This document shows positions 1 to 64,000 of a stretch of 64,000 bases of DNA, piece by piece. The position numbers and the translations under genes are program-made. Each line of letters begins with the position of its first letter. The stretch's first letter is position 1. This DNA comes from Thermococcus sp. EP1 (GTDB lineage Archaea; Methanobacteriota_B; Thermococci; Thermococcales; Thermococcaceae), in contig NZ_JXCG01000003.1 in assembly GCF_001317345.1 (NCBI RefSeq), forward strand, positions 243,850 through 307,849, read 5' to 3'. The notes under the pieces are model-generated. The model was given only the letters and a program-made list of their open reading frames with translations. It was not told the origin of the DNA and did no database searches.

Positions 1-1
1 A

Positions 2-868
2 AAAGCCGCTGAAACACTTGGTGTTAGAGCATTTATTGGTCAAACGATGATGGATCTTGTTGATATGCCAATAGCAGAGCCAAAACTCGGATTTAAATTC
101 TTCAAAAAATGGAAAAGTAAAAATGGTTTAGTAAACGTGGTACTTGCTCCACATGCAACTGACACGGTTTCAAGGAATCTGTTGGAAGAAGTGAGAGAGC
201 TCACAGAGAAGGAGAATGCTTTAGTCCATATGCATGTTTCCCAGAGTAGAGAAGAGGTTCTTAGAGTCAAGGATAGAGAAGGAATGCTTCCTGTTGAATA
301 CCTTAAAAGTGCGAACATTTTAGAGTCCAATTTTATCGGAGTTCATGGAGTATACCTATCAGAAAAGGAAGTTGGAATCTATGCAAAGAGTAATGCAACT
401 TTGGTCCATTGCCCCATAAGCCTGGCAAAATTAGAAGGCTATGTTGCTCCGATATTAGACCTCTGGAAACTTGGTGGGAATGTAGCCCTTGGCAACGACT
501 GTGCAGTTTCTAATAATTCCATGGACATGATTCTTGAAATGAAGTTCGCTGCCATCTTAAATAAAGTAAAGAACAGAGATCCCACAAGGCCTACGGCAAA
601 GGATGTCTTCTACTGGGCAACAATAGGAGGAGCGAAGGCCTTAAAGCTAAATGCAGGCTTAATAGAACCTGGTTATCTTGCAGATCTCGTCCTCATAAAC
701 ATTAAAAAGCTCCACTTTTTGCCGAAGGAGAATATACTTTCTCATCTTGTATACTCAGCTAGGGGTAGTGATGTTGAAAAGGTATTTGTCAGTGGGGAGC
801 TCATATACGATAATGGAATGTTCATGAAAACTGACGAGATTGAGAAGATACTCAATGAAGAAAAATGA
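2..868 (+). CDS. mtaD: MTA/SAH deaminase-type amidohydrolase (5' end missing)
   Basis: The reading frame is open from the first bases, so the start lies upstream; about 289 C-terminal residues are present. This is an amidohydrolase-superfamily deaminase of the 5-methylthioadenosine/S-adenosylhomocysteine family, which acts in purine and methionine salvage. Seen: HMHVSQSREEV, then HGVYLSEKE and HCPISLAKL metal and substrate strands, and GNDCAVSNNSMDM carrying the catalytic Asp, where family members more often read GTDGAASNNSLDM. The C-terminus (ADLVLINIKK) is the usual closing beta-sandwich. Assignment to MTA/SAH rather than another nucleoside or guanine-type deaminase rests on remembered family patterns. 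It converges with pdo. Confidence 0.82.
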   Translation, partial: KAAETLGVRAFIGQTMMDLVDMPIAEPKLGFKFFKKWKSKNGLVNVVLAPHATDTVSRNLLEEVRELTEKENALVHMHVSQSREEVLRVKDREGMLPVEYLKSANILESNFIGVHGVYLSEKEVGIYAKSNATLVHCPISLAKLEGYVAPILDLWKLGGNVALGNDCAVSNNSMDMILEMKFAAILNKVKNRDPTRPTAKDVFYWATIGGAKALKLNAGLIEPGYLADLVLINIKKLHFLPKENILSHLVYSARGSDVEKVFVSGELIYDNGMFMKTDEIEKILNEEK

Positions 869-934
869 ATCTCTAGAAGATTTGTCTCAGATTATTTATT
901 ATTTTCAAAACGGCAGAAATAAAAGGGGAGAGTA

Positions 935-1609
935 TCACTCGAGGGCTTCAAGTAGTTTCTCGAGGAACATTTTCTCGGGGTAGGCTCCTTCGAATGAAAC
1001 CTTGTCTTCACCATTTACTCTGATGACAACCTTGGGAACTGCCATGACGTTGTATTGTTCAGCAAGTCCTGGAAATTCAATAGCTTCTATCATATCACCA
1101 AGGATCTTATCATTGCCACCGAGGGCATTTTCAATTGCAAATTTGTGGGCCATCCTAACTGCCATTGGACAGTATGGGCATGTTGGAGTGACAAAAACGT
1201 AGATCTGTACGTCTTTGTTGATCCCTCTAAGTACTTCTTTGGTTTCTTCTAAGAGGTCTGTTTCACCCTTTGAGACATCTACTATATCCTCGAGGAATGA
1301 TCCAAATTCATGACCTGCTGGAAGGCCAAAGTATCTAACGCCCAGGTCTTTTCCGTCTTGGGTTATTACAACTGCAGGAGCAACATCTACTCTGTACTTT
1401 TCTGCTAGGTCTTTTTCATTATCGAAGTCGTGAATTTCGTAAGTCACAAGATCACTTAACTCGCTTATTTCGTGGACTAGTTGTTTCAACTGGTCACAGT
1501 ATTGACAGTTCTCTTTTCCGATGAACACGATTATTTTGACGGGGTTGACAAGTTTTGAAAAGAACTCCTCTTTAATTATCTTCTTATCTCCATCACTAAT
1601 AAGTGCCAT
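935..1609 (-). CDS. pdo: Protein disulfide oxidoreductase with two thioredoxin folds
   Basis: A glutaredoxin-like cytosolic protein that makes and shuffles disulfides in hyperthermophiles and is part of the thioredoxin-type redox system. Two thioredoxin units are visible, with active sites CQYC (residues 35-38) and CPYC (about 144-147), and the length of 224 aa is close to Pyrococcus furiosus PDO. I placed the start at MALISD because GGAGGTG lies about six bases upstream; an in-frame ATG five codons earlier falls within the ribosome binding site. It is divergent from surR across a short intergenic region containing SurR-like sites, the arrangement known from Pyrococcus, so redox-dependent control by SurR is likely. 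Confidence 0.95.
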   Translation of the reverse strand: MALISDGDKKIIKEEFFSKLVNPVKIIVFIGKENCQYCDQLKQLVHEISELSDLVTYEIHDFDNEKDLAEKYRVDVAPAVVITQDGKDLGVRYFGLPAGHEFGSFLEDIVDVSKGETDLLEETKEVLRGINKDVQIYVFVTPTCPYCPMAVRMAHKFAIENALGGNDKILGDMIEAIEFPGLAEQYNVMAVPKVVIRVNGEDKVSFEGAYPEKMFLEKLLEALE

Positions 1610-1627
1610 TTCACACACCTCCAATCA

Positions 1628-1636
1628 GTTTCAAAC
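1628..1636. promoter_or_regulatory. surR box: SurR-like half/core site on the pdo side
   Basis: GTTTCAAAC is a perfect GTT-N3-AAC core, the conserved part of the published SurR motif GTTn3AACn5GTT. The downstream third half-site is not matched (CTT instead of GTT). It lies just downstream of the AT-rich stretch that should be the pdo TATA element on the minus strand, a position where bound SurR could affect polymerase recruitment. Confidence 0.6.
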
Positions 1637-1691
1637 TAAAGCTTTTTAACCTTCGGGTGCAACCTACATACGAGGTCTTTACAAATTTAGG

Positions 1692-1708
1692 GTTTTCAAC
1701 CAGAGGTT
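1692..1708 (+). promoter_or_regulatory. surR box: SurR consensus site upstream of surR
   Basis: The sequence GTTTTCAACCAGAGGTT matches GTTn3AACn5GTT at every fixed position. It sits about 10 bases ahead of the surR TATA box, which is the placement expected for autoregulation or activation. Binding is inferred from the known motif, not shown here. Confidence 0.8.
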
Positions 1709-1718
1709 AAGATGACGG

Positions 1719-1726
1719 TATATAAA
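1719..1726 (+). promoter_or_regulatory. TATA box of surR
   Basis: TATATAAA lies 33 bases before the chosen ATG of surR. With a start site about 26 bases downstream this gives a short leader containing the AGGTGGG ribosome binding site. Confidence 0.75.
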
Positions 1727-1758
1727 CTTTACGATACAGATTTGGGTAGGTGGGCAAC

Positions 1759-2433
1759 ATGTCTGAACCAGATATATTTTACATCCTGGGCAACAAGGTG
1801 AGGAGAGACTTACTCAGTCACTTAACATGTACGGAGTGTTACTTTAGTCTGCTCAGCAGTAAGGTTAATGTATCCTCCACAGCGGTTTCTAAGCACTTAA
1901 AGATCATGGAACGAGAAGGTGTGTTAAAGTCTTATGAGAAAGAAGAAGGTTTTATTGGGCCCACAAGAAAGTATTATTCTATAGCGGTCTCTAAAACATT
2001 TCTTGTAACTGTTACCCCGAATATATTTTGGTATAAAGGGCTTGATTTGGAAACTCCAGAGAGGTTTGAAAGATTTGAAATTAAACTTAATGAACTTGAA
2101 AAATCTCCAAAGGACTTACATGCTATGGTAAAAGCATTTGTAGATGCAAATAAAAAACTTGAACAAGTGGTTGAAGCATTGAGAACCATTGAAAGCTACA
2201 GGAACACTCTCATGAGAGACCTTAAAGATAAATATTTAAGGGAAGTAGGGGACATGACTCAGCTTGCAATTCTCCATTATCTCTTACTTTATGATACTAC
2301 CACCGTAGAAGAGCTGAGTGACGTATTAAACCTCAAAGAGAGAGAAGTAAGGGAGAAGGTCGAGGAACTTTCCAGAGTGATACCGTTAATCATAAAAGAG
2401 GATACAATTAAAATTGACAAAGAAGCGTTATAA
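1759..2433 (+). CDS. surR: SurR, redox-responsive ArsR-type transcription regulator
   Basis: SurR switches Pyrococcus and Thermococcus between hydrogen and sulfur metabolism: the reduced protein binds DNA, and sulfur oxidises its CxxC and releases it. The N-terminal MSEPDIFYILGNKVRRDL winged helix, the CTEC switch at about residues 24-27 and the second C-terminal wHTH (MTQLAILHYLLLYD) are all visible, and the length of 224 aa fits. ATG was chosen over the GTG nine bases upstream because AGGTGGG precedes it. A consensus SurR site upstream suggests autoregulation. The ferredoxin gene follows after 24 bases, so the two are probably cotranscribed. Confidence 0.95.
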   Translation: MSEPDIFYILGNKVRRDLLSHLTCTECYFSLLSSKVNVSSTAVSKHLKIMEREGVLKSYEKEEGFIGPTRKYYSIAVSKTFLVTVTPNIFWYKGLDLETPERFERFEIKLNELEKSPKDLHAMVKAFVDANKKLEQVVEALRTIESYRNTLMRDLKDKYLREVGDMTQLAILHYLLLYDTTTVEELSDVLNLKEREVREKVEELSRVIPLIIKEDTIKIDKEAL

Positions 2434-2457
2434 GACAGATAGAATGGAGGGTCCTTC

Positions 2458-2655
2458 ATGGTGGAGAAGATTAAAATCATTGTCAATGAAGATAAGTGCT
2501 ATCTTTGCGGTGGATGTGCTGGAGTCTGTCCATCACTTGCAATAAAAGTGAGCTCGTCTAAATGGGAATTCTTTCAGGACAAATGTATATCATGTAAGAT
2601 ATGCATAAATGCATGTCCAGTTGGGGCTTTGGACTTTGAACCGTTGGAGGGATAA
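2458..2655 (+). CDS. Small 2[4Fe-4S] ferredoxin
   Basis: A 65-residue ferredoxin with two clusters of cysteines, [12 protein letters not shown] and [12 protein letters not shown], each the CxxCxxCxxxCP pattern of a [4Fe-4S] site. It is encoded two bases ahead of the geranylgeranyl reductase gene and behind surR. In Methanosarcina acetivorans a ferredoxin adjacent to a geranylgeranyl reductase gene is its electron donor; by analogy this protein probably passes electrons to the next gene product. That role is inferred from context. GGAGG precedes the ATG. Confidence 0.9.
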
Positions 2656-2657
2656 AC

Positions 2658-3851
2658 ATGACTGAAATAATGAAATACGATGTGGTGGTAGTTGGGGCTG
2701 GAATAGCGGGCCCTATTGTGGCCAGAAACGTTGCTAGGGAAGGATATTCTGTTCTCCTCGTGGACAAAAAACCCGCCATAGGAGCACCAAAACAATGTGC
2801 AGAGGGTATTAACATTAGCATATTTGAGAGATATGACATTCCATATGACAAACGCTTCATTAATAGGGAAATTTATGGAGCAAGAATATATTCTCCAAGT
2901 GGATATGAACTTGAAATAAAGTACAAAAAAGTTAGTGGGGTTATCTTGGAGAGGAAGGTATTTGATAAAATGCTCGCATTTTACGCTGCGAGAAGTGGGG
3001 CCGATGTTCTGTCTAGAACTGAAGTGGAGGATGTAATAAGAGAAAATGGCAAAATTGTTGGAGTAAAAGCAAAGCATGAAGGCGAACCAGTAGAAATATA
3101 CGGAGATATAATAGTAGCAGCGGATGGTGTTGAAAGCACTATAGCAAGAAAAGCAGGCATTAATACTTATGCTCCTCCACATGAATTTGATTCCGCTTAT
3201 GAGTACGAGATGCTCATAGATGGCTTCGATCCTGACTTGATTCATCTCTGGTTTGGAAATGATGTAGCACCTAGGGGGTATGTGTGGGTCTTCCCAAAAG
3301 ATGAAGATCGAGCAAATGTGGGGATAGGGATAAATTCCGATAACCCAAAAACTGCAAAATATTACCTTGATAAATGGCTTAAAGAAAATAACATCCCATC
3401 TAAAAAACTCCTTGAAATTAATGTGGGAGTTGTACCAGTTGGTGGCTTCTTGAAAGAGCTTGCTAAAGAAAATGTGGTTGTTGTTGGAGATGCAGCAAGA
3501 CAGGTAAATCCAATGCATGGGGGAGGCATGGCTGAGGCTATGAAAGCAGGGACTATAGCAAGTAAGTGGATAGTTAAAGCACTTGAGGAGGAAAACCTTG
3601 AGCTCCTGAAAAACTATACTACTGAGTGGTGGGAAAAAGATGGAAAAAGACTTGAAAGAGTATTAAAAATCAGAAAAGCTGTAGAAAAGCTGAATGATGA
3701 GGATCTAGATGTATTTATTGAAGTACTAAGCGGAACAGACGCTGAGAAGATTGCAGAGGGCAACTATACAGAAGTGATAAAAGTCTTGCTCAAGCATCCA
3801 AAAGTGCTTATGAGTGCTCGTAGAATAAGCCTTCTTAAAGAGCTCCTTTGA
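2658..3851 (+). CDS. Geranylgeranyl reductase family flavoprotein
   Basis: Saturates the isoprenoid chains of archaeal membrane lipids (digeranylgeranylglycerophospholipid reductase family). Seen: an N-terminal FAD-binding Rossmann motif [16 protein letters not shown], a GAPKQCAEG segment typical of this family, [12 protein letters not shown], and the second FAD motif [18 protein letters not shown] near residue 275. Its length of 397 aa is normal. It directly follows the ferredoxin with almost no spacer, which points to a shared transcript and electron supply. Other FAD-dependent lipid or isoprenoid reductases of the same family cannot be excluded. Confidence 0.88.
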
Positions 3852-3865
3852 TTTTGTTTTGACTT

Positions 3866-6031
3866 TTATGATTTCTTCTTTCGGTTTTTATTACAGTTCA
3901 TATCAAGGCAGACTTCATATTCTCTGTATCGTTCCTTAATTTTTACAATGGGTGCATTTCCACATTCTGGGCAAGTTTTTCCAGTTGGAATTATTTTTCC
4001 TCTTTGAAGAAGAGGGTAAGTTACGTTACACTCTGGCCAATTGGAACAACCTACAAACCTCTTCCCAGTTTTTCTATTATACCTAACAACTAAGTTTCCG
4101 CCACATTTAGGACATTTACCCACTATGATCTCAGCCTTCTTTTTTTCATCCTTTTCAACTTCTTGTTTTATGTGGGTTTCTTCCTCTGCCGTTAGCTCCT
4201 TTGCATTTTTTGATTTTTGTTTGGTTTTTCTGTTATTTTTCTGAGTGTTGAGAAACGTTTCAAGTAGTTTGGCCCCTATTTCACTTTCTTTATTTTTAAA
4301 CTCTTTTAAAATTTTAATCAATGTCTTTTTCGAATCTTCTATGACTTTTTCTTTGGTTAATTTTCTTTGTATTATCTCTTCCATTTTTTGTTCAAATTCT
4401 CTAGTAAGTTCGACACTTATTATGTCTGGAACATTGCTTTCAAGGGCTTCAACAACTTTAATACCTAGAGGGGTGACTTTTATAGTTCTTTTTCCTTCTA
4501 TATATCCTCGCGAGTATAATGTTTCTAAAATTTGAGCCCTGGTTGCTTTTGTACCAATTCCTAAATCTTCCATCTTCTTGATAATGCTAGCTGGTGAGTA
4601 TCTCGCAGGAGGCTTGGTTTTCTTTTTTTCTCGTTTTATCTGAAGCACGTTTATAGTTTCCCCTTTTACAAATTTAGGAAGGATAATTTCATCAAATTTC
4701 ACATATTTTCCGTATATTTTGAGCCAACCTTCTTTTATGGTTCTTGAACCACTGAGGATAAAGTGGTGATTATTGGAGTTTATGATGACCTTTACGCTCT
4801 CTCTAATGGCCGGATCAGCAAATGTTGCCAAGAATCTCCTAACAATTAGGTCATAAAGGTTTTGTTCTTCCTTGGTCAATTCTCCCGGTTTTGGAATTTC
4901 TCCTGTAGGGTATATAGCTGGATGAGCAGGATCATCTTTTTTACCTTCTACGGGCTTTAGAATTCCTTTCCCCAAAAGCTCATGAGCATGCGGTTTATAC
5001 TCTTGGATCTTTGCGAGGTTTTGGATGATGTTCTTATAGTTTAAGTTCTTTGGGAGCTTTTGAGAAGATGTTCTCGGATACGAAATGAATGCTCGCTCAT
5101 ACAAGCGTTGAGCAATATCTAAGGTTTTTTTAGGGCTATATTTGAAGGCCGAATATGCCTCTCTTTGAAGAGTACCAAGGTCAAATGGATGAGGGGGATA
5201 ACGTTGTCTTTGTTCAACTTCTACATTTTCTACAAAGGCTGGTCCCTTTTTTGCTTCCTCAACTATTCGTTTAGCTTCCTCTTCATCAAAAATACGATCC
5301 TTTTCATAAGTGGCTGTATATTGCTCTCCGTTTTTCTCGAGGATCATTTTTATGACCCAATATGGAATTGGGACAAAGTCTCTTATCTCCCTCTCTCTAT
5401 CAACCAAGAATTTTAAGGTAGGGCCTTGAACACGCCCTGTAGAGAGGACTACCCACTTTCCACTAGTTTTTCTTAGGGATGAACTCAAGGCTCTTGAGAG
5501 ATTTACTCCCCAGTACCAATCAAGAATGTGACGTGCTATTCCAGCATCAGCCATTCCAAAGTTTATTGTGGGCTCCAAATTGTACCATGCTCTAATTAAA
5601 TCTTTTTTTGTAAGGGCAGAAAATCTCATCCTTTTTGCTTTTGATGGGTCCACTCCACAGGCATATTTTAAGGCAGTATATCCAATAACCTCACCTTCTG
5701 TGTCGTAATCACACGCTACTACGAATTCATCGGCCCGTTTGGCAAGTTCTTTGAGGGCTTTTATGTAATCTTTTGTATAACTTTTCCCTTTTTCTGCCAC
5801 GTAGACTGGAACCCAATGAATATCAAAAACAGGATATCCGTAGGTTTTTTCCTTCGGGGCTAGAGAAAAAAGGTGCCCAACAGCAGGAGCAACTATTATC
5901 TTTTTGCCATCTCTGGTTAATTCATAGTAAGGGACTTTACCAATACTCTTTCTTATAGGTTTTCCCTCAGCAAGTGCATATGCGATTTTTCTGGCTACAT
6001 TAGGTTTCTCTGCAATTATCAGTGTAGTCAT
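3866..6031 (-). CDS. topA: DNA topoisomerase I (archaeal type IA)
   Basis: Type IA topoisomerase relaxing negatively supercoiled DNA. The N-terminal Toprim domain starts [15 protein letters not shown] and carries the metal-binding DYDTEGE. The catalytic Tyr lies in FISYPRTSS at about residue 310. Two C-terminal zinc ribbons follow: CPKCGG to CSNWPEC, and CPECGN to CLDMNC. At 721 aa it is a full archaeal TopA and lacks the helicase half of reverse gyrase. The lysine-rich linker before the zinc fingers (about residues 590-640) is normal for thermophiles. The upstream noncoding RNA is on the same strand, so some read-through is possible. Confidence 0.96.
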
Positions 6032-6083
6032 GGTATCCCTCTCTAAAGTGCTTTAGAAGAGCGGGTATAAGAATTTTTTGGAG

Positions 6084-6240
6084 AATTGTGGGCCGGCAAC
6101 AGAGGCCCGCGTTCATTTTTCGCGCGGGTGGATGCACCGGCCCTGTGAGCCTGGTGTGAGCACCCCCACTCATAGAGCCCGATACCTTGTGGAGGCGGGT
6201 ATACCAGGCCCAACGAGGGTACATACTTGTACCCTCGCTG
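6084..6240 (-). ncRNA. H/ACA guide-type RNA with two ACA-ended hairpins
   Basis: A GC-rich block in AT-rich DNA. On the minus strand there are three hairpins in order. The first is a perfect nine-pair stem-loop (6214-6237). The second is an eight-pair stem (arms 6204-6211 and 6147-6154, one G-U) followed directly by ACA (6144-6146). The third is a seven-pair stem GGGCCGG/CCGGCCC (arms 6137-6143 and 6090-6096) followed directly by ACA (6087-6089). The third hairpin has an internal pocket and an apical CGAAAAATGAACG that fits a kink-loop for L7Ae. Stem followed at once by ACA, twice, is the archaeal H/ACA pattern for rRNA pseudouridylation guides. The 5' end is approximate. Confidence 0.75.
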
Positions 6241-6321
6241 TCGGCATTAAAAGATAATCATAAGGGGGTTAAATTCTTTACTCTTATTTTTTTGAAAATA
6301 TTCCCTTGTGTGTGATGGCGG

Positions 6322-7188
6322 TTACGCTGTCGTTATTAATATAACGCCTGTGACAGCTAAGATTAATCCCAAGATGATCTTTCTATTTGGTGGCTCCTTT
6401 AGAAGTGCCATTGCAAGAGCAGAAGAGATAATTGGATTAATGGCACTCACTGGAGCAGATATTTGTGAGCCCACTAAACTTACTGACTTTACAAATGCAT
6501 ATTGCCCTATTATAAGCCCCAGAAGCGCTGCCGCTGATAAAAGAGCTATTTCCTTCTTTGTGACTTCTTTTAATTCCGTGGAGTATTTAGGGAGAAAGAG
6601 ACTAATCCCCATAGCTGCGAAGGCAAGTCTGATTCCAGCAAGGGAAATAGGAGAGATTTGAGAGGAAAGAAAATCCAATAACACTATAGCAATACTCCAA
6701 GATATGGGGGCTAAAAGTGCAAAGATAAACCCTTTTGGGTTTAAACGTTCTTCAATTTCTCCCTTTCTTACGATGATAATAGCTAGGAATACAAGAAAGG
6801 CTCCAAGAACGATTTGAATATTTATTTGTCTTCCAAGAAATAACCATGTCCATAATATTGTCCAAAGGGGATACGAAGAGGTTATAGGGACTGTCCGTGA
6901 AACCCCCATAATTCTGAGGGCGCTAAAATAGAAGTAATCTCCTACAACAAACCCAAATTGACCTGAAATGAATGCTATTAGAATAAGCTCCCATGAAAGG
7001 TTGACTATCTCTCTATAACTCCCTGTAAATATGAATAGAACTAGATAAGAAAGCACTGTTATATATAGTCTTATAATATTCACAGTAATGGCGCTCTTCT
7101 TTCTCATTCCAACTTTAATTAGAACTGATGAAGTTCCCCAGCCAAATGCAGCGACCAATGCCAACAATGCTCCGAAGAGGATGTTCAT
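6322..7188 (-). CDS. EamA/DMT-family membrane transporter
   Basis: A drug/metabolite-superfamily permease with about ten membrane segments built from two EamA halves; the repeat boundary lies near residue 145 (EERLNPKGFIFALLAPISW). The first half begins MNILFGALLALVAAFGWGTSSVLIKVG, the usual glycine- and alanine-rich first helix. The length of 288 aa is normal. The substrate cannot be told from sequence; relatives export metabolites, amino acids or sugars. It is a single gene separated from its neighbours by RNA genes on both sides, so there is no context clue. Confidence 0.85.
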   Translation of the reverse strand: MNILFGALLALVAAFGWGTSSVLIKVGMRKKSAITVNIIRLYITVLSYLVLFIFTGSYREIVNLSWELILIAFISGQFGFVVGDYFYFSALRIMGVSRTVPITSSYPLWTILWTWLFLGRQINIQIVLGAFLVFLAIIIVRKGEIEERLNPKGFIFALLAPISWSIAIVLLDFLSSQISPISLAGIRLAFAAMGISLFLPKYSTELKEVTKKEIALLSAAALLGLIIGQYAFVKSVSLVGSQISAPVSAINPIISSALAMALLKEPPNRKIILGLILAVTGVILITTA

Positions 7189-7329
7189 GTGTTTGGAGAG
7201 AATAAATCAGTTTAAAAACTTAATGTTTCGAAAAAGATTTGATAGAACTCTACCACCTAAAAGCATCTTATTTAGGACAGGGATAATGTCAAAACAGAGA
7301 ACTTAAAAACTCAAAAAAGTAAAATTTAA

Positions 7330-7387
7330 GTAGTGATGAGCTCGGCAAACCTGAGCATTGCTATGATGAAGATCTTGAGTACTGAGT
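7330..7387 (+). ncRNA. C/D box guide sRNA
   Basis: All four boxes of an archaeal C/D sRNA are present in order: C box GTGATGA (7333-7339), an 11-base guide, D' box CTGA (7351-7354), an 8-base spacer, C' box ATGATGA (7363-7369), a 12-base guide, D box CTGA (7382-7385). A TATA-like ACTTAAAAAC lies about 28 bases before the C box. Such RNAs direct 2'-O-methylation of rRNA or tRNA by fibrillarin; the guides would pair with targets containing GTTTGCCGAGC and TACTCAAGATCT, which I could not search. It ends at the 3' end of the leftward gene. Confidence 0.8.
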
Positions 7388-9097
7388 TTACCTGACGTTT
7401 ATATTTACATTTTTGATTTTGATTGGTACGTTGTGTTCTTTAGAGATTTCCTGAACAGCAGTGTTTAATACTTGAGTAGCATCCTCTATTATTCTGTCAT
7501 CTGAGACCACTCCTATTAGGCTTCCCCTTTTGTCAAAGCTTGCTTCTAAAGTTATTAAGACCTCATTTCTATGAAGTTCCCAATCCAGTCGCATCCATCT
7601 GAATACGGAATTTGGAAGCTCCTTAAACATATTTTGCAGCCGTCTTCTTAGGGCCTCTATTGCTGGTTCGACTTTAGGTTTTATTAAGCTCTCTTCGATT
7701 TCTCTCCTTTTTTCCTCAGTTAACGAGGAAAGTTCATCAACACCTACTTCCTTAAGCAGTTTTTCTATTTCCTTTTCTAACTCTTCTTTCTTTGAGAGTA
7801 TTTGTTTTACACTTTCTGAAACTTCTCCCTCAGTTTCCTCTAGATTAATTTCCACTCGATGAACTGTAATGTATTTGTTTAGAGCTTTAGAAATCTCTTT
7901 TGCATGAGTTTTCAGGATGCTTTCTACTATGCTTCTTGCTTGCGCCTGAGTCTTGCCTGGAGCTTTACCCCAAAGTGTTAGATTGATCTCATGTTCACTT
8001 CTTCCTTTTATATCTAGGTGCATTTTTTCTACATCAATTCCTGCATTCTGTATATCTTGGAGAATTGCCCTGGCATATGTGGAGAAATAAGGCTTAATGC
8101 TCTCATGAGCTTCAACTGAGATATTGCTCTCAATTTTACGAGGAGCGATTTTCTTTTTATTTTCTGAAGTTTCCTTTTCTTCTTCAAAAGACTCACCTGG
8201 CCCAGCTATTTTTGCTCGTGCGCCGCTTAGAATTGGTTTAAGTCCAGCCTTTCTCCAGATTATTGGAAGATGTTTGTTTATGAAGTATAATATCCTTCTT
8301 TCGGACATCTGTCTAGTATTTGGCTCTCCTTCACTGATTCCATAAAACTCTACGTGGAGATACATGACCCCTGAGCCGACTTCTCCAGTTATTTTAACCT
8401 TTTGTGGAGATACTCCATTGAGTGTTTGAACTTCTTTCAAAACTTCTTCTGTATATTCTTTGAGAATAGGTTTAAAGATCTCACCACCAATTACTTCTAC
8501 TATGATTTCAGGTTCGAGAGTTTTCTTTCTCTTTTTTGGTTTGGGTAGTTTTTTAGGGGGCTTTTCTTTTTTAGGTGCTACTTTTTCTTCAACTGTGGGG
8601 GGAAATTTCGGTTCTGGTTTTGCTTCTTCCTTTTTTACTTCTTCTTTTTTTTTGAGAGCCTCTTCCAAAATTTTTTCTTTCTCAGCAAGTTCTTTGTTTT
8701 CGATAATAGTTTCTTCAAAAATCTTGTCAATTTCAATTTTTGGAGTGGCATTGTGTATGTCTAGGTTATCTGTTATTGAAATTTTTAGCTCTATTTCATC
8801 TAACCCGTATATATCGACGACCAATGGATAGTTTACAATCCTTTTTAATATTTTTAAACTCTCATCTCCGATTACTTCAGTCTTTGAAGATAGAAGTGAT
8901 ACTTTAGAAGCCAAAAGCTTTCGCTTGTCCATCAATAATGTGACATAGTATTTCTCAGTGTCATCCTTTGCAAATATTTTTAGAAATACTCCGCTAAATT
9001 CTTGATTAGACAATGTATTGCGGACTAATTCCAAGATCTCGCCTTTTTTAGTACATACAATGTTTTCTTCTATTGGTGTGATTCTTGGAAGTTGCAT
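7388..9097 (-). CDS. Large archaeal protein with internal repeats, function unknown
   Basis: I do not recognise this 569-residue protein with certainty. The N-terminal 120 residues form a separate alpha/beta domain. Residues about 135-195 are a very lysine- and glutamate-rich linker (KKKEEVKKEEAKPEPK). Then three related blocks of about 95 residues follow, each starting with a long helix (KPILKEYTEEVLKEV, KPYFSTYARAILQDI, EALRRRLQNMFKEL) and ending in a beta segment, split by a coiled coil near residue 430. No signal peptide or membrane helix is seen, so it is cytosolic. The start was moved from ATG 9109 to ATG 9097 because GGTGGTG lies just ahead of the latter. Confidence 0.75.
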   Translation of the reverse strand: MQLPRITPIEENIVCTKKGEILELVRNTLSNQEFSGVFLKIFAKDDTEKYYVTLLMDKRKLLASKVSLLSSKTEVIGDESLKILKRIVNYPLVVDIYGLDEIELKISITDNLDIHNATPKIEIDKIFEETIIENKELAEKEKILEEALKKKEEVKKEEAKPEPKFPPTVEEKVAPKKEKPPKKLPKPKKRKKTLEPEIIVEVIGGEIFKPILKEYTEEVLKEVQTLNGVSPQKVKITGEVGSGVMYLHVEFYGISEGEPNTRQMSERRILYFINKHLPIIWRKAGLKPILSGARAKIAGPGESFEEEKETSENKKKIAPRKIESNISVEAHESIKPYFSTYARAILQDIQNAGIDVEKMHLDIKGRSEHEINLTLWGKAPGKTQAQARSIVESILKTHAKEISKALNKYITVHRVEINLEETEGEVSESVKQILSKKEELEKEIEKLLKEVGVDELSSLTEEKRREIEESLIKPKVEPAIEALRRRLQNMFKELPNSVFRWMRLDWELHRNEVLITLEASFDKRGSLIGVVSDDRIIEDATQVLNTAVQEISKEHNVPIKIKNVNINVR

Positions 9098-9209
9098 TTT
9101 CACCACCATTAGATATATATATCAAAAACCGAATAAAGGTTAAAGAGACCTCTACTATTAAGTTCCATTCAAGCATATATTTAAGCATTGTTGTCCTTAG
9201 GTGAGCGCC

Positions 9210-10673
9210 ATGAGGGTGTTGATACTGGGTGGGGGAACCATCGGAAGGAATGTTGCTCAGGCCCTAAAGGGCGAATTCGAGGTTATTATAATTGAACAAG
9301 ATGAAATTCGGGCAAAATCTCTCAGTGAAAGTGGATTTCATGTAATTCATGGTGATTTCTCTTACACTGCCTCACTCTTAAAAGCTGGAATTGAAAAAGT
9401 AGACCTTGTGATAATTACTACTCTGGACATCGCTAAGGTAAAAAGGACAATTCAAGCTATAAGAAACAACAATTCTGAAGTTCCAATACTTGTTCTGCTA
9501 CCAGATGAGGTCACTGTAGATGATGTTATCTCCCAGATAAAGGAAGAGTTCGAAACTGATGTCAAAATTGATTATGCGATTTCTCCAAGGGTAGCTACTA
9601 TCAAAGTATTAGTTGATACTGTCAAAGGACTTGGAAAAAAGAAAAATGCTACCTTATTATCTAGAAAGCTCTCAGAAATAAAACAAAAAACTGATTCTCT
9701 TTTAATAGTAATGCATGATAACCCGGATCCTGATGCAATGGCGAGTGCCGCTGCTCTCCAGTATATTGCTCAAAACATGGGGCTCCGAAGCACGATAGTT
9801 TATGGGGGAGAAATAACTCATCATGAGAATAGAGCGTTTGTAAACCTGCTTGGTTTGGACATGAGAAAGGTTTCCTTAGGCTCTTACGAAGTTAAACGAC
9901 ATTCTGCAATAGCTTTAGTTGATTGTCAACCTAATGGAAATCTTAGTGTCCTAGACGACGAAGATCTGAAGAGAATAGAGATATTGATAGATCATCATCA
10001 ACTTCTTCAGAACCTAGACGAAAAGCTTCCCAAAACCACTTTTATTGACATACGATCTGATGTTAACTCTACATCTTCTATAATGGCAGAATATCTCCAA
10101 AACCTCAACATGGAGGTCAGTAATATCTTGGGGACTAGTTTGTTTTATGGAATATATATAGACACAAAGAAGTTTTCGAAACTCAGTACCACGGACCTTG
10201 AGGCACTTGAGTTTTTGACTGGTAAAGTGGATTATGAGATTTTAGAAAAGATAGAATATCCTGATATCTCGATAGAAACTGCAGAGATATTGGCAAAAGC
10301 TATTTTAAACAGAAAAGCCTTTAAGAATGTTGTTATCTCAAATGTGGGATTCATAACGAATAGAGATGCTATTCCCGAATCTGCTGATTTTCTGCTTAGA
10401 CTTGAAGGAGTTAATACAGTAGTTGTATTTGGCATTGTGGATGATAGGATTGAAATTTCAGCAAGAACAAGGGACGTTAGGGTGAATGTAGGAAGAGTTT
10501 TAAAAGATGCCTTTGGAGACATAGGAAGTGGCGGGGGGCATCCCCAATCTGGAGGAGCTAGAATTCCACTGGGGATCTTTAAACTTGCTAAAGACAAAAG
10601 TTCTCTCTTAAAATTAGTAGAAGAGGCAATAACAGAGAAGTTTTTGGAAGCTCTAAATGTAAAGGAGACCTAA
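9210..10673 (+). CDS. TrkA-N / DHH-DHHA1 phosphoesterase fusion
   Basis: Residues 1-130 are a TrkA-N/RCK nucleotide-binding Rossmann domain (MRVLILGGGTIGRNVAQAL). The rest is a RecJ-like DHH phosphoesterase: the metal motif DNPDPDAMASAAAL, IDHHQ, and the DHHA1 motif GSGGGHPQSGG near the C-terminus. DHH-DHHA1 enzymes of this size hydrolyse nanoRNA or cyclic dinucleotides such as c-di-AMP; the RCK-like domain suggests ligand sensing. The substrate is therefore open. ATG was chosen because AGGTGAG stands before it. A TATA-like CATATATTTAAG lies about 30 bases upstream. Its last bases overlap the end of the convergent PRC-barrel gene. Confidence 0.88.
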   Translation: MRVLILGGGTIGRNVAQALKGEFEVIIIEQDEIRAKSLSESGFHVIHGDFSYTASLLKAGIEKVDLVIITTLDIAKVKRTIQAIRNNNSEVPILVLLPDEVTVDDVISQIKEEFETDVKIDYAISPRVATIKVLVDTVKGLGKKKNATLLSRKLSEIKQKTDSLLIVMHDNPDPDAMASAAALQYIAQNMGLRSTIVYGGEITHHENRAFVNLLGLDMRKVSLGSYEVKRHSAIALVDCQPNGNLSVLDDEDLKRIEILIDHHQLLQNLDEKLPKTTFIDIRSDVNSTSSIMAEYLQNLNMEVSNILGTSLFYGIYIDTKKFSKLSTTDLEALEFLTGKVDYEILEKIEYPDISIETAEILAKAILNRKAFKNVVISNVGFITNRDAIPESADFLLRLEGVNTVVVFGIVDDRIEISARTRDVRVNVGRVLKDAFGDIGSGGGHPQSGGARIPLGIFKLAKDKSSLLKLVEEAITEKFLEALNVKET

Positions 10674-10879
10674 CCTTTCTTTGCTTCTATCAATATTATA
10701 TCTCCAATGGCAGATACTCTTTCATATGGAATCCCAACTTTTTCTCCAGGGAGACCTAAAGCAAGGATTTTGCCTCCGCCTGCTTCTATCTCAATAAGCA
10801 CCTCATCAACGTAACCTATATAATATCCAGCGGTATTGTATATCTGCTTCCCATAAATCTTTGATAATCTCATTACCAT
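10670..10879 (-). CDS. PRC-barrel domain protein
   Basis: A 69-residue protein that is just one PRC-barrel: RLSKIYGKQIYNTAGYYIGYVDEVLIEIEAGGGKILAL, a small beta-barrel fold found alone in many archaea and also at the end of the ribosome maturation factor RimM. The solo archaeal forms have no settled function; links with RNA processing and cell division have been proposed. The start at the ATG preceded by GGTGAGCAAC is preferred over an ATG four codons upstream. It overlaps the end of the convergent phosphoesterase gene by four bases. Confidence 0.8.
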   Translation of the reverse strand: MVMRLSKIYGKQIYNTAGYYIGYVDEVLIEIEAGGGKILALGLPGEKVGIPYERVSAIGDIILIEAKKG

Positions 10880-10913
10880 GTTGCTCACCATTTAGAATTG
10901 GAGCTTTATCCTT

Positions 10914-11438
10914 TTAAATTTTCTTACTAAGTCTTGCAGTGTTTTCAAGGAATGACTTCAAGAGAATAACTACAGTGGCAATCACTGCACCGCTGATTCC
11001 AGTGAGAGTTATGCTTTGGATTGCCCCACTGATCTCGTACATATTAAAGTTCATAAATATCAAACTGGCCAAAACAAAGCCACCAAAATATGCAAACGGA
11101 ACTATAGAGACATCTAAAGTGTCTTCCGCTGATACAAGCCCCATGACAAAGACTACAATTACCAAGAGTGAAAAGGAATATAACATCGAGAACTCTATTT
11201 TAATCCACAGCAAATGGAGAATTAAGGTTAAGAGAAAGCCAACTATAAAAGCATATCCACTTGCATTTAGTTTTCCTTTATAACTTCCTAAAACTCCACC
11301 TAGGAATAATCCCAACCCATAGATTGGGAGTAGTGTTCTTGTTGGTGTATATGGTGGATAAATAAGGACTATCAATAAAAAACTCAGTGTTACACCTGCT
11401 CCGCCGTACCCCAAGGAAGAGAGGAGTCTTTTCTTCAC
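10914..11438 (-). CDS. Multispanning membrane protein, unknown
   Basis: A 174-residue, very hydrophobic protein with five or six predicted membrane helices, glycine-rich in the loops (GYGGAGVTL, GLGLFLGGVLGSYKG). I do not recognise a family. Its ATG overlaps the stop of the riboflavin kinase gene (ATGA), so it is translated from the same transcript as the riboflavin kinase, endonuclease V and translin genes. That linkage raises the possibility of a role in flavin uptake, but nothing in the sequence shows it. Confidence 0.72.
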   Translation of the reverse strand: MKKRLLSSLGYGGAGVTLSFLLIVLIYPPYTPTRTLLPIYGLGLFLGGVLGSYKGKLNASGYAFIVGFLLTLILHLLWIKIEFSMLYSFSLLVIVVFVMGLVSAEDTLDVSIVPFAYFGGFVLASLIFMNFNMYEISGAIQSITLTGISGAVIATVVILLKSFLENTARLSKKI

Positions 11439-12070
11439 TTTATAACCTCCACTTTAACTCTAGATCCATCTTTCAAATTAAGTTTTTCTCTAAGACATAT
11501 GGGGGCAATAATCTCAGCAACTCTTGGAGGGTGAATTGTTCTAGATGGAACCACTATTGCTCCACTAATCCCATTTATCATTACCTTATAGGCTTTCACG
11601 TCTCCAAATGTTCTCCCCCCTTTTGAGAAGCCAGGTATTATTATGGGTTCAACATTATAAAGGGCATCATAGATAGTCTTAGGAAAAACCACAAGGATAT
11701 TTAAAGTCCCAGGATAGGGTTCAAACCCAAGATATTCCTTTATCCTGTCTTTGTACTGTTCTACGTAGTATCTTCCTTCTCCAATTCCAGAGACAACTTC
11801 CCCGAGAATATAATTCCCATAGAGGATCTTACCTATGTCTTCGAAAATAGATTCCAGAAATTGTAGCCCACTGGGAGATATCTCAACGAATGTTCTCTTT
11901 CCAAGTGTTTCTTTGATTATATAGCCTTCTTTCTCGAGAGAGTTAAGTCTTCGCATAACTGATTGTGGTGAACTACCAACTTCTCTAGAAAGGTCTCTCA
12001 AGGTTACTTTGATTCTTTCTCCAACAGCTCCTCTTTTTGCAAGTGTTATAATAAGTCTAAGTTCTTCCAT
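11435..12070 (-). CDS. ribK: CTP-dependent riboflavin kinase with N-terminal wHTH (RbkR type)
   Basis: Makes FMN from riboflavin with CTP as phosphate donor. Residues 1-75 are a winged helix-turn-helix ([30 protein letters not shown]); the rest is the archaeal kinase domain with [26 protein letters not shown] and the C-terminal [10 protein letters not shown]...[11 protein letters not shown]. This fusion is the known bifunctional archaeal regulator/kinase RbkR, which also controls riboflavin genes. The start is placed at MEELRLI because AAAGGTGCTGAAA precedes it. It overlaps endonuclease V by 14 bases upstream and the membrane protein by four bases downstream. Confidence 0.92.
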
Positions 12071-12620
12071 TTTCAGCACCTTTGGAAATTTTATCTGCTA
12101 TTTTCAATGGCCTTGGATACCCACCTTCATTTATGAGTTCTATTATCTCTCTTGCAGAGTCTAGGTTGATTAAGTTGCCAACACTTACATAAGCTTTTCC
12201 AATTTTGATGAAGTTCTTGTTGGTACCATGTAGAGGTTTCTTTGCAACTCCAATAGTGGGTTTTCCAAGTAGAAGTCCTATATGAGATGCTAGTCCGTAT
12301 TCTCTTGGATGGGCTTTTCCGTGGCCTTCTACGAGCAACACATCAAAGGTTTCACCTTTCAATAATATCAAGATTGGTCGGGTCTCTCTCAAGAAAAAAT
12401 ATGTGGGAATATAAGGAAAACTAACTTCAATTTCAATGGTTTTTGTCTTTAAAACTTCACATGAAGGAAACGAGCAGAGAACAAAAGCACCTCTCGCTTT
12501 ATTCTTGCGGTATGAAACGTCCACTGCAGCAATGGTTCTGACTTTTGAAATATCTATGGGCATTTCTACTATTCGTTTTGCCAGTCTTTTTTGGATTTTG
12601 GCAATTTTTTCAAGATTCAT
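12057..12620 (-). CDS. nfi: Endonuclease V
   Basis: Cleaves next to deaminated adenine (inosine) in DNA, and in some homologues RNA. Seen: the first catalytic Asp in TIAAVDVSY near residue 34, the [13 protein letters not shown] segment (PYIP/Y wedge region), [23 protein letters not shown] with the second acidic residue, and GVAKKPL. The 187 aa are a compact archaeal form. It lies between the translin and riboflavin kinase genes and overlaps both, so it belongs to a polycistronic unit. Confidence 0.93.
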
Positions 12621-13230
12621 TTCTCCACTCCTCGAGTTTCTTCTCGAGACCTTTATTTATCTTGGCTCGGACCAGATCCTCAAGAGTCTTCTCAAGAATA
12701 TATCGGGCCTGGTCTTGTTTTTGTCTTATATTCACTAGACCTTTTGGGTATTCCAGCGTAACAAGCTCGTTGTAGATTTTTTCCATAAAATCATAGACTT
12801 CTTGAGCTCTTTCTAAATCTCCTTTCAGCAATAATGTGAGAAAATACCTCCTTAGCTCTCCTATAAAATCTCCAATCCCTAGAGCATAATCAGCCTCTGG
12901 AACTTTAATTTCTTTGGGCGTTGGAAAATCTTTTCCTAAGAGGTAATTATAGAAGAGAGTTGCCTCTACATATTCCTGATGAGCATTTTGCACATATCCG
13001 GTAAAATAAAGGTCCCTATGTTCTTTAAGCATCTCTCTTAGTTCATTAACTAGTTTTTCCACTCTTTTCAATCTTTCCTCAGCGGTTTTAAATTCTCCCC
13101 TATGAAGTGCTTTTATGGAATCCCCACTTAGGCGAACAATCTCTCTGGTGAGTTTTAACGTTCTCTCTCGCACTTCATCTTTTCTATCCAGAACGTCTCG
13201 TATTTCTCTTATTATCTCAGAAATGTTCAT
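12610..13230 (-). CDS. Archaeal translin-family protein
   Basis: A 206-residue all-helical protein of the translin/TRAX family, which forms octameric shells that bind and cut single-stranded RNA. Matching features are the long heptad-like first helix ([36 protein letters not shown]), the [12 protein letters not shown] helix and [17 protein letters not shown], typical of translin. The frame is open further upstream, but that extension runs through the structured RNA; the ATG after GGTGGTGTTA is the sound start. The 3' end overlaps endonuclease V by 11 bases. Confidence 0.88.
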
Positions 13231-13274
13231 TAACACCACCCAAAAGTTTTTGACATAATGAGATAAAAACCTTC

Positions 13275-13432
13275 GGTTGTGGGCTTGGCATATCCTCTCA
13301 CCTTCATTGTGGGCCATTTTCGGCCATCTCAGGTGATCCCGGAGACCAAGCCCTGTCCACCCGGCATCGTCCCCAGAATTCATAGCTGCCCTAGGGCTCC
13401 TTCGGTCGGGCTACCGGGTGGGTCGGATGCGT
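13275..13432 (-). ncRNA. Two-hairpin H/ACA guide-type RNA
   Basis: GC-rich block in AT-rich DNA. On the minus strand hairpin 1 has an eight-pair stem CCACCCGG/CCGGGTGG (13414-13421 with 13357-13364) followed at once by ACA (13354-13356). Hairpin 2 has an eight-pair stem GGGCTTGG/CCAAGCCC (13346-13353 with 13281-13288) followed at once by ACA (13278-13280). In hairpin 2 an upper CACCT/AGGTG stem leads into GAGA...ATGA, which could form a kink-turn. A TATA-like GTTAAAATTCC lies about 25 bases upstream of the inferred 5' end. It precedes the translin gene on the same strand. The ends are approximate. Confidence 0.78.
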
Positions 13433-13518
13433 ATTTAATTTCTATTGCTTGGAATTTTAACTTTTTGTCTTTGGTATAACTAGCAGTTATATATTTGGGT
13501 AAATATCATGCCGAAAGA

Positions 13519-13526
13519 TATATAAA
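13519..13526 (+). promoter_or_regulatory. TATA box and BRE of SAM synthetase
   Basis: TATATAAA preceded by the purine-rich CGAAAGA (BRE-like). It is 55 bases upstream of the ATG and gives a leader of roughly 25 bases with a GAGGTGATG ribosome binding site. It lies downstream of the structured RNA block, so that block is not in the metK leader. Confidence 0.8.
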
Positions 13527-13573
13527 GGGACCTTCAAAGCTATGCACGTAAGAGTTCATTTGAGGTGATGATC

Positions 13574-14791
13574 ATGGTTGAGAAGAATAGGAACATTGTT
13601 GTTGAAGATCTTGTGAGGACTCCAGTTGAGATGCAAAAGGTAGAACTTGTAGAAAGAAAAGGAATTGGTCACCCAGATAGTATAGCCGATGGAATTGCTG
13701 AGGCAGTTAGCAGAGCACTTTCGAGGGAGTACATAAAGCGCTATGGAATAATCCTTCACCACAACACAGATCAAGTTGAGGTGGTTGGTGGAAGAGCATA
13801 CCCAAGATTTGGGGGCGGTGAGGTTATAAAGCCAATATATATTCTCCTCTCTGGTAGGGCAGTTGAATTTGTAGACAGAGAAATGTTCCCAGTTCATGAA
13901 GTGGCGATTAAAGCGGCCAAGGAGTACCTTAGGAAAACTGTTAGACACTTGGAGGTTGACAATCATGTAGTGATTGATTCAAGAATTGGCCAAGGAAGTG
14001 TTGACTTAGTTGGAGTTTTTAATAAGGTGAAGGAGAATCCGATTCCATTTTCTAATGATACTTCATTTGGTGTGGGGTATGCTCCTTTGAGTGAGACTGA
14101 GAAAATAGTACTTGAGACTGAAAGGTTGTTAAACAGCGTAAAATTCAAGAAAGAATGGCCTGCTGTTGGAGAAGATATCAAAGTTATGGGCCTTAGAAAA
14201 GGAGATGAAATTGACCTTACAATAGCAGCTGCAATAGTTGATAGTGAAGTCCAAAGCCCACAGGAATACTTAGAGGTTAAGGAGGGCATATACAGAGCTG
14301 TTAAGGAGCTTGTTGCTCAATATACCCAAAGAAAAGTCAATGTGTATGTCAACACAGCTGATGACCCTGAGAAGGACATCTATTACATAACTGTAACTGG
14401 AACAAGTGCCGAAGCAGGTGATGATGGTAGTGTCGGAAGAGGAAACAGAGTAAATGGGTTGATTTCTCCCAACAGACACATGAGCATGGAGGCTGCAGCC
14501 GGCAAAAACCCAGTCAGTCACGTAGGTAAAATCTATAATATCCTTGCTAACTTGATTGCAAAAGACATTGCGGAGCAAATTGATGGAGTTCAAGAGGTTT
14601 ATGTAAGGCTTCTTAGCCAAATAGGAAAGCCCATTGATGAACCCTTGGTCGCAAGTATTCAAATAATTCCAGAAAACGGGTATAAAGTAGAACAATTTGA
14701 GAGACAAGCATATGAAATAGCTGATGAATGGCTAGCAAATATAACAAAAATCCAAAAAATGATATTGGAAGACAAAATCAATGTTTTCTGA
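13574..14791 (+). CDS. mat: S-adenosylmethionine synthetase, archaeal type
   Basis: Makes SAM from methionine and ATP. It belongs to the archaeal class with no obvious similarity to bacterial MetK. Seen: [21 protein letters not shown] near residue 25, [34 protein letters not shown] and [19 protein letters not shown]. Its 405 aa match the family over the full length. ATG codons lie at 13568 and 13574; MVEKNRN is chosen from the ribosome-binding-site spacing and the usual N-terminus. It is monocistronic with a strong TATA box. Confidence 0.97.
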
Positions 14792-14792
14792 T

Positions 14793-14921
14793 TTAACTTG
14801 TGCTTTTTTTCATCTTTTCTTGCATGAGGATTCTTAAGATTCTGGCCTCTTCGAGCATCAATTTTTCTTTTTGTTTTTTAATAATTTCAAGCTTTTTTTG
14901 CAACAATTTGTCATCTCTCAT
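14793..14921 (-). CDS. Possible 42-residue coiled-coil microprotein
   Basis: A short leftward frame encodes MRDDKLLQKKLEIIKKQK and continues as one charged helix (EKLMLEEARILRILMQEK). GGTGAT stands about seven bases before the ATG, and TTTTTAAATG further upstream could serve as TATA. Spacing of leucines and isoleucines fits a coiled coil. It converges on the metK stop. It fills an otherwise empty intergenic stretch of 267 bases. I do not recognise a family; AT-rich chance ORFs look similar, so conservation must decide. Confidence 0.5.
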   Translation of the reverse strand: MRDDKLLQKKLEIIKKQKEKLMLEEARILRILMQEKMKKSTS

Positions 14922-15058
14922 GAACAAATCACCAAGATATATATGCACTTATCATTTAAAAATCTTCCGTTTAATGCCTAGTATTCTATCGACAATCAGC
15001 GTAAAAAACCATATCTTTAAAAACCTTAAGTTAATAAATTATGTAAGGGGGTGAAGAA

Positions 15059-15613
15059 ATGATTATAGCCATAAGTGGAACACCTGGCGTTGGGAAAACT
15101 ACTGTAGCAAAACTCTTAGCAAAAAAATTAGGTTATGATTACGTTGATTTGAGAGAATTTGCCCTGAGATATGGAGTAGGTGAGATGAAAGGAGAGGAAC
15201 TCGAGGTTGAGATTGACGAACTCGCATATTATGTTGAGAGGAAGTTAAAAGGGAAAGATTTGGTGCTTGATGGTCATTTAAGTCATTTAATGCCAGTGGA
15301 TCAGATCATAGTGCTTCGAGCTCATCCAAAGATAATTGGAGAGCGTTTAAAAGAGAGGGGTTATAGCAAAGAGAAGATAAGTGAGAATGTAGAGGCCGAG
15401 CTGGTAGATGTTTGCCTGCTTGAAGCCCTTGATGAAAACGAGAACATTATAGAAATAGATACTACTAATAAGACACCTGAAGAGGTAGTTGATGAAATCT
15501 TAAATCTCTTTGAAAAAGGGGTGAAAAGAAGATTAGGTGTTGTAGATTGGACTAAGGTTTATGATGAAGTTATCCCCTATCTTGATCTTGGAGGTGGTGA
15601 CGAATGGGTCTAG
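15059..15613 (+). CDS. AK6/Fap7-type adenylate kinase
   Basis: A small P-loop kinase of the AK6 family (human AK6, yeast Fap7), which acts on AMP and, in eukaryotes and archaea, assists 18S/16S rRNA maturation on the small subunit. The Walker A is [12 protein letters not shown] at residue 7. The [20 protein letters not shown] segment and the [13 protein letters not shown] tail are characteristic. Length 184 aa. The upstream GGGGTGAAGAA supplies the ribosome binding site. The HtpX gene starts ten bases before its stop, so they share a transcript. Confidence 0.9.
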
Positions 15614-16482
15614 GTCTATGGTTAAGAACAGGATTGCTTATGGCTTTCCTCACAGGTCTTTTAATGGCGATAGGATATGTCTTAGGTAGTGAAACTGGAA
15701 TGTTCTTTGCCTTCATGTTCGCGTTGTTTATGAATTTTTTCAGCTACTGGTATAGTGATAGAATTGTCTTGACTTGGTATAGAGCTAGAATCATAGAGGA
15801 AGAAGAAGCTCCAGAACTGTACGAAATCGTTAGGGGGCTCGCTCAGGAAGCCGGGATACCAACTCCGAGAATAGCCATAATACCAACTGACATTCCAAAT
15901 GCCTTTGCCACTGGGAGAAATCCAGAACATGCTGTTGTTGCAGTAACCCAAGGTTTGCTGAGAATTCTTAATAGAGATGAGCTCGAAGGAGTAATAGCTC
16001 ATGAACTGAGCCACATAAAGAATCGTGATGTTTTAATCCAAACATTAGCTGCCGTAATGGCTGGAGCAATAATAATGGTGGGAAGATGGGCTGGTTGGAT
16101 GCTCTGGCTTGGTGGATTTGGAGGAAGAGATAGAGATGAAAGCGCTGGAGGTGCATTAGGAGCAATACTTCTTATAGTATTAGCACCAATAGCTGCAATG
16201 CTGATTCAAATGGCAATAAGCAGGGCTAGGGAATATCTAGCCGATGAAACTGGGGCAAAAATAAGTGGGAAACCATGGGCTCTTGCAAGGGCACTTGAGA
16301 AGATTGAATACTATGTTTCAAGGAAACCCCTAAAAGACGGGAACCCTGCAACAGCTCACATGTTCATAGTAAACCCATTCAAGGGAGTCAGCTTTGCTGA
16401 ACTCTTCTCAACTCATCCACCAACATACAAAAGAATCGAGAGACTCAGAAGGATAGCAGAGAACATGGGTATTGCATTTTGA
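15604..16482 (+). CDS. htpX: HtpX-type M48 membrane metalloprotease
   Basis: Membrane-bound zinc protease for misfolded membrane proteins. Two N-terminal membrane helices (to about residue 50) precede the catalytic [10 protein letters not shown] at about residue 138; two further helices follow, then [11 protein letters not shown] carrying the third zinc ligand Glu. The 292 aa are normal for HtpX. The ATG overlaps the kinase stop and is preceded by GGAGGTGGTGA. Confidence 0.95.
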
Positions 16483-16555
16483 TTTCACTTTTAATTTTCT
16501 TGAAGTTGTCGAAAGGAATTTATATTTTCATGAATAACTTTTCTCTGATGGGATC

Positions 16556-17554
16556 ATGAAACGGACAGTCGGACTAATTGCTATTGTGATTGTGCTCTCT
16601 TCTGCTTATTATCTTAGTGCGCTCAGAGAAAAACCTCAAAATTGGAGCGAGGAAGATCTCTACCTTTGGAGAGCAAAAATCGAACGTTTAGCTTTAAATC
16701 CGGATTATGGAATAGGAGCTGTATGGCTTGGAAAAGACAGCCTGGCGAGGGATAATTACATTCATATTGCGATAAGCCCATATGGTGATAAGGAAGCACT
16801 CATAAACGCTATAAAGGAAGAAGGAATACCTTCAGAGGCTGTTAAAATTGAAGTTTGGGGTGAATATGACGAAGATTTTACGAAGCCTGAGCCTACATGC
16901 CCTATTGAATACACCAACACTAGAGGTAGGGAATTGGAAAAGGATGTGACAATATACACAAGTTTTGGAACAAGCGGCATGTATTACTTGAAGCTCTTGG
17001 CTTGTGAGGAAGATGGGAGCAATCTAAAACTCACATTCAAGCTCTGGAAGTGCAATCCAGCATCGGTCATGTGTACTGATGATCTCGTCTTTCCGGCATT
17101 TGGGATTAGATTTTTGAAGGATTACCAGAACGTTAGAGTGACAATTCTGGCAGATAGCTGGAAAGGGAAAGGCATAGGCATTTATACTTTTAACCTCACA
17201 TACAAACCCCTCTGGATTCTTTATGAGGATGGCGAAGAAAGAAAGGAGATGTACATTTATAGGGATGGATGGATTAGAGTTCTCTACTCTCCTCCATCAA
17301 AAGAGGCTCTTGAAGCTTTCGGGAGTCCCTATATCCAACTCTATCCTTGGGAGCTTTTCGATAAGTATGGACATAACCTAACAAAACTCAACCAAGAAAT
17401 CTTGGCAATCGCTAAGAAAAATGGGTACAGAACAGAGGAGAAGAACAAGTTAATATTTGTGTATGTACCGGACTTCAGTAAAGAAGTGCTGGGAAAAGTA
17501 AAGAGTGAGTTTGGAGAATACGTTCAAGCAATAGTCCTGAAGAAAAGTGAATAG
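16556..17554 (+). CDS. Signal-anchored extracellular protein, unknown
   Basis: A 332-residue protein with one N-terminal hydrophobic segment (VGLIAIVIVLSSAYYLSAL) right after a basic start, so it is secreted or anchored facing out. No lipobox is seen. The remainder is rich in aromatic and charged residues and has scattered cysteines (PTCPIE, LLACEED, WKCNPASVMCTDD) that could form disulfides. I recognise no family. A TATA-like TTTATATTTT lies about 33 bases before the ATG, so it has its own promoter with a very short leader. Confidence 0.72.
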   Translation: MKRTVGLIAIVIVLSSAYYLSALREKPQNWSEEDLYLWRAKIERLALNPDYGIGAVWLGKDSLARDNYIHIAISPYGDKEALINAIKEEGIPSEAVKIEVWGEYDEDFTKPEPTCPIEYTNTRGRELEKDVTIYTSFGTSGMYYLKLLACEEDGSNLKLTFKLWKCNPASVMCTDDLVFPAFGIRFLKDYQNVRVTILADSWKGKGIGIYTFNLTYKPLWILYEDGEERKEMYIYRDGWIRVLYSPPSKEALEAFGSPYIQLYPWELFDKYGHNLTKLNQEILAIAKKNGYRTEEKNKLIFVYVPDFSKEVLGKVKSEFGEYVQAIVLKKSE

Positions 17555-17613
17555 TTGTTCAATGTGTAGAGAGAAAGACTTAAATACCCTCTCCCCACTT
17601 CAGAACGGTAACC

Positions 17614-18744
17614 ATGAAGAAGCTCGGCGATATTCTCAAGGAAGTGCTCAAAGAAAAAGGTATAGAAAAAATAGGGAGTTTGTCGAGAAGAATCCCGAAT
17701 AGATCCTCCGATAAACCTCTTCAGGAGATTGCAATAGCTCTCTTAGAAAACAAGGGAGTTATTGTGCAGGTTAATGAGCCCACGACAATAGCATGGGATC
17801 TTGAAGGGAGGCAAACCGATAAAGCACTCTTTGCTTATGTCCCTTCAAATTCCTCTCATCTTCACAAATTTAAAGTTATAATAACGGGAAATGATCTCAG
17901 AGAAAAAATTTCTCAATCAAAATGGCCTTATTTTGTAATTGATCTTATGCACTGGGATAAGCATACAGAAAAGGAGAAGAAAAAAGTTGCTCTTCAAGCT
18001 TCCCAAAGTTATGGTGTGATTAGGGACTATCTATGGGGAGATCGCTTAGCTTTGACGTGGGTTAATGAAGAATTCAAAAAGCTTGCAAACTTTCCCCTCA
18101 ATAAAATCACCTCATATGAAGGTTCAACTGCAGAATTCCTTAAAAAAGAAGGTATAGATGAAGTTGTTCTTCTTGATCCTTGGGCTGAAAAAGATTTAAG
18201 TAAAGAGGATTTTTCTACAGGAGCATTTATCATAGGTGGAATCGTTGACACTGGAGGAACGAAGAAAAAAACTACTCCAAAAATTGGTGAAGAATTGGAG
18301 AGAGTGGGGATTAAGGTTAAGAGGCGAAAGATATCCTTGAAGGGAGATGTAATCGGAGTTCCAGATAGAATAAATCTGATACTTGAATTGCTGCTTAAGA
18401 TGGTTGTGGAGGGCAAAGATATGGATAAAGCAATTCTAGAAGTTCAATCACCGCTACATGCAAAGTGGAGGCTTAGAAAAGAGTTGCCTAAGCATAAAAT
18501 CAGGTTTCTGATCGATGGAAGAAAGTTTCTGATCGTTGAAAAGGAACTTTTTGATGAATACTCTAAATGGCTCAACATAAGGTGGGAAGATTTTGTTCAG
18601 GTTTTGAGAGAGCTTGGGTTCGTAGCTCTGGAAAGAAAGAGAATTCAACATCTTAACAAAATCTCAACCCCACGAATAATAAATGGCAAGCTTTATCGTG
18701 TTATTTTGTTGAAAAGAGCCGAGATGCTTTGCTATAATTGTTAA
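17614..18744 (+). CDS. trm10: Trm10-family tRNA m1G9/m1A9 methyltransferase (SPOUT)
   Basis: Methylates N1 of the purine at tRNA position 9. The C-terminal half is a SPOUT domain; the family signature is FIIGGIVDTGGTKKKT near residue 205, equivalent to the IGGLVD loop of yeast Trm10 that holds the catalytic Asp and SAM. VIGVPDRINLILELL follows, as in other members. The archaeal enzymes have N- and C-terminal extensions and this 376-residue protein matches that architecture; the T. kodakarensis homologue is reported to modify both G and A. It has a putative promoter of its own (CTTAAATACC) ahead of the ATG. Confidence 0.82.
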   Translation: MKKLGDILKEVLKEKGIEKIGSLSRRIPNRSSDKPLQEIAIALLENKGVIVQVNEPTTIAWDLEGRQTDKALFAYVPSNSSHLHKFKVIITGNDLREKISQSKWPYFVIDLMHWDKHTEKEKKKVALQASQSYGVIRDYLWGDRLALTWVNEEFKKLANFPLNKITSYEGSTAEFLKKEGIDEVVLLDPWAEKDLSKEDFSTGAFIIGGIVDTGGTKKKTTPKIGEELERVGIKVKRRKISLKGDVIGVPDRINLILELLLKMVVEGKDMDKAILEVQSPLHAKWRLRKELPKHKIRFLIDGRKFLIVEKELFDEYSKWLNIRWEDFVQVLRELGFVALERKRIQHLNKISTPRIINGKLYRVILLKRAEMLCYNC

Positions 18745-19086
18745 CTCTTCACTTTTTGTTCCTTGAGTCGGTTCTGATATCTTCCCTTTCATTAAAGAAA
18801 GTTTGCATATGACTAACTTTTTTGAAGAAACACCATTTCAATAACTTCCTATTTTTGCTATAGTGCTTACAAAACTCTTTTATAATTTCAACTCAAATTG
18901 CCCATTGTAGAGTTCATGATAACAACTGTACAAAAAGAGTTCTATTTTTGGATTTTAGGGAAGTTATCTTCCTTAGCAATGTATCCAAAGAAAATCAAAG
19001 ATTGTCAAAGGGGGAATGAGTACCAAAACTTGGTAAAGAGAAAATGCTTGCAGAAAGAGGTAAAAAAGCAAAAGGAGGTGAGAATA
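18745..19086. other. 342-base AT-rich gap with no clear gene
   Basis: No protein or structured RNA that I can support. CTTTTATAATTTC near 18880 could be a TATA element giving a transcript of the DUF3795 gene with a long leader. The DUF3795 frame happens to stay open upstream to 18898, but the added residues look random. A second frame ending over the DUF3795 start (residues MLAERGKKAKGGE) may be a gene remnant. Confidence 0.4.
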
Positions 19087-19437
19087 ATGGAGAAGAACCA
19101 GATGATTGCAGTTTGTGGTCTAAACTGCAGTGAATGTGATATTTTCCGAGCCTCAGATAATCCAGAGATAGCCCAAAGAATTGTAAATTGGTTTAGAGAA
19201 GAGAGGCACATAGATGTAAAAATCGAAGACATTCACTGTTTAGGTTGTAGAGGGGATAGAACAAAACATTGGTCACCGGACTGTTGGATACTTAGATGTT
19301 GTGTTGATGAAAAGGGATTAGAATTCTGTTATCAATGTGAGGATTTTCCGTGTGAGAAACTTAGTGAATGGGCTAAAGAAAGCAAAAAATATGAAGAAGC
19401 TTTAAACCGGCTTAAAGAGATGGGGAAGAGAGAATAA
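19087..19437 (+). CDS. DUF3795 cysteine-rich protein
   Basis: A 116-residue protein with the DUF3795 pattern: VCGLNCSECDIFRAS at the N-terminus, then CLGCRGDR, CWILRCCVDEKGLEFCYQCEDFPCEKLSEW. The ten cysteines would bind metal, probably zinc. The biological role of this family is unknown. The start is fixed by GGAGGTGAGAATA immediately before the ATG, although the frame is open for a further 63 codons. It converges on valS only seven bases away. Confidence 0.85.
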   Translation: MEKNQMIAVCGLNCSECDIFRASDNPEIAQRIVNWFREERHIDVKIEDIHCLGCRGDRTKHWSPDCWILRCCVDEKGLEFCYQCEDFPCEKLSEWAKESKKYEEALNRLKEMGKRE

Positions 19438-19444
19438 AAACATT

Positions 19445-22105
19445 TTAGAAGAAGAGAATAACAGCATCTTTAACTACTGCAGTCTCTACTTCTTCCCCTT
19501 CACTGAACACGGCTTTTCTGATCACTATGTCATCCTTACCAAGCTCTATTTTCTGTCCTTCTATCTCAAATTCAACTTTTCCACTCTCTTTGAGGCTCTT
19601 AGCTATGTCCTCTGCATTTTCTTTAAGATGCTTGGTGATCTTTGGAACAAGTTTTCCGTATTTTGGTCCCACGTTCTTAAAGTTGGGTTTGATTTCAATG
19701 ATCTTTTCCTCGAGTTCTGGCTCCCCTTTGATGATTTCGAGTTTTTCAATATTCATTGTGCCGGCAATGTCTTTTTCTAGGATCTTGAGTGCGTCGTAAT
19801 TATCTAGTGTATAAATTGCGACGTGTTTAAGCTTTGCATTTAACGCTAATCCATGTGAGTTCTTGTATCTTCTCATGGCGCCGATTACCTCACTTGCTAG
19901 TTTTCCAAGTTTTTCAGCCTCTTCGCTGATCCTATCTTCTCTATATGTAGGCCACTCTAACAAGTGTATACTCTTTGCACCAATTCTTTCTTTGAACATC
20001 TCTTGGTAAAGTTCTTCGGTTATGTGAGGTGCTAGTGGAGCAAGTAGTAAGGTTATGTTGTAAAGGAGCTCATATAGTGCAGTTTTTGCCTTAATTTTGC
20101 TCTCTTCGTTTTCTCCATAGAGTCTGTGCTTTATCATTTCAATATACTCATCTGCAACCTCGTGCCATACAAATGTCATTAATTCTCTAGTGAGAAGGTT
20201 GAAGCGGTACTTTTCGAGTTCTTCGGTGGCAAATTTTATTAACCGGTGAAGTCTCGAGAGTATCCACTTGTCAAGGGGTTCAAGTTCTATATCTTTGTAC
20301 TCTTCGTAATCAAAGTCTTTGATGTGTCTCTCTGCAAAACGGAAGATGTTCCATAGCTTTTGGAGGAAGCGGTAGTTATAGTCTACGGTTTCCCACTTGA
20401 AAGGATGATCTTCTCCTGGGGGAGCTAAAGCTGTCCAGAGCCTCAATGCATCGGCACCATATTTTGGAATCACTTCTTCTGGTGAGACCACATTTCCATA
20501 ACTCTTGCTCATTTTTCTTCCATCTGGGCCAGCTACCATACCATTGATGAGTATATCGTCCCAAGGCTTCTCTCCAGTTAGGATGTAAGTTCTGAAGATT
20601 GTGTAGAATGCCCATGTCCTTATGATATCAGTTCCTTGAGGTCTTAAGGATGTGGGGAAGTTGTGGTTGAACCATTTCTCATCCTTTTGCCACTTGCTTA
20701 TTACCAATGGAGTTATAGAGGAGTCTATCCAGCAGTCAAGGACGTCTTTTACACCTTCTAAATTAGTACTTCCACACTTGGGACATTTATCTACAGGTGC
20801 TCCGTTGAACCTTGGATCCACAGGGAGGTCCTCTTCTCTAGCGGGGATTATCTCTCCACAGTCTTTGCATACCCAGAATGGGAGTGGAGTTCCAAATACT
20901 CTTTGTCTACTTATTACCCAATCCCAATCCATGCTTTCAGCCCAATCCTTTAGCCTTAGAAACATGTCTGGTGGATACCACTTTATCTGCTCGGATACCT
21001 TTACTATGTCCTCTGTAAACTCTTTCACTTTTATGAACCACTGTTTCTTTGGTAATAGTTCGATAGGAGCCCTACATGAACTTCTCTCAGTGTGTCTAAG
21101 GACACGGTGGTGTACTTGCTTCTTCTTATAAAGAAGTCCCATTTCCTCTAGATCTTTTACTATTGCTTCTTTTGCTTGTTCTGCTGTTAGTCCCTTATAC
21201 TTGCCGGCATTTTCATTCATGGTGCCATCTTCATTTATGGCTATAATTACAGGCAGGTTGTAACGTTTTTGCCATACTACGTCCTGCTCATCACCATAAG
21301 TACAGTTATAAACTGCTCCAGTACCAAATTCGGGATCTACATCCTCATCAGCTATTATTGGTACCTCTCTCTCAAATATTGGGAGTTTTACCTTTTTCCC
21401 TACCTTGTCTTTATAGCGCTCGTCCTCAGGATGGACAAACACTGCTACACAGGCAGGCATAAGTTCTGGCCTTGTTGTGGCTATTGGAATGTAATCATCT
21501 TCACCAGAGATGGGAAGTTTAATGTAATAGAGATATCCGTCTTCCTCTACGTAACCTACCTCTGCCTTTGCTAAGCTTGTTCTACACTTCGGACACCAGT
21601 AAACAGGATGCTTGTCTTGGTAAAGGAGACCTTTTTTATAGAACTCTAGGAGAGACTTTTGTACCAAAGCCTTATACTCATTGTCCATTGTGTGATATTC
21701 TAAGTCCCAGTTTGCTGAGTAGCCTATCCTTATGAACTGGTTTCTCATGGCTTCAATGGCTTGCCAGGTCCACTCTATACATTTCTTAAGGAATTCCTCT
21801 GGCTGATCCTTGCTTATCCCAAATTCTTTCTCTACTTTAAGCTCTGTTGGAAGTCCATGATTGTCAAAACCTTGTGGAAAGAGCACATTATAACCGCGCA
21901 TCCTCTTGTATCTTGCTACTATGTCAATCCAAGTATGGCTGAGCACGTGTCCCAAGTGAAGGGTCCCACTGGTAAACGGTGGTGGTGTGTCTATAGAATA
22001 AGCTGGTTTCTTTTCGTCAAGTTTATATTTGTATATTTTCTCATCAAGCCAGAATTTCTGCCATTTTGGTTCTATTTCATTTGGATCGTATGTCTTTGGG
22101 AGCAT
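19445..22105 (-). CDS. valS: Valyl-tRNA synthetase
   Basis: Class I synthetase charging tRNA-Val. Seen: HIGH-type motif TSGTLHLGHVLSH near residue 50, the long editing (CP1) domain containing TTRPELMPACVAV, two zinc-binding CPKC pairs (CPKCRTS, CPKCGST), and the KMSKSYGNV loop near residue 525. The anticodon-binding helical domain follows. The length of 886 aa is normal. CTTTTTAAATTCC on the minus strand is a likely TATA. The start ATG is preceded by GAGGTGATA. Confidence 0.98.
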   Translation of the reverse strand: MLPKTYDPNEIEPKWQKFWLDEKIYKYKLDEKKPAYSIDTPPPFTSGTLHLGHVLSHTWIDIVARYKRMRGYNVLFPQGFDNHGLPTELKVEKEFGISKDQPEEFLKKCIEWTWQAIEAMRNQFIRIGYSANWDLEYHTMDNEYKALVQKSLLEFYKKGLLYQDKHPVYWCPKCRTSLAKAEVGYVEEDGYLYYIKLPISGEDDYIPIATTRPELMPACVAVFVHPEDERYKDKVGKKVKLPIFEREVPIIADEDVDPEFGTGAVYNCTYGDEQDVVWQKRYNLPVIIAINEDGTMNENAGKYKGLTAEQAKEAIVKDLEEMGLLYKKKQVHHRVLRHTERSSCRAPIELLPKKQWFIKVKEFTEDIVKVSEQIKWYPPDMFLRLKDWAESMDWDWVISRQRVFGTPLPFWVCKDCGEIIPAREEDLPVDPRFNGAPVDKCPKCGSTNLEGVKDVLDCWIDSSITPLVISKWQKDEKWFNHNFPTSLRPQGTDIIRTWAFYTIFRTYILTGEKPWDDILINGMVAGPDGRKMSKSYGNVVSPEEVIPKYGADALRLWTALAPPGEDHPFKWETVDYNYRFLQKLWNIFRFAERHIKDFDYEEYKDIELEPLDKWILSRLHRLIKFATEELEKYRFNLLTRELMTFVWHEVADEYIEMIKHRLYGENEESKIKAKTALYELLYNITLLLAPLAPHITEELYQEMFKERIGAKSIHLLEWPTYREDRISEEAEKLGKLASEVIGAMRRYKNSHGLALNAKLKHVAIYTLDNYDALKILEKDIAGTMNIEKLEIIKGEPELEEKIIEIKPNFKNVGPKYGKLVPKITKHLKENAEDIAKSLKESGKVEFEIEGQKIELGKDDIVIRKAVFSEGEEVETAVVKDAVILFF

Positions 22106-22304
22106 TTATATCACCTCTTTTTTGGAGATATCTAACCTATCAAAAGCGGAATTTAAAAAGGTTAATCTTCCTCTCGGTGGTGCATTTGAAAAAGAGTTCA
22201 CTAACCAGAAAAACGGGAATTTCTTAAGGAGATTAATAAGTGTTTTTCTTCCGATTGACGATATGCACCACCAAAAAATAAAACAAGGTCGGAGTTTAAA
22301 AAGT

Positions 22305-23054
22305 TTACTTAATGCCAACGAGCCAGTATCTTCTGTCATTTGGATCAAGTCTTCTTTTTAAGTGGCCGTAGATTTTGACCTCATCAAAGTATTCCTTAGC
22401 AAGTAGCCTCATTTCCCTTGGAGTGTAGATGTTAAGTGTGTCATCAACAAAAAATGCTTTAGTTTCTCCATTTGGCTTGAGTATCTGGACAAGTCGCTTG
22501 AAGTGTAGTTTTTGGAGTCCTGGTTCGACTATTCGCCAATCTGTGATCACTAATTTCTCTCCATCTGCACTTTCGTCCCATACTATGGGCCCATCACTCC
22601 CTCCATAGAACCAGCAGGGAAAATCTGCAACAAAAACTCCCCCAGGTTTAAGGGCTTTGGTTACTGAGTTGAGCAGTTTTTTGAGGTCCTTTTCGTCAAA
22701 GTACATAATACTTGAAAAGAACATTGTCACTGCATCAAATTCTTGGTTAAAGTCTACTTCAAGGGCATCTCCCTGAATGAGCTCGATGGTTAATCCATCT
22801 CTTTTGGCTTTTTTCTTTGCAACTTCAAGCATCTCTTCATGCAGATCCATGCCTGTGACTTCGTAACCTCTCCTGGCGAGCTCCAATGTTGGGATTCCTG
22901 TGCCACAGGCTAGATCTAAAATCTTCTTCACATCTCGCTTGGCATCTGCTTTGAATATTTCTTCAACAAAGTTAATCTCATCTCTAACTCTCTCAGCTCG
23001 TCTTCGATAGATGGCATCGTAGTATTCAGCCAAAACAGTGTAAAGTTCATGCAT
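22305..23054 (-). CDS. SAM-dependent class I methyltransferase
   Basis: A 249-residue Rossmann methyltransferase. SAM motif I is ILDLACGTGIPTLELA near residue 45, motif II VTGMDLHEEML, then QGDALEVDFNQEFDAVTMFFSS as motifs III and IV. The N-terminal YTVLAEYYDAIYRR is typical of the small-molecule methyltransferases of this type. Substrate unknown. The ribosome binding site is GGTGGT ahead of the ATG. It is divergent from moaB. Confidence 0.88.
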   Translation of the reverse strand: MHELYTVLAEYYDAIYRRRAERVRDEINFVEEIFKADAKRDVKKILDLACGTGIPTLELARRGYEVTGMDLHEEMLEVAKKKAKRDGLTIELIQGDALEVDFNQEFDAVTMFFSSIMYFDEKDLKKLLNSVTKALKPGGVFVADFPCWFYGGSDGPIVWDESADGEKLVITDWRIVEPGLQKLHFKRLVQILKPNGETKAFFVDDTLNIYTPREMRLLAKEYFDEVKIYGHLKRRLDPNDRRYWLVGIK

Positions 23055-23157
23055 AGAACCACCTTAACTTGTGAAAATCTTTTTCTTATAAAAAGTTTAG
23101 GCCAGGACAAGCTAAAAGTTATTAACCTTTCTGCACAATGTTAAACGGTGGTGTAAA

Positions 23158-23667
23158 ATGTCTCATGAGGAACACAAAGCAAAAGCACCCAAGAAGTTTA
23201 AGTTTGCTGTTATAACCATAAGCGATACTGCAAGTCTCGGGAAGAGAGAAGATCTAAGCGGATATTATATAATTGAGGAATTGAAGAAGGAGGGGAATGA
23301 TAACGTTTATTATGCGGTAGTCCCAGATGAGAAGCTTAAGATAATAAAAGCCGTAATTGAAGCCCTCGAAAAGGCCGATGTTGTGATAACTACTGGTGGA
23401 ACAGGGATAACAAGAAGGGATATTACAATTGAAGCTTTGAGGCCTCTTTTTGATAAAGAACTCGTGGGGTTTGGTGAGATTTTCAGATTGAAGAGTTATG
23501 AAGAAGTTGGAACTGCAGCAGTATTAAGTAGAGCAACCGCTGGGATAATAAGGGACAAGGAGAGTAAAGTCGTTTTTTGCCTCCCAGGAAGTTTAAATGC
23601 TGTGAAAACTGCTCTTGAGATAATAAAACGAGAAGCGTATCATATTCTAAAGCATGCACGGGAGTAG
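23158..23667 (+). CDS. moaB: MoaB/Mog-type molybdopterin adenylyltransferase
   Basis: Activates molybdopterin with ATP before metal insertion; in hyperthermophiles the metal is normally tungsten. Seen: AVITISDTASLGKREDLSG, VITTGGTGITRRDITIEAL with the TGGTG substrate loop, and FCLPGSLNAVKTAL. Its 169 aa match the family. It is followed 44 bases later by moeA, so the two adenylylation and metal-insertion steps are encoded together. Confidence 0.95.
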   Translation: MSHEEHKAKAPKKFKFAVITISDTASLGKREDLSGYYIIEELKKEGNDNVYYAVVPDEKLKIIKAVIEALEKADVVITTGGTGITRRDITIEALRPLFDKELVGFGEIFRLKSYEEVGTAAVLSRATAGIIRDKESKVVFCLPGSLNAVKTALEIIKREAYHILKHARE

Positions 23668-23711
23668 TTGGAAGTTATAAGTTAAGACTTAAAAGTTAAA
23701 AGGTGGAAAAG

Positions 23712-24902
23712 ATGAGAGAATTTAAGCGCTTAACTCCTTACAAAGAAGCCCTTGAAATGATGTTAAACGATATTGAGGAAGTAAAAGAGGTTGAGGAACT
23801 TCCTTTAGACAATGCTCTTGGAAGAGTTCTTGGAGAGGACATTGTATCTCCAATAGACCTGCCACCGTTCAACCGTTCTGCTGTGGATGGGTATGCCATT
23901 AGAGCGGAAGATACTTTTCAAGCAAGGGAATATGCTCCAATTGAGCTTGAGGTAATTGATGAAATTACTGCAGGGATGGAAAGTGAGAAGGAAATTACAA
24001 ATGGTAAGGCAATAAGACTCATGACTGGTAATAAAATGCCCAATGGAGCAAATGCTGTTATTATGCAAGAGTATGCAAAAAGAGAGGAAAATAAGATTTA
24101 CGTACTCAGGCCTGTTGCTCCAGGAGAGAATGTTGCATTTAAAGGAGAAGACGTTAAGAAAGGTGAGGTTATTCTCAAGAAAGGCCAAATACTTAGGCCC
24201 CAAGATCTCTCAATGCTTAAGGCTTTAGGATTTAAAACTGTCAAAGTTAAAAGAAAACCAAAAGTTGGAATAATTGTCACTGGGGACGAGCTAATAGAAG
24301 ATCTCAGCGAGAAGGCTTTGGAAAGTGGGAAGATTCTTGATAGTAATTCAACGATGCTTAAGGGGCTTGTTAGAGATTACTTTAGTGAGCCAGTTTTTTA
24401 TGGGGTAATTCCGGATGATGAAGAATTAATCAGAGCAACCTTGGAAAGGGCAAAATGTGAATGTGATCTTGTTTTGATAACCGGCGGAAGCGCTTTTGGA
24501 GAAAAGGATTATGCCCACAAATTCGTTAAACTTCTTTTCCATGGGTGCACGAATAAACCCGGAAGGCCTATAGGGTATGGAGAGAGGGTTTTTGTCATGA
24601 GTGGCTATCCCTCTGCAGTGTTTGCTCAGTTTCACCTCTATGTTAAGTATGCACTAGCCAAGCTCGCTGGAGCTAATTACAAGCCAATAAAAATCAAAGC
24701 GACCTTGATGGCCAAAGTACCCTCGTCCCTTGGAAGACACGAATTTGTGAAGGTTTATTACGAAGATGGCAAAGCTCATCCAATACGAAAGAAAGGAAGT
24801 GGAATAATAAGTGCTCTGGTAGAAAGTAATGGTTACATAGAAGTTCCAGAGGACAGTGAGGGGTATAAAGAGGGAGAAGATGTGTGGGTGACATTGTATT
24901 AG
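23712..24902 (+). CDS. moeA: MoeA molybdopterin molybdotransferase (tungsten cofactor)
   Basis: Inserts molybdate or tungstate into adenylylated pterin. Seen: PPFNRSAVDGYAIRAEDT near residue 55, RLMTGNKMPNGANAVIMQE, the MoaB-like domain with GIIVTGDELIE and TGGSAFGEKDY, and the C-terminal MoeA beta-barrel to the end. Thermococcales often have two MoeA paralogues, one each for tungsten and molybdenum; I cannot tell which this is. AGGTGG ahead of ATG 23712 sets the start. The same frame stays open for 33 codons after the stop codon. Confidence 0.95.
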   Translation: MREFKRLTPYKEALEMMLNDIEEVKEVEELPLDNALGRVLGEDIVSPIDLPPFNRSAVDGYAIRAEDTFQAREYAPIELEVIDEITAGMESEKEITNGKAIRLMTGNKMPNGANAVIMQEYAKREENKIYVLRPVAPGENVAFKGEDVKKGEVILKKGQILRPQDLSMLKALGFKTVKVKRKPKVGIIVTGDELIEDLSEKALESGKILDSNSTMLKGLVRDYFSEPVFYGVIPDDEELIRATLERAKCECDLVLITGGSAFGEKDYAHKFVKLLFHGCTNKPGRPIGYGERVFVMSGYPSAVFAQFHLYVKYALAKLAGANYKPIKIKATLMAKVPSSLGRHEFVKVYYEDGKAHPIRKKGSGIISALVESNGYIEVPEDSEGYKEGEDVWVTLY

Positions 24903-25001
24903 ATCTTTACAAGGTATTCAGATGAAGGCATGGAAAAATATGAAGTAGTGCAGAGGAAGAACATTGAAGGCCTCAAAAAGTTTGAAAGTTGGGAAACTTA
25001 G
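24903..25001 (+). other. Open stretch after the moeA stop, possible gene remnant
   Basis: In the moeA frame, 32 codons follow its stop before the next one. An ATG at 24930 would start a 23-residue peptide (MEKYEVVQRKNIEGLKKFES). It looks protein-like but no family is recognisable. It lies right at the left edge of the compositionally foreign region, so it may be a truncated gene. Confidence 0.25.
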
Positions 25002-25042
25002 GGTACCAAAAACTTAAAATATTGGGACCCTTAATTTTACAC

Positions 25043-26350
25043 ATGTTGGACAAAACATTCCTCAAAAGGTATATAGTTGGATTCCATGAGAGGGACTTCA
25101 GCGGAATAATTCCAAGAGAGCTCAGGGTAGAGGCCATTCCCAACAGAGCCACGGTTATTATCGGGCCGAGAAGGGCTGGAAAGACCTATTACTTGCTCTC
25201 CCTCGTTGATAAGGAGAACCCTGAGAGATATCTCTATGTAGACTTTGAGCATCCGATCTTCCACCCTATGACTCCCACCGACTTCCTGGCCGTTCTTGAC
25301 GCCTATCACGAGCTCTATCCGAAGATAAAGCATCCAATAGTTATGCTAGATGAGGTTCAAGCCGTTCCTGACTGGGAGAGAATAGTACGCTATCTCCTCG
25401 ATGGGGGTTATACCGTTTACATTACGGGTTCTTCCTCAAAGCTTCTCTCAAGAGAGGTCGCCACCCATCTGCGCGGTCGGTCCCTTACCTATACACTGTT
25501 ACCCCTTTCATTTAGGGAGTTTCTCAGATTTAAAAGAGTGGATTATAGAGGAAGGGATTTCTACAGGAATTACACCCAGATTTCTCGGCTCCTTGAAGAG
25601 TATCTCCACTATGGAGCGTATCCGGAGGTTGCTCTCTCCTCAGAAGGTGTTAAAGATAACATACTGAAGGACTATCTTGACGTACTGATCAAGAAGGATG
25701 TCCTCGAACGTCACAGGATCAAAAACATCCACCTGCTGAACGAACTACTCTATTTTTCACTCCACAGCTATTCAAAATACGTCTCCTTTGACTCACTTTA
25801 CAGGCTCTTCAAAGGTCGGTTGAAGGTCACTAAAAGGACTATTGCAAATTACTTCTCCTACCTTGAGGAAGCCTTTGCCCTCTTTCTCGTGAGGAAGTAC
25901 GAACGTTCCCCCAAGGCCCGTATAGTTGCTCCAAGAAAGCTTTACCTGATTGACACAGGCCTCTCAATTTTTGGTTCAAAGGATTTGGGAAGAGACATGG
26001 AGAACGTCGTTTTTCTTGAGCTTTTGAGAAGAACATCGGGTAACCCAGCAATGAAGGTAACCTACTGGAAGAGTTCTCAGGGACATGAAGTTGATTTTGT
26101 AATCTCAGAGCATGGAAGGGTCAATGAGCTAATACAAGTGAGCGTCAAGACAATCGATGAAAAAACAAGGAGAAGGGAACTTCTGGCATTGCTCCACGCA
26201 TCAGAGAAGCTTGGTTGTGAGAAACTGACCCTCATAACGTTGGACGAAGAGGGAATCGAGGATATCTCGCTCTATGGAATGAAGGGCAGAGTCAAGATGG
26301 TTCCCCTGGTGAAGTGGCTCTTGGGACTCTCGACGGGTTTTGAGGAGTAA
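25043..26350 (+). CDS. AAA ATPase of the AAA_14/DUF4143 type
   Basis: A 435-residue archaeal ATPase. Walker A is IIGPRRAGKTYYLLSL near residue 45, Walker B VMLDEVQAVPDWE, followed by ITGSSSKLLSREVATHLRGRS (sensor and arginine finger). The second half carries the DUF4143 nuclease-like fold with FLELLRRTSGNPAMKVTYWKSSQGHEVDFVI, where the E...EVDFVI acidic residues recall a PD-(D/E)XK site. Such ATPases are common, mobile and poorly understood; many sit with toxin-antitoxin or mobile genes. GC is higher than in the neighbours. The start ATG follows TATA-like ACTTAAAATATT and could be leaderless or nearly so. Confidence 0.85.
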   Translation: MLDKTFLKRYIVGFHERDFSGIIPRELRVEAIPNRATVIIGPRRAGKTYYLLSLVDKENPERYLYVDFEHPIFHPMTPTDFLAVLDAYHELYPKIKHPIVMLDEVQAVPDWERIVRYLLDGGYTVYITGSSSKLLSREVATHLRGRSLTYTLLPLSFREFLRFKRVDYRGRDFYRNYTQISRLLEEYLHYGAYPEVALSSEGVKDNILKDYLDVLIKKDVLERHRIKNIHLLNELLYFSLHSYSKYVSFDSLYRLFKGRLKVTKRTIANYFSYLEEAFALFLVRKYERSPKARIVAPRKLYLIDTGLSIFGSKDLGRDMENVVFLELLRRTSGNPAMKVTYWKSSQGHEVDFVISEHGRVNELIQVSVKTIDEKTRRRELLALLHASEKLGCEKLTLITLDEEGIEDISLYGMKGRVKMVPLVKWLLGLSTGFEE

Positions 26351-26390
26351 CCTTTATTTTCTTTTAGGTTAATTTTCTAAGGTGGTGTCT

Positions 26391-28007
26391 TTGTCGCTTC
26401 TGGCTTTGACAGGGATGCTCATCTTCGAGGGTAAGAAGACTCTATACTACCCAAACCCCGGAGAGAACGAACTCGTCATCTCCGTCTCCGAAGATCTGGA
26501 AGAGTGCAAGACGGGAACGATGAGCATCACGATAGAAGACGAACCACGGGAGAAAGATATAACCTACACCATCGTAATCCGCCCGCTGGAGGTGAAGTTC
26601 GATCGCCTCGTCACCGCCCTCACCTGCCACGACTTCCGCCTGAACGAGCTGGACCAGGCGGCACCCAGAACGGTCCTTGCGGCGGCAGTGAGGCAGGATA
26701 AGACGAAGATCTGCACCTACGCATCCAGCAACACGGACGAGATTGCGGGGAAAGAATACACCTGGAATGTTGAGCGCTCCTCCGTCCTGACCTACGTGGC
26801 GAAGAAGGGTGACAAGGAGGCGTTCAGGATCATCTTCCCGGTGAAGAACGGAAAGAGCAAGCCGGTGGTGTGGGTGAAGGACATTCCAAAGGACAACGCT
26901 TGCGACGAGGTAAAGAACAGGATCTTCACGGCGGACTACAAGCAGAAGTATCAGAACTACAACCTCCACCTCGTGATCAACGGCAATGACTGCCTGCCGA
27001 AGTACGGACACGCGGAGAAGACAGAGCTGAGCAGAGCAATGACTTACGAAAACGCGCTAATATATGGGGGACTCGGTGCTGCCACGTGTCTCACAGTGAC
27101 ATACGCTTGTGGTGCGCTATCATTAGATGCGAAGAGTATAGCAACAGGAGTATTTACATGTAGCATAGGACCTTTGATGGGAACTGCCCTCACATTCGCA
27201 TCCGCAAGAGCGGGGCTTGAAGAATCCTGGAAAGCCCCCGCAGCATCGGGAGGCATTTTGACAGTGGCAGGAATCGGAGTGGGGGCGAGAGCATACTGGA
27301 AAACCCAAGAAATTGCAAGAATCAAAAAAATCGACGAACTAACAAGCTTGCCAAAAGTACAGAAAAGTGAAGGGGTGCTCTTCAGCGTTGCAGGAGGAAC
27401 TGTAAAGAGAGGGAGGGGTACCATTGCAAGTCAAGAATCATTGGCTGAGGTACTATCGCAAAAGGAGGTGCCAAAAATCCTAGCAGAAGAAGGTGCTGGC
27501 AACCTAGACGACGCGGTGAAAGCACTCAAGAAAGCAGGCGCATCAGACGACGTGATCGAGTACTTTGAAGAACTGAAGACTCTAAGAGATTACGCGAAGA
27601 AGGCACAGATGGATGATGTGGCAAAGCAATTAGATGATTTCGTTAAAGAGATAAAAGGCGCCAAGACAGCTGAAACTATCGTAAAAGCAATAGAGGATAC
27701 AGATAGCACACTCGCGAATCTCGGATTCAAGAACGTCAATGACCTCTGGAAAGCAATAACTGACAAACTAGAGGGCACCTTGGAGAAACTCAAGGATAAA
27801 AAGTTCCTCTGTGGGGCGGCGGGCGCGATCGCAGGTGCAATAACATCTTCGATAACATTCATGGCAACAACCGGAGATGTAGATTACCTCACAGTTGCAA
27901 TAAATCCCGGATCTGTCGCGACCATATCCACGGAGGGCGGAATCCTATGGGCGCATGAGGGCTGTATAAAGGTAAACGGAGCTACATGTCCTGGGCACAG
28001 ATGGTAG
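26391..28007 (+). CDS. Large unknown membrane protein of the GC-rich cassette
   Basis: Not recognised. About 538 residues from a TTG start preceded by AAGGTGGTG; an ATG at 26415 is the alternative. A short N-terminal hydrophobic segment is followed by a beta-rich domain (residues about 20-210) with isolated cysteines that suggest disulfides and an extracytoplasmic site. Next come three hydrophobic glycine/alanine-rich segments (YGGLGAATCLTVTYACGAL, ATGVFTCSIGPLMGTAL, ASGGILTVAGIGVGA). A helical charged region spans about residues 310-485 and another hydrophobic segment (LCGAAGAIAGAITSSITFMA) precedes a tail with two cysteines. GC rises to about 68% in 26581-26640 against about 35% in ordinary genes here, indicating transfer. 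Confidence 0.78.
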   Translation: MSLLALTGMLIFEGKKTLYYPNPGENELVISVSEDLEECKTGTMSITIEDEPREKDITYTIVIRPLEVKFDRLVTALTCHDFRLNELDQAAPRTVLAAAVRQDKTKICTYASSNTDEIAGKEYTWNVERSSVLTYVAKKGDKEAFRIIFPVKNGKSKPVVWVKDIPKDNACDEVKNRIFTADYKQKYQNYNLHLVINGNDCLPKYGHAEKTELSRAMTYENALIYGGLGAATCLTVTYACGALSLDAKSIATGVFTCSIGPLMGTALTFASARAGLEESWKAPAASGGILTVAGIGVGARAYWKTQEIARIKKIDELTSLPKVQKSEGVLFSVAGGTVKRGRGTIASQESLAEVLSQKEVPKILAEEGAGNLDDAVKALKKAGASDDVIEYFEELKTLRDYAKKAQMDDVAKQLDDFVKEIKGAKTAETIVKAIEDTDSTLANLGFKNVNDLWKAITDKLEGTLEKLKDKKFLCGAAGAIAGAITSSITFMATTGDVDYLTVAINPGSVATISTEGGILWAHEGCIKVNGATCPGHRW

Positions 28008-28056
28008 GAAGAACGATTAAAAACCACGGAAGAGTAGTATCAATGAGGGGTGTGGG

Positions 28057-29436
28057 ATGATCGGAATGTTCATCTTCGGAGGGAAGAAAAAGGAGGAAAA
28101 AAAGAGAAGGGTAGAGGAGAAGAAACTCCGACTGCCGGAATCTGTTTTGGTCGCGATACAAAAGTTCCACGCACGTGCAAACAAAGGATATATAAAACTG
28201 GTTGCGGAGGCCGATCCTGAAAAAAATGAAAGTAGGGCCATGAGAATAATGGATGCAGAGCAACGGCATGAAGAGGGAAATATGTATATATCGGCACTAA
28301 AACAAAAAAAATACCAAAAAGTGGGTGCGTTCACAAAATTTGAAGAAAGACCCCCAAGAGGTCTACCCATCGTGCACGGATTCCTCGCACTCCTTCTCTC
28401 CTATCACAGCGGAAAAGTCCTCCCGGAAATTGGGCACGCCGTAGGCGACGCCATTGACAAGTATTACTTCGCAGGAGAACGAGATATTAGCGATATCAAA
28501 AAGAACCCTGAGGAGTTTGCAGCGCTGGTCGCGAGAGAGTTAAAGGAAAACAACATCATAACTGACGAGGAAAAGGCAAAACAGGCAATACTTAGAGGGC
28601 TTCCTACGATCATAAGAATTGCAGAGAAGCTATGGCCAGAGAACCACGATCCAGAACACCTCGAAAAAGCATCTAACGCATTGTATAAAGGCGTAGAAGA
28701 TCCAATCCACATCCTTAGGCAAGTAGGCATCGACATAGAGCCAGAACTGGAAGAATTCCGGCAGCTACTCGCGGAGATTAGTGGGAAGGAGGTAAGGCCG
28801 AAATTCCCCGAAACGAAGAAAGCAGTCGAGGAGGAGCTCAGGGCAAAGGGGGTGCCAGAAGAACAGATAAAGGTGGTGGCGGCACGACTGGCAACAGCTG
28901 TTTGGCTGGAGAACCAGCTCCGCGCGCTGAAGGAATCATCCACTGCACGACTCTACGGTGGGGTGTCGCTCATAGAGATCAGAAACCTGAGGGAAAAAAT
29001 AGTGGCGAAAAAGCACGTGGCGGAGAAGGCAATGGAGCACATAGAGAAGTACTGGATGAAGGGAGCAATACTGCCCCTAGAGGAAAGGCACATCGACCCG
29101 AAGATGTTGCCATTCGTCAGGGAACATGCAGCAGGTATGATGAAGGATATAAAGAACCTCGCCGAACGGGTGAAGAGAGGGGAGTTGGACCCGCAGGACG
29201 TTAGAAACATTCTGACAATAGAGAGGGATCTGCTGGACGTAACCCATGAAGCGATAGAGAGAACGATTGGGAACCCAGAAAACCTCATGAAAAACAGAGG
29301 CGCAAGGGGAGTTGAAGATAAGTTTATGATAAAGAGGGAAGCGATTGAGGCCATGCACATAAAGCTAAAACCGCACTTCGAAACGGCGAGAGTGAAGGTT
29401 CCCGTAAAAGGAGATCTAATATTCAACGAGCTTTAG
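28057..29436 (+). CDS. Large unknown helical protein of the GC-rich cassette
   Basis: Not recognised. The 459-residue protein begins MIGMFIFGGKKKEEKKRR, a short hydrophobic start followed by a very basic stretch. It is otherwise almost wholly helical and charged, with one moderately hydrophobic segment (GLPIVHGFLALLLSYHSG) near residue 110 and no cysteines. The start has GAGGGGTG four bases upstream. It follows the preceding gene after 49 bases on the same strand and shares its high GC and codon use, so the two were probably acquired together and act together. No catalytic motif is seen; a structural or scaffold role is possible. Confidence 0.78.
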   Translation: MIGMFIFGGKKKEEKKRRVEEKKLRLPESVLVAIQKFHARANKGYIKLVAEADPEKNESRAMRIMDAEQRHEEGNMYISALKQKKYQKVGAFTKFEERPPRGLPIVHGFLALLLSYHSGKVLPEIGHAVGDAIDKYYFAGERDISDIKKNPEEFAALVARELKENNIITDEEKAKQAILRGLPTIIRIAEKLWPENHDPEHLEKASNALYKGVEDPIHILRQVGIDIEPELEEFRQLLAEISGKEVRPKFPETKKAVEEELRAKGVPEEQIKVVAARLATAVWLENQLRALKESSTARLYGGVSLIEIRNLREKIVAKKHVAEKAMEHIEKYWMKGAILPLEERHIDPKMLPFVREHAAGMMKDIKNLAERVKRGELDPQDVRNILTIERDLLDVTHEAIERTIGNPENLMKNRGARGVEDKFMIKREAIEAMHIKLKPHFETARVKVPVKGDLIFNEL

Positions 29437-29442
29437 TGTTCC

Positions 29443-29597
29443 CTAAGCTTTTTCAAACAAATCCCTAGTCTCGAAGACGAAGTAGTCTTCGCGCTCAAAA
29501 GACCTTGAGGGCCAAAGTTGTCTTTCTTACGCGCCGTTCACCGTAGATTATAATCAGTTCAGCTTCCTCACTCTCTTAATATTCAAGGATTGCGGAT
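29443..29597 (-). pseudogene. Remnant of a second archaeal P-loop ATPase
   Basis: On the minus strand one can read AILEY, a stop, then ESEEAELIIIYGERRVRKTT and LALKVF, then a frameshift into REDYFVFETRDLFEKA and a stop. This is the N-terminal Walker A region of the archaeal DEXX/AAA ATPase family (normally YGRRRVGKTT); here the loop reads RVRKTT, with G replaced by R. A stop, a frameshift and loss of everything downstream make it a clear relic. It flanks the GC-rich cassette on the side opposite the intact ATPase. Confidence 0.75.
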
Positions 29598-29646
29598 CAA
29601 AACCCTGGTGGAAAAAGTAAAAAGAGTTTGCAATCTAAATGCAAAT

Positions 29647-31033
<1,387 letters not shown>

Positions 31034-31056
31034 ACATTTATGGATTTGAAACCCAA

Positions 31057-31064
31057 GTTTTAAA
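31057..31064 (-). promoter_or_regulatory. TATA box of the small leaderless gene
   Basis: On the minus strand TTTAAAAC lies 26 bases (centre to ATG) upstream of the gene ending at 30707. This spacing places the transcript start at or next to the ATG. Confidence 0.6.
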
Positions 31065-31117
31065 CCTAACCGCCAAACATTTAAGCTTCTTTGTGTATTC
31101 TGTAAGCGGTGAGGAAA

Positions 31118-31774
31118 ATGAGGATAGTTGCAGTAACTGACATTCATGGGAGGGGAAACAAGGCCCGAGAATTTTTAGAGAATATTAAGGAAGAAACTTT
31201 TGATCTTCTTTTGATAGCTGGTGATCTAACCCATTTTAGAGGAAGAGAGGCAGCCTATAACATTATAAAAGAATTCATCAACCTGGGAGAACCCTTTTAT
31301 GCTGTCATGGGTAACTGCGACGGTAGAGATGTTCTTGAAATGCTGGAAGAGTTGAATATAAGTCTTCACGACAGAAGAGTGGAATTTAAAAACGTTGGCA
31401 TTATTGGAATAGGAGGTTCAAACATCACACCATTCTCAACTATATGGGAGTTCAGTGAAGAAGAGATCTGGGAGATTTTGATTAACAACTATCAGGATGG
31501 CGATATAATACTCTCTCACGTCCCACCAAAGAACACAAAAGTCGACAAAACATTTGTTGGGACTCATGCAGGGAGCAAGGCCTTACGGCGATTCATAGAA
31601 GAAAAGCAACCTCCACTTGTAATATGTGGCCATATACATGAGGCGATTGGGATAGATGAGATCGGGAGGACCCTTATTGTAAACCCTGGACCCCTATCAA
31701 GAGGACATTATGCTATAATAGACTTTGATGAGAATGAGAAAAAAGTGAAGGATATAACTCTTGAGAGGTTTTAA
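31118..31774 (+). CDS. Calcineurin-like metallophosphoesterase
   Basis: A 218-residue two-metal phosphoesterase of the YfcE/MJ0936-like family. Seen in order: VAVTDIHGRGNKA, LLIAGDLTHFRG, AVMGNCDGRD (GNxD/H motif), ILSHVPP and ICGHIHEAIG. Together these provide all the metal ligands. Substrates in this family are mostly phosphodiesters or nucleotides; the natural one is unknown. The ATG after GCGGTGAGGAAA is preferred over the in-frame GTG inside that ribosome binding site. It ends about 46 bases before the tRNA gene. Confidence 0.9.
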   Translation: MRIVAVTDIHGRGNKAREFLENIKEETFDLLLIAGDLTHFRGREAAYNIIKEFINLGEPFYAVMGNCDGRDVLEMLEELNISLHDRRVEFKNVGIIGIGGSNITPFSTIWEFSEEEIWEILINNYQDGDIILSHVPPKNTKVDKTFVGTHAGSKALRRFIEEKQPPLVICGHIHEAIGIDEIGRTLIVNPGPLSRGHYAIIDFDENEKKVKDITLERF

Positions 31775-31820
31775 TGGATGGAAAACTTTTTAAGTTGGCT
31801 TTAAAGATAAAAATCGGGAT

Positions 31821-31897
31821 GGGCCGGTAGCTCAGTTTGGGAGAGCGCTGGCTTCGCAAGCCAGAGGCCGCGGGTTCAAATCCCGCCCGGTCCACCA
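31821..31897 (+). tRNA. tRNA-Ala (CGC anticodon)
   Basis: A complete cloverleaf with encoded CCA. The acceptor GGGCCGG pairs with CCGGTCC and contains the G3-U70 wobble that defines alanine tRNAs. The D arm is AGCTCAGTTTGGGAGAGC; the anticodon stem CTGGC/GCCAG encloses TTCGCAA, anticodon CGC. The T arm carries GGTTCAAATCC. CTTTTTAAG about 30 bases upstream is a suitable TATA box. No intron. Confidence 0.97.
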
Positions 31898-32024
31898 TAT
31901 TCTTTTGGTAATGTTTCTCAGCTCTTGGGAGAACAGTTTAAAGGATGAATGTACAAACTCTTCTTGGCGTATGTTATAACCATCTTCAGCAGTTGTTTAC
32001 TACCATCTTATGGAGGAATTAAGA

Positions 32025-33650
32025 ATGATGAGAAAAATATTAAAAAGTGAAGAAGCCGTTGAGAAAATTCCGGATAATTCAGTAGTTGCGATTTCAGGTT
32101 TTAACCTTTTAGTGGCTCCAGAATACCTTATTTTAAAACTTTATGAGAGGTATAAACAAACAGGCCATCCAAAAGGTCTCTTTCTTGAAGTGAATCCAAT
32201 ACCAACAGCTCCAGGGAGAGTTCTTGATAAGATTGCAACGGAGCTATACAACGATCCTGACCAAGAGTTTTTGTCTGGAATTTTGGTTACTTATCCTGGC
32301 TGGTCTCCCACATTGCAAAAGATGATTCAAGAAAATAGAATCGAAGGGTACACCTGGTCAATTGGCACAGCTTCTTGGTTCTTCAGGGAAGTTGCAAGAG
32401 GTTTACCTGGTGTATTAACTAGGGTTGGACTTGGTACATTTCTTGATCCAAGAGAAGATGGGGGATATTTGAATGAATTGGCTAAAGAGAGAAAGAGGTG
32501 TAAGATTGAGGTCATTAACATTCAGGGGAAAGAATATCTGCTATATCAGGCCCCCAAGCCAACTGTAGCTCTTATCAGAGGCACAACAGCTGATGAACTT
32601 GGAAATATCACAACAGAAAAAGAGGGGAGTTTCACGGAGATACTTAATTTAGCTCAAGCTTCAAAAGCTGAACCAAATAAAGGTATTGTAATCGCTCAAG
32701 TAGAAAGAATTGCCCGATATCCATCGTTACATCCTCAGGACATTAAAGTGCCTGGTCCTCTTGTAGATTATGTTGTTGTGGCTCCTCCTGAGTTCCACAT
32801 GCAAAGTGCGAATATTCATTACGATCCTAGAGTGTCAGGAGAGGTCATTCCTCCAATTACCTCGAACTCGACTTTAAAACCTATGTTAAATACCCAGAAG
32901 GTTATTGCACGACGGGTTCTACTAGAAATGATAAACCTTGTGAAAAAGCTTGGAAGACCAATTTTGGTCAACTTGGGTATAGGAATACCCACTGGAGTTG
33001 CTGAAATTGCAATGGAAGAAGGACTTCAAGAGTATGTATTAACAACAGTTGAATCTGGGCCATTTGGAGGGATTGCACTAAAAGGACCAGACTTTGGAGC
33101 TTCTATTGGCCCTTTTGCCATAATTTCTCAGCCTGATCAATTTGCCAACTACGAAGGGGGAGTAATTGATGCAGCGAGTCTAGGGTTTATGGAAGTAGAT
33201 GAAAAGGGGAACGTAAATCCCTCTCTGCTCCCCGGTAGGTTGCCAGGTCCAGGAGGATTCCCTGTGATTTCATATGGTTCACCAAGAATGTTTTTTGCCG
33301 GTCACTTTACAGCAGGTAAAAAGAAGTTAGAGATAAGAAATGGAAAGCTCAACATAGTGAAGGATGGAGAGATTGAGAAGTTTGTTAAAAATGTGTACAA
33401 AATAGTGTATAATGCAGCACTTGGATTGGAGAAAGGGCAAGAGGTCATTTACATTACAGAAAGAGCAGTTTTTAGACTTACAGAGAAAGGACTTGTTCTT
33501 GAGGAGTATGCCCCAGGAATTGATGTAGACAAAGACATCCTAGACAAGATGCAGTTCCGACCTAAAATTAGTAGAAAACTAGACGAAATGGATGAAAGAT
33601 TATTTAAGAGGGGCTCTATGGCATTAAAAGAGGAGATAGAAGCGATTTAA
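32025..33650 (+). CDS. Fused-subunit CoA transferase (propionate/acyl-CoA type)
   Basis: A family I CoA transferase with both halves in one 541-residue chain, as in propionate CoA-transferase. The N-terminal half shows IPDNSVVAISGFN; the C-terminal half starts around residue 305 with GRPILVNLGIGIPTGVAE and has the catalytic glutamate in TTVESGPFGG at about residue 340. It moves CoA between short-chain acids, probably in amino-acid fermentation, the usual growth mode of this group. The exact acid pair is unknown. The ATG 12 bases after GGAGG was chosen over one 15 bases further upstream. Confidence 0.88.
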   Translation: MMRKILKSEEAVEKIPDNSVVAISGFNLLVAPEYLILKLYERYKQTGHPKGLFLEVNPIPTAPGRVLDKIATELYNDPDQEFLSGILVTYPGWSPTLQKMIQENRIEGYTWSIGTASWFFREVARGLPGVLTRVGLGTFLDPREDGGYLNELAKERKRCKIEVINIQGKEYLLYQAPKPTVALIRGTTADELGNITTEKEGSFTEILNLAQASKAEPNKGIVIAQVERIARYPSLHPQDIKVPGPLVDYVVVAPPEFHMQSANIHYDPRVSGEVIPPITSNSTLKPMLNTQKVIARRVLLEMINLVKKLGRPILVNLGIGIPTGVAEIAMEEGLQEYVLTTVESGPFGGIALKGPDFGASIGPFAIISQPDQFANYEGGVIDAASLGFMEVDEKGNVNPSLLPGRLPGPGGFPVISYGSPRMFFAGHFTAGKKKLEIRNGKLNIVKDGEIEKFVKNVYKIVYNAALGLEKGQEVIYITERAVFRLTEKGLVLEEYAPGIDVDKDILDKMQFRPKISRKLDEMDERLFKRGSMALKEEIEAI

Positions 33651-33772
33651 GCTAATATTTGAAGTGATAAGTCTAGTTTTATCTTGGGGAAGCTCAGCTC
33701 TTTTATCAATTTTTCAAAGATTGGGGCAAAACTTTTTTAGGTGCTTTCCCTTCATGCACTAAGGTGGTGGTA

Positions 33773-35476
33773 ATGGTGAATAAGTATGAGGCTCTTCAAG
33801 ACTTGATGAGAAGGAGAGGTTTTGCGTGGGGTAGTTTTGAAATCTACGGTGGAGCGAGAGGTTTTTACGATTACGGTCCTCTTGGAGCTACAATAAAGAG
33901 GAAAATTGAGAAGAAGATTAGAGAAGCTTTCATAAGGGAAGGGTTCTTTGAAATTGAGACTCCTGATATTACTCCAGAGGAGGTTTTTATAGCTTCAGGA
34001 CACGTGGAAAAATTTGTTGATCCATTAACTGAATGTAAGAAATGTGGCTCAAGATTCAGAGCGGATCACATTGTGGAAGATGTTCTTGAGATAGACACAG
34101 AGGGCCTAAGTGCAGAGCATTTAACTCAGTTGATAAGAGAGCATGATATAAAGTGTCCCGAATGTGGGGGAGAACTTTCTGATGTTTGGTACTTTAATCT
34201 GATGTTCGAGACTTATATTGGTCCTTACAAAGATAAAAAAGGATACCTCAGGCCTGAAACTGCTCAAGGCATATTTGTAAACTTTAAGCGTTTAAACAAC
34301 TTTGCAAGAAACCAGCTTCCATTTGGAGTGTTTCAAATTGGCAAAGCTTATAGAAATGAAATCTCTCCAAGGCAAGGAATGCTCAGACTTAGAGAGTTCA
34401 CTCAGGCAGAGGTGGAGATCTTCTTCAATCCAAACGAAACTGAGCATCCACATTTTGATGAAGTGAAAAATGAAGTTCTTCGTCTTTATCCAATCGAACA
34501 TCAGCTCAAAGACTTAGGAATGATTGAACTCTCCTTAGAAGAGGCTGTTAAGAAAGGTTATCTTCTGAATACTTTCTTCGCTTACTACATGGCGATGGTT
34601 AAGAGGATTCTCCTTGATATCGGTATTCCTGAGGACAAGATAAGATTTAGGCAACAATTACCCGAGGAGAGAGCTCACTACTCCACTGACACATGGGACG
34701 TAGAAATCCACAGTGAAAGGTTTGGTTGGATAGAGTGTGTGGGTATAGCATACAGAGGAGATTATGACTTGAGCAAGCATATAAAGGAAAGCGGTGCAGA
34801 TTTAACCGTAATGATCCACTATAAAGAGCCTAAGAGCATTAGAAAGCTCAAGGTTTCTCTTAACATGAAGCGCGTAGGACCTAAACTAAAAAGCGATGCA
34901 AAGAGGATTAATCAAAAACTGCAAGAGATGAGTCAAGAAGAGCTTAAAAAGATAGTTGAGGGGCTGGAGCAGATAGGGAAGGTTATCATTGACGGGTATG
35001 AGCTTGAGAAAGATGATTTTATTATCAAAGAAGTTGAGGAAAAGATAACTGGTGAAAAAATAGTGCCCCATGTCCTAGAGCCGAGCTTTGGTATAGACAG
35101 ACCATTCTATCTCCTTCTCGAGAATTCATTGGTTGTGGATGAAGATGGTAGGGTTTATCTGAAAATTAAAAAGGATATGGCCCCAATAGAAGTTGCAGTT
35201 CTTCCATTGGTGGCAAAGGAACCTCTCACAACAATTGCCTATGACATCTTCAGAACCCTACAGAAGGAAGGATTTATCGTGGTTTACGATGAGAAGGATA
35301 CAGTAGGAAGGAGATATGCAAGGTATGATGAGATAGGAACTCCCTATTGTGTGACAATAGACAATCAAACCCCTGAAGATAATACTGTAACAATCAGGGA
35401 CAGAGATACGAGAGAGCAGATTAGGGTTAAGATTGAAGAGCTTCCAGAGAAGTTAAGGGAGCTTATTTTTGGATGA
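33773..35476 (+). CDS. glyS: Glycyl-tRNA synthetase, alpha2 type
   Basis: Class II synthetase for tRNA-Gly. Seen: RRRGFAWGSFEIYGGARGFYDYGPLG near the N-terminus, a zinc-binding pair CKKCGS ... CPECGG (about residues 85-130), motif 2 AYRNEISPRQGMLRLREFTQAE, and motif 3 EPSFGIDRPFY near residue 440, with a C-terminal anticodon-binding domain. The length of 567 aa is normal for archaea. GGTGGTGGTA before ATG 33773 fixes the start. Confidence 0.97.
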   Translation: MVNKYEALQDLMRRRGFAWGSFEIYGGARGFYDYGPLGATIKRKIEKKIREAFIREGFFEIETPDITPEEVFIASGHVEKFVDPLTECKKCGSRFRADHIVEDVLEIDTEGLSAEHLTQLIREHDIKCPECGGELSDVWYFNLMFETYIGPYKDKKGYLRPETAQGIFVNFKRLNNFARNQLPFGVFQIGKAYRNEISPRQGMLRLREFTQAEVEIFFNPNETEHPHFDEVKNEVLRLYPIEHQLKDLGMIELSLEEAVKKGYLLNTFFAYYMAMVKRILLDIGIPEDKIRFRQQLPEERAHYSTDTWDVEIHSERFGWIECVGIAYRGDYDLSKHIKESGADLTVMIHYKEPKSIRKLKVSLNMKRVGPKLKSDAKRINQKLQEMSQEELKKIVEGLEQIGKVIIDGYELEKDDFIIKEVEEKITGEKIVPHVLEPSFGIDRPFYLLLENSLVVDEDGRVYLKIKKDMAPIEVAVLPLVAKEPLTTIAYDIFRTLQKEGFIVVYDEKDTVGRRYARYDEIGTPYCVTIDNQTPEDNTVTIRDRDTREQIRVKIEELPEKLRELIFG

Positions 35477-35510
35477 TTTCCTTTTTTCTTCATTGTCTTG
35501 TACCGAAGGA

Positions 35511-35519
35511 TTAATATAT
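35511..35519 (+). promoter_or_regulatory. TATA box of the DUF402 gene
   Basis: TTAATATAT is centred about 26 bases before the ATG at 35542, so transcription would start at or beside the ATG and the mRNA is leaderless. No ribosome binding site is present there, which fits. Confidence 0.6.
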
Positions 35520-35541
35520 CTCAAAATGCAGTGAATTATCA

Positions 35542-36051
35542 ATGGTCAGAAAAATTCACCTCATTTACAAGCGTGTTCCAAATCGAATTCTTGAGAGAGA
35601 AGATGAGCTCATAGCAGATCTAGGTGATATAATTGTGGCAAAGTCAAAATTTGAGGGGATGCTTACTCCACTTTTCGTTAACGGAGTCAAAGTTATTGAT
35701 AATGGTTACACAATGATCTATTTTGCCTTTATTGGAGAGAAGTATGATATACTAAAAGTTTATGACAGAGAAGGCAACTTTAAGGGCCTTTACATTGATG
35801 TTCTAGCATATACTAAAAGAGAGGGTGATAATTTGGAGATGCTGGATCTGTTTTTGGATATTTTTATTTTCCCAAATGGAGAAGCATTCCTTCTTGATGA
35901 AGAAGAACTGGAGATGGCCCTTAACTATGGATTGATTGATAAAGAAACATTTGACTTTGCCTATTCAAAAGCAGAAGAAATCATCAAAAAGTTTAGAGAG
36001 GGTGCATTCCCTCCAGATGTGGTTTGGAAGTATTCACTTTCCTCTCCATAG
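35542..36051 (+). CDS. DUF402 family protein
   Basis: A 169-residue beta-barrel protein of the DUF402 family, shared with nucleoside di-/triphosphatases of Gram-positive bacteria and with the C-terminal part of archaeal RNase FAU-1. Seen: YDILKVYDREGNFKGLYIDV and LDLFLDIFIFPNGEAFLLDEEEL, the acidic, aromatic metal-binding pattern. The enzymatic activity is not certain. Its last 18 bases overlap the end of the convergent beta-helix gene. Confidence 0.82.
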   Translation: MVRKIHLIYKRVPNRILEREDELIADLGDIIVAKSKFEGMLTPLFVNGVKVIDNGYTMIYFAFIGEKYDILKVYDREGNFKGLYIDVLAYTKREGDNLEMLDLFLDIFIFPNGEAFLLDEEELEMALNYGLIDKETFDFAYSKAEEIIKKFREGAFPPDVVWKYSLSSP

Positions 36052-37197
36052 AATGATTAAAATGGCCAAAACTGCCAAGATTGGAAATAAGTATTTGGAT
36101 TCTCCGTTTTCTTGAGGGGATGAAGGTGTTGTTGGGGAGTTTGTTAAGTTATTTGGAGAGCTTGTATTCATTTCGGATTCTTCTGCAAGTTTTATAATTT
36201 CATAGTTCTCTGAAGGAAGGATTAATGGGTATTCATCCACTTTGAAAGGCCACTCTATAACACCGTCTCCATTTTCATCAGATCCATTATACGCGACCCA
36301 GTAATTGCCCAAAAATCCTTCAAAAGTCTCGTTTCCAAACTTGTAGATCACTTTTGGAGAATGAAAAGTATTCTCTCCTGCATGGTACAGATAAAAGAAG
36401 CCTATACCTTCACTTGGTTGAGATGGTTTTTCTTCGCCATAAAAATTATTCAGATAAATAGTGTTATTGTGCCCAAAGATGTACATTCCATACACTTCTG
36501 CCGCATACTCCATACCACCACTTATGGGGAGGTAAATCGTGTTTCTAGTTAATTCATTATTATTAGAACGGTCTAAGTAAATTGCTGCTCCTTTGCAGTA
36601 GCCCCCAAATGCTGCAGAGGGGTAGCACTTAATTGAGCTTACAAATCTATTGCCGTAAACCATAGAGTTCTTGACCATTACCAGATATACCCCGTAGATA
36701 TTGGAGAAAAGGTATGAGTGTGGAACAAAGGAGTTATTTATGATATATAAATTCTTTGAATAATCGGCAAAAATCGCTCCTCCCTTACAGTCAGCGTCCC
36801 CTGCAAATTCACTTTTCCAATAACAATATAGATTTCCTTTGAAAATGCTATTGATAATAGTAATGTTCTCGGAGTTGACGATCCTTATTCCATAACTGCA
36901 TTTAATCACTCGTACATTCTCAATTCTAACGTTTTTTGCATTCTCGAGAATTATGCCTGGGCGCTTATTATCTCCGATTATAGTCAAGTTTCGTATGAGA
37001 AGATATGCGGTAGTGTTCTTAACTAAAATGCCAGTGATATTGCTTGCATTTATGATCAAATTTTCGAGAACATATGGATCTTCAGGAATACCGGAACCAG
37101 GAAGTTCTTTTAGACTCTCGTCACCAATAAATGCCAGTTGCGTTGCATTTGCAAAGGGCACAAAAAGAAGTATAGCAAAAACCACCAGGACCCTCAT
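36034..37197 (-). CDS. Secreted parallel beta-helix surface protein
   Basis: A 387-residue cell-surface protein. Signal peptide MRVLVVFAILLFVPFANAT, a right-handed beta-helix with many N-rich turns (NTTAYLLIRNLTIIG, NSENITIINSIFKGN, NNELTRNTIYL; NosD/CASH-like), a Thr/Ser/Pro/Asn linker (residues about 340-365), and a C-terminal membrane anchor YLFPILAVLAILIILW with basic end. N-glycosylation sequons are frequent. Such proteins bind or cut polysaccharides or are structural; no catalytic residues can be named. It is convergent with the DUF402 gene. Confidence 0.85.
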   Translation of the reverse strand: MRVLVVFAILLFVPFANATQLAFIGDESLKELPGSGIPEDPYVLENLIINASNITGILVKNTTAYLLIRNLTIIGDNKRPGIILENAKNVRIENVRVIKCSYGIRIVNSENITIINSIFKGNLYCYWKSEFAGDADCKGGAIFADYSKNLYIINNSFVPHSYLFSNIYGVYLVMVKNSMVYGNRFVSSIKCYPSAAFGGYCKGAAIYLDRSNNNELTRNTIYLPISGGMEYAAEVYGMYIFGHNNTIYLNNFYGEEKPSQPSEGIGFFYLYHAGENTFHSPKVIYKFGNETFEGFLGNYWVAYNGSDENGDGVIEWPFKVDEYPLILPSENYEIIKLAEESEMNTSSPNNLTNSPTTPSSPQENGESKYLFPILAVLAILIILWRGK

Positions 37198-37252
37198 TAG
37201 GCTCCCTCACGTTTAAATAGGCACCATACCTAAAATACCTTATGGTGGTTGG

Positions 37253-37537
37253 ATGATAAAAGAGAGCAAAGAAGGAGTAATACTCCAAATCTATGTGCAA
37301 CCAAAGGCAAAAAGAACTGAGATAGATGGGGTAGATGAGTGGCGCAAGAGATTAAAAGTTAAAGTAAAAGCTCCTCCTGTTGAAGGAAAAGCGAACAAAG
37401 AAATTGTAAAGTTTTTCTCCAAGCTCCTTGGAGCTGAGGTAAGCCTCATCAAAGGAGAAACCTCACGAGAAAAAGATCTTCTGATAAGAGGGGTGAGTAT
37501 AGAGGAAGTTAAAAAGAAACTCGAAATTTATCGATAA
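37253..37537 (+). CDS. DUF167 (YggU) family protein
   Basis: A 94-residue alpha/beta protein of the YggU/DUF167 family: ILQIYVQPKAKRTEIDG, LKVKVKAPPVEGKANKEIVKFFSKLLG and SLIKGETSREKDLLI. The family is widespread and still without a firm function. Its 3' end overlaps the convergent membrane protein gene by ten bases. The ATG is preceded by TGGTGGTTGG. Confidence 0.92.
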   Translation: MIKESKEGVILQIYVQPKAKRTEIDGVDEWRKRLKVKVKAPPVEGKANKEIVKFFSKLLGAEVSLIKGETSREKDLLIRGVSIEEVKKKLEIYR

Positions 37538-37884
37538 CGTAGAAACGCTATGTAGTAAAACGCAACCCCAATTAAAATTACACCTCCAACAAAGAGATAC
37601 AGCGCTTTTTCAGGTTTTTCTCTTATCATGACCATATAACACCCCTCGGAATATGAGTATTTTATGTTCGCTTTTTTAACAAATATTTGTTCCTCTTTTA
37701 CAGTGAATACCTCCTCGCCTTTATGATAAACTTTTAGAAACCCTTCTTGAATGCTTATTTCATAACTTCCAAGGTTTCCAAAGTTTCCTTCGCAGAAAGT
37801 CTTAGATAGGGTTTCACTCGGGTAAATAAAGAAGCTAAGTATCAAAAGCAATCCAACGACAATGAGATACTCCTCAATTTCCAT
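37528..37884 (-). CDS. Small two-helix membrane protein, unknown
   Basis: A 118-residue protein with an N-terminal helix (YLIVVGLLLILSFFIY), an outward loop or domain of about 65 residues with two cysteines (KTFCEGNFG, SEGCYMVM) that could pair, and a C-terminal helix (YLFVGGVILIGVAFYYIAFL) ending in arginines. No family recognised. It converges with the DUF167 gene and has no operon partner. Confidence 0.68.
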   Translation of the reverse strand: MEIEEYLIVVGLLLILSFFIYPSETLSKTFCEGNFGNLGSYEISIQEGFLKVYHKGEEVFTVKEEQIFVKKANIKYSYSEGCYMVMIREKPEKALYLFVGGVILIGVAFYYIAFLRYR

Positions 37885-37917
37885 GATGAAAGATTAGGTA
37901 AGAAGGTTAAAAAGGTT

Positions 37918-38739
37918 TTAGAATTCAAGCTGTCCTTCAAGGATTACCCTAGCTTCCCCTCCGACCCAGGGGTGATTTCCTTCAAACTCTACATATGCTT
38001 TTCCCTCTCTCTTTAGGGCATGCCCCTGCTCAAAGATGTAGCTATCTTTCGTTAGCTTGTCCGTGAGTCTAAGGTAACCTGCGAGAATTCCACTAGCCGT
38101 TCCTGTTACGGGATCTTCAGGAACACCAACCGCAGGAGCAAAAAACCTTCCAGCTGCATCGAATTTCGAGTCGAGTGTGTAAACGTAAACTCCAATTATT
38201 CCGTTTTCTTTGGAAAACTCTGCTAATGCCTCCATGTTTGGTTTGATGTTCATAAGCTCCTTAAACGTCCGAATGCCAACAACACCTTCTGGTGTTCCTG
38301 TTGTCATAGCCAAGGCAGGCCCTACAAGTTCTTTAACACCGAGAATACTCTTTAGCTCTTCTATATTAAGTTCGCCAATAATTTTTGGTGGTAGCTGCTT
38401 GAGCCATACCTTTCTATCTTTAATAAGGACGTCAAGCTCTCCGACTTTAGAAATCATTTTGTTTATACCTTCTTTAGCCATGCCTAAACGCCAGAGCAGA
38501 TAAAACGTTGCAATAGTTGCATGTCCACAAAGAGGAATTTCGTCTCCAGGTGTGAAGAATCGCACTCGGAATCCCTTTTTCTCAGGCCAGACAAAAGCAG
38601 TCTCTGAAAGATTAAGCTCACCGGCAATGGCCAACATAGTTTCTGCATCCAGTTCAGGACAATCAAGAACAACTGCGGCAGGATTTCCTTTAAATGCTTG
38701 ATTGGTAAAAGCATCTACTTTAAATGCCCTACACTTCAC
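37918..38739 (-). CDS. PhzF-family isomerase
   Basis: A 273-residue member of the PhzF/DapF-fold isomerases. Seen: CRAFKVDAFTNQAFKGNPAAVVLD, LSETAFVWP with the catalytic glutamate, FTPGDEIPLCGHATIA, and GVPEDPVTGTASGILAGYL. Outside phenazine producers the substrate is unknown. I chose the GTG start at MKCRAFKV because GGTGGATGTT precedes it; the longer TTG start would sit in that site. TATA-like ATATAAAAGG lies toward the following GAPDH gene. Confidence 0.9.
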   Translation of the reverse strand: MKCRAFKVDAFTNQAFKGNPAAVVLDCPELDAETMLAIAGELNLSETAFVWPEKKGFRVRFFTPGDEIPLCGHATIATFYLLWRLGMAKEGINKMISKVGELDVLIKDRKVWLKQLPPKIIGELNIEELKSILGVKELVGPALAMTTGTPEGVVGIRTFKELMNIKPNMEALAEFSKENGIIGVYVYTLDSKFDAAGRFFAPAVGVPEDPVTGTASGILAGYLRLTDKLTKDSYIFEQGHALKREGKAYVEFEGNHPWVGGEARVILEGQLEF

Positions 38740-38782
38740 AACATCCACCAAAAAAGATCAAAAAGGAAATATAAAAGGGTTT

Positions 38783-39787
38783 CTACTTCAAAATACCAAG
38801 ACTTTTGTTAGTCTTTTTGATACTCTCCCACTTATCGGCCATCTCAAACATTGCTCTTATTGCATCGATATTTTCTGGAACCACGTCACTCTCTTGATGA
38901 ACCGCCTGAATGTAGAATAGCCTGTTACCCTTGATGTTGATGCTTTCCTTCCATACTGCAATCTCATAGAGGTTGTTCCATTCTCTGTGAAGATCCCTTG
39001 CAAATTCTATCAACTGAGCCGTGCTGTCAAAGCCTTTTTTCTTCTCAAAAAGCAGAACTCTTGTGGTGTTTTCAAAAATATCAATTACATCTTCTTTTGT
39101 AAGGGGCTTTTTGAGTTCTACCATCACACTGTGTACATGCATTATTGTTGTTGGGACAACAAATGCTGTGGTTTCAATGTTTATTGGAATCACTGTTTGC
39201 ACGTCTGGGCCATGATGTGAAGGCACTTCAACACTTGGCTTTATCGCATTAATAGGCCCCCTCTTAATATCATTTGGATCTGCAGCTCTCCTAATCATCA
39301 CTGCATAAACATACTCAATGTATTCTTTTATTGCATTCAGGGTTCTTGTTAGTCCGGTGGTATTGCATGAGACAACTCTAACGTAATTCTTCCCAAGGGC
39401 ATTTTCGTAATTTGCTTGTGCCACAAAAGAGGCCTCTACAATGTTCGCCTTCTCTCCACCTTGGAATATGGCCTTAACACCAGCGTTTTCATAAAGGGTT
39501 TTGTTCTTTTCGCCCATTCCTCCTGGAGTTGCGTCAATTATTATATCTACGTCGTTTAGAAGGTCTTCGATAGTTCCAGCTACTTCAAAATTAGCTTTCT
39601 CAAATCTTGGTAAGAAATCGTTTGATGCTGCATAGACGGGAATACCAAGCTCTTTGGCCCTATATGCCTCAAAATCTGGTTTTGTCTTCGTTACTCCAAT
39701 GAGCTCCATATCATCCTGTTTTGTGACTGCATAGGCAACTCTCTTCCCTATAGTGCCATACCCGTTAATCCCAACTTTAACTTTCAT
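38783..39787 (-). CDS. gap: Type II glyceraldehyde-3-phosphate dehydrogenase
   Basis: Archaeal phosphorylating GAPDH, which in Thermococcales runs in the gluconeogenic direction. Seen: [19 protein letters not shown] (NAD(P) fold), [10 protein letters not shown], and the catalytic cysteine in [13 protein letters not shown] at about residue 140, then [11 protein letters not shown]. Its 334 aa are the usual length. The ATG after CGGTGAAGAAA sets the start. A TGM-like operator just upstream of the TATA box predicts activation by the Tgr/TrmBL1 regulator when sugars are absent. Confidence 0.97.
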
Positions 39788-39819
39788 TTTCTTCACCGAG
39801 ATATTTTATCAAAATGAAA

Positions 39820-39827
39820 TACTTAAA
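39820..39827 (-). promoter_or_regulatory. TATA box of the GAPDH gene
   Basis: On the minus strand TTTAAGTA with AACC as BRE lies 33 bases before the ATG, leaving a short leader containing the ribosome binding site. Confidence 0.65.
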
Positions 39828-39833
39828 GGTTAT

Positions 39834-39850
39834 TTTCACTGGGGGTGAGA
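39834..39850. promoter_or_regulatory. Thermococcales glycolytic motif-like operator (Tgr/TrmBL1)
   Basis: On the minus strand TCTCAC-N5-GTGAAA matches the published TGM, TATCAC-N5-GTGATA, at ten of twelve fixed positions with the exact five-base spacer. It lies six bases upstream of the TATA box. TGM upstream of BRE/TATA is the arrangement for gluconeogenic genes activated by Tgr. This placement suits GAPDH. Confidence 0.65.
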
Positions 39851-39965
39851 ACATCTACAGTACTCTAAACAGCGTAATTGGGAAAGAAAAAGCCAAAAAT
39901 CCCAAGTAAATATTTGAGAAAAGCTTAAATCTTTCGAAACATATCTTATATTCTGGTGATATTAT

Positions 39966-41690
39966 ATGAAACTATCTGAGTGGGAAAAAAGAGTCTTGGG
40001 AATTAGTGTGGGAATTTTGTTGGCATCTTCCATGAGGATCTTTGTCTCAGGAGCTTATGCAAGTCTGGAGAAAACATTCTTCTACGGAGTTATGTTTCCT
40101 TCAGGCCTTGGAATAATACTGTTTTTACTTTCCTCATTCATTGTTGGAAAAATACGAAGGAAAACAGGAGCAATTATAGTCGGCATTTATGCACTGGCTT
40201 CTCTTATAACTGATGCGACAGAATACACACATCTAATTGCAGCTTTTGTTCTCCCTGTAGCACTGGCTGTATTAAAAGAAGCAGAAATTAAGTATGTGCT
40301 CATTGGTCTTGTAGGAGATTTAGCACTTAGAATCTTAGCAGTGGGGGGAGAGCCTATTGATTTTATTCATACCCGGGTTTTGCTTGTGATATTTATTCTG
40401 GCTTTGGCATGTGTACTCTGGAAAGAACAAGGACAATTAAAAAGCCCTGGATTTGAACTTTATGGATTCGCCGTGTTGATTAATCTTGGTCTTATATATC
40501 CAAATGCAATAATGCGTTATTCTGGGATTGAAACCTATTACTTAACTCAATTTGTAGCTTATTCTTTTGTAGTGGCTCTTGCCATACTTGTTTCTCCATA
40601 TCTAACAGGAAAAAAATTTACACCATTTTTGTTGATAGGTGGTGCTCTTACACTCTTTGTACAACCTTTTGGCATTATTGGGATGCCAATAGCACTTGCC
40701 TCTGCACTGGCTCTGCTAGAAGGGGCAAAGAAAAGTCGTTTTGGAGTTTTGGGGGCTTTATATTTTGTAGTGGTCTCTGTGCTTGCTATAGGAGCATATG
40801 TTGGCAGAGATATTGGAATTCCATTTATGGAAGATCATCTTGAAGCCTTAATAACATTCAGCGCAATTGTTTATGCTTTTTCTTCAAAATCAATGTCTAT
40901 CAAAAGACCAAATATAAAAGAAGTAGCAGTCCCCATAGTGGGACTTGTGGTTGTCTCTCTCCTTGTACTTGCTACATTTCATCCATCGCCGATAACTGCA
41001 GAGAAAAAAACCGAGATCATAGTATGGAGTTACAATCTCCATCAAGGATTCGCCCCATATAAAGGGTCTTTTAACGGAAATGAACTGGTAAAACTTCTAA
41101 AAACCTATAATTCTGATATAATAGCGGCTCAAGAAGTTGTTGGAGGGATGATAGGAGATGGATATCAAGATGTTCCACTCCTTTTATCGGCGTATTTCGG
41201 CTATTACTACGAGTATACACCTGCTGTCGAGGGAACATATGGCGTGGCAACATTTTCCAGATGGCCACTGGAGATTATAGAAGAAAGAAACCTTAAGAGT
41301 ATTGGTCAAGCTAGACCAGCGCAAAAAGTTAGAATAAAGAGTGTTAATTTAACTTTGGTAAATGTTCATATGGGCCTCTCTCCGGAGGAACGGGCCTTAC
41401 AAGCAGAAGAACTTTTGGAAGTTGCACTGAAAGAGCCGATGGCTGACATGATTTTAGGTGATACAAATGCAGAACCTGAAGAAGAAGCAATAAAAATACT
41501 TCTCAGGGAGTATTATGATTCCTTTGCTGAAAGGCCGCCCTACACTTTCAATTGGGGCAATGTGGATATAGAAAACATTGATTATATCCTCATAAGGAGA
41601 GGAAGTACTCTGAAGGTTAAAGACTATGGATGGTTCCTAGATGTTGAAGTCTCAGACCACCGTCCAATTTATGTCTTAATTTCAAAATGA
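39966..41690 (+). CDS. Membrane-anchored endonuclease/exonuclease/phosphatase-fold protein
   Basis: A 574-residue fusion. The first 345 residues are about ten membrane helices with no known family; residues about 350-574 are an EEP (DNase I-like) domain: IIVWSYNLHQGF, IIAAQEVVGG (catalytic Glu), VNVHMGLSPEE, ILGDTNAEPEE (metal Asp/Asn) and VSDHRPIYVLIS (catalytic Asp-His). The set is complete, so it should be active, and the topology would place it outside if the last helix exits. Substrates of EEP proteins include nucleic acids, phosphoinositides and sphingolipids; a phospholipid headgroup role is plausible here. Confidence 0.85.
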   Translation: MKLSEWEKRVLGISVGILLASSMRIFVSGAYASLEKTFFYGVMFPSGLGIILFLLSSFIVGKIRRKTGAIIVGIYALASLITDATEYTHLIAAFVLPVALAVLKEAEIKYVLIGLVGDLALRILAVGGEPIDFIHTRVLLVIFILALACVLWKEQGQLKSPGFELYGFAVLINLGLIYPNAIMRYSGIETYYLTQFVAYSFVVALAILVSPYLTGKKFTPFLLIGGALTLFVQPFGIIGMPIALASALALLEGAKKSRFGVLGALYFVVVSVLAIGAYVGRDIGIPFMEDHLEALITFSAIVYAFSSKSMSIKRPNIKEVAVPIVGLVVVSLLVLATFHPSPITAEKKTEIIVWSYNLHQGFAPYKGSFNGNELVKLLKTYNSDIIAAQEVVGGMIGDGYQDVPLLLSAYFGYYYEYTPAVEGTYGVATFSRWPLEIIEERNLKSIGQARPAQKVRIKSVNLTLVNVHMGLSPEERALQAEELLEVALKEPMADMILGDTNAEPEEEAIKILLREYYDSFAERPPYTFNWGNVDIENIDYILIRRGSTLKVKDYGWFLDVEVSDHRPIYVLISK

Positions 41691-41702
41691 GAAAAAGAAA
41701 CA

Positions 41703-43028
41703 TCAGTCCATATCTGGGATTAATTCATAGACATCCTCAGTTTTTCCTTTTATGTCCCCTCTTTTGACAAATTGTACCGTTACTGCAGCTAATATAAAGA
41801 ACACAGCGGCAAATGGAAGTAAAGTGTTGTATCCGATAACATCTAGGAACGCACCAGCTAGAGGGGGAGCCACAAGATTTGCAGCCTGGCTGAAGAAATA
41901 ATAAAGTCCAGTGTATCCTCCAAGTTTCTCTTCTGTTGTCATGTCTACGACCATTGGTAATGAATTGACATTTATTAAGGCCCAGCCAACGCCTCCAAAG
42001 AAGAAGAGGAGCATAAATCGAAGGACTATTGGATCGGTAAGAGCACTACTAGATGGTTTTGAGGTTTCTCCAAGATAGTACGCTGTTAACATAACAAGTG
42101 TTACAAGTATAAGACCACCTGTGATGGTCTTCTTCCGTCCAATACGTCCACCGACAAATCCTGCTGGAATTGCAAAGATCATAAAACTTAGAGAGACAAC
42201 ACCCATTAGGAATGCTCCAGTACTTTCCGCAATACCGAGGTGGTATTTGGCATAGCTTGTGAAAAATGTCTCCACTGAATTAAATGCAATAAACCAGAGG
42301 AATATTGAAGTAAGTATGAAAAGCAGGCTCCTTTCTTGACTAATAAAAACATCCTTTAGGTTTTCTTTTAATTCTCTAAAGCTCTTTTTTGAGGTTTCTT
42401 TAATTAATTTCCTAATAACAATCTTCTCGCCGGGTACTCGGAATTCTTCTGGTTCTGGTACAAAGAGAATCACAAGGAGATTTGCAAGAAGCATTATGGC
42501 TGCTCCTACTATGAAGGGATATGCATAGTTCATATCATAAAGTACCTTTCCTCCAAAATATGCCAGTAATGCTCCAACTCCACCCATAAAATTAATTATG
42601 CCATTCGCTTGGCTTCTTTTTTCGCTTGGAGTTATATCGGGCATAAATGCTACAACAGGAGATCGGAAAAGAGCCATAAAGAAATTCATAAGAACTATAA
42701 CTCCCATAAAAAGGGCAATATTCTCATATCTTCTTGCGAGTGGGATCAATGCGAACATTAAAGCTGCTGAAGGAGCTCCAATGAGAATATACGGCTTTCG
42801 TCGCCCAATTTTAGTTCTTGTCTTGTCACTTAATGCTCCTAGGAACGGAAGTAATAAAACCGCAAATAGATTATCGATGGTCATAATAAAGCCTGTAATA
42901 GTTTTGCTCATCTGAAATGTGTCTTGCAAGAAAATCGGGATATACGCATTATACAAGGACCATATAATACTTATTCCAAAAAATCCAAAGCCCAGCAGGA
43001 AAATACGTCTATAACTAAACCATTTCAT
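41703..43028 (-). CDS. MFS transporter, sugar-type (GPH/SUT-like)
   Basis: A 441-residue permease with twelve membrane helices. The loop GALSDKTRTKIGRRKPYILIGAP near residue 65 is the hallmark of the glycoside-pentoside-hexuronide and sucrose-H+ symporters, with a second GGRIGRKKTI copy in the C-terminal half. Substrate unknown, likely an oligosaccharide or related compound. GGAGGTGAGTGC before the ATG is a strong ribosome binding site. A 12-base perfect palindrome lies between it and the putative TATA. It converges on the EEP gene. Confidence 0.88.
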   Translation of the reverse strand: MKWFSYRRIFLLGFGFFGISIIWSLYNAYIPIFLQDTFQMSKTITGFIMTIDNLFAVLLLPFLGALSDKTRTKIGRRKPYILIGAPSAALMFALIPLARRYENIALFMGVIVLMNFFMALFRSPVVAFMPDITPSEKRSQANGIINFMGGVGALLAYFGGKVLYDMNYAYPFIVGAAIMLLANLLVILFVPEPEEFRVPGEKIVIRKLIKETSKKSFRELKENLKDVFISQERSLLFILTSIFLWFIAFNSVETFFTSYAKYHLGIAESTGAFLMGVVSLSFMIFAIPAGFVGGRIGRKKTITGGLILVTLVMLTAYYLGETSKPSSSALTDPIVLRFMLLFFFGGVGWALINVNSLPMVVDMTTEEKLGGYTGLYYFFSQAANLVAPPLAGAFLDVIGYNTLLPFAAVFFILAAVTVQFVKRGDIKGKTEDVYELIPDMD

Positions 43029-43044
43029 GCACTCACCTCCTTAG

Positions 43045-43056
43045 TGCATTAATGCA
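43045..43056. promoter_or_regulatory. Palindromic operator candidate of the MFS gene
   Basis: TGCATTAATGCA is a perfect 12-base palindrome between the putative TATA (GTATTTAATG, minus strand) and the ribosome binding site of the transporter gene, where a bound protein would block transcription. The cognate regulator is unknown. Confidence 0.4.
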
Positions 43057-43168
43057 TTAAATACGTACGGTGATGAAGGTTATTATCCTTTCGCCTATTA
43101 AGGTATAAGATTTAAGTTATAACTTATAATTCTCAAGATTTATAACTTCTAACCGCCTTAGGTTTACT

Positions 43169-43918
43169 ATGCCCGTAATAAGTATTGCAAATCAGAAGGG
43201 TGGAGTGGGAAAAAGTACCACTGCAATAAACTTATCAGCAGCGTTAGCACTGAAAGGGAAAAAAGTTCTCCTCGTGGACATGGACCCACAAGGGGCTACT
43301 ACTATCGGCTTGGGACTTAGAGAAGCTACACCAACAATCTATAATGTAATAATAGACGAAGCAGAAATGGAAGAAGCCATTATAGAGACATCTATAGAAG
43401 GTCTTCATTTAATTCCAAGCAACATAGCATTAAGTGGTGCTGAAATCGAGCTTAGTAGTCAAATAGGGAGAGAATATATCCTCAGAAATAAACTTGCGCA
43501 AATCAGGGATCGTTATGACTATGTAATTATTGATACACCTCCTTCATTAGGGGTACTTACGATGAATTCTTTAGTCGCAAGCGATGAGGTTATAATCCCC
43601 ATACAAGCCGAATATTATGCTCTTGAAGGAATTGCACTGTTGTTAAAGGCAATAAGGTTAGTTAGAGATAGGCTAGGGATCCCTCTTGAAATCAGAGGCT
43701 TTCTAATAACAATGTTTGACAGAAGAACTAACCTCTCTAAGGAAGTTAGAGAGGAAGTAAAAAGAACTTTTGGAGAAAAGGTCTTCAAGACTATGATTCC
43801 CAGAAATGTCAGGCTTGCAGAAGCTCCATCATATGGAAAACCTATATTCCTCTATGCTCCTGATAGCAGAGGTGCTAAGGCATATATAAAACTAGCCGAG
43901 GAGGTTGATGGTAGATGA
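43169..43918 (+). CDS. parA: ParA/Soj-type ATPase
   Basis: A 249-residue partition ATPase. Deviant Walker A ANQKGGVGKSTTAINLSAAL at residue 8, MDPQGATTIGLGL, Walker B DYVIIDTPPSLGVLTMN, and MIPRNVRLAEAPSYGKP near the end are those of chromosomal ParA/Soj proteins. It should dimerise on DNA with ATP. The gene for its short partner begins with an ATGA overlap. The upstream region has AGTTATAACT-type repeats that might be binding sites. Confidence 0.93.
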   Translation: MPVISIANQKGGVGKSTTAINLSAALALKGKKVLLVDMDPQGATTIGLGLREATPTIYNVIIDEAEMEEAIIETSIEGLHLIPSNIALSGAEIELSSQIGREYILRNKLAQIRDRYDYVIIDTPPSLGVLTMNSLVASDEVIIPIQAEYYALEGIALLLKAIRLVRDRLGIPLEIRGFLITMFDRRTNLSKEVREEVKRTFGEKVFKTMIPRNVRLAEAPSYGKPIFLYAPDSRGAKAYIKLAEEVDGR

Positions 43919-44223
43919 AGAAAAAGGCTCTCGGACGGGGATTAGAAGCACTTATTTCCGAACCTCTTCCAATTGAGGAAAAACCTAAAGAGAAAACAAA
44001 AACAGAGATTCAAGAAGGTGTATTAATGTTAAGCGTTCAAGAGGCCCTAAAAAATCCAAGAATAACATTATGGTCACCAGAAGCTACTGCAGTTCTTCGA
44101 TATCTCAGAAAGACCGTCCCAGAATTCAGCATATCCAATGAAGCAAGTAAACTGCTTGAAAAAGCCATAAAAGAGAAATATCCAGAAATATGGGAGTCCG
44201 TTGAGAAGCATATGAAAAGGTAA
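43915..44223 (+). CDS. Short ParB-N-terminus-like partner of ParA
   Basis: A 102-residue protein that starts MKKKALGRGLEALIS. This is the conserved N-terminal motif by which ParB stimulates ParA (bacterial ParB proteins begin KKRLGRGLGALI or similar). The rest lacks the ParB nuclease-like box and its helix-turn-helix; instead there is a basic linker and a small helical domain (TAVLRYLRKTVPEF, ASKLLEKAIKEKYPEIWESV) of ribbon-helix or winged appearance. The ATG overlaps the parA stop. Role as an adaptor or activator of ParA is inferred. Confidence 0.82.
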   Translation: MKKKALGRGLEALISEPLPIEEKPKEKTKTEIQEGVLMLSVQEALKNPRITLWSPEATAVLRYLRKTVPEFSISNEASKLLEKAIKEKYPEIWESVEKHMKR

Positions 44224-44328
44224 AAGCTATTTTACCTTTTAACTTTTAAATTATAAGCACATAGAAATTTTGGTCTCTATAAAAAAGGTTTTAATGGTGA
44301 GAGAGTTACTTTCAATTTGGCGATAAAT

Positions 44329-45081
44329 ATGTCCAGATGGGACGTGAAAAGGGTATTGGTTCTTGGCCATAGGGGTTCAATCGGAAAATATCCAGAAAAT
44401 AGCCTCTTGGCTTTTGTTGAAGCTGTTAAAGCAGGGGCAGATGGAGTAGAACTTGATGTGTGGTTAACTAAGGACAGAAAAGTCATAGTAATGCATGATG
44501 AAACTATAAACAGAACGAGTAACATGAGCGGGAAACAAAAAGAGATGACCCTAGAAGAGTTACAAAAAGCAGATTTGGGAATGAAACAGAGGATACCAAC
44601 TCTAGAAGATGTTCTTGAAACCCTTCCTAAAACCGCTCTTGTGAATATTGAGGTCAAGGATATTGAAGCTGTAAGCGAAGTTTTAAGAATTATTAATGAG
44701 TTCAATGCTGAGGAAAGAGCAATGATCTCCTCTTTCAATGTAAATGCACTGAAATTGACCAGAGAGATGAATGAGAGGATAACTCTTGGCCTACTGGTGG
44801 GAGACGAAAAGATTATGCCTTTAATCCCAAGACTCAAAGAGGAACTTAATTTGTATTCTGTAAACGTGCCGATAGATGGAATATCTGTACTAGGTTTTGA
44901 AAGATTTAAGACAGCTTTAATGTGGCTCAGAGGTTTGGGAGTTAAGATTGCACTATGGCCTGTGGAAGAGGAGATATATTACAGAAAAGACAATCTCAAG
45001 AGACTTAAAGGCCTCTTTGATATTGTAATAACTGATGATCCAGAGAGAATGTTGAACTACTTAAAAGAGATTGAAAGTTAA
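44329..45081 (+). CDS. Glycerophosphodiester phosphodiesterase
   Basis: A 250-residue TIM-barrel enzyme releasing glycerol phosphate from phosphodiesters of lipid headgroups. Seen: LGHRGSIGKYPENSLLAFVEAV, GADGVELDVWLTKDR, VMHDETINRTSN (catalytic His and Glu/Asp), INIEVKD-type NIEVKD, and a C-terminal VITDDPERML. It is 52 bases ahead of glycerol kinase in the same direction. The ATG at MSRWDVKR is chosen over a TTG 12 bases earlier. It opens a glycerol phosphate degradation cluster. Confidence 0.93.
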   Translation: MSRWDVKRVLVLGHRGSIGKYPENSLLAFVEAVKAGADGVELDVWLTKDRKVIVMHDETINRTSNMSGKQKEMTLEELQKADLGMKQRIPTLEDVLETLPKTALVNIEVKDIEAVSEVLRIINEFNAEERAMISSFNVNALKLTREMNERITLGLLVGDEKIMPLIPRLKEELNLYSVNVPIDGISVLGFERFKTALMWLRGLGVKIALWPVEEEIYYRKDNLKRLKGLFDIVITDDPERMLNYLKEIES

Positions 45082-45133
45082 AAAGCGTGAAGCTTAAATA
45101 TTTTTAACCTCTATTTTCTTTCTTGGTGGTATT

Positions 45134-46618
45134 ATGGAAAAGTTCATCTTGGCTCTTGACGAGGGTACAACCTCTGCTAGGGCAATGATTTTTGACAAGG
45201 ATAGTAATGTTCTTGGGAGCGGCCAATATGAGTTCCCCCAGTATTTTCCAAAGCCCGGATGGGTCGAACATAATCCGGAAGAAATATGGAATGCCCAAGT
45301 TGCTGCTATAAAAACTGCACTGAAAAATGCCAAGATAGGGCCTGAAAAAATAGCTGCCATAGGAATTACAAATCAGAGAGAGACTACAATAGTTTGGGAT
45401 AAAAATGGAAAACCCCTGTATAATGCTATTGTTTGGCAGTGTAGAAGGACCTCCGAGATGATTGAAGAAATAAAGCATGAATATGGTGACATAATAAAAG
45501 AAAAAACAGGGCTTGTTCCAGATGCTTATTTCTCAGCAAGCAAACTTAAATGGCTTCTCGATAGTGTACCTGGTCTTAGAGAAAAGGCTGAGAAAGGAGA
45601 AATCAAATTCGGAACAGTAGATAGTTTTCTGATTTACAAGTTAACTGGTGAACATGTGACAGATTATTCCAACGCTTCTCGTACAATGCTTTTTAACATA
45701 AAAAAGCTTGAATGGGACGATGAACTCTTAGAGCTATTTGATATCCCGCATTCTCTTTTACCTGAAGTTAAAGAGTCAAGTGAAATCTATGGGTATACAA
45801 AGAAGGAGATATTTGGTCATGAGATTCCTGTAAGTGGAGATGCTGGTGACCAACAGGCAGCATTGTTTGGTCAGGCTTGCTTTGAGGAAGGAATGGTAAA
45901 AGCCACTTATGGAACAGGGAACTTTATTTTAGCCAACACTGGAAAGATGATTCTTTATTCCGATAATTTGCTTACTACAATAGCATGGGGCCTAGATGGA
46001 GAGGTTAACTATGCCCTTGAGGGAAGTATCTTCATTACTGGTGCAGCAATACAGTGGTTAAGAGATGGGCTAAAGATAATCAGAAACGCCGCAGAAACAG
46101 AAAAACTTGCAATAAAACTGTCATCAAATGAAGGCGTCTATTTTGTTCCTGCGTTTGTTGGATTGGGGGCCCCTTATTGGGATCAGTATGCAAGAGGTCT
46201 AATAATTGGAATTACCCGTGGTACTACAAGAGAGCACATCGCCAGGGCAACTCTTGAAGCGATAGCATACCTCACAAGAGATGTACTAGAGGAGATGGAA
46301 AAGTTAATCCAAGTAAAAGAGCTTCGTGTTGATGGTGGTGCAACAAAAAATGACTTTTTAATGCAGTTCCAGGCGGATATTATAAACAAGAACGTGATAA
46401 GGCCAGTTGTGCAAGAAACCACTTCACTAGGAGCTGCATATCTTGCGGGTCTTGCTGTAGACTACTGGGAGAGCCTTGAAGAGATAAAAAACCTATGGAA
46501 AATTGAAAGAACTTTTGAACCTGTAATGAGTGAAGAAAAACGAAAACGCTTATATGCCGGATGGAAGGAGGCCGTAAAAAGGGCACTAGCATGGGCAAAG
46601 GTTGTTGAAGGGCTTTAA
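45134..46618 (+). CDS. glpK: Glycerol kinase
   Basis: FGGY kinase converting glycerol to glycerol-3-phosphate. Seen: [73 protein letters not shown] and [18 protein letters not shown]. The length of 494 aa is full. TGGTGGTATT precedes the ATG. Together with the G3P dehydrogenase downstream it gives dihydroxyacetone phosphate, so glycerol can feed central metabolism. Confidence 0.97.
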
Positions 46619-46639
46619 CCAAGCAATCGGTGATGGGTG

Positions 46640-48130
46640 ATGAAACGAATCAAAGTGGCTATAATTGGTGCAGGGATAAGTGGAGCTAGTATTGCACGTG
46701 TCCTCAGTAGATATGATAATCTTGAAGTGCACTTGATAGAAAAAAACTCTGATGTTGGTTGGGGTGTAACTAAAGCAAACACTGCCTTAATTCATGGAGG
46801 ATACGATGATGATCCAAAGAAATTCCCACTACGAGCAAAATTATGTATACAAGGAAATCGTATTTGGCACCAATGGGTAAAAGAGCTAGAGATTCCTCAT
46901 ATATGGAACGGAGCTTTGATAGTGGCACTAACAGAGGATGACTTTGATGAGCTTGAGACTCTTTTAGAGAGAGGTATTAAAAATGGTGTTCCAGAAATGC
47001 GGATTGTAGACAAGGAGGAAGCACTTTCTTTAGAACCGGGTCTTAATCCAAAAGCTCTTGGAGGTCTTTGGATTCCAATAGTGGGCCAAATAGGCCCAAT
47101 TCCAGCTGTTGTTGCAATGGTGGAGAATGCAGTTAGCAATGGTGTGAAATTACATTTGGAAACAGAAGTTAAAGGGATAAAAGTTGAAAATGGAGAAGTT
47201 AAGGGGATAGAGACTAACAATGGTCTTATAGATGCTGATATAGTTATAAACGCTGCTGGTCTTTACGCTGATGAAATTTCTAAGATGGTTGGTATAGATT
47301 ATTTCGAGATTCACCCAAGAAAAGGAGAATACTGGATCTTTGACGAGGATGTGCCGGGACCTAGGAGAGTACTCTTTCCCACACCCACTCCAATAAGCAA
47401 AGGGGTTGTAGTAACAACAGAGATAAGTGGTCACCTTATGATAGGCCCAAATGCTCAAGACTTGCCAAAAGAAGAAAAAGAGAACCTTGCAACTACAATG
47501 GAAGGTCTAAACGAGGTTTGGGAAAAAGCAAAAAAGATATGGCCAAATTTACCTCCAAAAAGTAAAGTTATTAGAACCTTTGCAGGTCTGAGGCCTGAGC
47601 CTAGTGGTGGAGACTTCATAATCAAAGCAGAAGAAGAGGTTTATGGATTTATCAATGTAGCAGGGATTCGCTCACCAGGTCTTACAAGTGCACCAGCAAT
47701 AGCTTATGAGGTTAAAGAGATAATAGAGTGTGACCTCGGGATAACACTTACTGAAAAATCTCATTGGAATCCATATAGGAGAGATATAACTCATTTTTTC
47801 ATGACTCCCAGAGAGGAAGCAAACCGGCTTATAGCTACTAATAATTCTTACGGAAAGATAGTGTGCAAATGTAACAAAGTTAGTGAAGGGGACATCTTAG
47901 AGGCAATTGAAAGAATGAAGTTCATAGGAGTTAAAACTCCAAGCATAGATTCGGTCAAGGTTAGAACAAAGGCAACAAGTGGTACCTGTCAAGGAACCTT
48001 TTGTAAGGTTAGAATCGTCCAGATACTGGCAAGAGAATATAAAGTAGAACCCTGGAAAGTTACGTTGAAGGGAAAGGGAAGTGAGATTGGAGTTGGAGAC
48101 GTTAAAGTTCTTCTTAGGAGGGCCTCATGA
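46640..48130 (+). CDS. glpA: FAD-dependent glycerol-3-phosphate dehydrogenase with BFD-like [2Fe-2S] domain
   Basis: Oxidises glycerol-3-phosphate to DHAP. FAD motif VAIIGAGISGASIARVLSRY at the N-terminus; DAO-type core with NTALIHGGYDDDP and FAGLRPEPSGGDFII. The C-terminal BFD-like domain (about residues 405-480) has four cysteines, VCKCNKV and TCQGTFC, for a [2Fe-2S] cluster, as in GlpA of anaerobic systems. The start ATG is inside GGTGATGGGTGATG and follows glpK by 21 bases. The next gene begins with ATGA overlap, so electrons probably pass to its product. Confidence 0.93.
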   Translation: MKRIKVAIIGAGISGASIARVLSRYDNLEVHLIEKNSDVGWGVTKANTALIHGGYDDDPKKFPLRAKLCIQGNRIWHQWVKELEIPHIWNGALIVALTEDDFDELETLLERGIKNGVPEMRIVDKEEALSLEPGLNPKALGGLWIPIVGQIGPIPAVVAMVENAVSNGVKLHLETEVKGIKVENGEVKGIETNNGLIDADIVINAAGLYADEISKMVGIDYFEIHPRKGEYWIFDEDVPGPRRVLFPTPTPISKGVVVTTEISGHLMIGPNAQDLPKEEKENLATTMEGLNEVWEKAKKIWPNLPPKSKVIRTFAGLRPEPSGGDFIIKAEEEVYGFINVAGIRSPGLTSAPAIAYEVKEIIECDLGITLTEKSHWNPYRRDITHFFMTPREEANRLIATNNSYGKIVCKCNKVSEGDILEAIERMKFIGVKTPSIDSVKVRTKATSGTCQGTFCKVRIVQILAREYKVEPWKVTLKGKGSEIGVGDVKVLLRRAS

Positions 48131-49371
48131 TGGAGAGTTATGATGTCATTGTCATCGGTGGTGGACCCGCAGGTTTAGCTGCAGCAGTCAAAGCAAAAGA
48201 GCTTGGTTTAGAAACTCTCCTCCTTGATGAAAATGAGTTTCTTGGGGGCATTTTGCCTCAATGTATTCACCCCGGATTTGGTATTCATTACTTTAAGGAA
48301 GAGCTCACTGGCCCGGAATTTGCACATCGGTTTATAGAGAAGATAAAAGATGTTGGAGTAAGATATCAAACAAGTACATATGTCTTGAATATTGAGAACT
48401 ACTCAGATTTGGAGAAAAAAATCGTCTTCTCTTCTCCTAAGGGAATTAAAGAAGTATGGACAAAAACGGTAATCTATGCCGCGGGAGCAAGAGAGAGGCA
48501 TGCTTTTGAAATAGGTATCGTGGGGGATAGAGTTGCTGGTATTTATACTGCTGGGGAAGCTCAGACACTTATGGATATTTATGGGATAATGCCAGGAAAG
48601 GAAATCGTTATAGTAGGCTCTGGGGATGTTGGTCTGATAATGGCACGTCGATTTGCTCTTGAAGGGGCAAAAGTTAAAGCGGTTATTGAGCTAATGCCTT
48701 ATCCTGGAGGATTAGCAAGAAATGTAATGATACTCCGAGACTTTAACATTCCATTATACCTAAGCCATAAGGTAGTTGAAGTCAGGGGCAGGGCACGAGT
48801 TGAAAAGATTAAAGTCGTTAAAGTCGATGAAAACCTTAAAGAGATTCCAAAAAGCGAATTTTGGATTGACGCAGATACTCTTCTGATTTCAGCAGGTTTG
48901 GTGCCAAATGTAAAGCTTCTTCAAAGAATAGGGGTAGAAATAGATCCCTCAACCGGCGGACCAATAGTAAACGAACTCTTAGAAACTACAGTACCAGGAA
49001 TATTTGTTGCAGGTAATGCTCTCTTAATAAATGACCTTGTGGATTACGTTGCAGAACAAGGAGAATTAGCTGCTTTTGGAGCAAAAGAATTCATTGAAAA
49101 TGAAGGAATACCATCAAAGAGGTGGATAAAACTAGAAAACGGCCAGAACATAAGACTTCTTGCTCCTCACTATCTGAGTGGTGAAAGAGATGTCTATGTA
49201 TATGCTAGGGTTTCAACTCCAATGGAAAACGTCAAAATAGTTTTTCCTGAGATAAAGAAGGAACTTAGATTTCCTATACTCAGGCCAGCAGAAATGCTCA
49301 GAATTAGACTTAGAGCTGAAGAAATTAGAAGGGCAGAGAAGAAGATAACTATGGAGGCGATTCCCCAATGA
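48127..49371 (+). CDS. FAD/NAD(P)-dependent oxidoreductase of the G3P dehydrogenase cluster
   Basis: A 414-residue two-dinucleotide-fold flavoprotein related to the alpha subunits of sarcosine oxidase/HCN synthase and to NADH oxidase-like proteins. Seen: VIVIGGGPAGLAAAVKAKEL for FAD, YAAGARERH, a central NAD(P) fold IVIVGSGDVGLIMARRFALEG, and the second FAD motif GIFVAGNALLIND. In this position it should transfer electrons from the G3P dehydrogenase to NAD(P) or an acceptor. The start overlaps the previous stop and GGAGGGCC lies before it; the stop overlaps the DUF1667 start. Confidence 0.88.
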   Translation: MMESYDVIVIGGGPAGLAAAVKAKELGLETLLLDENEFLGGILPQCIHPGFGIHYFKEELTGPEFAHRFIEKIKDVGVRYQTSTYVLNIENYSDLEKKIVFSSPKGIKEVWTKTVIYAAGARERHAFEIGIVGDRVAGIYTAGEAQTLMDIYGIMPGKEIVIVGSGDVGLIMARRFALEGAKVKAVIELMPYPGGLARNVMILRDFNIPLYLSHKVVEVRGRARVEKIKVVKVDENLKEIPKSEFWIDADTLLISAGLVPNVKLLQRIGVEIDPSTGGPIVNELLETTVPGIFVAGNALLINDLVDYVAEQGELAAFGAKEFIENEGIPSKRWIKLENGQNIRLLAPHYLSGERDVYVYARVSTPMENVKIVFPEIKKELRFPILRPAEMLRIRLRAEEIRRAEKKITMEAIPQ

Positions 49372-49730
49372 GACACCGCCTTACTTGCATTGTATGTCCT
49401 TTGGGCTGTCTCATAGAAGTAGAAGTGGAGAATGACAGAGTAACGGAAGTTATAGGTTACAAGTGTCCGAGAGGTAGGGACTGGGCAATTAACGAGATAA
49501 TCAACCCAAAGAGAATCGTGATGAGTGTAGTAAAAGTGAAAAATGGCAAATTGCCAACGGTTAGTGTAAAGACTACTAAACCAATTCCCAAAGAAAAGAT
49601 ACCTGAACTTATGAAGGTTTTAGCACAGATTGAGATTAAGGCACCGGTAAGAGTTGGTCAAGTAATCCTAGAAAACCCTTTAGACTTAGAAACAAAAATA
49701 GTCGCGACCAGAGATGTTGAGTCAGTTTGA
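49368..49730 (+). CDS. DUF1667 cysteine-motif protein
   Basis: A 120-residue protein with CIVCPLGCLIEVEVEND and then GYKCPRG, a CxxCxxxC...C set that could bind an iron-sulfur cluster, similar to the N-terminal cluster domain of molybdopterin oxidoreductases, which is why such proteins are often annotated as that. The family regularly follows GlpA and the NAD/FAD oxidoreductase in anaerobes, so it is likely a third subunit of the G3P-oxidising complex. The ATG overlaps the previous stop. Confidence 0.88.
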   Translation: MRHRLTCIVCPLGCLIEVEVENDRVTEVIGYKCPRGRDWAINEIINPKRIVMSVVKVKNGKLPTVSVKTTKPIPKEKIPELMKVLAQIEIKAPVRVGQVILENPLDLETKIVATRDVESV

Positions 49731-50453
49731 TCTCTTTCTTATTCTTAGAAGCCACTCTGGGGTCAAATAGGAGTATGTTATATTTCCTCTAACGACTGAA
49801 GTTGCTCTTTTTGTTATATTTGAGTGCAGGTTTATTGTGATTGTTGTTATGTTCAAGAAAACTCTAACTGGAAGAGCGTCATTTACCCATATTATTCCAG
49901 TTAAATTTCCAATGTACTCATAGTATTCACCCTGCGTTTCCTTACTATATTTAACTCTGAAAACGTAGAGGTTGCCATCTTTTTCAATCAACTTTACGCT
50001 CCCGTTCTTTAGAAAAAACGACAAAGTGTGAAGTGGCCATGCAAAGTGGCCCTCAATAAAAGTAGTAATATTTTCCGAAGAAACAATAGATTCAAGCGGA
50101 TTCTCTTTAGTTATGTTCTCGAGTATCTCTCCTTTGTTTTTTCTAAGTTGATGGTGGTAGTATTTTCCATCAAAAACAGCTGTCCTGTAGATCTCTATTA
50201 ATTCTTCATCAAAATTATAGGTCATTATTTCTTCAAACCCTTCACGTCTCTTTAAGTTCATGCCTCCCGTCATAATTTGAGTGAATGTTTCCGATTCGAT
50301 TATCCCGATATTTGTAGAATAGAACTCATATTGGTATTCATTTACTTCTTCCATTGCTCTTAGGACTTCTTCTATTGAAGGGGCTCTTTCAAACGTAAGA
50401 CATCCAGAAAAAAGAATTAGGGTAATTAAAGCTACAAAGAATGACTGCTTCAT
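49722..50453 (-). CDS. Lipoprotein, paralogue 1 of a tandem trio
   Basis: A 243-residue lipoprotein: signal MKQSFFVALITLILFSGC with the lipid-modified Cys at 18. The mature part starts SIEEVLRAMEEVNEYQYEFY, and the C-terminus ends in a beta strand and TPEWLLRIRKR. This is shared with the two genes upstream (helix first, then beta sheet, finishing PEW). It resembles LolA/LppX-type lipoprotein carriers in layout, but that is a guess. Its start overlaps the stop of the next paralogue (ATGA). Confidence 0.8.
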   Translation of the reverse strand: MKQSFFVALITLILFSGCLTFERAPSIEEVLRAMEEVNEYQYEFYSTNIGIIESETFTQIMTGGMNLKRREGFEEIMTYNFDEELIEIYRTAVFDGKYYHHQLRKNKGEILENITKENPLESIVSSENITTFIEGHFAWPLHTLSFFLKNGSVKLIEKDGNLYVFRVKYSKETQGEYYEYIGNLTGIIWVNDALPVRVFLNITTITINLHSNITKRATSVVRGNITYSYLTPEWLLRIRKRSN

Positions 50454-51250
50454 TCAATCACCTTTTTAATCCATTCTGGTCGTTTATAGTCATATGTAAT
50501 TTCAAAACTTGCTGAGAATTTTGACGTCGAGGTAGTGTTTGTAGCGAATATTTCAAAAATAGTTATGCCTTTGATTTCACCTTTTATGGGCAAATTGTCC
50601 TTGACCCAAATCCTTATGAACCCTTTACTTGTTTTTCTATATTTCATAGCTTCATAGTATGCTCTTTCAGCTTCGCTGACGTTTTCAGGTAGAGATGGCT
50701 CATATACTGTAGTAAAGTTGAATGCAACTAAATATATACCATCTCCTTTCGCAACTTCGAAATTTGTTGCATTATTAAGGGCTTTTTTGATAAAGTAGAG
50801 GGGATTTCTGGGCAACTCTGCCCCCTTAAGAAGCTCATACTTTAAGTCTTCTGGTGTTTTAATGTGAGGAGAAAGTCCATCCTTAAGTTTTTCAAAATAT
50901 TCTTGGATAGTGGTATTCCCACCACCTTTTTGGATTACATTTCCATTCTTCTCTATGGCGTATGAAAAGTACATGAAATCTCCGAGGATTGTCTCATTAA
51001 TATAAGTTATATCCTCTCTAATGACTTTAGTCTCCCAAAATGCTTCTTCTCTGTCATAGTTAAAACCTCCCTTGGAGTATATTGTGACATTACTAAATTG
51101 GGTCTTCTGATGATACTCAATTGAATAGCTGTACTTATCCACATCTTCAATTTCCTCAATGAGCGCTTGGGGTGTTGGTTCCTTTTGAACACAAGCAGAA
51201 AAGCTAGTTATCACAAGGAGAATGAAAGCTACTACAAAGGCTTTCTTCAT
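50450..51250 (-). CDS. Lipoprotein, paralogue 2 of a tandem trio
   Basis: A 266-residue lipoprotein with signal MKKAFVVAFILLVITSFSAC (lipid Cys at 20). Mature part: QALIEEIEDVDKYSYSIEYH, the block RNPLYFIKKALNNATNFEVA, DNLPIKGEIKGI and a C-terminal RPEWIKKVIE. The RNPLY, DNLPIKGEI and PEW blocks recur in the third paralogue. It has its own promoter region (AAATATATTACG) upstream and overlaps paralogue 1. Function unknown; it is anchored on the outer face of the membrane. Confidence 0.82.
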   Translation of the reverse strand: MKKAFVVAFILLVITSFSACVQKEPTPQALIEEIEDVDKYSYSIEYHQKTQFSNVTIYSKGGFNYDREEAFWETKVIREDITYINETILGDFMYFSYAIEKNGNVIQKGGGNTTIQEYFEKLKDGLSPHIKTPEDLKYELLKGAELPRNPLYFIKKALNNATNFEVAKGDGIYLVAFNFTTVYEPSLPENVSEAERAYYEAMKYRKTSKGFIRIWVKDNLPIKGEIKGITIFEIFATNTTSTSKFSASFEITYDYKRPEWIKKVIE

Positions 51251-51322
51251 AATCCTCCACCGAAATATATTACGATATTAACATACTTATTCTTTTCGGT
51301 TTAAAAATGATAAAAAGAAAAT

Positions 51323-52198
51323 CTATTCAACAATTTTCTTGACCCACTCAGGTCTTTCATACCTATAGCTTATTTCAAACTTTACAATGGCTTCTGTTGT
51401 AGTAGTGCTATCCAATCCAGTATAGCTTGTTGTTCGTTTTATCTTTATTTCCCCTTTTATTGGCAGATTATCCTCGAGCCATAGTTTCCCTGTACCTTCA
51501 GTTTTTATGTGTTTCTCTATAGAATCTAGATTAACCATTTCTTCTTTTGTGAAAGCGAAAGTCACTATATAATTGCTACCCTCTTTACTCACTTCAAAGG
51601 AATCCGCATTGCTAAGAAGATCACGGATATAGTACAGAGGGTTTCTAGTAGGATCGGCACCTTTGAAAAGCCATTGTTTAAATTCTTCAACAGTTTTTAT
51701 TTCCGTACGGCCTTGAAGAACCCGTTCAAAGTATGTTTCTATAGTCATGCTTGTGCTCTCTTGTTGTACTATCTTGTTGTCTTGTTCTACAGTGACGGAA
51801 TAATAAATGGAATTACCCCAGACAACCTCATTAGAATAAGCTACTAGATCTCCACTTAAAGAGGTAATTTCCCAAAATGCCTCTTCCTTAGTGAAGTCAA
51901 ATCCCCCTTTAGAATTTATTCGGGTATCACTTTTGGGTATCGTAGAATACTCAGCAGTAAATTGATATTTCTCAACACTTTCAATGGCATTAATTAAATC
52001 CTCCTTATTTAAAGTTGGCATCATGGCTTCAGTTGTGGTTGTTTCTGGTGATGTACTTGTGGAGCTTTCACTTATGGTCGGCTGAGTTGTTGACGTTGGT
52101 GTTTCACTTTTAGAGGGGGAAAGGGTTTCTTTTGAAATACACCCAGAAAGACTGATTATTATAAGAAAAACCAATATTAAGCTAAAAAATTTTCTCAC
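51323..52198 (-). CDS. Lipoprotein, paralogue 3 of a tandem trio
   Basis: A lipoprotein of 291 residues from the GTG start preceded by GGTGGACAAT. The signal ends IISLSGC, then a 45-residue Ser/Thr/Pro-rich stalk (SETPTSTTQPTISESSTSTS) typical of surface anchors, followed by the common domain (LINAIESVEKYQFTAEYS, RNPLYYIRDLLSNADSFEVS, DNLPIKGEIKI, RPEWVKKIVE). The stalk distinguishes it from its two paralogues and would lift the domain from the membrane into or through the S-layer. Confidence 0.83.
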   Translation of the reverse strand: MRKFFSLILVFLIIISLSGCISKETLSPSKSETPTSTTQPTISESSTSTSPETTTTEAMMPTLNKEDLINAIESVEKYQFTAEYSTIPKSDTRINSKGGFDFTKEEAFWEITSLSGDLVAYSNEVVWGNSIYYSVTVEQDNKIVQQESTSMTIETYFERVLQGRTEIKTVEEFKQWLFKGADPTRNPLYYIRDLLSNADSFEVSKEGSNYIVTFAFTKEEMVNLDSIEKHIKTEGTGKLWLEDNLPIKGEIKIKRTTSYTGLDSTTTTEAIVKFEISYRYERPEWVKKIVE

Positions 52199-52272
52199 AT
52201 TGTCCACCAAAATTATTTTGAGCTTCTAGGTATTTATTCCTTTTGTTGTAATAGAAAGCAAAAGAAAAAGAA

Positions 52273-52791
52273 TCAGAGCTTGGAACTTAAAAGTTTTGAA
52301 GTCTCTTTAAGCTGGGAATATCCAGACTCGAGATAGGTGTCTCCTTCCTTTACATATCCATCAGCATAGGCACTCCATGCTCTGTTTAAGTGTCTCTCTG
52401 CCTTGCTGAAGCTTGTCATGACTTCCCCATAAAACCTGATGCCTTCAATTCTAAGTGGTTGGGCCTTCTCTGCAAAGGTCTCTAAAGTTTCAAGGATTTT
52501 TCCTAAGTGTTCTCTTGCCTTTTCTAAGTCCTTCTCTTTTTCTTCCATTATTTTTTCAATCTCTGCAATAGCGTTCTCCAGTGTTCTCTTGAGTTCTTCT
52601 TTTCCACCTTTGCCTTGAGCAGCACTCTGGTGGAGCTCTTCTTTCTCTCCTTGTCTTCTGAGCAATATTCCAACTCCCATGATAGCTAAACTACCTCCAA
52701 GTGCTGTCCAAAGTGGTGGATTTCTAGCTGAGGCTATAGCTCCTCCAACCAGTCCAATTGTGAGCATTATATTTCCGATAAATTTCTTCAT
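52273..52791 (-). CDS. Membrane-anchored coiled-coil protein next to OPT
   Basis: A 172-residue protein with two N-terminal membrane helices (NIMLTIGLVGGAIAS, LWTALGGSLAIMGVGILL) then RRQ and a long cytosolic coiled coil (LKRTLENAIAEIEKIMEEKE through about residue 110), ending in a helical domain. No family recognised. The start is the ATG after GAGGTGATAACA. It begins 10 bases after the OPT transporter stop on the same strand, so the two are cotranscribed and it might be an accessory subunit. Confidence 0.78.
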   Translation of the reverse strand: MKKFIGNIMLTIGLVGGAIASARNPPLWTALGGSLAIMGVGILLRRQGEKEELHQSAAQGKGGKEELKRTLENAIAEIEKIMEEKEKDLEKAREHLGKILETLETFAEKAQPLRIEGIRFYGEVMTSFSKAERHLNRAWSAYADGYVKEGDTYLESGYSQLKETSKLLSSKL

Positions 52792-52801
52792 TGTTATCAC
52801 C

Positions 52802-54541
52802 TCATGGGTGTAGTACTCCAGCTACAGTGAGCACTGCAAATAGTAATGTCATAGCAGCTTCTCCAACCATCAAACCTGCTGCAAATGGAAGGACTTTCTC
52901 AACGATGAATTCGTAACCCTTCTTTCTCTTTGCAACCTCGTTTACAACACAGCCAATTCCGTACGGAATGATATAGAGCATTGGAAGGTACATTGAGAGT
53001 CCTACTAGTACTCCAAGTCCGGGAACTCCGCTAAGTGATAGAAGGAACCCAAGTAGTCCACCTGCTATGAACTTGTCTATTGGTACACTTCCACCAAGTA
53101 CTGCTTCTACCATTGACTTAAGGGCCATGGCCTGAGGAGCTGGAACTTTGTCGTTTCCAATTCCATAGGCATTCCAAATAAGACCAACAACTGTTAGTGC
53201 GATTATTGGGCCTAACCAGCCAGTTAGGAGCTCAACCTTTTGTTGTCTTGATGGAACCGCACCTACCATGTGTCCAGTCTTAAGGTCTTGCATCATGTCT
53301 GCGGCTCCTGAAATGGCCACACCAACTGTTGCACCCATCAGGATTGTAAGTGGGACGTTCTTGTTGGTTAAGTAGAGAAGTATCATAACTGAGACGAGAG
53401 ACAAACCTGAAACTGGACTCCAGTCAGTCATTCCAGTGGACATTGCTACGAGGAGTGATGCAATGAAGATCCATGCGACCCCGATGAGTGCTGTGAGGAG
53501 GCTTCTTCCTAGGCCCAGGTTTCCGAGCTTGTAGGCTGTTACTAGAAGCAAGACAAAGGCAAATATAGCGCCCCCGATTAAGTAATGGATTGGAAGTTCT
53601 TCGTTGTGCCCGTTCTTGTCTTTAAACTTGCTTGCTTGTGCAAGACTTTTCATAGCTACTGCAATGACAGGTAGAGAAAGTATCAAACCAGCTATTGACC
53701 CTCCAAGGAGCATACCAATACCTAGTGGTCTTGTCATTGTGCCATATACATAACTACTTATTGCACTTCCTTGAACATCTGCTGGAATCCACCCAAGGCT
53801 CTTGACTACTGGAGTTATAATGTAGTAAGAGAGCACACCACCCGCAAGAACTATTAGACCATTTCTTCCTGTAATTAAACCCATACCAAATACCATGAGT
53901 GAGAGAGCAATTGTTAAGTTGACCCATTCTGGGAGATGAAGTGCTGCTCCTAAGTCCACAACTTCAGGTATAACATGTGGCAACCCAAAGATTGGGAACT
54001 GCTGAATGAGATAAATTACTGCGCTAAGAACCATACCAAAAAACAAAAGCCTTGCCTTTTCTATTCCACTTCCAGGAGTCTTAAGTATAGTAGCAACTGC
54101 AGTCCCTGTTGGGAACCTAAGTCTGTCTATTTCGATCATCTGCTTTCTAAGTGGGATTATGAATGTTATACCTAAGATGGCTCCAGCTGCAGTTGCTAGG
54201 AAGAAGTACAGGGTATTTATCTCCTGATGGAGTGACATTATGTAAAGTGCTGGGATTGTGAAAATGACACCTGATACTGAGATATTAACTGCTGAGGCAA
54301 CTGTCTGGACAATATTATTCTCTACTACCGTACCTTTCTTTAGGATACCTCTAAGAATTCCCCAACCTACTATTGCCGCTATGGCAGAGCCTCCTGAGGT
54401 AAAACCCATAATCATACCAGCATAAGTAAAGCTTGCAGCCATGAATGCTCCCCAAAGAACTCCTAAGACTATCGCAGCAGGTGTTACTTCTCTATAACTT
54501 TCTTCCCTCTTTGCGAGAGCTTGTCCAGCATATCTCTCCAT
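52802..54541 (-). CDS. OPT-family oligopeptide transporter
   Basis: A 579-residue oligopeptide/metal-chelate transporter with about fourteen to sixteen membrane helices. The family hallmarks are the opening YREVTPAAIVLGVLWGAFMAASFTYAGMIMGFT, the segment LRFPTGTAVATILKTPG, and MMQDLKTGHMVGAVPSRQQ near residue 420. In peptide-fermenting Thermococcales it probably imports oligopeptides. GGGGGTTGAAAA precedes the ATG. A pair of TGTACA boxes immediately upstream suggests operator control. Confidence 0.93.
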   Translation of the reverse strand: MERYAGQALAKREESYREVTPAAIVLGVLWGAFMAASFTYAGMIMGFTSGGSAIAAIVGWGILRGILKKGTVVENNIVQTVASAVNISVSGVIFTIPALYIMSLHQEINTLYFFLATAAGAILGITFIIPLRKQMIEIDRLRFPTGTAVATILKTPGSGIEKARLLFFGMVLSAVIYLIQQFPIFGLPHVIPEVVDLGAALHLPEWVNLTIALSLMVFGMGLITGRNGLIVLAGGVLSYYIITPVVKSLGWIPADVQGSAISSYVYGTMTRPLGIGMLLGGSIAGLILSLPVIAVAMKSLAQASKFKDKNGHNEELPIHYLIGGAIFAFVLLLVTAYKLGNLGLGRSLLTALIGVAWIFIASLLVAMSTGMTDWSPVSGLSLVSVMILLYLTNKNVPLTILMGATVGVAISGAADMMQDLKTGHMVGAVPSRQQKVELLTGWLGPIIALTVVGLIWNAYGIGNDKVPAPQAMALKSMVEAVLGGSVPIDKFIAGGLLGFLLSLSGVPGLGVLVGLSMYLPMLYIIPYGIGCVVNEVAKRKKGYEFIVEKVLPFAAGLMVGEAAMTLLFAVLTVAGVLHP

Positions 54542-54553
54542 TTTTCAACCCCC

Positions 54554-54569
54554 TGTACATTTTTGTACA
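54554..54569. promoter_or_regulatory. Paired TGTACA palindromes ahead of the OPT gene
   Basis: Two copies of the self-complementary TGTACA are separated by TTTT, 12 bases before the OPT ATG and overlapping the ribosome binding region. The unit is a candidate repressor site or hairpin in the mRNA leader. Confidence 0.4.
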
Positions 54570-54872
54570 TGTTGCTCATGTCCTATACTCAAGATACAAA
54601 AGCAAGACATCTTGTCTTTTTTGAACATATAAAGTTTTTCAGACCGTTTAAATCCATTGAAGAGAAATAAAACTCAGCAGAACCACCAAAAAAGCAGTTA
54701 TGTAGGACTTTTATCATGAAACCCATGAAATGCACAAGATGCCAGAGAAAGTTACGTGAATGTAACTTCACTAATAATAATGTTCATTAGTATACAACAT
54801 CTAGAAAAAATATTCTATAGATTGCCAGGTCTAATCGAAAAATTTTCGAAAAAGGTAAAAACAAATTTAGTT
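54570..54872. other. Gap between OPT and the small PrsW-linked gene
   Basis: No convincing gene. A plus-strand 24-codon frame at 54717 reads MKPMKCTRCQRKLREC, resembling the start of a zinc ribbon protein, and then stops; it could be a truncated gene. An inverted repeat AAGTTAC/GTAACTT with a six-base loop lies at 54749-54768 and overlaps it. The rest is AT-rich and contains the promoter of the OPT gene. Confidence 0.4.
54749..54768. repeat. Short inverted repeat (hairpin)
   Basis: A seven-base perfect inverted repeat AAGTTAC ... GTAACTT with six bases between. No run of T follows, so it is not an obvious terminator. Function unknown. Confidence 0.4.
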
Positions 54873-55079
54873 TTAAATACTCGTAAATTTCTGCAAAAAA
54901 ATCTTGAGGTCTGTCTTAAAAGGTTCCTCTGTGTTTTGAATCTCTCTCTCCAGCAGATTAATAAAACTTTCTTCATCCTGAGTTATCGAACTTAGTTCTC
55001 TAATTTTTTTCTCTAACTTTTCATAATATTCAATATAAGGCCTCGTTTCAAAGAGTGCCTTTTCAATCTTTTCTATCAT
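54873..55079 (-). CDS. Small helical protein coupled to prsW
   Basis: A 68-residue charged, helical protein: MIEKIEKALFETRPYIEYYE and then KLEKKIRELSSITQDEE. No known family. It is credible because its ATG overlaps the prsW stop (ATGA), a sign of translational coupling, and because it is well formed despite AT-rich DNA. It might be a cytosolic partner or substrate of the protease; nothing in the sequence shows which. Confidence 0.6.
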   Translation of the reverse strand: MIEKIEKALFETRPYIEYYEKLEKKIRELSSITQDEESFINLLEREIQNTEEPFKTDLKIFLQKFTSI

Positions 55080-55783
55080 GTTTCCTTACCTCCTACAAAC
55101 CAATACCACCATACTTTTTCAAGATCTTCTCGTTGGCCCAATATTATGAAATATCGTACTAAGGCTATATTTATGAAAATCAGCAAGATCGTGAAAATAT
55201 AGTATGAGGGAATAGTAATACTAAGAAACGCAAAATAGTCCCAAAGGAAGTGAAGTAGTATTGCTAATGCAAAGTAACTAGAAAGTGTTTGAAGTTTACC
55301 TTCGGCCTTTAATCCATAGCCCACTCCTATTATTGCGCTCCATGTAGCATGAGCAAATGGGGTCAAAAAGCCCCTCACTATAGTAGCTCCAACCCCAAAA
55401 CCAATACCATATAAAAAGTTTTCAGTTGCTGCAAAACCCAAGCCGGCTGCTACACCATAGACTACTCCATCCATAATCCCATCCATTTGTCCAGCTTTAA
55501 AAGGGAATCTAATGGCCAGAGCTTTCGCTGGTTCTTCTACAATACCCGCTATTAATGCCATTGAGAAAGCAGTTGCCGGTAAGAGGGCATATCCAAACTC
55601 ACCTTCTACTAGGAAGGCCTCTAAAACCATTGCAACGCCAACTGAAAGTGTTGCTCCCAGGAGGAATGTGGCAATTACGAATCTTTTGGGCTCTGGCTCG
55701 TATTTATCCTCATGATAGAAATACCACAATAATCCAAGAGCAGGAGCATAAGCAAAGAAGACTATCGTGCTAAAAATATCCAT
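55076..55783 (-). CDS. prsW: PrsW-type intramembrane protease
   Basis: A 235-residue membrane protein of the PrsW/abortive-infection-like protease family with seven or eight helices. Family motifs: ALGLLWYFYHEDKYEPEPKR, AGIVEEPAKALAIRFPF with the double glutamate, GVAAGLGFAATENFLYG, and HATWSAIIGVGYG and HFLWDYFAF with the histidines. In Bacillus PrsW cleaves an anti-sigma factor; archaeal substrates are unknown. It is cotranscribed with the small downstream gene. Confidence 0.9.
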   Translation of the reverse strand: MDIFSTIVFFAYAPALGLLWYFYHEDKYEPEPKRFVIATFLLGATLSVGVAMVLEAFLVEGEFGYALLPATAFSMALIAGIVEEPAKALAIRFPFKAGQMDGIMDGVVYGVAAGLGFAATENFLYGIGFGVGATIVRGFLTPFAHATWSAIIGVGYGLKAEGKLQTLSSYFALAILLHFLWDYFAFLSITIPSYYIFTILLIFINIALVRYFIILGQREDLEKVWWYWFVGGKET

Positions 55784-55835
55784 GTTATCACCAAAAGAAT
55801 TAACTTCATTAAGAATTTTAAACTTTTGTGATTAT

Positions 55836-56516
55836 TCACATTCTTCGAAGGGCCTCTACTAGTTCACTCAGCTTTCCAAAACTTAACAGTTCTGTCTCTA
55901 AGGGAACAAGAACTTCAAAGAGTGCGGAATTTAGGTCTCTTAGAAAGGGAGAGACTATTTCCCTGAGAATGTCGTTTCCATAGGCCCAAGGTGAGAATGC
56001 AGGAAGGACTACTAGGTCCTCGCCCTTCAAAAAAATAGGTACCTTTATCAAGGCTCCTACTTCATCTCGCAACCTTATTGACGGATGCTCATGTCCTATA
56101 ATGAATCGGTCGCCTTCTACAAGTTTATGACCATGAACAACTTTCCACTCACTAATCTCAATCTCGTCCAGAACCTCAATTCCCAAGCTTTTTATCCAAA
56201 ATATACCTACATCATGATTTCCCCGTATTACAATTATCTCTCTTACTAAAGGCAAAATTTCACTAAAGAACGCCTCAACCTCGATTTTTTCTCGTCTAAA
56301 TGGGACAAAAGAGTGCTTGAGATCGCCATTTATGATAAGCCTTTTGGGTCGTTCCCTTAATACTAAACCTTTAAGCAAAGTGAGCATTTGATTAAAAGCT
56401 TTTGGAAGATAGATACCTTCTTGAGCCAAACTCTCTTCGTAACCTAAGTGAAGATCTGCTATTATCAGGTTGTCTTTAATTTTGATAGCTTTCTGGGGAA
56501 GAAGTTCTATTTTCAT
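55836..56516 (-). CDS. Metallophosphoesterase of the archaeal ICC-like/YmdB type
   Basis: A 226-residue calcineurin-like phosphoesterase. Seen: LIIADLHLGYEESLAQEGIY, LIINGDLKHSFVPFR, IIVIRGNHDVGIFW, VVHGHKLVEGDRFIIGHEHPSIRL. This is the pattern of archaeal proteins often placed beside DNA repair helicases and predicted as nucleases or DNA-associated phosphoesterases. Substrate unknown. It ends only about 50 bases from the prsW start and runs in the same direction, so cotranscription is possible. Confidence 0.88.
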   Translation of the reverse strand: MKIELLPQKAIKIKDNLIIADLHLGYEESLAQEGIYLPKAFNQMLTLLKGLVLRERPKRLIINGDLKHSFVPFRREKIEVEAFFSEILPLVREIIVIRGNHDVGIFWIKSLGIEVLDEIEISEWKVVHGHKLVEGDRFIIGHEHPSIRLRDEVGALIKVPIFLKGEDLVVLPAFSPWAYGNDILREIVSPFLRDLNSALFEVLVPLETELLSFGKLSELVEALRRM

Positions 56517-56554
56517 GGTAACAGATTATACAAATGTGTTTTTAAATTTTCAAT

Positions 56555-56591
56555 CTGACTTCCTCCCCACTCTGAACGGCGAGGCTTTCAA
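56555..56591 (+). mobile_element. Solo IS200/IS605-like right-end hairpin
   Basis: GACTTCCTCCCCACTCTGAA followed by CGGCGAGGCTTTC closely resembles the conserved 3' end of IS200/IS605-type elements (and of the TnpB guide RNA scaffold), usually written TTCCTCCCCGCCC...GGGCGAGGCTTTC. CCTCCCC pairs with GGCGAGG with one mismatch. No TnpA or TnpB frame is attached, so this would be a relic or a minimal element. The assignment is by recall of the motif. Confidence 0.45.
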
Positions 56592-56616
56592 AAGAGAAAG
56601 TAAAAAGTTGAGAAAA

Positions 56617-57288
56617 TTAAATACCTCGTTTTTGCTTTACTCGTTTTACTACGTCAAAAATATTCCAGAGATCCTGGATTACATGGAGATGGGGAATTTG
56701 ATTTAAAACCTCTTCACTTGCATATTTTGCTGTAGGAGGGAAATAATACCATACATACTCAGTATTCTCATCCCCACGGCCTATGAATCTCCATGGCTTA
56801 TCATCTACCCATATAAATACCTCATCTCCATACCTCTCCCTAATAAGCTGAAACGCTTCACAAAGGGTTATGTCTCTTCCAAAGACTATTATATCGTCAA
56901 AAAGCTCATAAAAACCACCAATTTTTAGTCTATACTCTTTCATTCCATCTAAAAAGTCCTCAGCGGAGAAGGAAATAACTATATGTCCTTCTTCTCTAAG
57001 TTTCTTTAAAACGTCTTTTGAGTCATCTATGGGTTTTGAAAGCTTAGCCCTCTCCTCAAACCATGTACGCGCAAATTTAGTTTTAAAAAACATTGGTTGT
57101 TTTATTCTACCAGAATGTTTTCCGAACTTAGGCCTTTCAAAGTAAAGTTCTAATTTGGTAAGTATAGTAGCCCAAAAGCCTTTGAATGGAAGCCAAGGAA
57201 AATGTTTCTCTAGGGCCCTTCTGAAGGCTTCATTTATAACTGAATAACTGTCAACAATTGTACCATCAAAGTCAAAGCCAATTATCAT
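56617..57288 (-). CDS. HAD-superfamily phosphatase
   Basis: A 223-residue haloacid dehalogenase-like hydrolase. Motif I is FDFDGTIVDSYSV, motif II VISFSA, and FIWVDDKPW serves as motif IV (DDxxx). A helical cap occupies about residues 20-105 and is rich in Lys and aromatic residues (KTKFARTWFEERAKLSK). Substrate not identifiable. The gene is on its own strand unit between the phosphoesterase and gcvPA. Confidence 0.85.
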   Translation of the reverse strand: MIIGFDFDGTIVDSYSVINEAFRRALEKHFPWLPFKGFWATILTKLELYFERPKFGKHSGRIKQPMFFKTKFARTWFEERAKLSKPIDDSKDVLKKLREEGHIVISFSAEDFLDGMKEYRLKIGGFYELFDDIIVFGRDITLCEAFQLIRERYGDEVFIWVDDKPWRFIGRGDENTEYVWYYFPPTAKYASEEVLNQIPHLHVIQDLWNIFDVVKRVKQKRGI

Positions 57289-57421
57289 TAGTCTTTCCCC
57301 CTATTCTTGTTTGACTCCTCACATTAACCAACTATTACCTACCTTTAAGTTTTGCTCTCCATAAAGCATATATTTTAGTGCGACGAAATGTTTAGATGAT
57401 GATTTCAAAAAGGTGATAGAA

Positions 57422-58777
57422 ATGGGGAGACACTATATCCCAAACTCAGCCCATAAGGAAGAGATGCTCAAAGAGATCGGGTTCAAGAGTATCGAGGATC
57501 TCTTTTCAGATGTGCCTAAGGGATTCGTAAAGGAGTTCAATCTTCCAGAAGGCAAAAGCGAATACGAAATCTTTCTTGAGATGAATGAGATACTCAACAA
57601 GAACAAGACTATTTTAGAGATGCCCACTTTCCTAGGTGCTGGTGCGTATTTCCACTACGTACCTGCTCACGTAAAGTATCTCATTGAGAGAAGCGAATTC
57701 ATAACTTCATATACTCCGTATCAAGCCGAAATAAGTCAAGGAATGCTACAGGCCCTTTTTGAATACCAGAGTTTAGTTGGAGAACTTGTTGGTCTAGAAA
57801 TAGTTAATGCTTCTATGTATGACTGGGGAACAGCCATGGCTGAGGCAGCGTTGATGAGCGCTCGTGTTACGAAAAAGGAGAAATTTATAGTTCCAACACA
57901 TCTCCATCCCGAAAGGAAAAAAGTTCTTCACACCTACACTGCAGGACCGGGTCTTGAGATTGAGTACGTCAAGTGGAATGAGAGAGGACAATTAGATGTA
58001 GAGAATCTTAAGGAAAAAGTTGAAGGCGCAGCAGGAGTTTACGTTGAGATTCCAAACTTCTTTGGATTGATTGAGGAACAAGTAAAGGAAATTGGGGAAA
58101 TTGCTCATGATGCTGGGGCTTTATTTGTAGTTGGTGTTGATCCAACTATTCTTGGGGTAATTAAAGCACCAGGAAACCTAGGAGCGGATATTGTCGTAGG
58201 AGAAGCATCATTTTTAGGCAGTGCCTTAAACTTTGGAGGTCCAAGGGCAGGTATTCTGGCAGTTAGAAATGACAAGAAATTGATTAGACAAATGCCTGGA
58301 AGAGTAATAGGGATGACAAAGGACGCAGAAGGAAAGAGAGCATTTGTCATGACCTTACAAACCAGGGAACAACACATTAGAAGGGCCAAAGCAACCTCGA
58401 ACATCTGTTCAAATGAAGCTTTAGTGGCTGTTGCAGCAGCGATACATATGGCGACACTTGGACCAAAAGGCCTACAACAACTTGGCGAGATAATTTTAAA
58501 GAATACAGCTTACTTTAAAGAGCGTATAAGTGAAGTAGCTGAGATTCCTTTTGATGGCATCAATTTCAAAGATGTACTTGTTAGATTCGAGGTACCTTAT
58601 GACATAATTCATGAAGAGCTTTTAAAGAGAAACATTCACGGGGGCTTCTACTTAAGACCTCACTTCCAGGAGTTGGGAGAAAGTGCATTGTTTGCAGTAA
58701 CTGAGACTACAAGAAAAGAATGGATCGAAATTCTAATCGAAAATCTAAAAGAAATAATAAACATGGCGCGGTTATGA
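57422..58777 (+). CDS. gcvPA: Glycine decarboxylase P protein, subunit 1
   Basis: N-terminal half of the split P protein, which with gcvPB decarboxylates glycine and loads the aminomethyl group on the H protein. Seen: [60 protein letters not shown], and NVDPT-like GVDPTILGV plus [10 protein letters not shown]. The PLP lysine is in the partner. Length 451 aa. The ATG after GGTGATAGAA is chosen. GCATATATTTTAG near 57370 is the TATA. T and H subunits are not in this window. Confidence 0.95.
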
Positions 58778-58787
58778 GGTGATAAAA

Positions 58788-60287
58788 ATGTTTAGACAAG
58801 CAAAATGGGAAGAGCCCCTTATTTTTGAGCTCTCTAAACCTGGAAGGGTCGGTTTCACACTTCCAGCTCCTATTGAGGATATCAAAATTCAAATTCCAGA
58901 GTATTTGAAAAGGGATCAACTAGAATTGCCCGAATTAAGTGAACCAGAGATAGTTAGACACTATACCCGACTTAGCGAAATGAATTATGGTGTGGACAGT
59001 GGCATGTACCCCCTTGGCTCATGTACTATGAAATATAACCCCAAGATTAATGAAGAGTTTGCAAACCACCCAAAAGCAACCCTTATACACCCATATCAAG
59101 ATGAAAGAACAGTTCAAGGTGCTCTACAAATAATGTGGGAACTTGAACAGTGGTTAAAGGAAATTACTGGAATGGATCGTTTTACTTTGCAGCCAGCTGC
59201 TGGAGCAAACGGTGAATTTGCTGGGGTCATGATAATAAGAGCTTACCACCTAGACAAAGGAGAAACGCAAAGAAACGAAATAATCGTGCCGGACTCTGCT
59301 CATGGTACAAACCCTGCAAGTGCTGCTATGGCTGGATTTAAAGTTATAGAGATTCCTTCCAATGAGCAGGGCATGGTAGATTTGGAGGCCCTAGAGAATG
59401 CAGTTAGTGAAAGAACTGCAGGGATAATGCTTACAAATCCGAATACTCTTGGGATATTCGAAGAGGATATCCTCGAAATAGCAAAGATAGTTCACAAAGC
59501 TGGAGGTTTACTTTATTATGATGGCGCAAACTTAAATGGGATATTAGGAAAAATAAGACCTGGAGACATGGGATTTGACGTTGTCCATATAAACCTCCAC
59601 AAGACATTTTCAACACCTCACGGAGGAGGAGGTCCTGGAGCTGGTCCTGTTGGAGTAAAAGAGCATCTTGTAGAGTACCTTCCAGTACCACTCGTCGAAT
59701 TTGATGGAGAAAAATACTATCTTAATTACGACCTTCCAAAAAGTATTGGGAAAGTTAAGGAATTCTATGGAAATTTCACTGTCCTAGTTAGGGCCCTAAC
59801 CTATCTCAAAATGATGGGAAGAGAAGGGTTAAAAGAAGTCTCTGAAATTGCTGTTCTCAATGCCAACTATCTTACTCAAAAGCTAAAGGGAACCAAAGGA
59901 TATGAACTACCGCACAAAGAGCTGAGAAAACACGAAGTAGTATTTTCCGCTGAACCAATGAAAAAAGATACTGGCGTAAAGACTTTGGACGTAGCAAAGC
60001 GCTTGCTTGACTTTGGGCTACATGCACCAACGATTTACTTCCCACTAATAGTCCACGAAGCTTTGATGATTGAGCCAACCGAAACAGTAAGCAAAGAAGA
60101 TCTTGATGCTTATGTTGAAGCCCTTAAGCAGATAAGCGAGGAGGCTTACACTAACCCTGAAATTGTAAAAACCGCACCCCACAACACTGCTGTTAGACGC
60201 GTTGACGATGTTTTAGCAGCTAAGAAGCCCATAATTACATGGCGCATGTACAAACAACTAAAGGAGAAAGGAGAAGTAGATTACTAA
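58788..60287 (+). CDS. gcvPB: Glycine decarboxylase P protein, subunit 2
   Basis: C-terminal half of the split P protein, carrying PLP. Seen: [50 protein letters not shown], and the cofactor lysine in [20 protein letters not shown]. Length 499 aa, as usual. It starts 10 bases after the gcvPA stop with GAGGTGATAAAA before the ATG, so the two are cotranscribed and made in equal amounts. Heterotetramer with gcvPA is known for the family. Confidence 0.96.
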
Positions 60288-60358
60288 CTTTTCTTTTTTC
60301 TTTAGATATCTCCAAAAAGGATATAAACAAATCTTAGTCTCTTCTTTCGGGAAGGACT

Positions 60359-61726
60359 ATGGAGATTGAGACACTTGTCCGAAAAGCTGAAAAGCTTGCT
60401 ACGAAGTATAAAGTCAAATATTATGAAGTAAGGATAGCTAAGATAAATGCCACTCACATTGAAATGCAAAACTCCCACTTTGAGGATATCTCTTCTAATA
60501 TAGAGATTGGTATTGGAGTAAGAGTTTTTGATGGTTCTTGGGGCTTTTCTTCAGCAAATGATTTAAGGAGAGCAGAAAAAGCCCTCGAAGCTGCAATGAA
60601 AATTGCAAAAACAACTAAAGGGAACTCAAAGATTTATCTCGGTGACCCTCTCACAGATGAAGCTGAGATTAAAGTGAAAAAATCATTTCTTGACATAGAC
60701 TTGGAGGAAAAAATAGAACTTTTGAAAACTCTTGATTCTCTCCTAAAAGGAGATCATATTCCTAATAGGAAAATAACTTATGGGGATGGTATAAAAGAGC
60801 AGTTTTATTTCAACTCTCTTGGAAGTGAAATCAAAACTGTAGTCCCTAAGATTCGATTAAGTTTCTCTGTTACTGCGAAAGAAAATGATGATATGCAGAC
60901 TTACTGGAAAGTCTTTGGAGGAACAACAGGCTGGGAAAGTATAGAGAATATAGATCTTGAGTATTGGGCCTCTTTTGTAAAGAACAAAGCAACGTCACTT
61001 TTACAGGCCAAATTACCGCCCTCTGGGGAGTTTGATATAATTATGGATCCCGAACTTGCAGGTGTTTTTATCCATGAGGCTTTGGGCCATGCAGCAGAAG
61101 GTGATGCGATCAAAAATGGAGAGAGCATTTTAGAAGGGAAACTTGGTCAAAATATAGCAGTAGATGAACTAACCGTTGTTGATGACCCAACGCTTAAGAA
61201 AAAGTTTGGATCTTATATCTATGATGATGAAGGAATAAAAGCAAGAAAAGTTGAGATTATAAAAGATGGAGTTTTAAATGAATACCTTTTAGATAGAGAA
61301 ACTGCAGCATTCTTTGGAACCGAATCAAATGGGCATGGACGGGCCCAAAGCTACAACTACCAGCCATTAGTGAGAATGAGTAACACATACATAGAGCCGA
61401 GAGACTGGAACTTTGAAGAAATGATTGAAGAAGTCAAAAATGGTCTGTATCTAATTGGAGATAAAGGAGGACAAGTGGATATCGCTAATGGAACATTTAT
61501 GTTTGGAGCTAAAGAAGGATACCTAATTGAAAATGGCAAGATTAAGTACCATATAAGAGATGTCGCTCTTTCAGGAAAGATTCTGGACATTCTCAAGAAC
61601 ATAAGGGGTATAGGAAAAGATCTCGAAGTAAACTTCCCAGGTTATTGCGGGAAAGGACAATGGGTTTCAGTCGATGATGGGGGCCCACATATATTGACTA
61701 GAGCTTTAGTGGGAGGTCTTCTCTAA
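60359..61726 (+). CDS. tldD: TldD-type metalloprotease subunit
   Basis: A 455-residue TldD. The zinc site is FIHEALGHAAEGDAIKNG near residue 240 (HExxxH), then YDDEGIKARKVEIIKDGVL, TESNGHGRAQ and a C-terminal GKGQWVSVDDGGPH. TldD/TldE heterodimers degrade unfolded peptides and mature modified peptides such as microcin B17. The TldE partner is encoded 685 bases downstream in the same direction, with an antisense lipoprotein gene between. TATA-like GGATATAAAC is upstream. Confidence 0.95.
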   Translation: MEIETLVRKAEKLATKYKVKYYEVRIAKINATHIEMQNSHFEDISSNIEIGIGVRVFDGSWGFSSANDLRRAEKALEAAMKIAKTTKGNSKIYLGDPLTDEAEIKVKKSFLDIDLEEKIELLKTLDSLLKGDHIPNRKITYGDGIKEQFYFNSLGSEIKTVVPKIRLSFSVTAKENDDMQTYWKVFGGTTGWESIENIDLEYWASFVKNKATSLLQAKLPPSGEFDIIMDPELAGVFIHEALGHAAEGDAIKNGESILEGKLGQNIAVDELTVVDDPTLKKKFGSYIYDDEGIKARKVEIIKDGVLNEYLLDRETAAFFGTESNGHGRAQSYNYQPLVRMSNTYIEPRDWNFEEMIEEVKNGLYLIGDKGGQVDIANGTFMFGAKEGYLIENGKIKYHIRDVALSGKILDILKNIRGIGKDLEVNFPGYCGKGQWVSVDDGGPHILTRALVGGLL

Positions 61727-62326
61727 TCCCCAGATTTTCACCTCTATTCTTGCCCAGCTCTTCCATCCGTTTTCTCCAAGGGCAACTATGTAGATGTAAT
61801 ACATCTCACCAATTCTCACATTTTCTGTCTTTATTTTTATTTCAAAAGTCGCATTTTTGTTTTTGGAGATAGTGGTCTCTTTTGGAAGTATCTCGACACT
61901 TATATTTTCGACTTTTCTAAGTTTGCTTTGAACAAAGCTCCAGCTGTTTGAAAAGTTTGAGTCTCCTAAAAATGCTTTAAACTCGACGTTTCCTTCGTAA
62001 TAACACTCTTTTTGATTCACAGTGTATTTCTTGGCAACTAAGAGCCCCTTGACATTGATAGTGTTGTTAGGTGGCATGAGAAACGCTAGGCTTTCTTCTA
62101 AACGCTCATGCTCATCGGTTAAATTGAAAAAGATGTTCTTTGCATTAAATTCTCCGTACCCTGGCCTGATACACGATACTTCGGAGATCTCTTGGGAGGA
62201 GGACATAGTCTCTGAAGATTCTGGAGCAAATGGCGTAGATTCCGAAAGAGATGAAGTTGCTTGTAAACATCCGCTTGAAAGAATTATGAAAATTAAAACA
62301 AAAGGTATAACCCTCATTTCTTTCAT
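61706..62326 (-). CDS. Lipoprotein between tldD and tldE, unknown
   Basis: A 206-residue lipoprotein with signal MKEMRVIPFVLIFIILSSGC, the lipid Cys near residue 20, a serine-rich stalk (SSLSESTPFAPESSETMSSS) and a beta-rich C-terminal domain (FEIKIKTENVRIGEMYYIYI) that recalls a CARDB/Ig-like fold. It has an upstream TATA box spaced for a leaderless mRNA starting at this ATG; longer in-frame starts are inside or ahead of that promoter. Its 3' end overlaps tldD by 21 bases. Function unknown. Confidence 0.8.
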   Translation of the reverse strand: MKEMRVIPFVLIFIILSSGCLQATSSLSESTPFAPESSETMSSSQEISEVSCIRPGYGEFNAKNIFFNLTDEHERLEESLAFLMPPNNTINVKGLLVAKKYTVNQKECYYEGNVEFKAFLGDSNFSNSWSFVQSKLRKVENISVEILPKETTISKNKNATFEIKIKTENVRIGEMYYIYIVALGENGWKSWARIEVKIWGLEKTSH

Positions 62327-62347
62327 ATAAGATAATTTCATTAAAGA

Positions 62348-62355
62348 TATATATA
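62348..62355 (-). promoter_or_regulatory. TATA box of the lipoprotein between tldD and tldE
   Basis: TATATATA on the minus strand, centred 25-26 bases upstream of the ATG at 62326. The predicted transcript starts at the ATG. Confidence 0.7.
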
Positions 62356-62410
62356 CCTTTCTCACCAAAAAACTTTAATTCTACGTCGGTTAGCAAAAAA
62401 CGGTGAGAAG

Positions 62411-63712
62411 ATGGTAGATGAACTCATTAAAATTTTAAATCGTGAGAACATCGAATGGGAGGTTTATTGGGAAGTTGGAAGAGGGAGTTCTTTTAAAATT
62501 GAAAAATGTAAACTTGAAAGAGCTCAAAGAAAATATCACTCTGGAATTGGGCTTAGGATAGGATACCATGGGAAACAAGGATTCTCGTACATAACGGGTA
62601 TAAATCATGACAAAAAAACCCTTGAAAATTTTGTGAAGAGGACAATAAAGCTTGCGAAAGTGGGCGAGGTTAAGTTCCATGGCTTTCCAGACAAAAAGCC
62701 CATTAAAAAAGTTCGCGGAATTTATGATAAACGGATCAGTAATTTGACTTTTGAAGAGGCCTTTGAATTGGGAAAAGAGATATCCCAAAAGGAACAAGAG
62801 CTGAGAAATAAATTTGGTCCTGAATATACATTTTCTGGAAGACTTGCATTTGGCTTTGCTAAGGATGGAATAATCAATTCGAATGGTATTAGCGAAGAGG
62901 AAGAAGGTACCGCAGTGAGCTTTAGCATCTACATAGTTAGGAAAGGTCGCCGAACTGGGACGGGAGATTATTACAAAGGCTCTAGACATATGATAGACTT
63001 CGAAAAAGAGCTTGAAACTGGCCTTGAAAAGGCTTTGGAAGAAGTTAAGCTCAGTTATGAGGCCCGAAAACTTGAACCTTATGAGGGAGAGCTTGTATTA
63101 GAGCCTCACTCAGTGGCATCACTGGTAGGATTATTTCTTTCAAATTTAAGGGGAGATAGTATCTATTATAAACGAAGTAGGTTTAAGGAAGTAGGGGAGG
63201 AAGTCGCGAGTGAGGCATTTACCCTGATCGATGATAGTACTCTTGAGGGGAAATTAGGAAGTTACTCATTTGATGGAGAGGGCAATCCTAGTCAAAGAAC
63301 TATTTTAGTGAAGAATGGAGTGTTATCGTCATTTATTCTAGACGAAACTTATGCACGCCTTCTTGGAATGGAAAGCACGGGAAATGGTGTAAGGGACTTT
63401 CGAACGCCTCCTCATATTGGTACAAGCAACATAGTAGTAGAAGGCAAAGAGGAAGATTTAGAGGCTTTTGAAGGTATAGTTGTAAAAAAAGTCTTTGGAG
63501 AACATACTGCAAACCCAATAAGTGGGGACTTTTCACTAACGGTAGAGCTTGGATATCTTGTAAAAAATGGAGAAAAAATTCCATTTAAAGACAACATGTT
63601 TGTGGGAAACATCTTTGAGCTTGTGAAGTCGATACGAGCCGTTGGAAAGAAAAAAGAAGAACTTGGCGCATTCATCTCTCCCAGGATTCTAGGTTTCGGA
63701 AAAATAGTGTGA
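62411..63712 (+). CDS. tldE: TldE/PmbA-type subunit
   Basis: The non-catalytic partner of TldD, 433 residues, with the same fold but without the HExxxH motif: the equivalent region reads ELVLEPHSVASLVGLFLSNLRGD. Also seen: IDDSTLEGKLGSYSFDGEGNPSQRTILVKNGVLSSF-type core and TGNGVRDFRTPPHIGTSNIVV. The ATG follows GGTGAGAAG. It should form a heterodimer with TldD upstream. The pairing of the two genes on one strand supports this. Confidence 0.93.
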   Translation: MVDELIKILNRENIEWEVYWEVGRGSSFKIEKCKLERAQRKYHSGIGLRIGYHGKQGFSYITGINHDKKTLENFVKRTIKLAKVGEVKFHGFPDKKPIKKVRGIYDKRISNLTFEEAFELGKEISQKEQELRNKFGPEYTFSGRLAFGFAKDGIINSNGISEEEEGTAVSFSIYIVRKGRRTGTGDYYKGSRHMIDFEKELETGLEKALEEVKLSYEARKLEPYEGELVLEPHSVASLVGLFLSNLRGDSIYYKRSRFKEVGEEVASEAFTLIDDSTLEGKLGSYSFDGEGNPSQRTILVKNGVLSSFILDETYARLLGMESTGNGVRDFRTPPHIGTSNIVVEGKEEDLEAFEGIVVKKVFGEHTANPISGDFSLTVELGYLVKNGEKIPFKDNMFVGNIFELVKSIRAVGKKKEELGAFISPRILGFGKIV

Positions 63713-63724
63713 ATAACCTTCTTG

Positions 63725-63760
63725 CCCTTCAGGATGAGGCTTTTAGGTGATAATATGAAG
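63725..63760 (+). mobile_element. Weak second IS605-like end motif
   Basis: The stretch CTTCAGGATGAGGCTTTTAG has the same GAGGCTTT core and a degenerate version of the hairpin arm seen at 56555-56591. It is probably an old decayed copy or a coincidence. No transposase frame is attached. Confidence 0.22.
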
Positions 63761-63775
63761 AATTTACTCCATTAG

Positions 63776-63832
63776 CGGCTCAGGAGGTTGACCCTCATCA
63801 TTTCTCAGATACCCTAGAGTTCCTCATTGCCT
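63776..63832 (-). ncRNA. C/D box guide sRNA
   Basis: Reading leftward: C box ATGAGGA (63827-63821, one change from RTGATGA), a 12-base guide, D' box CTGA (63808-63805), a three-base spacer GAA, C' box ATGATGA (63801-63795), an 11-base guide, and D box CTGA (63783-63780). The three-base D'/C' spacing is typical of Thermococcales C/D RNAs. TTTTATAAC on the minus strand lies about 28 bases upstream of the inferred 5' end. Guides would pair with targets containing ATACCCTAGAGT and GAGGTTGACCC; the RNAs bearing them could not be searched. Confidence 0.72.
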
Positions 63833-63926
63833 AAAAATGGTTTTAGAAATAGAAGTTATAAAATTTTGTATCAAAGATTCTAGCTTAAAGAGCAAGGCTT
63901 TCCAAAGGGCAAAAATAAAAGGAGAA

Positions 63927-64000
63927 CTATGTGTTGTTTGCCTTTTTCTCTAAATACTCTTTGATGCTCTTTGCAGCCTTTCTCCCATCTCCCATTGCTA
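63927..64000 (-). CDS. NfnL/glutamate synthase small-subunit-like oxidoreductase (3' end only)
   Basis: Only the last 23-24 codons are in the window: AMGDGRKAAKSIKEYLEKKA then NNT and a stop. AMGDGRKAA is the closing NADP/FAD motif of the GltD/NfnL/SudA flavoprotein family, which carries electron-bifurcating ferredoxin:NADP oxidoreductase in this group. With so few residues the exact member cannot be decided. It is the first leftward gene beyond the C/D sRNA. Confidence 0.65.
   Translation of the reverse strand, partial: AMGDGRKAAKSIKEYLEKKANNT

Follow-up and report, generated by a model that had tools for sequence, protein, structure and literature searches.

The consulted parts of the literature describe several systems to which the locus studied here can be compared. 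The variable Thermococcales Ig module (VARTIG) is built around arCOG07710, a large Ig protein encoded at operon 5' ends, whose C-terminal Ig domain is variable and whose tail bears the motif D[ND]NxxxG[GD]. It is restricted to the Thermococcales, patchily distributed and shuffled between species, includes many membrane or secreted proteins, and has been likened to polymorphic toxins (PMC8416519). Dark-matter islands contain clustered paralogues of Thermococcus-specific, secreted proteins, grouped as arCOG10027, arCOG10066 and arCOG10028 (PMC4158269). Polymorphic toxin systems consist of modular proteins in which a variable half is passed on together with a portion of the neighbouring gene, and modules also occur as stand-alone copies (PMC3482391); phase-variable contingency loci carry short repeats inside the reading frame (PMC11868660). 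Among 18 archaeal genomes, some were reported to have an excess of poly(A) tracts in coding genes, and such tracts have already been proposed as a general regulatory device, archaea included (PMC2831843).

We analysed a stretch of 64,000 nucleotides from Thermococcus sp. EP1 (the window), in which two adjacent genes, A and B, follow an ATPase gene. The three open reading frames were found where a preliminary description had placed them (Table 1). That description lacked the block that spans both genes, the mosaic structure of A, the leader fused to it and the repeat tracts. Genomes and loci are given below as G and L numbers.

Table 1. Features of the moeA-dys insert, in positions of the window.
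Feature	Position	Strand	Basis or remarks
Insert between moeA and dys	24903..29646	.	Almost no sequence at this site in G009, the closest relative
DUF4143-type P-loop ATPase (AAA_14 and DUF4143), intact	25043..26350	+	Pfam AAA_14 120 bits (cut-off 27), DUF4143 74.6 bits (cut-off 28.1); PADLOC PDC-S01
B-type leader fused in frame to A	26381..26438	+	Ribosome-binding stretch and hydrophobic N terminus ending in lysines
Gene A, predicted membrane protein	26382..28007	+	538 aa if TTG at 26391 is the start; hydrophobic segments aa 225-243 and 475-493
Outer module of A (Ae), codons about 20-217	26439..27032	+	GC3 0.80 over codons 1-217
Central block, C-half of A (Ac) and N-module of B (Bn)	27033..28800	+	Co-variation across relatives; GC3 0.44 (Ac), 0.47 (Bn)
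Gene B, 459 aa, predicted mostly helical	28057..29436	+	N-module 28057-28800, long C-module 28801-29433 (alignment)
TA tract in N-module of B, in frame	28285..28291	+	Sequence; same region as TA tracts at frame lesions of relatives
A8 tract in N-module of B, in frame	28304..28311	+	Sequence; A tracts of the same region lesioned in relatives
ATPase_2 remnant, degenerate Walker A motif	29504..29584	-	Best local score 68 against ATPase_2 relatives

The insert between moeA and dys

The foreign composition noted in the preliminary description was confirmed, as GC content in 1-kb windows was 0.44–0.53 over 24.5–30 kb and 0.35–0.43 in nearly all others, and GC3 was 0.53–0.59 for the ATPase, A and B in comparison to 0.31–0.40 for the seven neighbouring genes measured. 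The only other GC rise in the window was located at 52.5–54.5 kb. The proposal of an acquired unit was likewise supported, since the spacing between the protein matches of moeA and dys, which is approximately 4.7 kb here and holds the DUF4143 ATPase, A and B, was 10 bp in the closest relative (G009), 24 bp in G002 and 23 bp in G007. ATPase genes or pieces of them occupied this junction in four of the nine same-genus genomes examined. Gene A was absent from the locus in most Thermococcales, being detected in 12 of 94 genomes as compared to 37 of 94 for B-type genes, and the A loci that were fetched adjoined other genes.

Neither A nor B matched a Pfam, PHROG or NCBIfam family above the cut-off, and no report of the gene family was found in the literature searched, locus tags included. 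The earlier claim of absent homology therefore holds for these family collections; relatives do exist, and B-type matches occurred in 45 of the 115 genomes of the phylum, all of them Thermococcaceae, to which the family was confined among the genomes searched. The two flanking ATPases had been correctly recognised. The left one is intact, with both Pfam domains above their cut-offs, and the right one is a short decayed remnant whose score exceeded the maximum of 51 obtained with 100 shuffled sequences; for these shuffles, only 12 of the ATPases served as the comparison set. With 321 bits (positions 27–408 of the 412 of the profile) the window ATPase matched the PADLOC candidate defence family PDC-S01, and the ATPase_2 relative at L048 matched PDC-S27 with 135 bits; these two candidate families, with DUF4143 and DUF234 of Pfam, are the closest known counterparts. 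Six genomes carried 2–19 copies of ATPase_2 genes.

That these ATPases are mobile, as previously suggested, stands as an association. The A-less relatives have a B with a short tail and the same kind of N-module, often right behind such an ATPase gene: among the 49 short-tail loci an ATPase was present on the same strand within 150 bp upstream in 24 and within 700 bp in 28, and A within 700 bp in none. The 18 long-tail loci had A in eight cases and an ATPase in three. The leader of the window A belongs to the A-less type, as its DNA is 75–88% identical to the 5' ends of A-less B genes at seven loci. It is conserved as coding sequence, with majority-base frequencies of 0.90, 0.99 and 0.73 at codon positions 1, 2 and 3 in 32 leaders. 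The window locus is a hybrid, in which an ATPase and a leader of the A-less type are joined to an A-B pair.

Placement of A in the membrane is a weak prediction, made from simple hydropathy only (family alignment A1), by which some relatives of A have one hydrophobic segment or none. The structure model of A was useless (pLDDT 39), which, like the weak hydropathy, counts against the model favoured below; AlphaFold2 modelled B with a pLDDT of 83 and a pTM of 0.56.

Co-variation across the border of A and B

Nine loci (eight A-B and one A-F13) were compared with Mantel tests, with A split at residue 212. Ac and Bn co-varied across the gene border (r = 0.87, p = 0.0005), and the correlations within each protein were lower (Bn-Bc r = 0.10, Ae-Ac r = 0.40). 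The outer modules thus vary largely independently, and Ac and Bn vary together. L037 and L041 have 68% of Ac and 75% of Bn in common and only 30% of Bc, and L035 and L037 have 62% of Ae and 96% of Bc in common and only 25% each of Ac and Bn. In L041 the N-terminal part of A lies in another frame; when L041, L042, both, or L037 and L041 were dropped, the Ac-Bn correlation was 0.78–0.87 (p = 0.002–0.014). Two results speak against the model favoured below: without L037 and L041 the Bn-Bc correlation climbs to 0.64 (p = 0.0145), and with all nine loci Ae and Bc also correlate (r = 0.36, p = 0.045). Linkage alone, without selection for fit, can make adjacent DNA co-vary, which, with a test of nine loci, also weighs against this model.

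Composition marks the same block. The change point in the window A was found at codon 217 (LR 69.9) and was reached by none of 2000 shuffles; for five neighbouring control genes more than 1000 of 2000 shuffles each did so. The GC3 change point in the window B was weak (59 of 2000 shuffles). In the relatives, 22 of the 32 genes had a GC3 change point that no more than 5 of 500 shuffles matched, and its direction per gene was the same in every one of the 22; the remaining 10 had none at the cut-off and, like the weak change point in the window B, count against the model favoured below.

Repeat tracts and reading frames of B

Frame lesions of the B N-modules were located in 47 loci, which remained from 71 N-module groups in the fetched loci after removal of 14 without an N1 reference and 10 below a score of 300 or 180 codons. 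As in contingency loci, the lesions concentrated at in-frame repeats: 39 of 59 lay at (TA)n or homopolymer tracts, with 5.7 expected (p = 1e-25). Some lesions in alignments of 37–45% identity may be artefacts. Six of the 47 alleles were intact; because these loci are themselves the references, or exact matches of references, they count as intact by their reading frame. As a control, ATPases were grouped and their pieces merged in the same way (50 groups, 10 dropped), and 35 of the 40 left were intact, with two frameshifts, none at tracts, and three stops. An earlier control (33 of 38 intact) used only matches covering 85% of the reference, which favours intact genes.

B was open in six of nine A-linked loci and in three of 43 N1-type A-less loci (Fisher p = 0.0003), and we therefore favour B as a costly partner that needs A. 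For the nine A-linked loci, the call relied on frameshift-aware alignment in four cases and on open reading frames and tblastn pieces in the other five; this set excluded L044, in which B is open and the contig end cuts A. Within the N1 type only, B was open in 3 of 4 loci with A (p = 0.005 against the same A-less set). Adding the other N-module types to the A-less side gave 7 of 50 (p = 0.002); these were classed by hand as open (L043, L045, L049, L052) or broken (L051, the second copy of L101, the first copy of L102), with L082 and L124 left out. Adding L044 and removing L045 and L052 gave 7 of 10 versus 5 of 48 (p = 0.0002). Against the favoured model, L043 and L049 were open without A, and L045 and L052 were open beside only fragments of A.

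Alternative readings and relation to known systems

The out-of-frame copies could be what is left of an old mobile family in decay, with repeats as the place where pseudogenes break first. A lesion was present in 40 of the 43 N1-type A-less copies, and poly-A/T tracts occurred at the rate predicted by codon use (87 versus 90.7 by synonymous shuffling), an absence of excess that also counts against the favoured model; in the six intact genes they were rarer (5 versus 10.1 expected). Such decay is nevertheless improbable, as there were only two stop codons in the 47 loci, dN/dS between lesioned alleles was mostly 0.04–0.20 (0.08 at dS 0.45 for L099-L113; L103-L105, with 0.54, was an exception), and TA tracts exceeded the synonymous shuffles (37 versus 22.5 ± 3.9, maximum 35 of 300), also in intact genes (7 versus 3.7, p = 0.026). 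Purifying selection in pairs with the same lesion type would also fit programmed recoding, in which a frame shift by the ribosome or the RNA polymerase at the tracts would allow all "broken" alleles to be translated, and A7 tracts are plausible slippery sites. We regard recoding as very improbable, since the shifts needed vary in size and direction between alleles (1, 2, 4 and 5 nt), open alleles exist, and TA tracts are to our knowledge not among the known slippery sites.

An unlikely alternative is a polymorphic toxin-immunity pair, with A as a membrane-active toxin with a variable C-half, Bn as the cognate immunity and the A-less B copies as orphan immunity genes. It is favoured by the co-inheritance of the variable half of A with its adjacent partner, by the wider occurrence of B-type genes than of A, and by A-linked N-modules that have close A-less relatives (L039-L090 91%, L035-L110 85%, L036-L048 83%, window-L043 73%), while those of the window, L035 and L039 are only 38–40% alike among themselves. 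Yet one would not expect almost every immunity gene to be out of frame, L036 and L037 combine a broken B with an open A, and no toxin, nuclease or receptor domain was recognised in A or B with Pfam, NCBIfam, PHROGs or PADLOC; the last two points also speak against the favoured model. Antigenic variation from silent cassettes, with A-B being expressed and A-less copies serving as gene-conversion donors for the N-module, appears quite improbable: the short-tail copies have Bn without Ac and could therefore alter only one partner of a matched pair, and B has a short hydrophobic start and no further surface-display signal. Consistent with such cassettes are the many copies per genome (10 in G097, 6 in G085 and 6 in G093, as alignment matches with pieces included), the reassortment of modules in the ATPase-linked type (Bn-Cs r = 0.09), and the conserved leader and hinges, which could act as recombination flanks.

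We favour A-B as a phase-variable, polymorphic two-protein system, to which we give a probability of about 0.45 from the sequence comparisons, probably with a role in inter-strain conflict or recognition. A and B would likely be matched to each other through Ac and Bn, with A in the membrane and B at the inner side of it. The central block would be exchanged as a unit through recombination in the outer modules, which are conserved, and repeat slippage would reversibly toggle B on and off, a switching that we infer from alleles of different species and not of one population. The B copies behind ATPases would then be a mostly silent reservoir. Made of exchangeable modules, with co-varying half-genes and likely switching repeats in B, A and B would together form a variable system for inter-strain conflict or self/non-self recognition; for the symbiosis-related role that had also been raised we found no evidence here.

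More tentatively, with the odds somewhat against it, the locus may represent a new archaeal system. A single specificity cassette, made of Ac and Bn, would extend over two genes and move as a unit between species, the partner would be phase-variable by microsatellites, here in a hyperthermophile, and silent copies linked to ATPases would serve as a community-wide specificity reservoir. If right, hyperthermophilic archaea would diversify a two-protein system by microsatellite switching and cross-gene cassette exchange, like bacterial surface and conflict genes, and the model predicts which half-proteins should bind. The family would also give a concrete partner for abundant archaeal ATPases catalogued as defence candidates; the literature consulted contained no description of a modular partner gene directly behind PDC-S01- or PDC-S27-type ATPases. 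No report of TA-repeat switching in Thermococcales was found in the literature searched.

With the arCOG paralogues of the dark-matter islands the family shares the features given above, and A, B or F13 may possibly have been catalogued before under an arCOG number. It resembles VARTIG in distribution and shuffling and differs from it in that A, when its last 15 residues were read directly, lacks the tail motif at its end, variation is organised in a unit that spans two genes, and repeat tracts occur in the partner B (PMC8416519); Pfam gave no Ig or CARDB match in the window A or in four relatives, and the consulted part of the VARTIG description mentions neither an ATPase link nor repeats (PMC8416519). 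In contrast to polymorphic toxin systems, no toxin or trafficking domain was recognised here, B is variable at either end, and most of the A-less copies are out of frame (PMC3482391). Unlike the contingency loci and homopolymer tracts described so far in the sources consulted, the repeats considered here belong to one gene family of a hyperthermophile, with frame-changing alleles, TA microsatellites and a putative switch (PMC11868660, PMC2831843).

The cassette between moeA and dys

Based on 1 kb windows, the GC content of the cassette was 0.44-0.53 compared to 0.35-0.43 in nearly all other stretches of the window, and the GC3 of the DUF4143-type ATPase gene, of A (a predicted membrane protein gene) and of its partner gene B was 0.53-0.59, against 0.31-0.40 for seven measured neighbouring genes. 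The ATPase matched the PADLOC candidate family PDC-S01 with 321 bits. A and B gave no significant match in PADLOC and no match among curated families. A second stretch of raised GC was seen at 52500-54500 (0.43-0.46), and a tRNA-Ala (CGC) is located downstream of dys at 31821-31897.

Features of the cassette and its borders in the window
Feature	Position	Strand
moeA	23703-24902	+
DUF4143-type ATPase	25043-26350	+
Conserved leader, fused to A, downstream of the ATPase	26381-26438	
Gene A	26382-28007	+
Gene B	28057-29436	+
Remnant of a gene of the archaeal ATPase family ATPase_2	29504-29584	-
dys	29647-30714	-

The cassette was acquired at a hotspot. The closest same-genus genome, G009, has moeA and dys 96% identical to those of the window, with their matches 10 bp apart; the distance is 23-24 bp in G007 and G002, and 0.3 to 5.2 kb in six other same-genus genomes. 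Within this interval G012 and G010 carry one or two ATPase_2 genes and G005 and G011 carry ATPase pieces, while in G008 and G003 it gave no match to the queries used. Across these nine relatives (loci L067-L075, 10 bp to 5.2 kb) the junction is a within-genus hotspot of archaeal ATPase genes. In genome G115 a truncated B gene (L051, 8907-9746) flanks this gene pair on the opposite side, adjoining moaB-moeA.

Distribution and operon types

A was present in 12 of 94 family genomes with a profile (9 of 94 when only one A protein served as query), and B matched in 37 of the 94 when used alone. A profile of B matched in 45 of 115 phylum genomes, all 45 within the family of the window. Named protein relatives are from Thermococcus or Thermococcaceae; there was no match in the plasmid collection, and B was not found in phages or viral contigs. 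In ten of the 12 A genomes A is located at most 140 bp upstream of B (nine) or of a gene of F13, a related modular family (one); the remaining two, G077 and G114, have only A fragments, 1-2 kb away from B. F13 can replace B behind A as a second partner family (L039 5866-8082, L042 9988-11898, L123 1017-3038). Different alleles occupy the same chromosomal site across genomes next to a DNA polymerase B with intein (L036/L049), at GINS/PCNA/TFS (L038/L041) and at the POR operon and MetRS (L035/L040). PIN-domain genes, confirmed by Pfam, adjoin B in L035, and small genes close to A or B (L035 8810-9435, L042 11995-12641, L045 9942-10235) resemble nucleotidyltransferase/HEPN genes.

B consists of an N-module of about 245 residues (Bn), conserved hinges and either a long (Bc) or a short (Cs) C-module. 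Among 49 short-tail loci, a same-strand ATPase was found at most 150 bp upstream in 24 and at most 700 bp in 28, A within 700 bp in none, and a conserved leader in 31. Among 18 long-tail loci, A was upstream in eight and an ATPase in three; L124 falls in both classes. ATPase_2 genes number only 2-19 per genome in six genomes. The leader is kept as protein, with majority-base frequencies of 0.90, 0.99 and 0.73 at codon positions 1, 2 and 3 of 32 leaders, and since it is fused to A downstream of the ATPase, the window locus is a hybrid of both operon types. Modules are reassorted across 19 ATPase-linked loci, where r was 0.09 for Bn-Cs, 0.06 for ATPase-Cs and 0.20 (p=0.022) for ATPase-Bn.

A block across the gene border

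In A, an outer module with cysteines (Ae) precedes a C-half (Ac) that has hydrophobic segments at residues 225-243 and 475-493 and a helical stretch; A is tentatively placed in the membrane from weak hydropathy alone. B is predicted by AlphaFold2 to be mostly helical (pLDDT 83, pTM 0.56), and its model gave no significant fold match. In nine loci with A and a partner (eight A-B, one A-F13), similarities of Ac and Bn were strongly correlated (Mantel r=0.87, p=0.0005), compared to r=0.10 (p=0.23) for Bn-Bc and r=0.40 (p=0.06) for Ae-Ac, each pair being halves of one protein, and r=0.36 (p=0.045) for Ae-Bc. L037 and L041 have Ac (68%) and Bn (75%) in common but not the C-modules (30%), whereas L035 and L037 have Ae (62%) and Bc (96%) in common but not the centre (25%, 25%). 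Ac-Bn stayed at r=0.78-0.87 in four leave-out tests, in one of which, without L037 and L041, Bn-Bc also reached r=0.64 (p=0.0145).

The composition agrees with this block. At codon 217 of the window A, GC3 drops from 0.80 to 0.44 (0 of 2000 shuffles), and at codon 233 of B it increases from 0.47 to 0.62 (59 of 2000). No change point was seen in five control genes from the neighbourhood (more than 1000 of 2000 shuffles each). Change points were found in 22 of 32 tested genes of relatives (cut-off at most 5 of 500 shuffles), from high to low in 5/5 A genes and from low to high in 17/17 B or F13 genes, and four of the ten genes below the cut-off are fragments of A or F13. The two long F13 copies are among the genes with the low-to-high pattern. 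Recombination in the outer modules would exchange the centre, Ac plus Bn, as one unit.

Repeat tracts and proposed function

Of 71 N-modules found, 47 of the N1 type were aligned in a frameshift-aware way (14 had no reference, 10 were too weak or short). They contained two stop codons and 59 frame lesions, 39 of which were at most 8 nt from a TA tract of at least three units or a homopolymer of at least six (5.7 expected, p=1e-25). Lesions were at tracts only in 27 loci, at tracts and elsewhere in five and elsewhere only in nine; six, including the window B, were intact. TA tracts of at least three units extend to nine, and an in-frame gene (L035) carries the longest. To control for sequencing errors and for decay in general, the same grouping was applied to the neighbouring ATPase_2 genes (50 groups, 10 dropped): 35 of 40 were intact, with three stops and two frameshifts, neither at a tract, and tract coverage was 0.017 compared to 0.097 in Bn. 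TA tracts were commoner than after shuffling of synonymous codons (37 vs 22.5; the highest count in 300 shuffles was 35), whereas poly-A/T tracts showed no excess (87 vs 90.7) and were rarer than expected in the six intact genes (5 vs 10.1). PMC2831843 describes an excess of poly(A) tracts in coding genes, archaea included. Lesioned alleles are still under purifying selection, with dN/dS mostly 0.04-0.20 (L103-L105, 0.54) for pairs without saturated dS. Slippage at the tracts is plausible, as the replicative polymerases of P. abyssi show slippage in vitro, although PCNA inhibits this (PMC4134008).

We infer that A and B form a two-protein system that is polymorphic and phase-variable, probably bound to the membrane and probably involved in inter-strain conflict or recognition. 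The main rival is a toxin-immunity pair, and the close relationship of A-less N-modules to A-linked ones (73-91%) fits orphan immunity, or equally a reservoir. Plain immunity is opposed by two loci with an open A beside a broken B (L036, L037), and by the finding that B was open at 6/9 A-linked loci compared to 3/43 A-less loci of the N1 type (Fisher p=0.0003; with both groups restricted to N1, 3/4 vs 3/43, p=0.005). With other N-module types, judged by hand, the latter became 7/50 (p=0.002), which shows that B can be open where a full A is lacking. This pattern favours B as a costly partner of A, which would be held closed when A is absent.

Searches of open-licence papers found none that deals with the A-B family or with switching by TA repeats in Thermococcales. 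Thermococcus-specific secreted arCOG clusters are listed in PMC4158269, and microsatellite-like regions were sought in variable families, Thermococcales among them, in PMC9425974, the available sections of which do not name the A-B family. The nearest published system in style, as far as the available text of PMC8416519 goes, is VARTIG, a shuffled module restricted to Thermococcales, which differs from A-B in its lead protein, tail motif and place of variation.
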